Part shown: piece by piece, positions 1 through 46,063 of the stretch
Position numbering within the stretch: position 1 is the first letter of the stretch
Layout of the letters: the number at the start of each line of letters is the position of its first letter
From: Bauldia sp.
GTDB lineage: Bacteria > Pseudomonadota > Alphaproteobacteria > Rhizobiales > Kaistiaceae
Reading direction: 5' to 3'
Length of the DNA stretch: 46,063 nt
Assembly: GCF_020442045.1 (NCBI RefSeq)
Contig: NZ_JAGRLA010000091.1
Coordinates: 1-46,063 of the forward strand
Position numbers and translations under genes: made by a program
The notes under the pieces: generated by a model
The model's database searches: none
What the model was told of the DNA's origin: nothing
The model's input: the letters and a program-made list of their open reading frames with translations, nothing else

Positions 1-12
1 TCGCCGCGCCGG

Positions 13-924
13 CTAGGGGCGCTCGGGCAGTGGAGGCGGATCCGCGCTGCGCTGCCTGAGATAGGCAATCAGGTCCGCCCTTTCGGCGGGGTCCTTGATC
101 CCGCCGATGCGCATGCCGCCGCCAGGCACATAATCCATTGGCGCGGCGATGTATGCGTTGATTTCCGCGAGCGTCCAGGTGCCGATCAGCCGCTCGCCGG
201 CGGCCGAGTATCTGAAACCCTCGACGCTCGATTTCTCGCGCCCGAGCATGGCCCACAGATTCGGGCCGATGCGCGTCGGCGCGCCCTCGGCGATCGTGTG
301 GCAGCGGATGCAGGCGGTCTCGAAGATAGCCTTGCCGGCGTCAGGGTCGGCTGACGCCATGAGCCCGGCGACCGGTTCGACGACCGACCGCCTTGCGCCA
401 TAGGCCTGTAGAAGGTCAACGATATCGAAGTGGCCGAATTGGCCGGCGGCAATAACCGGCGTGTCGCCCGGCCGATGGTCATCGGGCTCGCTCCGCGCAT
501 TCACGTCGGCGCCATTCTCAATCAGCAATGCGACGATGGCGGCGTCGCCACCCTCGGCAGCGGAGTGCAACGCGGTCCGGCCATCGGCGTCGGCGGCCTG
601 CACGTCCGCACCGACGGCGATCAGCGCGGCGACGACGGGCTCGTTACGCTTGTAGGCCGCCGCCTGGAGGGGGGTGCCGAGACGGCCGTTCTCAAGGTTC
701 ACGTCGGCGCCGGCGGCGACGAGCAATTCGGCGATCTCACGGGTTCCGCCGACCGCCGCCCGGTGAAGTGGCGTGCCAAGTCGAGGGTCGTTCTCGTTGA
801 CGTCCTCGCCCTGCTCGATCAACTGCCGAATCTGCGCCACGTCGCCGGCGTCGACCGCATCGTGAAGCGGGCCGGCTGCCACAGGCGAAACGAGAAACGC
901 CGTCACCGAGGCGAACATTAGCAA
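13..924 (-). CDS. Exported ankyrin-repeat protein with C-terminal class I cytochrome c domain
   Basis: The protein has 303 residues from a TTG start, or 301 from the ATG two codons later; a GGAGG at 939-943 lies upstream of both, so the exact start is open. A short hydrophobic leader with an Ala-rich cleavage-like site covers about residues 1-18. About five ankyrin repeats follow (residues 18-180), with repeated TPLH/AA and LL..GADVN signatures. The C-terminal 110 residues form a monoheme cytochrome c: the haem-binding CIRCH is at residues 205-209, a GGGM segment near 275 could supply the axial Met, and the closing KDPAERADLIAYL helix is typical of small c-type cytochromes. The likely role is periplasmic electron transfer, with the ankyrin array docking a partner; that role is inferred. 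Each domain is common, but the combination is not one I recognise as a named protein. Confidence 0.85.
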   Translation of the reverse strand: MLMFASVTAFLVSPVAAGPLHDAVDAGDVAQIRQLIEQGEDVNENDPRLGTPLHRAAVGGTREIAELLVAAGADVNLENGRLGTPLQAAAYKRNEPVVAALIAVGADVQAADADGRTALHSAAEGGDAAIVALLIENGADVNARSEPDDHRPGDTPVIAAGQFGHFDIVDLLQAYGARRSVVEPVAGLMASADPDAGKAIFETACIRCHTIAEGAPTRIGPNLWAMLGREKSSVEGFRYSAAGERLIGTWTLAEINAYIAAPMDYVPGGGMRIGGIKDPAERADLIAYLRQRSADPPPLPERP

Positions 925-1032
925 CCTGGTAATAGGGACCTCCCGACACGGGCTAATGGATGCGGCGAGTGTAGCACGAACTGCGACCGGTTGGCAGCGC
1001 CGGCGCGGACGAGGGATCGACCCCGCCTCAGG

Positions 1033-2223
1033 TCAGTAGAAGCGCTCGAGCTGCCGCCTGGCATGCGCGGAGATGTCGGGATCCGGATCCCGGACGAGGC
1101 GCTCGAGAACCGGCCTCATGCCGGCAACCCTGCCGTCGATCTCGGTCGCGCACATCATCGCGATCCAGGCGCGGTCGGCATCGATCAGCCGGGCGACGAA
1201 TGCCGGTCGCGCGGCATAGTATTCGTGGACGTAGAACCACAGGGCCTGGGCATTGGGGAGATAGGGAGGGCTCTTCTCCGCGGAGAGGCATTCGAGCACC
1301 CAGGCATCGAGGTCGAATGCTTCGAGCGTCTCGTCCGATTCGAGGGTGTAAAGGCCTTCAAGCTCCGAATCGAAGCCCTTGATGAAGCCGCCGGCAATCG
1401 CAACGCGGTTCCGCGGCCATGCGGCGAGGCGGGTCAGCAGCGACGCGAGGTCCGGCGCTTCGGGATCGGAGAGCAGCCCGTCGCCGCACAGGGCGCCGAG
1501 CCAGACCGCCGCGCCGGCAGCGACCATCGGATGCTGGTTCTCCAGCATCGGGAAGACGTCGCGATGGCAGTCCGCCCAGGAGACCGGTTCAGGATCGTCG
1601 GCCCGGTCGGCGAGAATACGAGCGGTTGCGACCGCCGCGGCCGTGCCGGAAAAGCCGAGCCCGCGCGCGTCGAGCCCCTTCGACCACCGGGCGATGACAT
1701 CGCGGAAGACCGGGTAGCCGTCGCGGGCAACGTCCCAGCAAAGCTTGAAATGACAGGCGGGTGCTTCGACCATGTCCTCCTCGTAGCGGCGGAGCAGCGG
1801 AGCGATGCGCTCCGTGGCGGCCGGCAGATCGAAGGGAATATCGAGTCGGGGCGGAAGCTGGCTGTCGTCGAGGCCCTCGGGGATTTCCTCGCCGCGTTCG
1901 ACGAACCGGGCGCGGCTCCTGGCGATCCATCCGCGGGTCGAGGCGTCGCGGTCGTAGAGCGTTCGCCCGACCACGTCGAGGGCGACATGGGACAGGTGAC
2001 CGGCCTGCCAGTCCTCGAGGTGATGGAGATCGACGACGGGGCCGCCCTCGGCGGTTCCGGAGAGGCGGTAGCAGATCGAATAGAGCCGGGTCAGTTCCTC
2101 CGCCGTGACGCCGGAGGGAATGACCAGCTCGCCAAAGGCCCCGACCAGCAGATCGTAGGCGGGACGTGGTTCGGCCAGCACCGCCTCGAAACGGGCCAGT
2201 ATTTCCGCGATCGGTCGTGACAT
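1033..2223 (-). CDS. Conserved hypothetical protein, 396 residues, soluble
   Basis: I do not recognise this protein. It has no signal peptide, no membrane segment and no obvious catalytic motif. It is acidic, rich in Ala, Leu and Arg, and looks largely alpha-helical. Its C-terminal part ends in an arginine-rich segment (DPDPDISAHARRQLERF) like the last helices of HEAT/ARM-type repeats, so a helical-repeat scaffold is possible but unproven. ATG at 2223 is chosen; a GTG directly before it (2226) is equally possible, and purine-rich GGAGG-like sequence lies just upstream. It stands alone, leftward, between the ankyrin-cytochrome gene and the porin. A perfect inverted repeat 49 bases upstream of the start may control it. 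The long unbroken frame with alphaproteobacterial codon use supports a real gene. Confidence 0.7.
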   Translation of the reverse strand: MSRPIAEILARFEAVLAEPRPAYDLLVGAFGELVIPSGVTAEELTRLYSICYRLSGTAEGGPVVDLHHLEDWQAGHLSHVALDVVGRTLYDRDASTRGWIARSRARFVERGEEIPEGLDDSQLPPRLDIPFDLPAATERIAPLLRRYEEDMVEAPACHFKLCWDVARDGYPVFRDVIARWSKGLDARGLGFSGTAAAVATARILADRADDPEPVSWADCHRDVFPMLENQHPMVAAGAAVWLGALCGDGLLSDPEAPDLASLLTRLAAWPRNRVAIAGGFIKGFDSELEGLYTLESDETLEAFDLDAWVLECLSAEKSPPYLPNAQALWFYVHEYYAARPAFVARLIDADRAWIAMMCATEIDGRVAGMRPVLERLVRDPDPDISAHARRQLERFY

Positions 2224-2271
2224 CACCGCCCTCCGCCGCCGTTCGCCGCCTCCGGCGGCGGTGAAACGCCG

Positions 2272-2288
2272 GCATCACACTGTGATGC
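2272..2288. promoter_or_regulatory. Perfect 17-base palindrome, candidate operator
   Basis: The sequence is GCATCACA, a central C, then TGTGATGC: two perfect 8-base arms. It lies 49 bases upstream of the unrecognised gene that starts at 2223 and 84 bases past the porin stop. There is no T-run after either arm, and the single-base loop argues against a terminator, so a dimeric repressor or activator site is more likely. The core TCACA-TGTGA is the outward version of a CRP-type half-site arrangement, but no regulator can be assigned. Confidence 0.4.
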
Positions 2289-2371
2289 GGCCCTCCGGAC
2301 AAGAGACGCGGTTCACACCCGGCGGCGCGCGCCAAAGCGATGAGACAGCCAACGACCAGCAACGTCCGGGG

Positions 2372-3745
2372 TCAGAACTTCACCCGCGCTCCGGCGAAGA
2401 CGACATTCATGTCGTCGCCCTTCGTTCCGCCGACATCGGCCTGGATCGAGTTGTAGGTGATGTAGAGCGACATCGCGGCGGCATCGATATTCTGGACCAG
2501 GCCAAGTCCCCAGTTCTCGGTGCTGCTGTCCTTGAGGAAATAGGCGCCCGCGTTGGCGCCGTTGTCGGTCTCGCCGTATTCGCCGTAAAGCGCCGTCTTG
2601 CCGATGCCGAAGACGTTCCGGCTGATGCCGGCCTGAAGGTAGTAGGCGGATGCATTATCGGTCTCGCCAAAGCCCGGCTTGAACTTCGCATCGCGGTTGA
2701 TGCCGTTGAGGCTCGCCGACGCGAAGAGCCCGGTCGGCACATGCTGGATCGAGCCGCCCCATGTCAGGTTCGACTGGCTGAGGTGGTCGCCCTCGCGGTC
2801 ATAGTCCTGATACGCGAGGCCGGTCGCGACGCGGATGGAGCCGAACTGCCCGGCGTAGCGCAGGGCTACGTCCCAGTAGTCCTTTGCGTCCGGCGGGGCG
2901 CCGACATGGCTTGCCTCGCCCCAGGAACCACTCACCGAGAAGCCGGCGAAGGTCGGCGAGTCATAGCGAATGCGCGTGCCGCGGGTGACGCCGGTGACGT
3001 CGGGCGCTACGTCGTTCAGCGTGTAATAGGTGCCGCGAACCTGGTGCCAGCCGCCCTTGAGGGTCGGATCGTTGTTGGTGACCGCACCGGTGCCGCCGAG
3101 CGTGATGCTGCCGATATCGGCGGCCGCCGTCTCGCCGAGACCGACCGAGATCTTCCCGAATAACGGCCCGCTGACGTAGAGGCTGGCGGAGTTCCAGCAG
3201 AAGGCGTCGTCGGGATGCTTCTCGTCGCAGCCGGCATCCTGGTCCTCGTAGCTGGTCAGGATGTCCGAGCGGTTGAACGCGGCAACGAAGGACAGACGCG
3301 CGCCGACCGTGAAGTCGGGCGTGACCTCGTATCTGACCCGCGTCCCGAGCTCGTTGAGCGTGGTGCCGTTGGTCGAGAAATAGGAGTCGGTGTCCTTGTA
3401 GCCGCTGTCGACATTGAGCCAGCCGAGATTCATCTGGCCGTAGAAGCTGACCTGCCCCCTGCCGCCGGCGAAGGTCAGCGGCGCGAAGCGGCTGGTGACG
3501 AGACCGTTGTAATTGGAGATGCCGGAATAGGGGTCGAGGCCCTTGATCAGCGAGCCCATCTTGTAGCCGCCGCCGAAATCCCGCGGCGTGACCGCCGACG
3601 GCTGATTGACCAGCGACTCGCGCGGAAGCGTCTCCGTCCGCCTGCGGACCGACTGCGCCTTCGCGGTTTCCGGAATCAGGCTGGCCGGCACGGAGACAAA
3701 CGCCGCCGATGCCAATGCCAGCGCGGCTGTTACTCGGTCAACCAT
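2372..3745 (-). CDS. Outer-membrane porin (general porin, Gram-negative type)
   Basis: The protein is a trimeric-type beta-barrel channel for small hydrophilic solutes in the outer membrane. Starting at ATG 3745 gives 457 residues; nine codons upstream another frame-open start exists, but the chosen ATG follows a GGGGGG run and begins a normal Sec signal (MVDRVTAALALASAAFVSVP, cleavage near AKA-Q). The mature part alternates short polar and aromatic strands (for example SFYGQMNLGWLNV, RIRYDSPTFAGFSVSGSWG) and ends in VVFAGARVKF, with the terminal Phe that the BAM machinery recognises. A Cys pair (AGCDEKHPDDAFCWN) probably closes an external loop, as in alphaproteobacterial porins. It is a single gene with its own likely promoter. 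Confidence 0.88.
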   Translation of the reverse strand: MVDRVTAALALASAAFVSVPASLIPETAKAQSVRRRTETLPRESLVNQPSAVTPRDFGGGYKMGSLIKGLDPYSGISNYNGLVTSRFAPLTFAGGRGQVSFYGQMNLGWLNVDSGYKDTDSYFSTNGTTLNELGTRVRYEVTPDFTVGARLSFVAAFNRSDILTSYEDQDAGCDEKHPDDAFCWNSASLYVSGPLFGKISVGLGETAAADIGSITLGGTGAVTNNDPTLKGGWHQVRGTYYTLNDVAPDVTGVTRGTRIRYDSPTFAGFSVSGSWGEASHVGAPPDAKDYWDVALRYAGQFGSIRVATGLAYQDYDREGDHLSQSNLTWGGSIQHVPTGLFASASLNGINRDAKFKPGFGETDNASAYYLQAGISRNVFGIGKTALYGEYGETDNGANAGAYFLKDSSTENWGLGLVQNIDAAAMSLYITYNSIQADVGGTKGDDMNVVFAGARVKF

Positions 3746-3807
3746 TATCGCCCCCCGTCGTCTCGACGACACGTCCGCCGGGCCTGGCTGCCAAGTCGGA
3801 CATAAAC

Positions 3808-3836
3808 AGGCTAATGCGAGATCCGGACGAGGACAA
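3808..3836 (-). promoter_or_regulatory. Candidate sigma-70-type promoter of the porin gene
   Basis: Read leftward: TTGTCC (3831-3836), 17-base spacer, TAGCCT (3808-3813). It lies about 65 bases upstream of the porin ATG and within the gap after the agmatine-deiminase-family gene. The -35 element is good and the -10 is weak, which is common in alphaproteobacteria. Confidence 0.45.
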
Positions 3837-3852
3837 CCGGAGTCGGAAGGTC

Positions 3853-4752
3853 TTAAACAAAAATCGACGCGGTGAGGCAGTGGAGCGATCCCCCCAGGGC
3901 GAGGGTCGGCGAGGGCAGGGGGTGTACCCGGAAGCCTTCCTCGGCAAGCAGGCCGGTTGCCTGGGCAAGCGCGTCGGGCGGGGTCATCCCGTAGACCGGC
4001 AGGAGCAGGTTGCGGCCGACCTGTATCCAGTTGACGAGGCTCGCGTAGCGATCACCGTCGCGGGCAAGGGGAATACGGAGGCTGCGGGTCGCGGGCCGCA
4101 ACGCCTTGACGCGATGCTCGATCTCGCGGGCGACCTGCTGGAGCGCCGGGTCCTCGGGATGCCAGGCCACGGCGACGAGATCGGCACGCAGGAAGCGGAC
4201 GTGAATGTCGGCGTGGCCGGTCGGCTCCTCCGGGAAGGGCTCGAAGACGATCCAGCGCCGGATGCCGAGGTCCGGCGCAAGCGCGTCGACGGCGCCCGCG
4301 CCGAGCCGGTTCTCGCGCAGGACGCGGCTGGTCGACAGGGCGATGCCGGCCGGGCCGGCGACCAGATTGCCCTGGGCGATGGCGAGCGGCGCGTGCCGCA
4401 GCTCCCGCGCGCTGATCGTCGCGAAGAGGCTGTCATCGAAAGGCCGGTCGGCCTCGATCATCCGCGGCAGGATCCAGCCGACGCCGCCATCCTCGCGCAC
4501 CGCGATCGGGGCGCGGTCCCGGATCCATGGCGTGTCGTAGGGGGCGGCGACGATGGTGAACCGCCGGGGCCTTGCCTGGCGGGCGACGAAGGCCTGCGAC
4601 AGGTCCGGATCGGCGCTGAGCAGGATGACGCCGATCCACTCCGACGCGGCCGTGGCGATCGCCTCGAGCAGGCCCAGGAGGGAGGCGTCGTAATGCGGCA
4701 CCATCAGCGCGCTCGGCCGGGCATAGTCCGGGATGATCAGCGGGGTGGGCAC
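3853..4752 (-). CDS. Agmatine deiminase / peptidylarginine deiminase family enzyme
   Basis: The family uses a Cys nucleophile to release ammonia from a guanidine group (agmatine to N-carbamoylputrescine, or peptidyl-arginine to citrulline). The catalytic set can be read directly: Asp79 in TPWIRDR, His180 and Asp182 in TGHADIH, and Cys292 in GGSLHCLT. At 299 residues it is shorter than the usual 340-370 for agmatine deiminases, and no N-carbamoylputrescine amidase is next to it, so the substrate may differ. The start is GTG, preceded by a weak AGAGGA. It has no signal peptide and is probably cytosolic. The neighbouring porin and VOC genes give no pathway clue. Confidence 0.8.
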   Translation of the reverse strand: MPTPLIIPDYARPSALMVPHYDASLLGLLEAIATAASEWIGVILLSADPDLSQAFVARQARPRRFTIVAAPYDTPWIRDRAPIAVREDGGVGWILPRMIEADRPFDDSLFATISARELRHAPLAIAQGNLVAGPAGIALSTSRVLRENRLGAGAVDALAPDLGIRRWIVFEPFPEEPTGHADIHVRFLRADLVAVAWHPEDPALQQVAREIEHRVKALRPATRSLRIPLARDGDRYASLVNWIQVGRNLLLPVYGMTPPDALAQATGLLAEEGFRVHPLPSPTLALGGSLHCLTASIFV

Positions 4753-4999
4753 GACGCGGCTCGATCCTCTCGCGAAACGGGACGGCTCCGGCGCGGCCCG
4801 GCTGGCCGGGAGTTCACCGCCGCCGGCGCGGCCCCAGGGCCGATCATAGGCGGACGCAAGGCGGCGGCAATCCTTGCCCTTCCCGGTCGTGGCCGACTGC
4901 GATCCCGGCCATCTTCGTCCGCGAGGCGCGTATTTTCGGATTGCTCAGACCGGTGCGTGCTAGCCTGCCGGGGTTTCGGCGATGACCGGGGAGGGAAAG

Positions 5000-5479
5000 A
5001 TGAGACAATTCGAGGAAGGCGCCGCCATGCAGGTGGCCTTCGTGGTTCGCGACATCGAGGCGGCGATGAAGCGCCACTGGGAGGTCTTCGGCATCGGTCC
5101 GTGGGACATCTGGGATTTCAATTCCGATACGGTGCAGGACTATACCTATCGCGGCAAGCCGGCGACCCATTCATGCATCATCGCCTGCGCGTGGCGCGGC
5201 GACACCCAGCTGGAACTGATGCAGCCGACCGGCGGCTATTGCATCTATGACGAGTTTCTCGAGGCGCATGGCGAGGGCCTGCACCACATCAAGATGTATT
5301 ATGCCGACTGCGAGAAGGCCGTCGCCGACTTCACGGCTCGCGGCTACCCGGTGATGCAGAGCGGGCGCTATGACGACGACGAGCATTACTATCTCGATAC
5401 GGAGAAGGACTTCGGCTACGTCATCGAGCTTGGCAATGCCGGCAAGATGCGGCCGGGGATTCGCCGCTACCCGGCGTGA
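5000..5479 (+). CDS. VOC-superfamily (glyoxalase/epimerase-like) protein
   Basis: The protein has 159 residues. ATG 5000 is chosen over an in-frame ATG at 4982 because a GGGGAGG (4988-4994) sits five bases before it. The beta-alpha-beta-beta-beta repeats of the vicinal-oxygen-chelate fold are visible: QVAFVVRDIEAAMKRHWEVF opens module one and LHHIKMYYADCEKAVADF opens module two, with QLELMQP and YVIELGN as the strands that often carry the metal-binding Glu. The layout resembles methylmalonyl-CoA epimerase-like and other uncharacterised VOC proteins; the reaction cannot be told from sequence. It is transcribed alone and is followed by a long hairpin. Confidence 0.75.
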   Translation: MRQFEEGAAMQVAFVVRDIEAAMKRHWEVFGIGPWDIWDFNSDTVQDYTYRGKPATHSCIIACAWRGDTQLELMQPTGGYCIYDEFLEAHGEGLHHIKMYYADCEKAVADFTARGYPVMQSGRYDDDEHYYLDTEKDFGYVIELGNAGKMRPGIRRYPA

Positions 5480-5503
5480 GATTCGCGGGCCGCTGCGCCT
5501 GAT

Positions 5504-5550
5504 CGCCCGTCTTGCCACGCAATGATATTCCTGCGTCGCAAGACGGGGCG
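5504..5550. terminator. Long stem-loop between the VOC gene and priA
   Basis: The left arm CGCCCGTCTTGC (5504-5515) pairs with GCAAGACGGGGCG (5538-5550, one bulged G). After a C/C mismatch the inner ACGCA (5517-5521) pairs with TGCGT (5532-5536), leaving a ten-base loop. It begins 25 bases after the VOC stop. No T-run follows, so it is either a non-canonical terminator, an mRNA-stabilising hairpin or a dispersed palindromic repeat. The rest of the gap up to priA holds nothing I can identify. Confidence 0.5.
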
Positions 5551-5664
5551 AACCTGTCCGCCTGAACCCATACGTTGACGCCGCGCGGCTTCCCTTTGGC
5601 GGCGCGGGCCGTCATCGTCGGCCGGGTAACGCCTTTCTGACGACGGACGATTCGGAAAAGACCC

Positions 5665-7839
5665 TTGCGCCCCGCCGAGACGGTTTCTGTCCTGCTGCCG
5701 GTCGCCGTTGCCGGGACCTACAGCTATGCGGTTCCGGACGGGATGACGGCGGCGCCCGGCGACATCGTCGCCGTGCCGCTCGGCACCCGCGAGGTGATCG
5801 GCGTCGTCTGGGACGATCCGCCGGATGGGGAGATCGGCCATAACCGGCTGCGGCCGATCGCCGAGCGGCTCGACGTGCCGCCGTTGCTGAAGGAAATCCG
5901 CGCCTTCGTCGACTGGATCGCCGACTATACGCTGACGACGCGCGGCATGGTGCTGAGGATGGTGCTGAGGGCGCGGGGCGCGCTCGAACCCGAGGCGCCG
6001 ATCATCGGGGTCAGGCGCGCCGGCCCGCCGCCGGAACGGATGACGCCGGCGCGGCAGCGCGTGCTCCAGATGCTCGAGGACGGGGCGGCCTGGTCGAAAT
6101 CGGGGCTCGCGGCGGCGGCGGCGGTAAGCCCGGGCGTCGTCTCCGGGCTGGTCGATGCCGGGACGCTGGAGCCCGTCGCGATACCGGCCCGGCCGGTCGC
6201 CCAGCCGCCCGACACGGGATACGCGGCGCCGGTGCTCAACGACGAGCAGCGGGCCGCGGCCGATACGCTCCGCAAAGCGGTCGCCGATGGCGGCTTCTCG
6301 GTGACGCTGCTCGACGGCGTCACCGGCTCGGGCAAGACCGAGGTCTATTTCGAGGCGGTGGCGGCGGCGCTCGACAAGGGCAGGCAGGTGCTGGTGCTGA
6401 TCCCCGAGATCGCCCTGACCTCGGCCTTTCTCGAACGCTTCGCGGCGCGCTTCGGCGTCGCCCCGGCGGAATGGCATTCGGAGGTCGCGCCGCGGATGCG
6501 CGACCGGGTGTGGCGGGGCGTGGCGACCGGGCAGGTGAGGGCGGTGATCGGGGCGCGATCGGCGCTGTTCCTGCCCTTCCGGGAGCTCGGGCTGATCGTC
6601 GTCGACGAGGAGCACGACCTCGCCTACAAGCAGGAGGACCGCGTCTTCTATAACGCGCGGGACATGGCGGTGGTGCGCGGCCACCTAGCGGGTTTCCCGC
6701 TGGTGCTGTCCTCGGCGACGCCGTCGATCGAGAGCCGGGTCAACGCGGATTCGGGACGCTACCGGCGGATCGTGCTCTCCGACCGTTACGCCGCGGCGAC
6801 GCTGCCGGAGATCGCGGCGATCGACATGCGGGCGACCCAGCCCGAGCGCGGCCGCTTCATCTCGCCGCCGCTGGTCGAGGCGGTGACCGAGACGCTGGCG
6901 GAGGAGCAGCAGGCGCTGCTCTTCCTCAACCGGCGGGGCTACGCGCCGCTGACGCTCTGCCGGACCTGCGGCCACCGCTTCCAGTGCCCCAACTGCTCGA
7001 CCTGGCTGGTCGAGCATCGCTTCCGTGGCGTGCTGCTCTGCCACCATTGCGGCCACTCCGAGCCGCGGCCGGACCACTGCCCGAACTGCGGCGACACCGA
7101 GAGCCTGGTCGCGGTCGGACCGGGGGTGGAGCGGCTGGCGGAGGAGGTGACGGCGCGGTTTCCCGAGGCGCGAACCATCGTCATGTCGAGCGATATCGCC
7201 GGCGGGGTGCAGCGGCTCCGCCAGGACCTCAAGGCGATCGCCGACGGGGAGGTCGACATCGTCATCGGCACCCAGCTCGTCGCCAAGGGCCACAATTTCC
7301 CGCTGCTGACGCTGGTCGGGGTGGTCGACGGCGACCTCGGCCTCGCCTTCGGCGACATGCGGGCGGCGGAGCGGACCTTCCAGCTCCTTTCCCAGGTGAC
7401 CGGCCGCGCCGGGCGGGCGGGCGGGGCGAGCCGGGCGCTGGTCCAGACCTATGCGCCGGAGCATCCGGTGATCCGCGCCATCGTCTCCGGCGACCGCGAG
7501 GCCTTCTATGCGAGCGAGATCGCGGCGCGGCGCTCGGCCGGGCTGCCGCCCTTCGGGCGGCTGGTGGGCATCGTCATCTCCGGCCTCGACCGGGGGGAAA
7601 CGCAAGCCTACGCGGCGGCCTTCCGCCGGGCGGAACCGCGGGCCGAGGCGATCCAGGTGCTGGGTCCGGCCGAGGCGCCGCTGGCGGTTGTGCGCGGCCG
7701 CCACCGCTTCCGGCTGCTCGTCCAGGCGCCGCGCAACACCGACCTCCAGGCCTATCTCCGCGACTGGCTGGCGGCGGCGCCGAAGCCGCGGGGGAACCTG
7801 CGGGTCCAGGTGGACATCGACCCGCAGACCTTCATGTAA
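5665..7839 (+). CDS. priA: Primosomal protein N', replication restart helicase PriA
   Basis: PriA binds stalled forks and D-loops, unwinds lagging-strand duplex with ATP and reloads DnaB. The 724 residues show the N-terminal DNA-binding region, Walker A GVTGSGKTE around 217-225, Walker B DEEH at 314-317, and the zinc-binding cysteine cluster from Cys432 to Cys475 (CRTCGHRFQCPNC ... CHHCGHS ... CPNCG). The helicase C-terminal motifs follow (GTQLVAKGHNFP, QVTGRAGRAG). The start is TTG (MRPAETVSVLLPVAVAG), which fits the known N-terminal strand. No other primosome gene is adjacent; the atp operon that often lies near priA in Hyphomicrobiales begins 3.7 kb downstream, after two leftward genes. 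Confidence 0.96.
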   Translation: MRPAETVSVLLPVAVAGTYSYAVPDGMTAAPGDIVAVPLGTREVIGVVWDDPPDGEIGHNRLRPIAERLDVPPLLKEIRAFVDWIADYTLTTRGMVLRMVLRARGALEPEAPIIGVRRAGPPPERMTPARQRVLQMLEDGAAWSKSGLAAAAAVSPGVVSGLVDAGTLEPVAIPARPVAQPPDTGYAAPVLNDEQRAAADTLRKAVADGGFSVTLLDGVTGSGKTEVYFEAVAAALDKGRQVLVLIPEIALTSAFLERFAARFGVAPAEWHSEVAPRMRDRVWRGVATGQVRAVIGARSALFLPFRELGLIVVDEEHDLAYKQEDRVFYNARDMAVVRGHLAGFPLVLSSATPSIESRVNADSGRYRRIVLSDRYAAATLPEIAAIDMRATQPERGRFISPPLVEAVTETLAEEQQALLFLNRRGYAPLTLCRTCGHRFQCPNCSTWLVEHRFRGVLLCHHCGHSEPRPDHCPNCGDTESLVAVGPGVERLAEEVTARFPEARTIVMSSDIAGGVQRLRQDLKAIADGEVDIVIGTQLVAKGHNFPLLTLVGVVDGDLGLAFGDMRAAERTFQLLSQVTGRAGRAGGASRALVQTYAPEHPVIRAIVSGDREAFYASEIAARRSAGLPPFGRLVGIVISGLDRGETQAYAAAFRRAEPRAEAIQVLGPAEAPLAVVRGRHRFRLLVQAPRNTDLQAYLRDWLAAAPKPRGNLRVQVDIDPQTFM

Positions 7840-7899
7840 GGCCGCTCGCCGCGGAACCGGAAAGCCGAGCCGCGCGCGATCGTCGGGACGCTGTCCGGG

Positions 7900-10044
7900 T
7901 CACATGTCGAAGTTCGAGTCGAGAAGGTGGGTGACGAACACCCGCAACATCACCTTCGCGGTCGTCTGGGGGAGGACCTCGGCGAAGGGAGGCCAGGCTG
8001 CCTCGACCAGGGCCGTCGCATCGGCACGGCATTGGTCGAAGGCGCCGGATTGCTCGATCAGCTCGATCCCAACCGCCAGGTCGCCGGCCTGGGACGTAGA
8101 GCGGAGGCCATCGAGGATGCGGATCAGCTCGGCCTGTCCCGCGCCCTCGAGCAGGGACACCGCCTTGCGCGTCACGTAGGTGACCTTTCCCGACAGGACG
8201 TCCTCGCCCCGGGTCTTGCCCCATTCGGGCCTGGTCGAGAAATTCCTGATGTCGTCGAAGATCTGGAAAGCGATGCCCCAGCTTTCGCCGAAGTCCATCG
8301 CCGCCTTGCGAATCCTTTCGTCGGTTCCCGCCACGATGCAGTCGATCTCGGAGATCGTCTTCACGGCGGCAGCGGTCTTGTAGGCATGGGCTTGCAGGAT
8401 GAGCCCGGCAAGCCGGTCTGACGTCCAGAAGGCGGGGCCGCGGACGGTGGCCGCATCGGACCAGTAAAGGTCCTGCGCCTGTCCCATATGCGCCTGCACG
8501 AACATGGTGGTGATCGCCCTGTAGATCGCGTCGCGCTGCTCCGGCACCAGCGCCGGGTGGTCGGAAAGGGTGAGGAGCGGAAGGAAATAGAGCTGGTTGC
8601 CGGCATTGATCGCGGTGGGCAGGCCGTAGCGGCGATGGATCGTCGGCGCGCCGCGCCGCGTCGCGGAATTGTCCTCAATGTCGTCGATGATCACCGATCC
8701 GTTGTGGATGAATTCGGAGATGACCGAGACCAGGGTCTCGTATGGCGCAAGCTCGACGCCGAGGGCGTCGAGCAGCATGAGCCCGTAGACGGGACGCCAG
8801 TGCTTGCCGCCGCGATCGAAGAGGTCCCATGCCGGGGTCGCGAGCATTGCGGTCTGGGCGTGGCTGTCGAAGGCCCAGCGCGGCTCTCCGACAAAGCCGG
8901 CAAGCCGGTCATCGTCGAGCTCGCGCGGAAGGAAGCGATGCATCGTCGCGTCGATGCGCTCGATCCACTGACGCTGGTAGGACCCGAAGTCGAGGATCAG
9001 GCCATAGCCGTTGAGCTCAAGCCGGGCCCGGCCGGTGGCGGGCCGGTCTCCAAGCACGCCCTCGATGCGGCCGACGCCCTCCCAGATCACGTTGGTGACG
9101 CCGAAGACGGGGATCTCCTGGCCGTCGGCCAGCGGTTCGAAGACGAGATCGGCGCCGAGCGAGGGAATGGCGATGCGGCAGGCCACCGGATAGGCGATCA
9201 TCGAATCGGGGCTGACCCATTGACGGAGCGGGGAGATGTCAGCGTCATGCACAGTCCGAGGCAGTTCGCCGGGAGCGAACAGAACGGCCAGACGGCCGAC
9301 CGCATCCCGCGAATGCATGTTGCGGCGGACCATGACAATGAGGTCGGTGCCGTCATCGAGGTTGATGCCGAGCCAGTCCCAGCCGAGCAGTTCGGCACTG
9401 GCGCCGAGCGTCTTCATCCATCCGTAGTCGCCCCACTGATGGTCCATCCAGGCTTCGCCGCGGATGGCCTCGCCGTCGACCGTGCCGGTCAGGGTCAGGC
9501 GCGGGCAGCTCTGGTAGGCCATGGCACCCGCGGGCGGGCAGTCGTCATTCAGCCACGTCGCGACCGGGCTTGCCGACATCGCGCAAACCGCACCGTCGTC
9601 GGGCATGGAGAACCGCATCGCGATGCCATCGCCGTCCTCGTCGAGAGCGAAGTCGCCCCAGTCGATCGCCAGGCGATCCTTCGCCATGGAGACCGGCCGC
9701 GCCGAAAGCAGGATCGGAGAGGGCACCCCGCCACGCTCGATCTCGGCAGTGAAGGCATCGACAAGGTTGCGGTTGATGCCCGCGCCCCGCAGTTCGTCCG
9801 GCGCCGCGCGGAGGAAGTGGTCGACCAGGCCGGGGGAGACTTCGCTGCGGACGGTGTGCTCGCCTTTCGCTTCGTCGAAAGACGACAGCAGGAGCATGTG
9901 TCCCTCGCCATTGCCGTCCCGCGATGCCTGGCGAAAGACCGAGGCTATGAAATCGCGCCGGTGACCGTCCGCCATCTCGAACCAGCCATGCACGAACCAC
10001 CACTCGATCGACGAGCCGCTCCGCGGCGCAAGTTTCGGCGCCAT
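7900..10044 (-). CDS. Fusion: CrtC/AttH lipocalin-like domain plus polyprenyl diphosphate synthase
   Basis: This is one uninterrupted 714-residue frame. Residues 1 to about 375 resemble the carotenoid 1,2-hydratase CrtC / AttH lipocalin-like family: SSIEWWFVHGWFE at 11-23, GEAWMDHQWGDYGW near 197-210, and a second barrel with SYQRQWIERID. Residues about 400-714 are an all-alpha isoprenyl diphosphate synthase: GGKHWRP (GGK at 412-414), first Asp-rich motif DDIEDNSATRRG (DDIED 454-458), GQAQDLYW, and second Asp-rich motif DDIRN (597-601). DDIEDNS plus an Asn in the second motif recalls type III (eukaryotic-like) GGPP synthases rather than IspA or octaprenyl synthases. It probably makes a prenyl diphosphate and then hydrates, cyclises or binds the product; that second step is inference. 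No carotenoid or terpene gene is adjacent. Confidence 0.85.
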   Translation of the reverse strand: MAPKLAPRSGSSIEWWFVHGWFEMADGHRRDFIASVFRQASRDGNGEGHMLLLSSFDEAKGEHTVRSEVSPGLVDHFLRAAPDELRGAGINRNLVDAFTAEIERGGVPSPILLSARPVSMAKDRLAIDWGDFALDEDGDGIAMRFSMPDDGAVCAMSASPVATWLNDDCPPAGAMAYQSCPRLTLTGTVDGEAIRGEAWMDHQWGDYGWMKTLGASAELLGWDWLGINLDDGTDLIVMVRRNMHSRDAVGRLAVLFAPGELPRTVHDADISPLRQWVSPDSMIAYPVACRIAIPSLGADLVFEPLADGQEIPVFGVTNVIWEGVGRIEGVLGDRPATGRARLELNGYGLILDFGSYQRQWIERIDATMHRFLPRELDDDRLAGFVGEPRWAFDSHAQTAMLATPAWDLFDRGGKHWRPVYGLMLLDALGVELAPYETLVSVISEFIHNGSVIIDDIEDNSATRRGAPTIHRRYGLPTAINAGNQLYFLPLLTLSDHPALVPEQRDAIYRAITTMFVQAHMGQAQDLYWSDAATVRGPAFWTSDRLAGLILQAHAYKTAAAVKTISEIDCIVAGTDERIRKAAMDFGESWGIAFQIFDDIRNFSTRPEWGKTRGEDVLSGKVTYVTRKAVSLLEGAGQAELIRILDGLRSTSQAGDLAVGIELIEQSGAFDQCRADATALVEAAWPPFAEVLPQTTAKVMLRVFVTHLLDSNFDM

Positions 10045-10190
10045 GAACCAACAACCCCCGATTTATCCCCACCGCGACCGTATACGAGTGTTTCGCGGTT
10101 AGCGACGGCGGCGAGCATGGCCCGCATTCCGGTCGGGGACGGCTCCAGGAGAGGGACAGCGGGGCGGCAGCGCCAGCGCGACGCCGCGGT

Positions 10191-11174
10191 TCACGGGGCG
10201 CGGCGGTTGTCGCGGGCAGGGCCTTCTTCGCGTGCCTGATAGTCGCGGCGCTTGATCAGCGCCACCAGCGCGAAGCTGATGATGACGAGCAGGAACCACG
10301 AGCCGAGCTTCGGCAGCCCGACGATGGTCCATGCCTCCCGCTGGCCGGGATAGAGCCAGGTCCGCGTGTAGGTGCCGATGTTCTCCGCGAACCAGATGAA
10401 GGCGGCGATGAGGACGAATCCGAGGAGAAGCGGCATCCAGCGCGCCTTCCGCCAGACGACGAAGTAGACCCTGGTCCGCCAGAGCAGCGCTGCCGCCGCC
10501 GCGAACAGCACGAGGCGGAGGTCGACGACATAGTGGTGGGTGAAGAAGTTGGCGTAGCTCGCCGCGCTCACGAGCCCGAGCGCCCAGAGCGGCGGCTGGC
10601 CGGTGAAGCGGAGGTGGAAGAGCCGCCAGGCGCGGCAGAGGTAGCTGCCGATGCAGGAATACATGAAGCCGGTGAAGAGCGGTACGCCGCCAATGTGGAA
10701 AAAGCTCGGGTCGGGATAGATCCAGGACCCCTGGGCGGTCTTGAAGATCTCCATCACGGTGCCGACGATGTGGTAGGCGAGGATGACCTTCGCTTCCTCG
10801 AAGGTCTCGAGCCGGAAGGCGAGCAGACCCGCCTGCACGGTCAGCGCAGCGAGGAAGAGGAAGTCGTAGCGCGCCAGCGCGGCGTCCCGCGGGTACCAAT
10901 AGTGGGTGGCGATCAGGAGGGCGAGCATGATGCCGCCGAAGAGGCACGCCCAGGCCTGCTTCATGCCGAAACGGAGGAACTCGTAGCCGGCGGCGGCAAA
11001 AGGGCCGCGCGCCATCATCCGCCCGGCGAAACGGCGCTCGGCGGCTACGTAGGGGCGCAGGAATCCCCACGCGGCGGCGGCGCTTTCCGGCGAGCCCGCG
11101 AAGCGGTCGCCAACCCGGCGGACCGCGCCATGCACCCTGCGCGGGAAATCGCGTATCCCGGTTGTTTCTGACAA
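10191..11174 (-). CDS. DUF817 family integral membrane protein
   Basis: The protein has 327 residues from a TTG start, with about eight hydrophobic segments between residues 80 and 310. The family signature is clear in the middle: EIFKTAQGSWIYPDPSFFHI followed by GGVPLFTGFMYSCIGSYLCRAWR and later NFFTHHYVVDLR. DUF817 proteins are inner-membrane proteins of unknown function; some resemble carotenoid-pathway or lipid-modifying membrane proteins only in general topology. The gene is leftward, 146 bases upstream of the lipocalin-prenyl synthase fusion, so the two could be cotranscribed, which hints at a lipid or isoprenoid link but does not prove it. Confidence 0.85.
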   Translation of the reverse strand: MSETTGIRDFPRRVHGAVRRVGDRFAGSPESAAAAWGFLRPYVAAERRFAGRMMARGPFAAAGYEFLRFGMKQAWACLFGGIMLALLIATHYWYPRDAALARYDFLFLAALTVQAGLLAFRLETFEEAKVILAYHIVGTVMEIFKTAQGSWIYPDPSFFHIGGVPLFTGFMYSCIGSYLCRAWRLFHLRFTGQPPLWALGLVSAASYANFFTHHYVVDLRLVLFAAAAALLWRTRVYFVVWRKARWMPLLLGFVLIAAFIWFAENIGTYTRTWLYPGQREAWTIVGLPKLGSWFLLVIISFALVALIKRRDYQAREEGPARDNRRAP

Positions 11175-11583
11175 GCGCCCCTGCCGGTTACCTTTCCCGC
11201 CATGCCGGAGGACGACTGGCCGGCCCCGGTGCGCGATCCGCTACCCAGCTTGTGCCCCTCTTGTCGGGCGATTTCGGGGCAGGAAAGCCGATGGCGGTCA
11301 TGCGGGCGCAGGTCCGCCCGAATGGCGGGACCGGCGATCCGTCACCAATCGAGGCGCGCCCGTGCGGATCATTTCGCTGCGCCGCGACAGGACAACCGAA
11401 TTCCGTGCGTTTCGCCATGTTGCCCTGACTACGGGCCTATGCTAATCGAACCGGCGAAATAAGGGGCGGGGCTGGTCAGGCAAACGTCGCGTCAGCCCAA
11501 GACTTCAATCCGTTCAAGGCCTTGAACAGAAACAAGCCGGGCTTCGCGATAAGGGGCCTCGCACGTCGGAGAACTGGGGACAG
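11175..11583. other. Divergent intergenic region upstream of atpH, with a perfect 16-base palindrome
   Basis: This 409-base gap separates the DUF817 gene (leftward) from the ATP synthase operon (rightward) and should hold both promoters. A perfect palindrome, GTTCAAGGCCTTGAAC, lies at 11512-11527, 57 bases before the atpH start. A possible promoter upstream of it is TTGCCC, 17 bases, TAATCG (about 11420-11450), which is weak. No convincing ORF, RNA gene or repeat is visible in the rest. Confidence 0.4.
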
Positions 11584-12143
11584 GTGGCGGACAATTCATC
11601 TCCCGTTTCGGGGCTGGCAGAGCGCTACGCAACCGCTCTGTTCGAACTGGCCGAGGATGACAAGGCGCTGGCGGCGCTCGAGACGGATGTGGGGCGTTTC
11701 GCCACCATGCACGACGAGAGCGACGATCTCCAGAGCTTCATCCGCAGCCCGATCTATTCGGCCGAGGAGCAGCTTCGCGGCATCACCGCGGTGCTCGAGA
11801 AGGCGGAAGTCACCGGAACGGTCGGCAATTTCTTCAAGGTGGTGGCCGGCAACAGGCGGCTCTTCGCGGTTCCCGAGATCATCACCGCCTTCCGCCGGCT
11901 GATGGCCGAGAAGCGCGGCGAGACGACGGCGCAGGTGACCAGCGCCGAGCCGCTGACCGACGACCAGATCGCGTCGCTCAAGGCCGCCCTGAAAGAATCC
12001 CTCGGCAAGGATGTCGCCCTCGACATCCGTGTCGATCCCGCGCTGATCGGCGGGCTGATCGTCAAGGTCGGCAGCCGCATGATCGATTCCTCGCTGAGGA
12101 CTAAACTCAGTTCACTCAAGCTCGCCATGAAAGAGGTCGGCTG

Positions 12144-12144
<1 letters not shown>
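11584..12144 (+). CDS. atpH: F1F0 ATP synthase subunit delta
   Basis: Delta forms the peripheral-stalk cap that joins F1 to the b subunits (it is the OSCP equivalent). The 186-residue protein begins at GTG and shows the helical N-domain ([19 protein letters not shown]), the conserved [22 protein letters not shown] region and the C-terminal strand-helix with [22 protein letters not shown] and SLRTKL. A purine-rich GGGGACAGG precedes the start. It is first in atpHAGDC and its TGA overlaps the atpA ATG by one base (TGATG), so translation is coupled. Confidence 0.96.
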
Positions 12145-13673
<1,529 letters not shown>

Positions 13674-13708
13674 GGCTTACCCGGAACCGGATGACAGGCG
13701 TCTAGGCG

Positions 13709-14593
13709 ATGGCGAGCCTCAAGGAACTCCGCAACCGTATCGCTTCGGTCAAAGCGACGCAGAAGATCACGCGGGCCATGCAGATGGTCGCGGCATCCAA
13801 GCTGCGCCGCGCCCAGGCCGCCGCCGAGGCGGCGCGTCCCTATTCGGTGCGGATGAACACGGTCCTCGCGAATCTGGCCAAGCCGCTGAGGGGGCGCGAC
13901 GATGCTCCGCGGCTTCTCGCCGGCACCGGTCGCGACGACGTCCACCTGCTGGTGGTCTGCACGGCGGAGCGCGGGCTCTGCGGCGCGTTCAACTCCTCGA
14001 TCGCCCGACTGGCGCGCGACCATGCCGTCCGCCTTGCCGGAGAAGGCAAGACGGTCAAGATCCTCTGCGTCGGCAAGAAGGGTCACGACATCCTGAAGCG
14101 CCGCTTCAGGTCGGAGATCATCGACCTGGTCGACCTGCGCGGCGTCAAGCAGCTCGCCTTCACCGATGCCGACGGCATCGGCAACAGGGTGCGCGATCTC
14201 TTTGCCGAGGGCGGCTTCGACGTCTGCACGCTGTTCTTCGCCGAGTTCAAGTCGGTGATCAACCAGGTGCCGACGGCGCTGCAGCTGGTGCCGGCCCAGA
14301 TCGACAGCGAAGGCGAGGGCGAAGTCGCCGGCGGCGAGGCGGTCTACGAATACGAGCCGGACGAGGAATCGATCCTCACCGACCTGCTGCCGCGCAACCT
14401 GTCGGTCCAGATCTTCCGGGCGCTGCTCGAGAACGCGGCCTCCGAGATGGGGGCGAAGATGTCGGCGATGGATAACGCGACCCGCAACGCCGGCGAGATG
14501 ATCAATGCGCTGACGCTCACCTATAATCGCAGCCGTCAGGCGCAGATCACCAAGGAACTCATCGAAATCATCTCGGGCGCAGAGGCGCTCTGA
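13709..14593 (+). CDS. atpG: F1F0 ATP synthase subunit gamma
   Basis: Gamma is the rotating central shaft of F1. The 294-residue protein has the two long coiled-coil ends that fill the alpha3beta3 cavity: [20 protein letters not shown] at the N terminus with [15 protein letters not shown], and the C-terminal [20 protein letters not shown] with the [16 protein letters not shown] ending. The central Rossmann-like part contains [12 protein letters not shown]. The spacing to atpA (35 bases) and atpD (23 bases) fits one transcript. The Shine-Dalgarno sequence is weak. Confidence 0.97.
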
Positions 14594-14613
14594 ACGGAAT
14601 CCAGCAGAGGTAG

Positions 14614-16083
<1,470 letters not shown>

Positions 16084-16144
16084 GCCGGCCAGAAGCAAGC
16101 CGTCGACCGGCGCATGGGCGACGGCGTGAAGTCAGGAAACGAAG

Positions 16145-16546
16145 ATGGCTGATCCGTTTCAGTTCGAACTGGTTGCGCCCGAGAAGCTCCTGATATCGGA
16201 GCCGGTCAACGAGGTGGTTATCCCGGGAAGCGAGGGCTATTTCACCGTCCTCAAGGGGCATGCCTCCTACATGTCGACGATGCGGCCCGGCGTCGTCGAG
16301 GTCGCCCGCGGCAACGCGAGGGACCGGATCTTCGTTCGCGGCGGCTTTGCCGATGTCAATGTCGAAGGGCTGACGATCCTCGCCGAACAGGCGATCCCGC
16401 TCGAGGAACTCGATGCGGCGACGCTGGCCCAGGAAGTCCAGAACGCGCAGGAAGACGTCAACGACGCCAAGGACGCCGAGACCAAGGCGGCCGCCGAACT
16501 GCGCCTTCACCAGCTCAAGGAAGTCCAGACCGCCAAGGGCGGCTGA
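16145..16546 (+). CDS. atpC: F1F0 ATP synthase subunit epsilon
   Basis: Epsilon binds gamma and tunes ATP hydrolysis. The 133-residue protein has the N-terminal beta-sandwich (FQFELVAPEKLL, VVIPGSEGYFTVLKGHASYM, VRGGFADVNVEGLTILAEQA) and a C-terminal helical hairpin rich in Ala, Glu and Asp. An AGGAAACGAAG sequence precedes the ATG. It is the last gene of the atpHAGDC operon and converges with rppH; a GC-rich hairpin lies between them. Confidence 0.96.
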   Translation: MADPFQFELVAPEKLLISEPVNEVVIPGSEGYFTVLKGHASYMSTMRPGVVEVARGNARDRIFVRGGFADVNVEGLTILAEQAIPLEELDAATLAQEVQNAQEDVNDAKDAETKAAAELRLHQLKEVQTAKGG

Positions 16547-16559
16547 TATCCCGGCGGAA

Positions 16560-16583
16560 CCGGGCGGGCCATGGCCGGCCCGG
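16560..16583. terminator. GC-rich hairpin between convergent atpC and rppH
   Basis: CCGGGCGGGCC (16560-16570) pairs with GGCCGGCCCGG (16573-16583) with one mismatch around a small AT-centred loop. It begins 14 bases after the atpC stop and ends 37 bases from the rppH stop, so it could end both transcripts. No T-run is present on either side, so Rho-independent action is uncertain. Confidence 0.4.
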
Positions 16584-16620
16584 GGCCGGGCGCGGGCCTC
16601 GCGTCTCCGCGATACCGAAT

Positions 16621-17160
16621 TCAGCCCGAGCCGATATCGGCGAAAGCTTCCGCCACCTGCTCATAGACGGCCCGCTTGAACGGGACGATGAGCTCGGGCA
16701 GGCGGGCGAGCGTCTCCCACCGCCATTCCGAGAATTCCCGGGGATCGCCGTCGCCGGGCTCGAGGACGTCGATCTCGGATTCGTCGCCCTCGAAGCGCAG
16801 CGCGAACCACTTCTGCTTCTGGCCGCGATAGCGCCCCTTCCACGAGATGCCGACGAGCGCCGGCGGCAGGTCATAGGTCAGCCAGCCCGGTGCCTCGCGG
16901 ATCAGGCTGACGCTCCTGATCGAAGTCTCCTCATAGAGCTCGCGGAGGGCGGCCTCATACGGGTCCTCGCCCTTGTCGAGGCCGCCCTGGGGCATCTGCC
17001 ACCAGTGGCCATCGCCTTCGCCCGCGGCTTCCTCGTCGGAACGGCGACCGACCCAGACCCGGCCGTCGGTATTGAACAGGGCGATACCGACGCACGGGCG
17101 GTAGGGAAGGTCTTGCATGGGGCTGGCCTTCGGCTTTCCGGCTTTCTTTTTCCTGCTCAT
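16621..17160 (-). CDS. rppH: RNA pyrophosphohydrolase (Nudix)
   Basis: RppH removes pyrophosphate from 5'-triphosphate mRNA and so starts decay. The 179-residue protein has the Nudix box [20 protein letters not shown] (about residues 59-78, completed by TSI), with GX5EX7REXXEE intact, and the RppH-type regions [21 protein letters not shown] and [10 protein letters not shown] Lys-rich N-terminal extension ([17 protein letters not shown]) precedes the domain; the inner ATG at MQDLPYRP is an alternative start. The first ATG is kept because it overlaps the stop of the upstream deacetylase gene as ATGA, a sign of coupled translation. Confidence 0.93.
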
Positions 17161-18290
17161 GTTCCGTCGGGGTGGACGATGTCCGAGATCGGGACAAGGG
17201 CAATGCCGCGGCTCGCGGCGGCCCTGGCGAAGGCGGCGACGCGATCGACGGTGGAGGGGAACGCGGTCGCCGTGGCGATGGCATAGCCGCGCTGCTCGGC
17301 GATCGCGACCAGCTGGTCGAGCCGCGCGTCGATGGCGGCCGGCGTGGTGTCGCCGTCGAGGACGAGGTCGGCCTTGAGCACCGGAGCGCTGCTCGACGCG
17401 ATGTTCATCACCCGGCTGCGCGCCGAGGAGCCATCGTCGAGAAACAGCAGCCCGCGGCCGGCGATATCGCCGATCACCGGGGCGAGCGCCTGATCGTCGC
17501 CGGTGAAGCGGGCGCCCATGTAGTTCATCACGCCGACATAGGTGGTGATCTGGCCGAGCAGCCAGTGCAGCCTGCCGAGATTCTTCGACGAGCCGGCGGC
17601 GACGGTGAGTGTGTTCGGTCCCGGATCGATGTCCGGGTAGTTATAGGGCTCCATCGGCAACTGGAGCAGGATCTCGTGACCGCCGGCGCGGGCCTCGGCG
17701 ACCATTGCCGGCTGGTCGTCGCCATAGGGCGGCAGGGCAAGGGTGACCTCGCCCGGAAGGCCGGCGATGGCCGCCTTGCCGGTTTCGCCTTCGATGCCGA
17801 TGCCGCCAATGACGATCGCGATCCGCTTCATCCCGTCGACATCGCCGACCGGCCGGGCATAGGCCTCGAGCGGCCGGGTGCCGTCGTCGCCGATGCGTGG
17901 CAGGAGGCCGCCATCCTCGCCGGGTTCGATCAGGTCCTCGCGCGGCGCCGCGGCGAGGCGGACCGGGCCCGGCCTGCCGGGATCGGTGATGACCACCTCG
18001 CCACCACCGACCTCGCCCAGGGTGCCCGTGGGCGTGACCTCGACCAGCGGCTCGGTCTGCCGGGGATAATCGTCGGCCGGCGGCGGGGCGATGCTCGCGG
18101 TGGGGCCCGCGTCGGGGGTGTCGACGGCGGCGACGACATGGGCCGGGTCGTCACCGCCCGCAATCAGGAAGACGAGCAGGCCGACGGCAAGGGCAAGGGG
18201 AGGGGCGATCAGCGCCACGATGACCAGCCACCTGCGCGGCTTGCGCTGCCGGGGGAGCCCGAGTGGCCTGGTCAGTTCGTCCGCCGCCAT
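17157..18290 (-). CDS. Divergent polysaccharide deacetylase family protein, membrane-anchored
   Basis: The protein has 377 residues from the ATG at 18290. A longer frame upstream is only the antisense-frame shadow of ctpA and has non-native, Ser/Arg-rich composition. The N terminus is basic, then one membrane span (about residues 20-44, [20 protein letters not shown]), a Pro/Asp/Ala-rich linker, and the divergent deacetylase domain from about residue 140 ([74 protein letters not shown]). This COG2861-type family commonly lies with envC and ctpA and probably acts on the cell wall from the periplasmic side. Its stop overlaps the rppH start by 4 bases. Confidence 0.87.
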
Positions 18291-18363
18291 GACCGTCCGC
18301 GATGGGTGGAAGGAGAATCCCGGCGGCGGGCGACCGCCGCGCCGCCGGGACCGGTATTTTCGG

Positions 18364-19710
18364 TCAGTTCGGAATTCCGCGAGCCGGGTCCGGTGGGAAT
18401 TCGCTGTTGACCTGAAGGCCGTTGAGGAGGTCAAGCGCGTAGTGGAGCTGCTTGTCCTCGTCCGGGTCGGCGGGCACGTAGGCCAGCGAGCCGGATTCTT
18501 CCTTCTTGCCGTTGTCGGTGTCCTCGCCGACGAGATGGCCCTTGAGGCTCGCTTCGCCGCGCGGCTCGACATTGGCCGCGTCGGCGAGCTCCGGCGGAAG
18601 CTCCTGGACGACCTCGATGTCGGGATCGATGCCCTTGGCCTGGATCGACGTGCCGGACGGCGTGTAGTAGCGCGCGGTGGTCAGCCGCAGCGCGCCATTG
18701 GCGCCGAGCGGGATGATGGTCTGCACCGATCCCTTGCCGAAGGAGCGGGTGCCGATGATGGTCGCACGGCGGTGATCCTGGAGCGCGCCGGCAACGATCT
18801 CGGAGGCCGAGGCCGAACCGCCATTGACGAGGATGATCACCGGCTTGCCACCGGTGATATCGCCGGAATGGGCGTTGTAGCGCTGGGTCTCCTCGGCGTG
18901 GCGGCTGCGGGTCGAGACGATCTCGCCGCGGTCGAGGAAGGCGTCCGACACCGCGATCGCCTGGTCGAGCAGGCCGCCGGGATTGTTGCGCAGGTCGATG
19001 ATGTAGCCCTTGACCTTTGCCTTGCCGAGGTCGTCGTTGATCTTGTCGATCGCTTCCTTCAGGCCGTCGAAGGTCTGCTCGTTGAAGGAACTGATGCGGA
19101 CGTAGCCGACATCGCCTTCCTCGCGCGAGCGCACCGACTGAAGGGTGATTTCCTCGCGGACGAGATCGACGTCGAAGGGCTTTTCGACATTCTCGCGCTT
19201 GATGGTCAGGGTGATCGGGGTGTCGATCGGCCCGCGCATCTTCTCGACCGCCTCGTTGAGCGACAGGCCCTCGATCTGCTCGCCGTCGAGGGCGATGATC
19301 AGGTCATTGGCAAGGATACCGGCGCGCTGGGCGGGCGTATCGTCGATCGGCGATACGACCTTGATGACGCCGTCCTCCATGGTCACCTCGATGCCGAGAC
19401 CACCGAACTTGCCGCTGGTCTGGACCTGCATGTCCTTGAAGTTCTTGGGGCTGAGATAGCTGGAATGGGGATCGAGCCCGGCCAGCATGCCGTTGATCGC
19501 CGATTCGATCAGCGCGTTCTCGTCCGGCGTCTCGACATAGTCGGCGCGAATCCGCTCGAAAACGTCGCCGAAGAGGTTCAGTTCCCGATAGGTGTCAGCC
19601 GAGGCCGCATTCGCGGCGCTGCCAGAGAAGAACTGCGTCTGGGTCAGCGACACGGCGACGATCGCACCCAGCGCGGCGCCCGCGAGTAGAAGTGAGGCTT
19701 TGCGTATCAT
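18364..19710 (-). CDS. ctpA: Carboxy-terminal processing protease CtpA (S41 family)
   Basis: CtpA is a periplasmic serine protease that trims C termini and controls peptidoglycan hydrolases. The 448-residue protein starts with an uncleaved or cleaved hydrophobic leader (residues 4-25), then the S41 N-domain (DPHSSYLSPKNF), a PDZ domain (about 95-180, GGLGIEVTMEDGVIKVVSPI) and the protease core with NNPGGLL. The Ser-Lys dyad can be placed at Ser301 in GGSASASE and Lys326 in FGKGSVQ. The C terminus is acidic. The ATG overlaps the envC stop by 4 bases, giving an envC-ctpA-deacetylase-rppH unit. Confidence 0.95.
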   Translation of the reverse strand: MIRKASLLLAGAALGAIVAVSLTQTQFFSGSAANAASADTYRELNLFGDVFERIRADYVETPDENALIESAINGMLAGLDPHSSYLSPKNFKDMQVQTSGKFGGLGIEVTMEDGVIKVVSPIDDTPAQRAGILANDLIIALDGEQIEGLSLNEAVEKMRGPIDTPITLTIKRENVEKPFDVDLVREEITLQSVRSREEGDVGYVRISSFNEQTFDGLKEAIDKINDDLGKAKVKGYIIDLRNNPGGLLDQAIAVSDAFLDRGEIVSTRSRHAEETQRYNAHSGDITGGKPVIILVNGGSASASEIVAGALQDHRRATIIGTRSFGKGSVQTIIPLGANGALRLTTARYYTPSGTSIQAKGIDPDIEVVQELPPELADAANVEPRGEASLKGHLVGEDTDNGKKEESGSLAYVPADPDEDKQLHYALDLLNGLQVNSEFPPDPARGIPN

Positions 19711-21056
19711 CCGCCAACCTTTTCGTCATCTGTTGCGGCCCACCACGGGGCCGGATCAATCGAAGTTCCATCTTTCCGGAACTCGATATAGAGCACGGGC
19801 TGGGTCGAAACTATGTCCACGTCGCCGGCACTCGCAAGTTTTGGCGAAGCCATCATCGCCACTGGCTCGCCGGCTAGTACGAATTGGCCGAGCTGGACGT
19901 TGATCTGGTCCATGCCCGCCAGGAGCACATGATACCCGTCGCCCGCGTTGATGATCAAGAGTTTGCCATAGCTGCGGAAGGGCCCGGCGTAGACGATCCA
20001 GCCGTCCGAAGGGGCGTTGACCTGGGCATTCGGCCGGGTCGCGACGGACATGCCCTCGCTGCGGTTGCCGAGCCCGTCGGCCTCACCATAGGCGCGAATG
20101 GTCTTGCCGCTGGCGGGCAGCGGCAGGAGGCCGCGGGCGTCGGCAAAGGCGACCGCCGGGGCGAGCCGGTCCGATTCGCCGAGCGAATCGGGGGGAACCC
20201 GGTTTTTGGCGATTTCGGCGGCTTCCCGCCGCTTTGCGGCTGCCGCGTCGGCCTCGGCCTTGGCGCGGGCGGCGGCGGCCACCTCCTTTTCCATCCGGGC
20301 GATCAGATCCTTGAGGCTCGTCGCCTGCTCGGCGAGCTGGGTGGCGCGCCGCTCCTGCTCGGCGAGCTGGGCGGCCGAGGCATCGCGCTGCTTCTGGCGC
20401 TCGGCGATGAGGAATTCGGTACGGGCGCGATCCTCGGCGAGCGATTCCATGTCGTTCCGCATGCGGTCGCGCTCGCGGGCGAGTTCATTTTTCAGTGATA
20501 CCAGCTGGCCGAGCTCGGCGGAGAGCTTGTCGGCGGCCTTGCGCAGGTCGGGCACCACGGCACCGAGGAGAATCGCGCTCCTGACCGAGGTGAGTGCGTC
20601 TTCCGGCCGCACCAGGATCGCCGGGGGCGGACGCCGGCCAATCCGCTGCAGGGCGGCGAGGACCTCGCCGAGAACGCCGCGCTGCCGGGCCAGCGAGGCC
20701 CTGAGGGCATCCTCGTTCTTCACCAGGGCCTTGATTCGCGTCTCGGTCTCGCCGATCCGGCCTTCCATCGACTGGACGCGCTTGCCGGCCTCGATCAAGG
20801 CCTGGTTGAGGGTCCCGCGATCCTTGTCGAGCGCCTCGATCTCGGCCCGCAACTCGGCAAGGCGCTCGTCGGTCAGCGCGATGTCGCGGGCAACCTGCTC
20901 AAGCTCCGCCTGGCGGGCGGCGCGGGCGGCCTTCGCCATCTCCGCCGGATCCTCGGCGGCGGCCAAGGCCGGCGGCGCGGCGAGCGCCACCGCGGCCAGA
21001 ACCATGCCGGCGGTCCATCGCGACCTGAAATCAACCACAATCGGCCCCAAATCCAT
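19707..21056 (-). CDS. envC: Murein hydrolase activator EnvC-like, degenerate LytM domain
   Basis: EnvC-type proteins activate septal amidases for daughter-cell separation. The 449-residue protein has an N-terminal export signal (hydrophobic to about residue 33, APPALAAAED), long coiled coils from about 38 to 275 that are rich in Glu, Arg and Ala, and a C-terminal M23/LytM fold (about 320-430). The zinc ligands expected in active M23 peptidases are missing: the HxxxD segment reads GNRSEGMSV and the HxH segment reads YHVLLAGM. That is the mark of an activator rather than an enzyme. Another start (GTG, VDFRSR) lies six codons in. It is followed by ctpA with a 4-base overlap. Confidence 0.9.
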   Translation of the reverse strand: MDLGPIVVDFRSRWTAGMVLAAVALAAPPALAAAEDPAEMAKAARAARQAELEQVARDIALTDERLAELRAEIEALDKDRGTLNQALIEAGKRVQSMEGRIGETETRIKALVKNEDALRASLARQRGVLGEVLAALQRIGRRPPPAILVRPEDALTSVRSAILLGAVVPDLRKAADKLSAELGQLVSLKNELARERDRMRNDMESLAEDRARTEFLIAERQKQRDASAAQLAEQERRATQLAEQATSLKDLIARMEKEVAAAARAKAEADAAAAKRREAAEIAKNRVPPDSLGESDRLAPAVAFADARGLLPLPASGKTIRAYGEADGLGNRSEGMSVATRPNAQVNAPSDGWIVYAGPFRSYGKLLIINAGDGYHVLLAGMDQINVQLGQFVLAGEPVAMMASPKLASAGDVDIVSTQPVLYIEFRKDGTSIDPAPWWAATDDEKVGG

Positions 21057-21174
21057 CCTTCCTTCGACAGGGTAGGACCAGCAGGATTAACGATCTGTCA
21101 ACCAACCCCGGGGACCTGAAGCGTGCCGGGAAATTGCGGCTGAAGCGCGACCCGGCAGGCTCCGCCGGCGGCGC

Positions 21175-21654
21175 TCAGTCGCGGTGATAGGGGTGGCCGG
21201 AGAGGATGGTGACCGTCCGGTAGAGCTGTTCGGCGAGCATGATCCGGACGAGCTGATGCGGCCATGTCACCGCGCCGAAGGCAAGCCGGAGGTCGGCCCG
21301 GGCGATCAGGTCCGGCGCCAGGCCGTCCGGCCCGCCAATGGCGAAAACCAGGTCGCGGGCGCCGGAATCCCGCCATTCGGCGATCTTTCCGGCAAACGAG
21401 CGACTGTCGAGACTCCTGCCGCCTTCGTCGAGAACGACCAGGAGCGCGCCCGGGGGCAGGAGGGCCGCAAGGCTCTCGCCTTCGGCCTGCTTGCGCTCCG
21501 ACGCCTGCCGGGCGCTGCTTTCGGGCAATTCGCGGAGGTCGAAGGTCAGGCCGAGTTGCCGGCCGGCGCGGGCGGCGCGGTCGACATAGCGGTCGAGCAG
21601 CACGCGTTCCGGCCCCGCCTTGAGCCGGCCGATCGCCGCGACGACGACCTTCAT
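21175..21654 (-). CDS. rlmH: 23S rRNA (pseudouridine1915-N3)-methyltransferase RlmH
   Basis: RlmH is a SPOUT-class methyltransferase acting on helix 69 of 70S ribosomes. The start at ATG 21654 (MKVVVAAIGRLKAGPERVLL) gives 159 residues, the family length; the open frame extends upstream but without homology. The knotted AdoMet site is visible as FAIGGPDGLAP and the C-terminal LAFGAVTWPHQLVRIMLAEQ, ending in the near-invariant SGHPYHRD. It follows rsfS after 106 bases in the conserved nadD-rsfS-rlmH order. Confidence 0.95.
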   Translation of the reverse strand: MKVVVAAIGRLKAGPERVLLDRYVDRAARAGRQLGLTFDLRELPESSARQASERKQAEGESLAALLPPGALLVVLDEGGRSLDSRSFAGKIAEWRDSGARDLVFAIGGPDGLAPDLIARADLRLAFGAVTWPHQLVRIMLAEQLYRTVTILSGHPYHRD

Positions 21655-21760
21655 CGAGACAAGATCCCGACCGAGACGGCGGATGGCCCTTCCCGATCGC
21701 GTCCCCCCGGCCTCGCATCGGCTAAGGGCAATCCCGCCCTTCCCGGCGATATTCCGGCGG

Positions 21761-22075
21761 TCAGGCCGCCTCCACGCCCCGCCACATCTTCTCGATGTTG
21801 TAGAAGTCCCGGACTTCGGGCCGGAAAACGTGGACGATGACATCGCCGGTGTCGACGAGCACCCAGTCGCAGGATTTCTGTCCCTCGACACGGATGTCGC
21901 GAATGCCGGCCGACTTGAGGTCCTGGATCAGTCGGTCCGCCAGTGAACCGACGTGACGATGCGACCGTCCCGACGCGACGACCATATAGTCGCCGATCGT
22001 GGTCTTGCCGGTGATGTCGATTGAGGTCACGTCCTCGGCTTTGGAGTCGTCAAGGCTCTTGAGGACTACGTTCAA
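21761..22075 (-). CDS. rsfS: Ribosomal silencing factor RsfS, start codon uncertain
   Basis: RsfS binds L14 and blocks subunit joining under starvation. The core is complete: SLDDSKAEDVTSIDITGKTT, DYMVVASGRSHRHV, DWVLVDTGDVIVHVFRPEVR and FYNIEKMW. The coordinates use the only ATG/GTG/TTG in the frame, a TTG at 22075 giving 104 residues, but family likeness continues upstream of it (TAADALNVVLKSL), so that start is probably too short. Upstream, up to the in-frame TGA at 22195, possible unusual starts are CTG at 22162 (GGAAGGGA seven bases before; would read MTTALRSE, 133 residues) and ATT at 22132 (AGGAG ten bases before). No better codon exists. Gene order nadD-rsfS-rlmH is standard. Confidence 0.88.
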   Translation of the reverse strand: MNVVLKSLDDSKAEDVTSIDITGKTTIGDYMVVASGRSHRHVGSLADRLIQDLKSAGIRDIRVEGQKSCDWVLVDTGDVIVHVFRPEVRDFYNIEKMWRGVEAA

Positions 22076-22238
22076 CGCGTCCGCAGCGGTGAGGTCACTG
22101 CTCGCAGGCGCAATGGGGGGAGAACGAAGAATCGCGCTCTCGCTCCTGAGTGCCGTGGTCAGTGTCTGGTCCCTTCCCAGGTTGTTGCCGGCTCATACCA
22201 CCGACTGTCCGGAAGATAAGCCCTTGGCGGTGACGGTT

Positions 22239-22865
22239 TCAAGACGCCTGACGACGTTGCCTGAGCAGGGTCGAGGACAGCGGAATATGGGGCGTGGGGA
22301 GGAAAACCCAGGCCGGCGGCGTCATCAAGGCCAGCCGGGCGGCCTCGCGATCGGGTATCCGGAAGCGGGCCAGGGCCCTGGCGGCGGGCGAGGAAAGCGC
22401 CTTGAGGGCAAGGCCCGGCCGGTTGAACACGGCGATCGGCACACTGTCGGCGATGCCCCGCCAGTCCCGCCAGTGGTGGAACGTCGCCAGGTTGTCGGCG
22501 CCCATCATCCAGACGGGATGGACGCCGGCAAGGCGGGGGGCGAGCCGGCGCAGCGTCTCGGCGGTGTAGTTGGTCCGAAGCGCCGCCTCGACCCCGGTCA
22601 CCTTGATTCGCGGATCGTCGGCGAGCCTGCGCGCGGCGGCGATCCGGCGGTCGAGGTCCTCGGACGGGGCGTCGCGTTTCAGCGGGTTCTGCGGCGAGAC
22701 CAGCCACCAGACCTGGTCGAGGCCGAGGGCGCGAAGCGCCACCAGGCTGACCTCGCGATGACCGGCATGCGGCGGGTCGAAGGACCCGCCGAAGAGGCCG
22801 ATCCTCATTCCCGGCTGAATATGGGGCAGGCGAACCGAGGTCCTCGAGGCGCTGACGGCGACCAT
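22239..22865 (-). CDS. nadD: Nicotinate-nucleotide adenylyltransferase
   Basis: NadD joins AMP to nicotinate mononucleotide to give deamido-NAD. The 208-residue protein shows the nucleotidyltransferase signature GLFGGSFDPPHAGH (HxGH) at about residues 23-36, the WMMGADNLATFHHW substrate region and the C-terminal SSTLLR motif. ATG 22865 adds 19 residues before MRIGLFGG; such leaders are common in alphaproteobacterial NadD, but ATG 22808 remains possible. It is 11 bases after the proA stop, in the same operon. Confidence 0.94.
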   Translation of the reverse strand: MVAVSASRTSVRLPHIQPGMRIGLFGGSFDPPHAGHREVSLVALRALGLDQVWWLVSPQNPLKRDAPSEDLDRRIAAARRLADDPRIKVTGVEAALRTNYTAETLRRLAPRLAGVHPVWMMGADNLATFHHWRDWRGIADSVPIAVFNRPGLALKALSSPAARALARFRIPDREAARLALMTPPAWVFLPTPHIPLSSTLLRQRRQAS

Positions 22866-22876
22866 CGGAGGCTGGA

Positions 22877-24175
22877 TCAGGCCCGCACCTGGCCGGAACC
22901 GCGTACCCGGTATTTGAAGCTGGTGAGCTGCTCGACACCGACCGGACCGCGGGCGTGCATCTTGCCGGTGGCGATGCCGATCTCGGCGCCCATGCCGAAT
23001 TCGCCGCCATCGGCGAACTGGGTGGAGGCGTTGTGGAGGACGATGGCGCTGTCGACCCGTGACATGAAACGCTCGGCGGCCGCCTTGTCGTCGGTGATGA
23101 TCGCGTCGGTGTGATGGGAGCCGTAATGCTCGATGTGGTCGATCGCCGCCCTGATGCCGTCGACGACCTTCACCGAGATGATCGCATCGAGATATTCGGT
23201 CGACCAGTCGCTCTCGGCCGCCGGGGTGACGCCCGGCACGACCGCGCGGCTCTGCTCGTCGCCACGGACCATGCAGCCGGCTTCCTTCAGCGCGACGATC
23301 AGGGGCTTGAGATGCGTGTCGGCGACCTTGCCGTCGACCAGCAGGGTCTCGACCGCGCCGCAGATTCCGGGCCGGCGCATCTTGGCGTTGACGACGATCT
23401 CCCGCGCCATGTCGAGGTCGGCGTCGCGATCGACATAGATGTGGCAGATGCCCTCGAGGTGGGCGAAGACGGGAACCCGCGCCTCGTTCTGGACGCGGGC
23501 GACGAGGCTCTTGCCGCCGCGCGGGACGATGACGTCGATCGCGCCGCTGAGGCCGGAGAGCATGTAGCCGACGGCGATGCGCTCGCGGGTCGGGACGATC
23601 TGGATCGCCTCCTTCGGCAGGCCGGCCGCCTCAAGGCCCTCGACCAGGCAGGCATGGATGGCGGCGGAGGTGCGGAAGGAATCCGATCCACCGCGCAGGA
23701 TGGCGGCGTTGCCGGCCTTGACGCAAAGCGCGCCCGCATCGGCGGTGACGTTCGGCCGGCTCTCATAGATGATGCCGATGACGCCGAGCGGCGTCCGGAC
23801 CCGCTCGATGTGGAGCCCGTTCGGCCGGTCCCACTCGGCCAGCACCGTTCCGATCGGATCGGGCAGGGCGGCGATTTCCTCTATGCCGGTCGCCATCGCC
23901 TCGACGCGCCCGGCGTCGAGCGTCAACCGGTCGACGAAGGCATCGGCGGTCTTCGCCTCCCTGGCGTCGGTAACGTCGAGCGCGTTTTCGGCGAGGATCT
24001 TCTCCTCGTTGCCGCGGATGGCGGCGGCCATCGCCTTCAGCGCGGCGTTCTTTTCCTTGGTCGTCGCATTGGCAAGCCGTCGGGCGGCTTCCTTCGCCGC
24101 CCGGCCGATTGCGGCCATCTCGGCCCCGATATCGGCACCGGCGCTCGCATCGTCGCGTGCTTCGGCAAGGCTCAT
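22877..24175 (-). CDS. proA: Gamma-glutamyl phosphate reductase
   Basis: ProA reduces gamma-glutamyl phosphate to glutamate semialdehyde with NADPH, the second step of proline synthesis. The 432-residue length is normal. The ALDH-type active site contains Cys272 in [13 protein letters not shown], and the family regions [39 protein letters not shown] and [20 protein letters not shown] are intact. It lies between nadD and the DMT transporter; its usual partner proB is 1.1 kb upstream, separated by a rightward gene. Confidence 0.97.
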
Positions 24176-24330
24176 GACGCGTTCCTTCGCGGGACGGATT
24201 TCCGGAAAGCAAGGTGTTTTGCACCAAAAGCGGCGCCGCGCAAGCTATCTGCGGCTGGACTTGGCCGAGTCTTCGCGTCATGAACGGTGCCCCGCCGCCG
24301 CTTGCGGCAGGCATCTTCGGCATTCCTCCC

Positions 24331-25251
24331 ATGACCTCGGCATCGACCCGGATCGACCGCACCCACGACGAAAACATCCCGCTCGGCATCGGACTGATGG
24401 TGCTCGGGATGTTCATGTTCTCGGTCAACGACGTACTCGGCAAGTGGATGGTCGCGACCTACGCGGTCGCCCAGCTCATGTTGCTGCGGAGCGTCGGCGC
24501 GGTGATGGTGATGACGCCGGTGCTCGGCAGGCCGGGCCATGCCGAGATGCTGCGGATGCCGCGGCCGCTGCTCCAGGCGCTGCGGGTCGTGCTGGCGACC
24601 GCCGAAAGCCTCTGCTTCTACACCGCGGTGGTGGTGCTGCCGCTGGCGGACGCCTTCACCTATTACCTCGCCGGGCCGATCTACGTGACGGTGCTCGCGG
24701 TGATCTTTCTCGGCGAGAAGGTCGGCTGGCGCCGATGGCTGGCGGTGCTGGTCGGCTTCGTCGGGGTGGTCATCGCCCTGCAGCCGGGCGCCGGCGCCTT
24801 CGGCTGGCATGCGCTGATCGCCTTCGCCGGGAGCCTCTTCTACGCGGCGCTGATGATCCTGACCCGGGTGCTGCGCGGCACGTCGCCGACGGTGATGGCC
24901 GCCTCCCAGGTGTGGGGCGGGGTCCTGTTCGGGGCGCTGGCGGCGCCGGTCGACTGGGTGCCGCTGGCCAGCGTCGGCGACGCGCTGCTGCTGGCGCTGA
25001 TCGGAGTCATCGCGGTGACAGCGATCGTCATGGTCAACCGCTCGCTGAAGCTCGCGCCGGCCTCGGTCGTCGTGCCGTATCAGTACACGCTGATCCTATG
25101 GGCGGTGGTGTTCGGCTATTTCGTCTTCGGCGGCATCCCGACGCTGCCGACGATGATCGGCGCCCTGCTGATCGTCGCCTCCGGCCTCTTCATCTTCTTC
25201 CGCGAGAACAAGGTGACGAAGGTCGAGCCCGACGTGGTGACCGGGCCGTAG
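24331..25251 (+). CDS. DMT superfamily (EamA) transporter
   Basis: This is an inner-membrane carrier with ten hydrophobic segments in two EamA repeats, starting at IPLGIGLMVLGMFMFSVNDV and again near HALIAFAGSLFYAALMIL. Start ATG 24331 (MTSASTRIDRTHDENIPLG) gives 306 residues, the usual size; ATG 24280 and a still earlier codon are possible but add non-conserved sequence, and none has a good ribosome-binding site. The substrate is unknown; relatives export amino acids or metabolites. It is the only rightward gene between 18 and 30 kb, sitting between proB and proA and breaking the conserved order. It converges on proB with an 11-base gap. Confidence 0.85.
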   Translation: MTSASTRIDRTHDENIPLGIGLMVLGMFMFSVNDVLGKWMVATYAVAQLMLLRSVGAVMVMTPVLGRPGHAEMLRMPRPLLQALRVVLATAESLCFYTAVVVLPLADAFTYYLAGPIYVTVLAVIFLGEKVGWRRWLAVLVGFVGVVIALQPGAGAFGWHALIAFAGSLFYAALMILTRVLRGTSPTVMAASQVWGGVLFGALAAPVDWVPLASVGDALLLALIGVIAVTAIVMVNRSLKLAPASVVVPYQYTLILWAVVFGYFVFGGIPTLPTMIGALLIVASGLFIFFRENKVTKVEPDVVTGP

Positions 25252-25262
25252 GGACGGGGGGC

Positions 25263-26378
25263 CTACTCGCCCCTCAGCGCCATGTCGTCGCGATGGATCA
25301 TCTCGGCGCGGCCGGCAAAGCCGAGGATCGTCTCGATCTCGCGGCTGTTGCGACCGGCGATGCGTTCGGCATCGCCGGCATCATAGGCGACGAGGCCGCG
25401 CCCGACCTCGGCCCCGGCGGGATCGAGGATCGCGACCGCGTCGCCGCGATGGAAGTGGCCGCGGACGGTCCTGACGCCTGCCGGCAGCAGGCTCTTGCCG
25501 GCGCGAAGCGCCCTGACCGCACCATCGTCGACAACCAGGGCGCCGTGGGTCTCGACGTGACCCGATATCCATTTCTTGCGGGCCCTGACCGGATTGGTCT
25601 GGGCGGTGAACCAGGTGCAGCGCTCGCCTTCGGCGATACGGCGGAGCGGATGCAAGGCGTGGCCGCTGGCGATCAGCATCGCCGTGCCGGCGGCGGTGGC
25701 GATCTTGGCGGCTTCGATCTTGGTCAGCATGCCGCCGCGCGACAGCTCGGACCCGGCGCTGCCGGCCATCGCCTCGATCTCGGCAGTCACGCGTGGGACC
25801 AGCGGCAGGTGATGGGCATCGGGATCGGACTTCGGCGGCGCCGAGTAGAGGCCGTCGATATCGGACAGCAGGATCAGGAGATCGGCGCTGATCATCGTCG
25901 CGACCCGCGCGGCGAGGCGGTCATTGTCGCCGTAGCGGATCTCGGTGGTGGCGACGGTGTCGTTCTCGTTGATCACCGGCACGGCGCCGAGCTTGAGGAG
26001 CGTGGTGATCGTCGAGCGCGCGTTGAGATAGCGCCGGCGCTCCTCGGTGTCGTCGAGGGTGAGGAGAACCTGGCCGGCGGTGAAGCCATGGCGGTGGAGG
26101 GTCTCGGCCCAGGCGCGGGCGAGGGCGACCTGGCCGACGGCGGCCGCCGCCTGGCTCTCCTCGAGCCTGAGCGTGCCGCGGGGAAGGCCGAGGATCCGGC
26201 GGCCAAGGGCGATCGCGCCGGAGGAGACGATCAGCAGCTCCTGGCCGTTGGCGGCGACGGTGGCGAGATCGGCGGCGAGCGCGTCGAGCCACTGATGGCG
26301 GATGCCGCTGTCCTCGACCAGCAGCGAGGAGCCGATCTTGACGACGATGCGATGGAAACGGGCGACGGTCGGGGTCAC
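25263..26378 (-). CDS. proB: Glutamate 5-kinase
   Basis: ProB phosphorylates glutamate at the gamma-carboxyl, the first and proline-inhibited step of proline synthesis. The 371-residue protein has the amino-acid-kinase domain ([49 protein letters not shown]-like [12 protein letters not shown]) and a C-terminal PUA domain (about 280-360, [20 protein letters not shown]). The ATG overlaps the vapC stop as ATGA, so its translation appears coupled to the toxin gene. The usual partner obgE lies upstream of the toxin-antitoxin pair. Confidence 0.96.
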
Positions 26379-26767
26379 GGGAGAGCCGGGGCTATGTCGG
26401 TTTGGGCGAAGTCGTCGCCCTTGAACAGGAGCGGGACGCCGTGCGTGCTGGCCACCGCATAGGCCATGCAGTCGCAGATGTTGAGCTGCGCCGGGTGACC
26501 GCGTCCCTTGCCGAAGCGGTCGAAGGCCTGGGTCGCGGCCGCGTACATCTCCAGGGAAAAGGCGACGGAATGAACCTGGGGCGGCAGCAGGAAGCGGGTG
26601 ACGAACGCGTCCGGATCGTCCACCTTCGACGCCAACACCAACCGGACCTCGAGAAGCGTCGGCGTCCCGACCAGGGCCTCGCGGCGCGCGATTTCCCGGC
26701 TATACGCTTCCTCTTCGGGTTCCGCCAATGCGATGGCGACGATCGCCGACGTGTCGAGCGCGATCAT
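26375..26767 (-). CDS. vapC: VapC-type PIN-domain ribonuclease toxin
   Basis: VapC toxins are Mg-dependent RNases, often cutting tRNA, held inactive by VapB. The 130-residue protein has the PIN acidic residues: Asp5 in [11 protein letters not shown], Glu near residue 40 in TLLEVRLVL, Asp in [11 protein letters not shown] and a final Asp in [11 protein letters not shown]. This Rv0624/FitB-like arrangement is complete, so the toxin should be active. It overlaps vapB by 4 bases upstream and proB by 4 bases downstream. The tight join to an essential-pathway gene is unusual. Confidence 0.92.
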
Positions 26768-27033
26768 ATGGGAAGGCCGGACTCATCGTACATGTCGCCA
26801 TGTTCGGAGGTCGCTCCCGGCTTCTTGTGCCGCGCGGTTTCGCGGGAAAGCTCGCGGAGTGCCTCGTAGGTCGCGCGCTGTTCCGGCGTCAGGTCATCGC
26901 GGCAGGGGAGCTTCGCGCCATAGTCGCGCAGTGCCGCCTCGACGACCTCGGTGATCGTGCGGCCGGTCTCCCCGGCGATGACATGAGCGAGCCGGTAGAC
27001 TTCGTCGTTACGGATGTTGAGCTGCCTGGTCAT
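26764..27033 (-). CDS. vapB: VapB-type antitoxin (Rv0623 / PSK-operon family)
   Basis: The 89-residue antitoxin should bind VapC through its C terminus and the operator through its N terminus. The N-terminal MTRQLNIRNDEVYRLAHVIA and TGRTITEVVEAALRDY match the Rv0623-like ribbon-helix-helix family; the C terminus is charged and probably disordered. An AAGGAG sits eight bases before the ATG. Its own promoter and paired GCTAGC sequences lie in the 59-base gap after obgE. Its stop overlaps the vapC start as ATGA. Confidence 0.9.
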   Translation of the reverse strand: MTRQLNIRNDEVYRLAHVIAGETGRTITEVVEAALRDYGAKLPCRDDLTPEQRATYEALRELSRETARHKKPGATSEHGDMYDESGLPI

Positions 27034-27063
27034 AGCTAGCTCTCCTTCGAATTGATGCTAGCA

Positions 27064-27092
27064 CATATAATCGTCAGATACTTAACGGACAA
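27064..27092 (-). promoter_or_regulatory. Candidate vapBC promoter and operator region
   Basis: Read leftward: TTGTCC (27087-27092), 17-base spacer, TATATG (27064-27069). The stretch is visibly AT-rich against its surroundings. GCTAGC occurs twice between here and the vapB ATG, the second copy inside AGCTAGCT next to the start, which would suit autoregulation by VapBC. This promoter could also drive the downstream proB. Confidence 0.45.
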
Positions 27093-28652
<1,560 letters not shown>

Positions 28653-28678
<26 letters not shown>

Positions 28679-29237
28679 CGCTCTCCTCTCCGGTGCCGGA
28701 TGCCCACGACTTCAGGCTTGCCCAGTTACGCCGCTCGAGCACGTAGCGCTCGACGGGGATGGCGCCGAGCGACACCGGCGAGCGGACCATGCCGGTCTCG
28801 CGGAACTGGAAGCCGCATTTCTCGATCACCCGGCGAGCACGGCTGTTGCTGACCCGGTTGGAGCACCAGACGGCGGTGGCGCCGGTGTCGGCGAAGGCGA
28901 GATCGACGACCGCCTGGGTCGCCTCGGTGGCATAGCCGCGACCCCAGAAAGCCTCGCCGATCCAGGTCGCGACCTCGATCGCATCCGGGCGGTCGGACAT
29001 CGGACCGTAGCCGCTGATGCCGATGGTCGAGCGGACGCTGCGGCTGACCACGGCGAGCGTCCTGCCGCCCGAGCGCCAGTAGTCGCCGGGCGCCGCGGCG
29101 AGGTTGCGGGCAACCACCGGGTCGGCGGCTAGTCCGATCGCCCGGTCGCGCTCGTCCTCGGTCGGCGTCTTGAGGATCAGGCGCCGGGTGATGATCGGCC
29201 GGTGGTCGGGATCGCCGTCATCATGCTGGTCTGACAT
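28653..29237 (-). CDS. GNAT N-acetyltransferase (RimJ/RimL-like), second copy
   Basis: The 194-residue protein from ATG 29237 (MSDQHDDGDPDHRPIITRR) has the same fold as its neighbour: RRLILKTPTEDERDRAI, EVATWIGEAFWGRGYATEAT and NRVSNSRARRVIEKCGF. A longer frame upstream is rejected because the rpmA terminator lies inside it (29254-29287). The start is only 16 bases after the terminator's U-run, so expression may depend on read-through or on a promoter I cannot see. The pair with the next gene looks like an old tandem duplication, now clearly diverged. Confidence 0.87.
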
Positions 29238-29253
29238 GGCTCGCTCCGAACGG

Positions 29254-29287
29254 AAAAAAAAGGGGAGATGGCGCCCATCTCCCCTTT
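29254..29287 (-). terminator. Intrinsic terminator of the rplU-rpmA operon
   Basis: Read leftward, an 11-base perfect stem AGGGGAGATGG / CCATCTCCCCT (29261-29271 with 29275-29285, flanked by A/T pairs) with a three-base loop is followed directly by a run of seven to eight T. It starts 55 bases after the rpmA stop. It is the clearest Rho-independent terminator in the window. Confidence 0.92.
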
Positions 29288-29341
29288 GAAACCGTTCAAA
29301 TCGCCGGGTCGATGTGACGCCGGCGGGAATCGTCATGCCGG

Positions 29342-29611
29342 CTATTTGTCAGCGGCAGCGGCCGGGTTGACCGATACATAGGTGCGACCACCCGCTTTGG
29401 TGCGGAAGGCAACCGTACCGTCGGTTTTGGCGAAGATCGTGTGATCCTTGCCGAGGCCGACATTGTCGCCGGGATGCCACTTGGTGCCGCGCTGACGCAC
29501 GATGATGTTGCCGGCAATCACCGACTCGCCACCGAACTTCTTCACGCCGAGACGGCGGCCCGCGGTATCGCGACCGTTGCGCGACGAGCCGCCTGCTTTC
29601 TTGTGAGCCAT
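29342..29611 (-). CDS. rpmA: 50S ribosomal protein L27
   Basis: L27 reaches the peptidyl-transferase centre with its flexible N terminus. The 89-residue protein begins [16 protein letters not shown] with no cleavable leader of the Firmicutes type and continues [20 protein letters not shown] and [20 protein letters not shown]. It is second in the rplU-rpmA operon, 16 bases after rplU, and is followed by a strong terminator. Confidence 0.97.
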
Positions 29612-29627
29612 TGCCGGTTCTCCTGTC

Positions 29628-30254
29628 CTACTTGCCTTCGGCAGCCAGCGTCCTGGCCTGGTCGACCCAGCCCTCGCGCTCGATCCGCCCCTTGAAATTC
29701 AGTTCCTCGTCGACGCGGGTGATGTCTTCCTCCGTCCACGCCGCAATCTGCGCGAAGGCGGTGATGCCGAGGGCGTGGAGCTTCTTCTCCAGCACCGGGC
29801 CGACGCCGCTGAGGCGCTTCAGATCGTCGGCCGCAGCGGCGGGCGCCGCCTCAGCCCTGGCGGGCGGGGCTTCGACCGCGGGAGCCGGCTCGGCCTTCTT
29901 CTCGGCCTTGGCAGGCTTGGCGGCCTTGGCCGGCGCCTTGCCGTCGGTGAGGATCTCGCCGATGCGGACGACGGTCATCATCTGGCGATGGCCGCGGCTG
30001 CGCCGGGAATTCTGGCGGCGGCGCTTCTTGAAGACCAGGATCTTGTCGTTCCGGGTCTGGTCGACGATCTCCCCGGTCACCGTGGCGCCGGCGACGAAGG
30101 GGCCGCCGAGCGCGGTGTCCGACTCGCCACCAACGACGAGGACCTGCTCGAAAGAGACCTGGTCGCCGGCCTCGCCGTCGAGCCTGTCAACCTTGACCAG
30201 GTCGGCCGGCTCGACCCTGTATTGTTTTCCGCCGGTCTTGATCACTGCGAACAT
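29628..30254 (-). CDS. rplU: 50S ribosomal protein L21 with C-terminal helix-hairpin-helix extension
   Basis: The first 105 residues are L21 ([57 protein letters not shown]). An Ala/Lys/Pro-rich linker (about 110-140) leads to a helix-hairpin-helix domain of the kind seen in some L21 proteins and in NuoE/transposase tails: [20 protein letters not shown]. The total is 208 residues against about 103 for plain L21. This extension is common in alphaproteobacteria, so it is not a frameshift fusion. ATG 30254 is chosen; a GTG two codons earlier is possible. A consensus promoter lies 108 bases upstream. Confidence 0.95.
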
Positions 30255-30361
30255 GAACACGATCCAAGTCGATTTCCCCGATCGCCGACCGGGGCGGCAA
30301 GATTGCCCGAATTTGCAGAAACGAAAGGGCGCGACTTTGCAGCCGCGCCTGTTTCGCGCGC

Positions 30362-30389
30362 ACTATAGGCATGGCGAAACCGCTGTCAA
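30362..30389 (-). promoter_or_regulatory. Strong sigma-70-type promoter of rplU-rpmA
   Basis: Read leftward: a perfect TTGACA (30384-30389), 16-base spacer, TATAGT (30362-30367). The predicted start of transcription is near 30355, leaving a 5' leader of about 100 bases before rplU, long enough for control by L21 or a leader structure. A divergent gene starts at 30477. Confidence 0.8.
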
Positions 30390-30476
30390 GGAGCGTCGGC
30401 AGGGTTCCGGCGACTGGCAGAAGCCGCGTTTTCGGGGCATCCTGCCAGCCTTCACGGGGAGGCAGACAGGATATCC

Positions 30477-31586
30477 ATGTCGGAACGATTCCATACCATC
30501 CAAGCCGCCGGCTCGCGACTGAGCCTCGACCTCCTGAACGGCCACATCCGTTCCTTCGACGTGACGCTGGACGGGCGGACCATCGCCCCCTTCCATACGG
30601 CGCCCTGGGTCGAAGAGCAGGCGGTGATCGACGATCCCGAGATTCCCCTGAATCTCAAGTATTTATCCTGCGATTTCTTCTGCGCGCCGTTCGCGGCAAG
30701 CGATATAGAGGAGGCGCCGGGCCATGGCTGGCCGCCGAATACGGCCTGGACGGTCCTCGGTGACGAGAGCCTCGCCGGGGGCGGGGTGACCGCCCGGTTC
30801 GAACTGAGCAGGCCGGTGATGGGCGCCCGGCTCGTCAAGGAGGTCACGCTGCGCGACGGGCATCCCTTCGCCTATCAGCGCCATGTCTTCGAAGGGGGCC
30901 ATGGCGCGGTGTCGGTGGCAAGCCACGCGATGACGCGCTTCGCGGAGCCGGGCCGGGTGTCGTTCTCGCCCAAGGCCTTCGGCGAATTGCCGTCGATGGT
31001 CCAGGAAGGCGATCCGGAACGCGGACGCTCGCTCTTCGCCACCGGCCGGCGTTTCGAGGACCTGACCAGGCTGCCGCTCGCCGACGGCTCACTGGTCGAC
31101 CTCCACGGCTACCCGGTCGCCCAGGACCACGAGGATTTCGTGATGCTGGTCGAGGCGCCGGATTCGCCGCTCGGCTGGGCAGCGGCGGCGCGCGCCGGCC
31201 AGCGCGACATCGCGGTCAGCCTCAAGAACCCGGCCGACTATCCGGTGACCTTCCTGTGGTTCAGCAATGGCGGACGGTATTACGCGCCGTGGAACAACCG
31301 CCATCGCGGCGTTCTGGGCATCGAGGAGGGGCGGGCCTATTCGGCCTATGGCCACAAGGCGTCGATCGAGCCGAATCCGCTGTCCGAGGCGGGCATCCCG
31401 ACGGCGCTGGAGCTGAAGAGCGACGGCACCGCATCGGTCAGCCATGCGATCGGCGGGCTGCCGCTGCCGGAGGGTGCGAGCGAGGTCTTCGCCGTCGACG
31501 TCGTCGGCGACGGCTTGCGGGTCACGCTCAACGACGGCCAGTCGCGCGACTACCCGTTCGACGCGGGATTCCTCGGCATCGCGTAG
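30477..31586 (+). CDS. Conserved hypothetical protein, possible galactose-mutarotase-like fold
   Basis: The 369-residue protein has no signal peptide or membrane span. It is beta-rich, and the pieces SLDLLNGHIRSFDVTLDGR, FHTAPWVEEQ, RHVFEGGHGAVSVASHAMTR and FLWFSNGGRYYAPWNNRHRG recall the sugar-binding beta-sandwich of aldose-1-epimerase-like proteins, but I cannot point to the catalytic His and Glu with confidence. A GGGGAGG about 14 bases before the ATG favours this start. It is divergent from rplU and its last 37 bases overlap the end of the convergent reductase gene. Carbohydrate metabolism is a guess only. Confidence 0.7.
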   Translation: MSERFHTIQAAGSRLSLDLLNGHIRSFDVTLDGRTIAPFHTAPWVEEQAVIDDPEIPLNLKYLSCDFFCAPFAASDIEEAPGHGWPPNTAWTVLGDESLAGGGVTARFELSRPVMGARLVKEVTLRDGHPFAYQRHVFEGGHGAVSVASHAMTRFAEPGRVSFSPKAFGELPSMVQEGDPERGRSLFATGRRFEDLTRLPLADGSLVDLHGYPVAQDHEDFVMLVEAPDSPLGWAAAARAGQRDIAVSLKNPADYPVTFLWFSNGGRYYAPWNNRHRGVLGIEEGRAYSAYGHKASIEPNPLSEAGIPTALELKSDGTASVSHAIGGLPLPEGASEVFAVDVVGDGLRVTLNDGQSRDYPFDAGFLGIA

Positions 31587-32557
31587 CAGCCGCGCGTCAC
31601 GGCGCGGTGGCGGACAAGGGCGAGGACGGAATCGATCGCCGGCGTCGGCACCGCGACCAGCCGTCCGAGCTCCTGGACGGCGGTGACCAGGGCGTCGATC
31701 TCCATCGGCCGGCCGCGCTCGAGGTCCTGGAGCATCGAGGTCTTGTGGGCGCCGACCGCGCCGGCGCCCTCGATGCGGCGATCGACGTCGATCGGGAAGG
31801 CGACGCCGAGCGTCTCGCCGATCGCCTGGGCCTCGGCCATCATCGCCCGGGCGACGGCGCGGGTGCCGTCGTCCGCGACGAGCGCCTCCAGGGTGCCGCC
31901 GGTCAGCGCCGAAATCGGGTTGAAGGCGACGTTCCCCCAGAGCTTCACCCAGATATCGCCGCGGATGTCCGAGCGGATCGGGGCCTTGAGGCCTGCCGCG
32001 ACAAGTATCCTCGCGATCGCGGCAATGCGGCCGGAGGCCTCGCCGGAGGGTTCGCCGAGGGGGAGGCGGATGCCCTCGATGTGGCGGACGAGGCCGGGTT
32101 CCTCGACTTCCGCAGCGGGATAGACGACACAACCGATCGCGCGCTCGGGGCCGATGCGGTCCCAGATCAGCCCGCCGGGATCGACCGAGGCGATGCGCGT
32201 GCCTTCAAGCGCGCCGCCGGAGCGGTGGAAATACCACCAGGGCACGCCGTTCTGGGCGGTGACAACGGCGGTCTCGGGCCCGATCAGCGGGGTGATGGCG
32301 GCGAGGGCCGGCGTGACCGAGTGGGCCTTCAGGCAGAGGATGACGCAGTCCTGGGGGCCGAGCTCGGCGGCATCGTCGGTCGCCCGGACGTGGTGGACCG
32401 TCCCGGCGCCGTCCTCGATCAGGCGGAGGCCGTCCGCCCGGATCGCAGCGAGATGGGCGCCGCGCGCGACAAGCGACAGCTCCGGCCCCTCCACGGCCGC
32501 GAGCTTCGCGGCGAGATAGCCGCCGATCGCGCCGGCTCCGAAGACACAGATCCGCAT
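31550..32557 (-). CDS. 2-dehydropantoate 2-reductase family protein
   Basis: The family uses NADPH to reduce ketopantoate or related 2-oxo acids. The 335-residue protein has the dinucleotide motif GAGAIGGYLAAKLA at its N terminus, the VTAQNGVPWWYF segment, the KLWGNVAFNPISALTGGTLE helix with the catalytic Lys, and a C-terminal ML.DLERGRPMEIDAL motif typical of PanE/ApbA. It does not lie in a pantothenate operon. Its start overlaps the ligase stop by one base (TGATG), so the two enzymes are likely made together, and the true substrate may be a different 2-oxo acid. Confidence 0.86.
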   Translation of the reverse strand: MRICVFGAGAIGGYLAAKLAAVEGPELSLVARGAHLAAIRADGLRLIEDGAGTVHHVRATDDAAELGPQDCVILCLKAHSVTPALAAITPLIGPETAVVTAQNGVPWWYFHRSGGALEGTRIASVDPGGLIWDRIGPERAIGCVVYPAAEVEEPGLVRHIEGIRLPLGEPSGEASGRIAAIARILVAAGLKAPIRSDIRGDIWVKLWGNVAFNPISALTGGTLEALVADDGTRAVARAMMAEAQAIGETLGVAFPIDVDRRIEGAGAVGAHKTSMLQDLERGRPMEIDALVTAVQELGRLVAVPTPAIDSVLALVRHRAVTRGCYAMPRNPASNG

Positions 32558-34068
32558 CAGCCGAGGCCGAGCTTGGCGGCAAGGCCGATGCGCTGGAGCT
32601 TGCCGGTCGCGCCCTTGGGGATTTCCTCGAGGATGACGACCTTGCGCGGGACCTTGAAGTCGGCGAGACGGGCGGCGGCGAAATCCCGGATCTCCTGCTC
32701 GGTTGCCCGCGAGCCCTCGCGCAGCACGACGGCGGCCGCCACCTCCTCGCCGAGCCTGTCATGCGGCATGGCGAAGGTGACGACCTGGGCGATGGCGGAA
32801 TGGTCCATGAGGATATCGTCGACCTCGCGCGGGGAAATCTTCTCGCCGCCCCGGTTGATGATCTCCTTGAGCCGCCCGGTGACCCGGACATAGCCGTCGG
32901 CGTCCATGATTCCCTGGTCGCCGGTGTGGAACCAGCCGTGGGCGAAGGCCGCCGCATTGGCGTCCGGGTTGTTCTCGTAGCCGGCGGTGACATTCGGGCC
33001 GCGGATGACGATCTCACCCTCGGTGTCCGCCGGCAGGAGGGTTCCGTCGGCTGCCATGATCGCGACCTCGGGGCCGGCCGCCGCGCCGACGCTGCCGGGT
33101 TTCCGATCGCCGGGCGGCAGCCGGTTCGACGTCATCTGGTGGGACGCCTCGGTCATCCCGTAGGACTCGATCACCGGACAGCCGAACATGTCCTCGAGCT
33201 CGGCCATGACCTGCGCCGGGAGCGACGAAGAGGAGGAGCGGATGTAACGAAGGCGGCTTGCCGCGACCGCCCCGGCGTTGCGGGCGGCACGGGCGAGGAT
33301 CGCCTGATGCATGGTCGGGACGGCGGTGTACCAGGTGGGCCCGATCTCGCCGAGCCAGCCGAAGAAGCGGAGCGCGTTGAAGCCCGGCGTGCAATGGACG
33401 CTGCCGCCGGCCGTCAGCGACGACAGCACCGCGGCGATCAGGCCGTGGATGTGGAAGAGCGGCATGATGTTGAGGCAGCGGTCGCCGGCGTCGAGCGACA
33501 GGGTTCGCCCGATATGGGTGGCGGAGGCACCAAGATTGGCGTGGCTCAACGGCACCAGCTTCGGCCGCGAGGTGGTGCCCGAGGTGTGGAGGAGGAGGGC
33601 GATGTCCTCGGGCTCCGCCAGTCCCGGGCGCTTCGCGTGGCCTTCCATGCCGCCATTGATGGTGAAGGCGCCGGCCGGATGGGCGAGATCGTGGATCAGC
33701 CGCAGGATCGGAATGCCGAGCCTGTCGGCGACGCCGACCACCGGTCCTTCCTCCTCCTCCGCGACCAGCACGGCCTTGGCCCCGATGTCGCCGAGATAGA
33801 ATTCCAGCTCCTCCGCCCGGTAGGCGGGATTGAGCGGCGCGGTGGTCGCGGCGGCCGCGACCGACAGGAAGGCCGCCGCCATTTCCGGGCCATTGGGCAG
33901 GACGATCGCGACCCGGTCGCCGCGGCCGATGCCGAAGGCGTTCAGCCGCTCCACCGTCGCGTGCATAAGGTTCTGCAACCCGTGATGGGTCAGCGGCCTG
34001 CGGTCCGGCGCGCCGATGGCGGGGGCGTTTGCCTCCCCTGCCGCAATGCGTTCGATGATGGTGGTCAT
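32557..34068 (-). CDS. AMP-forming acyl-CoA ligase, oxalyl-CoA-synthetase-like
   Basis: The protein activates a carboxylic acid with ATP and CoA. The 503 residues carry the ANL motifs: LLLHTSGTTSRPKLVPLSH (P-loop, about residues 157-175), YGMTEASHQMTSN, HGWFHTGDQGIMDADGYV, RLKEIINRGGEKISPREVD and the C-terminal catalytic Lys in GATGKLQRI. The SGTTSRPK form is one I associate with the oxalate-CoA ligase group, so oxalate or a similar short acid is a reasonable guess, but no oxalyl-CoA decarboxylase or formyl-CoA transferase is nearby. It is cotranscribed with the following reductase gene and divergent from the M24 peptidase gene. Confidence 0.88.
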   Translation of the reverse strand: MTTIIERIAAGEANAPAIGAPDRRPLTHHGLQNLMHATVERLNAFGIGRGDRVAIVLPNGPEMAAAFLSVAAAATTAPLNPAYRAEELEFYLGDIGAKAVLVAEEEEGPVVGVADRLGIPILRLIHDLAHPAGAFTINGGMEGHAKRPGLAEPEDIALLLHTSGTTSRPKLVPLSHANLGASATHIGRTLSLDAGDRCLNIMPLFHIHGLIAAVLSSLTAGGSVHCTPGFNALRFFGWLGEIGPTWYTAVPTMHQAILARAARNAGAVAASRLRYIRSSSSSLPAQVMAELEDMFGCPVIESYGMTEASHQMTSNRLPPGDRKPGSVGAAAGPEVAIMAADGTLLPADTEGEIVIRGPNVTAGYENNPDANAAAFAHGWFHTGDQGIMDADGYVRVTGRLKEIINRGGEKISPREVDDILMDHSAIAQVVTFAMPHDRLGEEVAAAVVLREGSRATEQEIRDFAAARLADFKVPRKVVILEEIPKGATGKLQRIGLAAKLGLG

Positions 34069-34101
34069 GGAGGTCCCGTCGCTGGATCGGCCGATAACGC
34101 C

Positions 34102-34107
34102 TATAGT
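34102..34107 (+). promoter_or_regulatory. Possible -10 element of the M24 peptidase gene
   Basis: TATAGT lies 36 bases before the peptidase ATG in a 75-base divergent gap. No good -35 is found 16-18 bases upstream, so activation by a regulator shared with the divergent ligase gene is possible. Confidence 0.3.
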
Positions 34108-34143
34108 CCTTCGTCGAGGAAGGACTCACAAGGGAGGCATCCA

Positions 34144-35355
34144 ATGGATATCAAAGACGCCGAGCCGGGCGCTACCAATGCGGCGGGCGCGGGGGGGCTG
34201 CCTTTCGATGCCGGCCGGCTGGACGAATTGCTCGACGGCGCCGGGATCGACGTCCTCGTCGTCTCGTCGAAGCACAATATCCAGTACCTCCTCGGCGGCT
34301 ATCGCTTCTTCTTCTTCGATCATTTCGACGCGATCGGCCTCAGCCGCTACCTGCCGCTGCTGGTCTATGTCCGGGGCAAGCCCGCAGACGCCGCCTATTT
34401 CGGCAACCCGATGGAAGGCTACGAGGAGGCGCTCGGCAAGTTCTGGACGCCGCGCGTCGAAAAGGGCTGGGGATCGGTGCCGGTGACGGAGCAGGCCGCG
34501 GCGTTCGTCGCGAGCCTCGGCAAGCAGCGCGGGCGGATCGGCGTCGAGCGGGCCTTCCTGCCGGCCGACGCCGAGGAAGCGCTGCGCCGCGCGTTGCCGG
34601 ACGCGGAGATCGTCGAGGCGGTCGTGCCGCTGGAGCGGCTCCGGGCGATCAAGACCCCGCAAGAACTCGATCTCCTCCGCACGGCTTCCGAGCGGGTGGT
34701 CGACGCGATGCTGACGGTGATGGCCGGCCACCGGCCGGGTGCGACCAAGCTCGAGCTGACCGAGGCGCTGCGCCGCGAGGAAGTCCAGCGCGGCCTCAAC
34801 TTCGAATATTGCCTGATCACGGCGGGAACCAGTACCAACCGGGCGCCGTCCGGGCAGGTATGGGGCGAAGGCGACATCCTGTCGCTCGATTCAGGCGGCA
34901 ACTACAAGGGCTATATCGGCGACCTCTGCCGGATGGCGATCCAGGGCGAGCCGGATTCGGAGCTCGAAGACCTGCTCGGCGAGATCGAGGCGATCCAGCA
35001 GGCGGCGCGATCCCCGATCCTGGCCGGGGCACGGGGCGGCGACATCTTCGCCGCGGCCGAGCCGCTCGTGCGGCAATCGAGCCACGGCAACACGCTCGAC
35101 TTCGTCGCCCATGGCATGGGCCTGATCAGCCACGAGGCGCCGCGGCTCACCTCGAACGGGCCGGTGCCCTATCCGGGCGACGACGCCGACCGCCCGCTCG
35201 CCGCCGGCATGGTGCTTTCGATCGAGACGACGCTGGCGCATCCCCGCCGCGGCTTCATCAAGCTGGAGGACACGGTCGCGGTGACCGAGGACGGCTGGGA
35301 AGCCTTTGGCGACGGCGGGCGCGGCTGGAACCGGGGCGGCACCGCGGCCGGCTGA
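34144..35355 (+). CDS. M24 family metallopeptidase (Xaa-Pro peptidase-like)
   Basis: The 403-residue protein starts at ATG 34144 behind AGGGAGG (34132-34138); the reading frame upstream is open but antisense to the ligase gene. The creatinase-like N-domain (about 20-170, IDVLVVSSKHNIQYLLGGYR) precedes the pita-bread domain. All five dinuclear metal ligands can be placed: Asp249 and Asp260 (SLDSGGNYKGYIGDLCR), His323 (AHGMGL), Glu361 (SIETT) and Glu375 (KLEDTVAV). The protein should therefore be an active hydrolase: a prolidase/aminopeptidase P or a creatinase-like C-N hydrolase. It is followed, after 7 bases, by a convergent fumarylacetoacetase-family gene. Confidence 0.9.
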   Translation: MDIKDAEPGATNAAGAGGLPFDAGRLDELLDGAGIDVLVVSSKHNIQYLLGGYRFFFFDHFDAIGLSRYLPLLVYVRGKPADAAYFGNPMEGYEEALGKFWTPRVEKGWGSVPVTEQAAAFVASLGKQRGRIGVERAFLPADAEEALRRALPDAEIVEAVVPLERLRAIKTPQELDLLRTASERVVDAMLTVMAGHRPGATKLELTEALRREEVQRGLNFEYCLITAGTSTNRAPSGQVWGEGDILSLDSGGNYKGYIGDLCRMAIQGEPDSELEDLLGEIEAIQQAARSPILAGARGGDIFAAAEPLVRQSSHGNTLDFVAHGMGLISHEAPRLTSNGPVPYPGDDADRPLAAGMVLSIETTLAHPRRGFIKLEDTVAVTEDGWEAFGDGGRGWNRGGTAAG

Positions 35356-35362
35356 CGCCATC

Positions 35363-36064
35363 TCAGACGACGGTCACCGCGAGGTCGCCGACGCCATCGA
35401 TGTGGCCGTCGAGCCGGTCGCCGCGCGCGACGGGACCGACGCCCGAGGGCGTGCCGGTGAAGATGACGTCGCCGGGCATCAGGGTGAAGAAGCCTGACAG
35501 GCAGGCGATCATCTCCGGGATCTTCCAGATCATCTGGTTGATGTCGCCGGTCTGGCGCCTCTCGCCGTTGACGTCGAGCCAGATGGCGCCGGCGTCGAGC
35601 ATGCCGGACCGGGAGACCGGCACCAGCGGCGAGCAGGGGGCGGAGGCCTCGAAGGCCTTGGCGGTCGCCCAGGGACGGCCGAGCTCCTTCGCCTCGGCCT
35701 GGAGGTCGCGGCGGGTCATGTCGAGGCCGACGGCGTAGCCGTGGACGCAGGCCGGCGCATCCGCGACGGCGATGTCCCGGCCGCCAGTGCCCAGGGCGAC
35801 GACAAGCTCGATCTCGTGATGCACGTCCCGCGACGCGGCCGGATAGGGGAAGGCGCCGGTGAGGTTCAGATTGTCCGGGTTCTTCTGGAAGAAGAAGGGC
35901 GGCGAACGCGCCGGGTCATGGCCCATCTCGACGGCATGGGCGGCGTAGTTGCGGCCGACGCAATAGACCCGGTGGACCGGGAAGAGCCTGTCGGTGCCGG
36001 TCACCGGCAGAACCGGCCGCGGCGCCGGCTGGATAACGAAACCGGGCTCCGCTTCGCCACTCAT
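35363..36064 (-). CDS. Fumarylacetoacetate hydrolase family protein
   Basis: The family cleaves or hydrates C-C bonds of 2-oxo acids with a divalent metal. From ATG 36064 (behind GGGGGA) it has 233 residues. The fold signature is complete: VYCVGRNYAAHAVEMGH, FFFQKNPDN, HHEIELVVALGTGG with the metal-binding Glu pair, GYAVGLDMTRRDLQ, WATAKAFEASAPCSPL and FTLMPGDVIFTGTPSGVGPV. It most resembles the short fumarylpyruvate/acylpyruvate hydrolases. The frame upstream to 36418 lies opposite the TauE gene and is not coding. Confidence 0.9.
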   Translation of the reverse strand: MSGEAEPGFVIQPAPRPVLPVTGTDRLFPVHRVYCVGRNYAAHAVEMGHDPARSPPFFFQKNPDNLNLTGAFPYPAASRDVHHEIELVVALGTGGRDIAVADAPACVHGYAVGLDMTRRDLQAEAKELGRPWATAKAFEASAPCSPLVPVSRSGMLDAGAIWLDVNGERRQTGDINQMIWKIPEMIACLSGFFTLMPGDVIFTGTPSGVGPVARGDRLDGHIDGVGDLAVTVV

Positions 36065-36159
36065 CGATCGATCCCCCAGGGAAGGCTTCCTCGTCGCTGC
36101 CGTTGCCGGCATGCGCGACCTTATCAGGATCGTTCTGCCGGTGCGACGTGGCGCGCGCG

Positions 36160-36189
36160 TTGGGCGCGCGGGCGCGGCGCGTCTATAAC
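36160..36189 (+). promoter_or_regulatory. Candidate promoter of the TauE/SafE gene
   Basis: TTGGGC (36160-36165), 18-base spacer, TATAAC (36184-36189). If used, transcription starts near 36196, which rules out a translation start at GTG 36192 and supports the downstream TTG at 36240. The spacer and flanks are almost pure GC. Confidence 0.4.
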
Positions 36190-36239
36190 TGGTGGCGACC
36201 GGCGAGCGCCGCCGGCGGAACATCGCGGGCGGCCGTCGC

Positions 36240-36983
36240 TTGGTTGGGGAATTCATCATCATCTGCGCCGCGCTGGCGCTAGGCGGCTTCGTCAAGGGCG
36301 TTGCCGGCGCCGGCATGCCGGTGGTGGCGATCCCCGTCCTTGCCACTTTCCTCGACGTGCCATCGGCCGTGGCGGTGATGGTCTTTCCGGTGATCGTGAC
36401 GAATATCATGCAAGTCATCCGCTACCGCGGAGAGGCGGTGGCGGTCGCGAAGCTGCGGCCGATGTGGATCATGGCCGGTGTCGGGATCGTGGTCGGCACC
36501 TGGCTGCTGACGGCGGCGCCCGAGGCATGGCTGGGCGGCGCGCTCGGCGCGGTGCTCGTCGCCTATGTCATCCTCAGGCTGGGCCGTCCCCACTGGCGGA
36601 TTCCGGCGCATGCGGTCGGCCGGGTCGCACCCTTTGCCGGCCTGGCTTCGGGGGTGCTGCAGGGTGCGACGGGCATCTCGGCGCCGGTCAGCCTGACCTT
36701 CCTCGCCTCGGTCAATCTGACGCGGCCGCAATTCATCCTCGCCGCATCGGTCCTCTTCGTCACATTCGCCCTGATCCAGCTCCCCTCGCTGGCGGTCGCC
36801 GGCATCCTGACCTGGGAGCGGGCGCTGTTCAGCCTGCTGGCGCTCGCGCCGGTGCTGGTCGCCATGCCGGCTGGCGCGCGGGTCGCCGGGCACCTCAGCC
36901 AGCAGGCCTTCGACCGGGTCATCCTGGTGCTTCTCGTCGCGATGGCGGTGAAACTCTTTGCGGATTCCGGCTTGTTCGGGTAG
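36240..36983 (+). CDS. Sulfite exporter TauE/SafE family membrane protein
   Basis: This is an inner-membrane protein of about eight spans in two repeats (EFIIICAALALGGFVKGVAG, VVAIPVLATFLDVPSAVAVM, MWIMAGVGIVVGTWLL ... FAGLASGVLQGATGISAPVS). Family members move sulfite, sulfoacetate or other organosulfur anions; the substrate here is unknown. TTG 36240 gives 247 residues starting MVGEFIIIC; GTG 36192 would add 16 basic residues and is the alternative, less likely because a promoter -10 overlaps it. It stands alone and rightward, with no taurine or sulfonate genes in view. Confidence 0.85.
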   Translation: MVGEFIIICAALALGGFVKGVAGAGMPVVAIPVLATFLDVPSAVAVMVFPVIVTNIMQVIRYRGEAVAVAKLRPMWIMAGVGIVVGTWLLTAAPEAWLGGALGAVLVAYVILRLGRPHWRIPAHAVGRVAPFAGLASGVLQGATGISAPVSLTFLASVNLTRPQFILAASVLFVTFALIQLPSLAVAGILTWERALFSLLALAPVLVAMPAGARVAGHLSQQAFDRVILVLLVAMAVKLFADSGLFG

Positions 36984-36991
36984 GCAAAAGG

Positions 36992-37006
36992 GATCGGTTT
37001 CCGATC
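36992..37006 (+). terminator. Short hairpin after the TauE/SafE gene
   Basis: GATCGG, TTT loop, CCGATC, eight bases after the stop. The stem is only six pairs and no T-run follows, so it is a weak terminator candidate. The rest of the gap to the next gene shows nothing clear. Confidence 0.25.
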
Positions 37007-37260
37007 TGCGAAGGGCAGGATCGTGACGGCTGGATCGAGCCATCCGGACTGCCCGCCACAAATCGGCGGCCGTGCCGCATTCTCGGCCCGTGATCGCCGT
37101 ATTTCGGGGCAAGGATGCCGTCGAGTGGCCAGGGGGCGGTGGCTAGTGTCGGAGTATGACCGTGGGCCAAGATGGCGGAGCGAAGACTCCCGCCAGCGAG
37201 CCTCCCTTGTCCATGGGCGAAGCCGTGTTCCTGCGACTGCAGGCGCGGGAAGGGGGTAAG

Positions 37261-38457
37261 GTGGCGACCAGGTCGCGGGGAACGGACGGAAAGAGGAGCA
37301 AGGCACCGGCGCCGCGCGAGGATGTCGCCGCGCGCCCTGCCGATCCGTCGGATCTCGAGGCTGTTCTCAGAAACCAGCTGGAATCGCTGGCTGCGTCGCT
37401 CAACGGCGAGGCGGAGAAGCCGCCGATGCCGGTGGCCGAGGCCCCGCAGGCACCGCCCGGCAGCGACGCGCCACGCGCGGTGCCGGCGCCGGCGATGCGG
37501 TCCGAATTCGCACCCGATCCCATCCGGCAACGGACCTATTACGATCTGAAGTCGCCGCCCAAGGCGCGGCCGAGGCGGCCGGCGGCGACGCCGGTTCCCG
37601 CCCGGCGGGCGGCGGTGGTGTCCGGCGGATTGAAGAAAGCCGGCCGGCGCTGGCTGCCGGCAAGCAGCGTCTTCTACGACGACGTGCCGAAGCAGCGGGC
37701 CGCACCGGCCCGGCCGAAGCCGGCGCATGCGGCACAGGCGGCGGAAGTCGAGGCGCGGCGGGGGCTCGGCCTCGATGCCCGGACGCTGTCGATCGCGGCC
37801 ATTGTCGGCATCGGCATCGGTTTCGTCGCCCTGACGGCGGCGACGCAGTTCGGGCCCTCCGATTCCCCGGAGGAAATCGCCGCGATGGCGCCGGTAACAA
37901 TGAGCGCCAAGACGCCGGAACCGGGACCGTCCGGCGAGGGGGTCTTTGCCGAAAACGTCACCACACCGGTGAAGCAGCAGTCCCGCGTCCTGCCCAACCA
38001 GCCTATGCTGCGCTACGACCCGGCACCGGAGACCGAGACGATCGCCTCCGACGCGGGCGCCGGGCAGGCCGTGGCCAGCGCACGTCCGGCCGAGGCAAGG
38101 ACCTCGCAGCCAGCCGCCAGGCGCGTGGAACAGCCGGGATGGGAGGCGGCGTCGCCTTTCTTCGAGGATTCCGAGCCGCCGCAGGTCCTGTCATACGCCC
38201 CGGTGGAGCGGGCGGCCCCGGCCCGGCGGGCGCCGGCCGGCAATACCTCGGCGACGGTTCCGGCCGCCAACAAGGGCGCCGGCACGGGCAGGGTGAATAC
38301 CGCGGTGAACATGCGGTCCGGACCAGACAACAACGCCGCGGTCGTCGCGGTTCTTGCCGCAGGCACGGCGGTCAAGATCGAGAAATGCGATTACTGGTGC
38401 ACGGTGGTTGCCGACGGCAAGCGCGGTTACGTGTTCCGGAAATTCGTCGGCCGATAG
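37261..38457 (+). CDS. Single-span membrane protein with C-terminal periplasmic SH3 domain
   Basis: The protein has about 398 residues from GTG 37261, chosen because GGAAGGGGG stands six bases before it; ATG 37156 and ATG 37216 are in frame but poorly served. The N-terminal 170 residues are basic, low in complexity and rich in Pro, Ala and Arg, with no leader, so they should be cytosolic. One membrane span follows (TLSIAAIVGIGIGFVALTAA), then an Ala/Pro-rich periplasmic stretch, and a bacterial SH3 domain at the end (RVNTAVNMRSGPDNNAAVVA ... DYWCTVVADGKRGYVFRKFV). Such proteins often bind peptidoglycan. The two Cys in KCDYWC may form a disulfide. The function is otherwise unknown. Confidence 0.8.
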   Translation: MATRSRGTDGKRSKAPAPREDVAARPADPSDLEAVLRNQLESLAASLNGEAEKPPMPVAEAPQAPPGSDAPRAVPAPAMRSEFAPDPIRQRTYYDLKSPPKARPRRPAATPVPARRAAVVSGGLKKAGRRWLPASSVFYDDVPKQRAAPARPKPAHAAQAAEVEARRGLGLDARTLSIAAIVGIGIGFVALTAATQFGPSDSPEEIAAMAPVTMSAKTPEPGPSGEGVFAENVTTPVKQQSRVLPNQPMLRYDPAPETETIASDAGAGQAVASARPAEARTSQPAARRVEQPGWEAASPFFEDSEPPQVLSYAPVERAAPARRAPAGNTSATVPAANKGAGTGRVNTAVNMRSGPDNNAAVVAVLAAGTAVKIEKCDYWCTVVADGKRGYVFRKFVGR

Positions 38458-38477
38458 CCGGCCCGGAAGCCGGCCAC

Positions 38478-38505
38478 TTGTCACGGACCGGAGCAAGGCT
38501 ATAGA
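38478..38505 (+). promoter_or_regulatory. Strong candidate promoter for the SIS-BtpA genes
   Basis: TTGTCA (38478-38483), 16-base spacer, TATAGA (38500-38505), 20 bases after the SH3 gene stop and 40 bases before the SIS start. It marks the left edge of the sugar-use region. Confidence 0.7.
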
Positions 38506-38545
38506 CCGGTCTCCCCGCAAAGGCGCAGAAGCGAGGAGGCCGTCC

Positions 38546-39109
38546 TTGGATCAGACCCTTTCCGAACTCGGTCAGGCGGCGGTTGCCGATCTCGGCACCG
38601 TGCTTGCCCGCATGCCCGACGACGCCGCCGATCCGCTGATCGAGGCGATCCTCGCGGCGCGCCGTATCGCCATCCATGGTCTCGGCCGCGAGGGGCTGGC
38701 GATGAAAGGCTTCGCCATGCGCCTCTTCCATATGGGGCGAGACGTCCATGTGGTCGGCGACATGACCACCCCGCCGCTCGGCCCCGGAGACCTGCTGATC
38801 GTCAGCGCCGGCCCGGGCGATTTCCGCAGCATCGACGCCCTGCTCGACATCGCCTCCAATGCCGGCGCAAAGACCGCGGTGGTGACCGCGGAGCCGGAGG
38901 GCGCGACATCCCGGAAGGCCGACGTCCAATTGGCGATCCCGGCCCAGACCATGGCCAGCGACCAGGGCGGCGCGGTCTCGGTGCTGCCGATGGGGTCGCT
39001 CTTCGAGATCGCCCAGGCGATCGTCTTCGAACTGGTCATCCTGAGGCTGCGCGAACGCACCGGCGAGACCGCCGAGACGATGCGGGCGCGGCACACAAAT
39101 CTCGAATGA
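38546..39109 (+). CDS. SIS-domain phosphosugar isomerase, 6-phospho-3-hexuloisomerase-like
   Basis: The 187-residue protein starts at TTG 38546, seven bases behind a perfect GAGGAGG (38533-38539); an upstream open frame lies in the promoter and is not coding. It has the single SIS fold: RRIAIHGLGREGLAMKGFAM (first strand and sugar-phosphate loop), DVHVVGDMTTPPLGPGDLLI, VSAGPGDFRSIDAL, AGAKTAVVTAEP and a C-terminal helical region with GSLFEIAQAIVFE, matching the hexuloisomerase (HxlB/PHI) group. No hexulose-6-phosphate synthase accompanies it; a BtpA TIM barrel lies where that partner would be. It probably isomerises the phosphosugar made by the ribokinase-like enzyme of this region. Confidence 0.88.
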   Translation: MDQTLSELGQAAVADLGTVLARMPDDAADPLIEAILAARRIAIHGLGREGLAMKGFAMRLFHMGRDVHVVGDMTTPPLGPGDLLIVSAGPGDFRSIDALLDIASNAGAKTAVVTAEPEGATSRKADVQLAIPAQTMASDQGGAVSVLPMGSLFEIAQAIVFELVILRLRERTGETAETMRARHTNLE

Positions 39110-39194
39110 GCGGGCCCGTGGAGCGCGGACATCCGCGCGCCCGGCGCGACAACGGCAATCATCGATCTTCAACCGAGCAGGAGACCAACCAGGC

Positions 39195-40007
39195 ATGACC
39201 GGCAATTTCACGAGCGTTTTCGGCAAGACCAAACCGGCCATCGCGATGGTGCATCTCGGCGCGCTGCCGGGATCGCCGCTTCACGACGCATCGGGGGGGC
39301 TGGAGGGGTTGGTCGAAGGAGCCGCGAAGGATCTCGCCGCCCTGCAGAAGGCCGGCTTCGACGCGATCATGTTCGGCAACGAAAACGACCGGCCCTACGA
39401 ATTCAACGTCGACACCGCGTCGACCGCGACGATGGCCTATGTCATCGGTCGCCTGCGCTCCGAGATCACGGTACCCTTCGGGGTCAACGTGCTGTGGGAT
39501 CCGATGAGCTCGATGGCGCTCGCCGCTGCGACCGGCGCGGCCTTCGTCCGGGAGATCCTGACCGGCACCTATGCCTCCGACATGGGGCCGTGGACGCCGG
39601 ACGCGGGCAAGGCGATCCGCTACCGCGATCGGCTCGGACGCTCGGACCTCGCCGTGCTCTACAACATCTCGGCGGAATTCGCCTGGTCGCTCGACCAGCG
39701 GAGCCTCGCCGACCGCGCCCGCAGCGCGGTCTTCTCCTCGATTCCCGACGCGGTGCTGGTATCCGGGGCGATCACCGGCGAGGCCGCGGCGATGACCGAC
39801 CTCGAGTCGGTCAAGGCGGTGCTGCCCGACACGCCGGTGCTCGCCAATACCGGGGTCAAGCATGCGACCGTGGCGGAGGTGCTGAGGGTCGCGGACGGCT
39901 GCATCGTCGGCTCGTCGCTGAAGGTCGACGGCGACACCTGGAACCCGGTCGACCCGGAGCGCGCGGGCGAGTTCATGCGGATCGTGCGCGAAGCGCGGGG
40001 CGGCTGA
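39195..40007 (+). CDS. BtpA/SgcQ family TIM-barrel protein
   Basis: The 270-residue protein shows the family pattern from its start: KPAIAMVHLGALPGSPLHDA, AGFDAIMFGNENDRPYEF, VPFGVNVLWDPMSSMALAAA, VLVSGAITGEAAAMTDLESV, PVLANTGVKHATVAEVL and GCIVGSSLKVDGDTWNPVD. BtpA was named for a role in photosystem I accumulation in cyanobacteria, and SgcQ lies in an enterobacterial sugar operon; the chemistry of neither is settled. The C-terminal phosphate-binding-like strands (NTGVK, GSSLK) suggest a phosphosugar ligand. It follows the SIS gene by 85 bases and is probably cotranscribed, which makes an aldolase-, lyase- or epimerase-type step plausible. Confidence 0.88.
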   Translation: MTGNFTSVFGKTKPAIAMVHLGALPGSPLHDASGGLEGLVEGAAKDLAALQKAGFDAIMFGNENDRPYEFNVDTASTATMAYVIGRLRSEITVPFGVNVLWDPMSSMALAAATGAAFVREILTGTYASDMGPWTPDAGKAIRYRDRLGRSDLAVLYNISAEFAWSLDQRSLADRARSAVFSSIPDAVLVSGAITGEAAAMTDLESVKAVLPDTPVLANTGVKHATVAEVLRVADGCIVGSSLKVDGDTWNPVDPERAGEFMRIVREARGG

Positions 40008-40035
40008 GGCGCCGGCCCGAAGCGGAGGCGCCTTG

Positions 40036-40076
40036 CGTCCTTCGAGGCCCGGGCTTCGTCCTCGCGCCTCAGGACG
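40036..40076. repeat. Candidate dispersed palindromic intergenic repeat
   Basis: GCGTCCTTCGAG (about 40035-40046) and CTCAGGACGA (40068-40077) are imperfect inverted ends around a GC-rich centre. The TCCTTCGAG...CTCAGGA pattern is one I know from intergenic repeats of Hyphomicrobiales genomes. It lies between convergent btpA and permease genes and could also act as a transcription end. A GTCATTCCGAGGCG segment at about 40134-40147 recalls another such end. The remainder of the 279-base gap (40008-40286) shows no gene. Confidence 0.4.
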
Positions 40077-40286
40077 ACGAGTCGGGGGATTCACGAACCG
40101 GAAGGGGCGGCGTCTGTCCGGAGCCATGTTCCCGTCATTCCGAGGCGCCGGCCGCGGTGCGGCTGGCCTCGAAGAACGCAAATCGGAGGCACCCGGCACC
40201 GATCGGACAGCAGGGCAGGCCCCCTTCCGAGGCGAGGACGCCGGCGGCGGTAAAAGGAATCCGCCGCAATTCCAGAAGCCTGGACG

Positions 40287-41213
40287 CTACTTGACAGCGC
40301 CGGTGGACAGACCCTGGACGATGTAGCGTTCGAGCAGGATGCCGACGATGATCAGCGGCAGGATGGCCGCCGCCGAAAGCGCCGCCATCGACCACCAGCT
40401 GATTCCTTGCGAGCCGGTCTGACTGGCCACCATGACCGGGAGCGTCTGGACATTGGCGCCGGTGAGCAACGCGGCGAAGAAATACTCGTTCCACGACAGG
40501 ACGAGCGCGAGGATGAACGCGGCGACCATGCCGGGCAGCGCGATCGGCAGGACGATGCGCAGGAAGGTGCCCCAGATCGACAGGCCATCGACAAAGGCGG
40601 CTTCCTCGAGCTCGACCGGGATGGTGTGGAACTGGTCGCGCATGATCCAGATGACGATCGGCAGGACCATCAGGGTGTAGACGAGGATGAGCCCGGGCAG
40701 CGAGTCGAGCAGCGCCAGCTCCTTGTAGAGGACGAGGAAGGGCATCGCCAGAACGACCGGCGGCAGGATGAGCTGCGAGATGAAGAAGAAGCCGATGTCG
40801 TCATTCTTCATCGGGCCGAAGCGATAGGGGAAGCGCGCGAGGCCATAGCCGGCGAGCGAGCCCAGCGCCAGCGCCAGGAAGGAGCCGCCGAGCGAGGCCC
40901 ACAGGCTGTTGGTGAAGCGCTTGAGGAACTCTTCCCGGACGGTCGATGTCTCGAAGATCGTGTCGGGCGACAGACCGAGTGACCGCAGGCCCTTCCAGCT
41001 CGGCGTGAAGTCGACCAGCGGGACCAGGTGACCCTGCATGACGTCGGGCGCCTCCTTGAGGGCGGTGGTGAAGGTCCAGTAGATTGGAAACAGGCAGATG
41101 AAGGCCCAGAAGATCAGCACGCCGTAGATCAGCACCCGGGTGGCCATGAAGGCCGCGCGGCGGGAGCCATGGTGAACGGGGGTGCTGTCGAGCGTCGATG
41201 TGTAACTCGTCAA
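40287..41213 (-). CDS. Sugar ABC transporter permease, MalG type
   Basis: The 308-residue protein has six membrane spans. The EAA loop that contacts the ATPase is ELEEAAFVDGLSIWGTFLRI. The start region MTSYTSTLDSTPVHHGSRRA is polar, then RVLIYGVLIFWAFICLFPIY opens span one, and the final spans contain VAAFILALVLSWNEYFFAALL, typical of carbohydrate (CUT1) permeases. Its start is 13 bases after the stop of the MalF-type gene. No ATPase gene follows; the next gene converges from the other side. Confidence 0.93.
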   Translation of the reverse strand: MTSYTSTLDSTPVHHGSRRAAFMATRVLIYGVLIFWAFICLFPIYWTFTTALKEAPDVMQGHLVPLVDFTPSWKGLRSLGLSPDTIFETSTVREEFLKRFTNSLWASLGGSFLALALGSLAGYGLARFPYRFGPMKNDDIGFFFISQLILPPVVLAMPFLVLYKELALLDSLPGLILVYTLMVLPIVIWIMRDQFHTIPVELEEAAFVDGLSIWGTFLRIVLPIALPGMVAAFILALVLSWNEYFFAALLTGANVQTLPVMVASQTGSQGISWWSMAALSAAAILPLIIVGILLERYIVQGLSTGAVK

Positions 41214-41226
41214 AGCTTCGCCCTCC

Positions 41227-42366
41227 CTAGCTCTCCGCGACCGCGGGCAAGGCGCCGTATCGCCTCGCCAACCGCCGTCCGGCGATCAGCAGCACGGTGA
41301 TGAAGATGATGATGGCTATCAGGTAGAACTCGGCGAGCGCCGTCCCGTAGCCGACGTTCGATCTGTCCCGATACTCGCGATAGATGAAGCTCGAAACCGT
41401 GTCGGTGGCACCGCCCGGGCCGCCCGCGGTGACGTTGATGACGATGTCGGCGAGCTTCAGCTTGAAGATGATCCGGATAATGATCGTGGTGATCGAGACC
41501 GGCAGCATCAGCGGGAAGATAATCCGCCAGAACGCCTGCCACGGGGTGGCGCCATCGACCTTGGAGGCCTCGAGGACCTCCTTCGGCAGGGCCTGCAGCC
41601 CGGCGAGCAGAAGAATGATCATCAGCGGGATGAAGACCCAGGCGTCCATGACCTCGATCGACAGGCGGGCGATCCAGGGGTCGCTGAAGAAGGCGGGCCT
41701 TTCCCAGCCGAGGAGACGGGCCAGCCGCGCCATCGGGCCGAAGCGGTTCTCCATGATCGACTTGCCGACCATCCAGCTCACCGCGACGGGCGACAGCATG
41801 AAGGGCAGGAGGAAGACGATGCGGAAAAAGCGGCGGGCGCGGATCTCGGAATTGAGGATCATGGCGAGGCCGAAGGCGACGGCATATTCCACCAGCACCA
41901 TCAGCCCGTAATAGAGCATGTTGCCGAGTGCGTTCCAGAAGAAGGGGTCGTTCCACAGGGCGCGGAGATTGTCCCAGCCGTTGAAGACGCGGCCGGCGTC
42001 CGAGCTCAGGTTCCAGCTGGTGAAGGCGATATAGAATCCGAAGATCGTCGGGAAGACGACCAGGGCGACCGTGAAGAAGACGGCAGGCAGCACGAAGGTC
42101 GCGCGCGAGCCGCGTTCACCGCGCACCAGCACCTGGCCGAAGATGATCGACGCGGCCCACAGGGCGTAGGCGTAGAGCACCGGCAGCCAGGTGTCGAAGC
42201 CGGACTCGATGACGCCCGACGCATAGAGGATCTGGAAGGCAAGGGTCGCAACGAAGATGATCGAGCCGGCGGCGATCATCAACTTGCCGGCCATCTTCTG
42301 GCTGGTGGCGTTGGCCACGGGCCTGTCGAAAGCGAGGGGGGCATTTGCCGGTGTCGAACTGGTCAT
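41227..42366 (-). CDS. Sugar ABC transporter permease, MalF type, with N-terminal extra spans
   Basis: The 379-residue protein has the CUT1 permease core in the last 280 residues, with the EAA loop EVLEASKVDGATPWQAFWRI. About 90 residues precede the core and add two further hydrophobic segments (MIAAGSIIFVATLAFQILYA and VLYAYALWAASIIFGQVLVR), so eight spans are expected, like MalF rather than the six-span relatives. It is cotranscribed with the MalG-type gene. A strong terminator lies between it and the binding-protein gene upstream. Confidence 0.92.
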   Translation of the reverse strand: MTSSTPANAPLAFDRPVANATSQKMAGKLMIAAGSIIFVATLAFQILYASGVIESGFDTWLPVLYAYALWAASIIFGQVLVRGERGSRATFVLPAVFFTVALVVFPTIFGFYIAFTSWNLSSDAGRVFNGWDNLRALWNDPFFWNALGNMLYYGLMVLVEYAVAFGLAMILNSEIRARRFFRIVFLLPFMLSPVAVSWMVGKSIMENRFGPMARLARLLGWERPAFFSDPWIARLSIEVMDAWVFIPLMIILLLAGLQALPKEVLEASKVDGATPWQAFWRIIFPLMLPVSITTIIIRIIFKLKLADIVINVTAGGPGGATDTVSSFIYREYRDRSNVGYGTALAEFYLIAIIIFITVLLIAGRRLARRYGALPAVAES

Positions 42367-42397
42367 GGCACCGCGCTGACGGATCAGCTTTCCTGAG

Positions 42398-42437
42398 AAA
42401 AAACGTGGACTGGCGGCACGGTCCGCGCCACCAGTCC
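42398..42437 (-). terminator. Intrinsic terminator between binding-protein and permease genes
   Basis: Read leftward, GGACTGGTGGCGCGG (42437-42423) pairs with CCGTGCCGCCAGTCC (42421-42407), with two G-U pairs and a small loop, then ACG and six T (42398-42403). It begins 34 bases after the binding-protein stop and ends 32 bases before the MalF-type start. Partial read-through would give more binding protein than permease. Confidence 0.85.
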
Positions 42438-42470
42438 GATTTCCGCGTTCACCGGAGAATCCGGATCCCG

Positions 42471-44132
42471 CTACATTCCGAGCGAAGCCTTATAGAGCTT
42501 GATCTGGTTTTCCCGACCGATCTCGTCGGTGATCTTCTCCCAGGCCGCCGCGATGGCATCCGCAGTCTCCTGCGCCGACTTGTACTGGCCGGCAAAGCCC
42601 TTGGCCAGTTCGTCCTCGGCGATGGAGTAGTACTGGAAGATGCCCGGAATACGCGGCTCGATGGCGGCGTTCGGATGGTTGTAGGATTCCGACTCGGAGC
42701 CGAGATAGTCGCTGATGAAGTCGGAATCGTACCCGGCCTCGACCCACTCCTCGATGTTGAAGTGGCTGTTCCGGTACGGCTGGAAGCCGGACGGATAGGC
42801 CGCGCACCACAGCGACAGGTCCTTGCCGCCGAGATGGGCCGCCGCGCTCCACGCGGCCTTGCGCTTCTTCTCGTCGCCCGAGACCCTGTTGGTGACGTAG
42901 ATGCCCCAGCCGAGATAGGCCATGTTCGGCGCGAAGTTCGGCGTCGCCGGCGTCTCCCACTCGCTGGTCTTGGCGTTGTAGACCTGCTTGCTGCCGGGGT
43001 TGATCGAGAAGCCGACGACGTCGCCGATCACCGAGGAGTCGGACGTGCGGGCGTTGGAGCCGACGTCGCCCCACCAGCAGATCATCGAGCCGGTACCGGC
43101 CAGGAACTGCTGGAAGGCCGTGGTGCCGGGGTCCGCGTTGATCTGGTCCGGCGGATAGACGTCGGCGGCGATGAGGTCCATGACGTCCTGGATCGCCCGC
43201 ACGAAGGCCGGGTTGTTCACCCGCGGCTTCATGGTGTCGGGATCGAACAGCCATGCCGGATCGTCGGGATGCTTGGCATAGGCCGTGGCGCGGTCCTCGA
43301 GGAAGTAGAAGCCGAAGCCGCCCCAGCCCTTGAGCGGGTCGAGGAAGCCATAGGCATCGAGGCCGGTGAGCGGGTCCGACTGGCCCTTCACCTTCTTGGT
43401 GACCTCGTCGACCTCGTCCCAGGTGGTCGGGGCATCGGTCATGCCGCTGATCGAGCCTTCGCCGAAATAGTCGGTCCGATACGCGAAGGTGTGGCAATCG
43501 CCGTCGATGGTGATGCGATAGGTCTTGCCATCCCAGGTGCCGACCGGCGGCTTCAGGTAGTTCACGTAGTCGTCCATGTCGATCAGGGTCTTCACCCAGT
43601 CCGGCATCTCGTCGAGCAGGCCCTTGCCGGCCGTGTCACCCTCGAATGGGGCGCCCATCTCGATGATGTCGAAGTCCACCGTGCCGGTGGCGATCGACTG
43701 CTGGAGGCGCGGATTGTAATCGGCCTGGGCGAGGTCGATCCAGTTGATCTTGGCGCCGGTATAGGTCTCCCAGGGCTTCAGGAAGCCGCGGAACAGCAGG
43801 TTGTGGAGGTTCTGGTTGTTGAGCCCCATGAAGGTCAGCTCGACGCCGGCGAATTCGCCTTCCTTCACCGTCTCCTTGGTGCCGCCGAGGCAGAGCTCAC
43901 CGACCTTCTGCCAGTCGGCGTCGGTCGGCGATCCCTTGCCGACGCCCGGGATCTTGAGGATCTCGGCGCGCAGGTTGTCCTGGGCAAGGGCTTTCCCGGT
44001 CAACGGGCTCAACGGCCCCAGGGCGCCGGCCGAGCCGAAGGCGGCGACGGCGCCCGCGCCGGCGGCACCCTTGAGAAGCGCGCGGCGGCTCGCCTGCATC
44101 TGCATCAGGCGATTGTAGAGTTCTAACTTCAC
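42471..44132 (-). CDS. Tat-exported ABC transporter solute-binding protein, large
   Basis: This is the periplasmic receptor of the sugar importer. The 553-residue protein starts at GTG behind GGGAGG. A twin-arginine signal ([20 protein letters not shown], residues 15-34) ends near KALA-QDN (about 50-52), so it is likely folded in the cytosol before export. The mature protein has the family 1 hinge-bending fold: FMGLNNQNLHNLLFRGFLKP, GTVDFDIIEMGAPFEGDTAG, YRTDYFGEGSISGMTDAPTT and GSMICWWGDVG. It is about 100 residues longer than usual sugar receptors. Many Trp, Tyr and Asp residues suit a sugar ligand. It heads the transporter transcript. Confidence 0.92.
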   Translation of the reverse strand: MKLELYNRLMQMQASRRALLKGAAGAGAVAAFGSAGALGPLSPLTGKALAQDNLRAEILKIPGVGKGSPTDADWQKVGELCLGGTKETVKEGEFAGVELTFMGLNNQNLHNLLFRGFLKPWETYTGAKINWIDLAQADYNPRLQQSIATGTVDFDIIEMGAPFEGDTAGKGLLDEMPDWVKTLIDMDDYVNYLKPPVGTWDGKTYRITIDGDCHTFAYRTDYFGEGSISGMTDAPTTWDEVDEVTKKVKGQSDPLTGLDAYGFLDPLKGWGGFGFYFLEDRATAYAKHPDDPAWLFDPDTMKPRVNNPAFVRAIQDVMDLIAADVYPPDQINADPGTTAFQQFLAGTGSMICWWGDVGSNARTSDSSVIGDVVGFSINPGSKQVYNAKTSEWETPATPNFAPNMAYLGWGIYVTNRVSGDEKKRKAAWSAAAHLGGKDLSLWCAAYPSGFQPYRNSHFNIEEWVEAGYDSDFISDYLGSESESYNHPNAAIEPRIPGIFQYYSIAEDELAKGFAGQYKSAQETADAIAAAWEKITDEIGRENQIKLYKASLGM

Positions 44133-44242
44133 GATAAATCCTCCCGCTCTGGAGCGTATGTCCTCCCTGGACTCCTGTCCCCGGACAATGAGCGAACGAC
44201 TTTCAGCGCTCGCCTCCCGGCCGGCGACGGAAGTGACATTTC

Positions 44243-44270
44243 AGTATGCAGCAGCCTAGAGGGGTGTCAA
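44243..44270 (-). promoter_or_regulatory. Candidate promoter of the sugar transporter genes
   Basis: Read leftward: TTGACA (44265-44270), 16-base spacer, CATACT (44243-44248), with a leader of about 100 bases to the binding-protein start. TGACA/TGTCA half-sites flank the core (44234-44238 and 44265-44269) and might bind a regulator. The remaining gap up to the kinase gene (to 44404) shows nothing else. Confidence 0.6.
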
Positions 44271-44404
44271 CAAATCGTCTGCCGCAAGGTGCGAGCCATG
44301 ACAACCCAAGGGCGCGCTCGCGGTATCGCGGCCGGGTGTCTACGACGCGCTGCCGGGCCGCGGGGAGGTCGACCGCTTTCGCGTCGAACAATAAAGCCGG
44401 CCGA

Positions 44405-45337
44405 TCAGCGGCGGGCGAGCAGGGCCTCGACCTCGGCGAGCGTCGGCATCGACGGCGCGGTGCCGTGGCGCGTCACCGACAGGCCGGCCGTCGCGCAGCC
44501 GAAGCGGGCGGCCTCGGCCGCCGGCATGCCCATGGCCAGGGCCGCCGCGAAGCCACCGTTGAAGGCGTCACCCGCCCCGGCGGTCTCGACCACCGGGTCG
44601 ATCTCGAAGGCCGGGACGAGGGTCGATTCGGTCGGCGTGTGGAGGAGGGCGCCCGCCTCGCCAAGGGTTATCAGCGCGGTTCCCGCTCCCTTGTCGAGGA
44701 AGACGTCGCCGGCCTTCCGGGCCTCCTCGACGTTGGTCACCGGCAGGTTGGTGAGGAAGGCGGCTTCGCTCTCGTTCGGCGTGACGTAGTCGCAGAGCGC
44801 ATAGATGGTGTCATCGACGGGGGCGGCCGGCGCCGGGTTGAAGACCGTCGCGACGCCGGCTGCGCGGGCGATCTCGAGGGCGCGATGGGCGGCCTCGGCC
44901 GGCTGCTCGAGCTGGGTGACGAAGACGGCGGCGCCGCGGATGGCGTCGGCCGCGGATTCCACGTCCTCCGCACTGATGCTTTCGGCGACACCCGGCGCGA
45001 CGATGATCGCATTCTCGCCGGTGCGTTCGTTGACATAGATGAAGGCGGCGCCGGTCGGCCCGTCGGGGGACTCGACGATCCGGGCGGTGATGCCCTCGGT
45101 CCGCCAGGTCGATTGCGCCACCGCGCCGAAGTCGTCCTGGCCCAGCCGCGAGATGAAGGTGACCCTGGCGCCGAGGCGGGCGGCGGCGACCGACTGGTTC
45201 GAGCCCTTGCCGCCGGGGCCCATCTTGAAGCCGGTGCCGAAGATGGTCTCGCCCATGGCCGGCATGCGGTCGGCGCGAAAGGCGAGGTCGGCGACGAAGA
45301 CGCCGAGGATGGCGATGCCGCTTTTTTCTTCCGTCAT
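44405..45337 (-). CDS. PfkB/ribokinase family sugar kinase
   Basis: The kinase phosphorylates a sugar with ATP. The 310-residue protein carries both PfkB signatures: GPGGKGSNQSVAAARLG (about residues 40-56) and the catalytic anion hole VVETAGAGDAFNGGFAAALA with the base Asp in GAGD. Other ribokinase features include FISRLGQDDFG, the PNESEAAFL helix and ITLGEAGALL. The sugar is probably a pentose or related sugar, given the RbsD/FucU neighbour 15 bases upstream. It lies between that gene and the transporter genes, all leftward. Relatives also phosphorylate nucleosides or ribulose, so ribose itself is not certain. Confidence 0.92.
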   Translation of the reverse strand: MTEEKSGIAILGVFVADLAFRADRMPAMGETIFGTGFKMGPGGKGSNQSVAAARLGARVTFISRLGQDDFGAVAQSTWRTEGITARIVESPDGPTGAAFIYVNERTGENAIIVAPGVAESISAEDVESAADAIRGAAVFVTQLEQPAEAAHRALEIARAAGVATVFNPAPAAPVDDTIYALCDYVTPNESEAAFLTNLPVTNVEEARKAGDVFLDKGAGTALITLGEAGALLHTPTESTLVPAFEIDPVVETAGAGDAFNGGFAAALAMGMPAAEAARFGCATAGLSVTRHGTAPSMPTLAEVEALLARR

Positions 45338-45352
45338 GTCAAAGGCTCCGGC

Positions 45353-45808
45353 TCAGTCGGCGTCCGGCGGGATGACGCCCTTCTTGAAGACGAAACAGCC
45401 ATAAAAGCGGCGCTCGCCGGTCTGGATCACGCAATAGGCCTTCTTCGCAAGGTCGTAGAAGGCGAAGCGCTCGATCGAGCCCATCGGCCATGACCTGCCC
45501 TCGGCCGCGTCGATCTCCTTCTGCACCTCGGCCTGGACCGGCGGTACCTCATCGGGCTTGTCGACGATCTCCATGCGGAGCGCCGGATTCTCGACGAAGG
45601 CATCGAGCGGCATGACCGAGAGGATCGCCTTGGCGGCCCGGGCGGCGGTGACATTGTCGATCCGCAGGAGCGAGCCGAGCACGGTCTGGCGGGCGACGGA
45701 GTCCGCCGGGAAGTTGGTGTCGCAGATCACGAGGTCGTCGCCGTGGCCCATGGCGCGGAGCGCGCCGAGAACCTCGGCATTGAGGACCGGATCAATGGAT
45801 TTCAGCAT
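45353..45808 (-). CDS. RbsD/FucU family sugar mutarotase
   Basis: The family interconverts alpha and beta (or pyranose and furanose) forms of sugars before phosphorylation. The 151-residue protein reads like FucU: MLKSIDPVLNAEVLGALRAM, GHGDDLVICDTNFPADSVAR (catalytic His in MGHGD), IERFAFYDLAKKAYCVIQTG and the C-terminal YGCFVFKKGV. DTNFPA replaces the usual DAHFPA, a change at the sugar site that may mark another ligand. A GGGGGAA sits before the ATG. It is 32 bases after the truncated unknown gene and 15 before the kinase gene, in one operon. Confidence 0.92.
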   Translation of the reverse strand: MLKSIDPVLNAEVLGALRAMGHGDDLVICDTNFPADSVARQTVLGSLLRIDNVTAARAAKAILSVMPLDAFVENPALRMEIVDKPDEVPPVQAEVQKEIDAAEGRSWPMGSIERFAFYDLAKKAYCVIQTGERRFYGCFVFKKGVIPPDAD

Positions 45809-45840
45809 GAATGATATTCCCCCTGTAGTGCGGTTCCGCC

Positions 45841-46063
45841 CTAGTCGGCGGTGATCCTCATAGCATCGAACGGGCCGGTGGCGCTGTCCTGAAGCGATCC
45901 GGTATCCAGCGGGTCGGCATCGAAGGGCGCGAAGGAAAGCGTCGCGGTCCCGGTCATCGCGGCGGCAGAGATGTCGTAGACGCCGTCGATATCGACCCTG
46001 CCGATCCGCGGCTCGGGCCAGTGGATCGAGGCGAGCGTGAAGTCGAGGATGACCGCCTTGAAA
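45841..46063 (-). CDS. C-terminal fragment of an unrecognised protein (runs off the window)
   Basis: About 73 codons of open frame end at a TAG 32 bases before the RbsD/FucU start. The fragment is beta-rich and without membrane spans: AVILDFTLASIHWPEPRIGR, VDIDGVYDISAAAMTGTATL, SFAPFDADPLDTGSLQDSAT and a final FDAMRITAD. Its place at the head of the sugar operon suggests a related enzyme or binding protein. I do not recognise the family, and it does not look like the end of an ABC ATPase. Confidence 0.6.
   Translation of the reverse strand, partial: FKAVILDFTLASIHWPEPRIGRVDIDGVYDISAAAMTGTATLSFAPFDADPLDTGSLQDSATGPFDAMRITAD

What the first reader, a model, noticed from the sequence alone, without database searches (positions are those of the whole stretch)
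7900..10044. Lipocalin-like (CrtC/AttH) domain fused to a polyprenyl diphosphate synthase
One frame joins a hydratase/cyclase-type lipocalin-like domain to an isoprenyl diphosphate synthase. In known systems the prenyl diphosphate maker and the enzyme that hydrates or cyclises the terpene are usually separate. A fusion suggests direct handover of product, perhaps for a new terpenoid or membrane lipid. Both halves keep their core motifs.
Basis: partly seen in the sequence, partly recalled or inferred. Interest (0 to 1): 0.85.

Follow-up and report, generated by a model that had tools for sequence, protein, structure and literature searches.

The report
Lipocalin–prenyl synthase fusion enzyme family
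This bacterial gene encodes one protein that joins a lipocalin-type domain, predicted to add water to or close the tail of a terpene chain, to a domain predicted to build that chain, and the same two-part protein turns up in other bacteria, archaea, fungi and a diatom, so it likely marks a widespread, uncharacterised way of making terpenoids.

Summary
The fusion is real: one 714-aa ORF (7900-10044, minus) carries CrtC, Lipocalin_9 and polyprenyl_synt domains, all over Pfam cut-off. It is a family: 116 of 120 listed homologues carry all three; 41 of 80 fetched loci align through the joint and none is split there; members occur in bacteria, archaea, fungi and a diatom. The synthase halves of 46 sampled fusions form one clade (98/96). 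AlphaFold pTM is 0.91. The synthase half resembles human/yeast GGPP synthase. The lipocalin half is nearest AttH and kievitone hydratase, which hydrates a prenyl tail, and keeps the aligned catalytic Asp of CrtC but not its Tyr266. Best reading: GGPP is made, then its far end is protonated and hydrated, less likely cyclised. Some relatives add glycosyltransferase and sulfotransferase modules; a number, though not the window, sit beside exporters or terpenoid genes. No activity was tested. No paper on the fusion was found. Fungal cyclase–GGPP synthase fusions are known; here the module has another fold.

The parts
7900..10044 (-). lipocalin–prenyl diphosphate synthase fusion gene, 714 aa
   Evidence: ORF; Pfam; homologues; model
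9430..10008 (-). CrtC N-terminal lipocalin domain (PF07143), residues 13-205
   Evidence: same place
9004..9393 (-). Lipocalin_9 second barrel (PF17186), residues 218-347
   Evidence: same place
9442..9444 (-). Asp201 codon in W-x-D-H-Q-W-G, predicted proton donor (aligned with CrtC Asp268)
   Evidence: alignment; kievitone hydratase W-Y-D-R-Q-W-G; CrtC mutants in PMC4717167 and PMC12402844
9373..9381 (-). Trp222-x-Trp224, predicted carbocation-stabilising pair (aligned with the CrtC W-x-W)
8848..9000 (-). junction, residues 349-399, mostly predicted helical (353-371, 378-385, from 394), no disordered linker
   Evidence: block pLDDT 85-97 for residues 341-400
8110..8847 (-). polyprenyl synthetase domain (PF00348), residues 400-645; type III GGPP synthase-like
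8671..8685 (-). first Asp-rich motif D454-D-I-E-D458
   Evidence: D454 and D458 invariant in 74 sequences; motif in 160 of 161 full-length relatives
8242..8256 (-). second Asp-rich motif D597-D-I-R-N601 (DDxxN)
10191..11174 (-). DUF817 membrane-protein gene directly upstream, same strand, gap 146 nt; membership of the system doubtful (not found beside the fusion in other fetched loci)

Best explanation
The gene encodes a two-domain protein that is predicted to make geranylgeranyl diphosphate in its C-terminal half and would then likely protonate and hydrate the far (omega) double bond of that C20 chain in its N-terminal lipocalin half. Shown here: the fused reading frame, its conservation, and the conserved residues; the two folds are confident predictions. 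Inferred: C20 product (type III GGPP synthase sequence signature, no bulky residue four or five positions before the first Asp motif); Asp201 as the acid; Trp15/16 and Trp222/224 as cation stabilisers; water as the quencher giving a tertiary alcohol. Untested: whether the substrate is the diphosphate or the free alcohol, and whether the chain passes directly between the two sites. In relatives the product is likely an envelope or exported lipid: reduced (geranylgeranyl reductase-like neighbour), or glycosylated and sulfated (five-module forms), and moved by ABC, MMPL or RND exporters. In the window's own lineage no such partner was found next door.
Against: No activity tested. hhalign of the lipocalin half to CrtC is weak (E 0.003, probability 10%); CrtC Tyr266 is Trp here and His239/Trp241 are not seen in the aligned stretch. 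Asp201 is also kept in standalone AttH proteins whose function is unknown, so it does not by itself prove hydratase chemistry, and 4 of 45 fusions lack Asp there. CrtC-superfamily members also do other chemistry (epoxide rearrangement, PenF/AsqC). The window gene has no terpenoid or exporter neighbour that I recognised; the neighbours scanned in Bauldia litoralis (L021) and in L101 gave none either, apart from a TamB envelope protein in L101. Several other loci have unrelated neighbours. Substrate could be cyclised instead of hydrated.
Confidence: 0.48

Rival explanations
1. The lipocalin half is a proton-initiated cyclase (a class II-like terpene cyclase on a lipocalin scaffold): protonation of the omega double bond is followed by ring closure rather than water capture, giving a cyclic diterpenyl diphosphate.
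For: Same acid and aromatic residues would serve; PvCPS, a copalyl diphosphate synthase with its own prenyltransferase domain, follows the same logic (hits); a Lycopene_cyc-like gene lies beside several members.
Against: The characterised CrtC-superfamily relatives that act on unactivated prenyl tails (CrtC, kievitone hydratase) add water; no helical terpene cyclase domain is present in the Pfam scan.
Confidence: 0.27
2. The lipocalin half is a carrier: it binds and shields the prenyl product and hands it to membrane enzymes or exporters without changing it.
For: The AttH structure paper proposes lipid binding and reports a genome-context link to the lipoprotein-releasing system (passages of PMC2954199); MacB/FtsX, MlaC, LolA-like, MMPL and RND neighbours occur beside a number of members.
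Against: Near-invariance of an acid and of Trp residues shared with CrtC and kievitone hydratase fits catalysis better than plain binding.
Confidence: 0.15
3. The synthase half acts as a class I terpene synthase (prenyl diphosphate synthase-like cyclase) or makes a longer chain, and the lipocalin half works on that product.
For: Second motif matches DDxxN in 108, DDxxD in 12 and an ND pattern in 32 of 161 relatives (loose regular expressions); no bulky residue just before the first motif.
Against: Catalytic positions D454, D458, R463, R464, K556, Q594 and D598 are invariant in 74 relatives; best match is GGPP synthase.
Confidence: 0.1

Closest known systems
Kievitone hydratase (Nectria haematococca; 7a0q, 7a0t)
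   Same: CrtC-superfamily fold, W-x-D-[RH]-Q-W-G motif, acts on a prenyl double bond
   Different: Separate fungal enzyme acting on prenylated isoflavonoids; no synthase domain
Carotenoid 1,2-hydratase CrtC
   Same: Aligned catalytic Asp and Trp positions; hydrates terminal isoprene units, also C12-C20 terpenes
   Different: Tyr266 replaced by Trp; remote sequence (E 0.003); separate protein of the photosynthesis gene cluster
AttH / DUF2006 (NE1406, 2ich)
   Different: Standalone, function unknown; the standalone AttH-like rows form a clade apart from clade-A fusions
Type III geranylgeranyl diphosphate synthase (human GGPS1, yeast Bts1)
   Same: IDDIEDNS..RRG..H..YG..IN..N..YFL and H-x-GQ-x-D-x-YW signature
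   Different: Nearest standalone relatives in the tree are archaeal and CPR-type synthases (animal and fungal GGPP synthases were not in the tree); fused to a lipocalin
Fungal bifunctional terpene synthases (PvCPS, fusicoccadiene synthase)
   Same: Terpene-modifying domain and a prenyltransferase domain in one chain (hits)
   Different: Their partner domain is a helical terpene cyclase (recalled), not a lipocalin beta barrel

Membership tests
trans-prenyl diphosphate synthase (PF00348), type III GGPP synthase | Pfam match above curated cut-off | tested here: met
   150.1 bits vs 27
trans-prenyl diphosphate synthase (PF00348), type III GGPP synthase | first Asp motif DDxxD followed by RR | tested here: met
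   D454-D458, R463-R464; 160 of 161 full-length relatives, 74-row alignment
trans-prenyl diphosphate synthase (PF00348), type III GGPP synthase | second Asp motif with Asp at its fifth position (DDxxD) | tested here: not met
   DDxxN here; 12 of 161 relatives match DDxxD, 108 DDxxN. That animal GGPP synthases also have DDxxN is recalled, not from a call; so this lowers no claim that it works like one
trans-prenyl diphosphate synthase (PF00348), type III GGPP synthase | C20 product | not testable with these tools
   needs assay; only sequence signature
CrtC carotenoid 1,2-hydratase | CrtC/Lipocalin_9 domains | tested here: met
   46.4 and 69.3 bits, both over cut-off; note that PF07143 also misses most photosynthetic genomes (2 of 20 hit), so it is a superfamily mark, not a CrtC mark
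CrtC carotenoid 1,2-hydratase | catalytic Asp268 | tested here: met
   aligned Asp201; alignment is remote
CrtC carotenoid 1,2-hydratase | essential Tyr266 | tested here: not met
   Trp199; Trp in 45 of 45 fusions, Tyr in 5 of 5 CrtC
CrtC carotenoid 1,2-hydratase | essential His239 and Trp241 | tested here: inconclusive
   no His-x-Trp at the aligned stretch, but that part of the alignment is weak
AttH/kievitone hydratase group of the CrtC superfamily | double lipocalin-like barrel | tested here: met
AttH/kievitone hydratase group of the CrtC superfamily | W-x-D-[HR]-[QE]-W-G motif and W-x-W | tested here: met
AttH/kievitone hydratase group of the CrtC superfamily | hydration of a prenyl double bond | not testable with these tools
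   needs assay
fungal bifunctional cyclase–GGPP synthase (PvCPS type) | helical terpene cyclase domain N-terminal to the synthase | tested here: not met
   only CrtC and Lipocalin_9 N-terminal to PF00348; beta-barrel model matching AttH

The most novel reading that the evidence does not exclude
A third kind of terpene-modifying machine: a lipocalin-fold, proton-initiated hydratase/cyclase permanently joined to its own GGPP synthase, born once, spread through bacteria, archaea, cyanobacteria, fungi, diatoms and PX-domain proteins likely of protists, and extended in some lineages to a five-module chain that would build a sulfated terpenoid glycoside from isoprene units in one polypeptide for export to the cell envelope.
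Probability: 0.4. Interest if true: 0.88.

Novelty: new variant of a known kind. Interest (0 to 1): 0.72.

Why it matters
Terpene chemistry is usually sorted into class I and class II helical synthases. A beta-barrel module tied to its own chain maker, found in all three domains of life, would open an unmined source of hydroxylated or cyclic terpenoids and of cofactor-free terpene hydration, and it points at lipids of the cell envelope that, as far as the searched library shows, have not been described. One gene and simple substrates make the claim directly testable.

Tried and rejected
Considered and rejected: (1) chance or frameshift join: rejected by 116 of 120 same-architecture homologues and 41 of 80 loci aligning through the joint. 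(2) Genuine carotenoid hydratase: Tyr266 not kept, remote to CrtC; the own genome has one SQS_PSY-family gene, which I did not assign. (3) An operon with DUF817: tblastn found DUF817 in no fetched locus other than the window's own. (4) Standalone lipocalins of the same genus (L102, L103) and L054 as split fusions: no synthase ORF was detected in those loci; their lipocalins nest inside clade A (100/100 for the clade, 94/85 for the inner node), so loss of the synthase half is likelier. (5) Lipocalin_9 as a mark of the fusion: 96 of 398 Pseudomonadota genomes have it, but only 10 of the 100 matches lie in frames over 600 aa, the window's included, and I did not check the others for a synthase domain. 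In the order, frames over 700 aa with PF07143 occur in 5 of 150 genomes (G000, G002, G039, G496, G511; the last two were not checked for the synthase half).

Led nowhere: literature searches returned no paper, and 13, 54, 55 none on the fusion (judged from titles and abstract starts in the listings); that library lacks most subscription papers and all preprints. PF07143 hit only 2 of 20 photosynthetic genomes, and those two fall with the AttH-like rows, so true CrtC was taken from photosynthesis clusters. No model coordinates were laid in the Python box, so the distance between the two active sites was not measured. VIA-align rows cover mainly residues 349-712.

Full report
Observation. The ORF at 7900-10044 on the minus strand is 714 aa from an ATG. 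Pfam finds CrtC at residues 13-205, Lipocalin_9 at 218-347 and polyprenyl_synt at 400-645, all over their cut-offs. NCBIfam lists 16 families, all prenyl-synthase models and all below cut-off, so the synthase half is not a standard named equivalog. The gene lies convergent to a gene that I read as priA (5665-7839, plus strand; name recalled from its sequence), with a DUF817 membrane-protein gene upstream on the same strand. The genome has two other PF00348 genes and no second Lipocalin_9. The nearest relative, 62% identical, is Bauldia litoralis: G002, labelled same genus, has the same contig coordinates as the Bauldia litoralis record, so the window is inferred to come from that genus.

Spread. 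A protein search gave 202 hits at 1e-10; of the 120 listed (the window itself included) 116 have all three Pfam domains and 4 lack only PF07143. In 61 genomes (own plus 60 relatives) the full fusion is in 3: G000, G002 and G039; two same-genus genomes (G001, G004) carry only a related lipocalin. Of these 80, 41 align with the window protein through the joint, 38 match the synthase half only, 1 (L054) the lipocalin half only, and none shows the halves as separate pieces. The 41 include Desulfatitalea, Phycisphaerales, Aminicenantes, Scalindua, Omnitrophota, Balneolaceae, Melioribacteraceae, Acidobacteria, Methanoregula and Methanoculleus, and, at 25-29% identity, Flavobacterium, Myxococcota, Verrucomicrobia, Streptomyces and Legionella. 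Scored by profiles built from the alignment A1, 40 ORFs of the first 100 loci carry both halves (L001 is the window and L002 repeats L021). A second protein search for longer chains gave 55 proteins: 17 carry a sulfotransferase and/or glycosyltransferase domain (P0121-P0136 and P0139), Tolypothrix, a Polyangiaceae MAG and the haloarchaeon Halocatena halophila among them; 15 carry a PX domain, one of these from a eukaryote protein set; others come from the diatom Seminavis robusta and two basidiomycete fungi.

One origin of the synthase half. I put 46 of the 223 both-half ORFs (duplicates among them) and 24 of the 59 standalone synthases into a tree. All fusions fall on one side of a branch with 98/96 support (98% of 200 bootstrap trees); the nearest standalone synthases there are from Bathyarchaeota, Woesearchaeota, Aenigmarchaeota, Micrarchaeota and similar groups. 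Two clades appear, A (with the window; 24 rows, 100/99) and B (22 rows, 100/99). The output warns of long branches and odd letter make-up in some rows. In the lipocalin tree (45 fusions, P0172 of the 46 being absent because its matched stretch was too short; 10 of 14 lipocalin-only ORFs, two duplicates and two fragments left out; 5 CrtC) clade A is again one group (100/100) but includes three standalone lipocalins, the other standalone, AttH-like rows form their own group (100/100), and clade B is unresolved at its base. So a single origin is supported for the synthase half and not settled for the lipocalin half.

Synthase chemistry. Residues 430-545 match human GGPP synthase best (6.9e-19), then yeast, then the prenyltransferase domain of fungal copalyl diphosphate synthase. 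In 74 aligned relatives D454, D458, R463, R464, K556, Q594 and D598 are invariant. The first motif is present in 160 of 161 full-length sequences (8 shorter than 600 aa were dropped from 169; the set holds duplicates between the protein and locus sources); the second matches DDxxN in 108, DDxxD in 12 and an ND pattern in 32. Positions -4 and -5 before the first motif are Ser450 and Gly449, so nothing bulky blocks chain growth early; C20 is my inference.

Lipocalin chemistry. CrtC from Rubrivivax needs His239, Trp241, Tyr266 and Asp268 (PMC4717167, passages), and Trp110, Trp283, Trp285 and Asp268 matter for hydration of C12-C20 terpenes, geranylgeraniol giving 4% (PMC12402844, parts 1 and 2 of 3 read). 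I took five CrtC sequences from photosynthesis clusters (picked by their motif, which biases the motif columns in CrtC) and aligned them: window G196-E-A-W199-M-D201-H-Q-W-G205 lies on the CrtC G-x-[AG]-Y-x-D-x-N-x-G stretch, and W222-D-W224 on the CrtC W-x-W. The hhalign score is weak (E 0.003, probability 10%). By column: Asp201 is D in 41 of 45 fusions, E in 3, N in 1; D in 10 of 10 standalone lipocalins and 5 of 5 CrtC; Trp199 is Trp in all 45 fusions and Tyr in the 5 CrtC; Trp15 is Trp in 39 of 45, Trp16 in 45, Trp222 in 44, Trp224 in 43. A profile of 22 lipocalin halves (21 fusions and the standalone L054) against PDB sequences matches only AttH (1e-38) and kievitone hydratase (1.6e-13) at E up to 1, the latter with W-Y-D-R-Q-W-G on the same motif. 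Kievitone hydratase adds water to a prenylated isoflavanone; PenF and AsqC, of the same superfamily, rearrange epoxides (PMC6013536, passages). This group, rather than CrtC, is the closest functional precedent.

Neighbours. I clustered ORFs of 45 loci plus the window and scanned a selection of neighbours, not all (the L024 ORF was first given in a wrong frame and re-scanned). Envelope-transport genes: a MacB/FtsX-type permease cluster in 9 loci (L029, L031, L033, L036, L037, L041, L069 and the standalone-lipocalin L102, L103; confirmed by Pfam in L033 and L102), MMPL proteins (L026, L027, L030 and the standalone-lipocalin L054), AcrB (L074), ABC-2 and HlyD (L059), HlyD (L031), MlaC (L036, L103) and LolA-like (L037). 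Annotated records show ABC permease and ATPase genes beside the Streptomyces canus copy and DevC, an ABC ATPase and a membrane fusion protein, with an adenylyl-sulfate kinase further off, around the Tolypothrix copy. Terpenoid partners: geranylgeranyl reductase family in L028 (TIGR02032 over cut-off; the two longest ORFs overlap by 4 nt) and L022; a Lycopene_cyc-like protein beside three fusions (L024 and L069 over cut-off, L041 below) and three standalone lipocalins (L054 and L102 over, L103 just below); HMG-CoA synthase and a glycosyltransferase-like gene beside L055, a fatty acid desaturase beside L052. Against a common theme: scanned neighbours elsewhere are a PfkB kinase (L023), a cysteine peptidase (L027), sugar-nucleotide enzymes and malate synthase (L049), an iron-type ABC importer (L025), a Na+/H+ antiporter (L050), a SIS-domain regulator and TamB (L101), or unmatched (L021, L086, L053), and the window offers only DUF817. 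The window enzyme may therefore work alone.

Judgement. A real, widespread and apparently undescribed bifunctional protein family. The two-step reading (GGPP, then proton-initiated hydration) is the best supported, cyclisation the main rival. The architecture is visible to annotators: some source names read 'geranylgeranyl pyrophosphate synthase/predicted secreted hydrolase'. I found no paper on it in the held library.

Noticed in passing
L105:12103-16632 and L057:7604-12133: Single 1509-aa ORFs with sulfotransferase, GT28/EryCIII-type glycosyltransferase, CrtC, Lipocalin_9 and polyprenyl_synt domains, in Tolypothrix (on a plasmid, with an adenylyl-sulfate kinase in the same region) and a Polyangiaceae MAG; 17 of 55 long relatives carry one or both extra domains.
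   Followed up: partly
P0141-P0147, P0149, P0151, P0152, P0154-P0157, P0165: 15 of 55 long relatives carry a PX (phosphoinositide-binding) domain, P0154 from a eukaryote protein set; with diatom and basidiomycete copies this puts the family in eukaryotes.
   Followed up: partly
L024:9262-9960, L054:2491-3240, L069:8986-9660, L102:8515-9315, L103:5543-6346, L041:5929-6666: A Lycopene_cyc-like membrane protein recurs beside fused and standalone clade-A lipocalins.
   Followed up: partly
L043:7113-9797 (also L038, L039, L042): Methanogen copies sit behind a PEP synthase/rifampin phosphotransferase-like protein (PPDK_N plus PEP-utilizers), below the cut-off of every NCBIfam model listed; possible phosphorylation of the product.
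   Followed up: no
window 10191-11174 (-): DUF817 membrane-protein gene directly upstream of the fusion; function unknown, possibly co-transcribed.
   Followed up: partly
P0076, P0079, P0095: Second synthase motif altered (ND in place of DD) and, in P0095, a changed GGK region; their synthase half may have altered activity.
   Followed up: no
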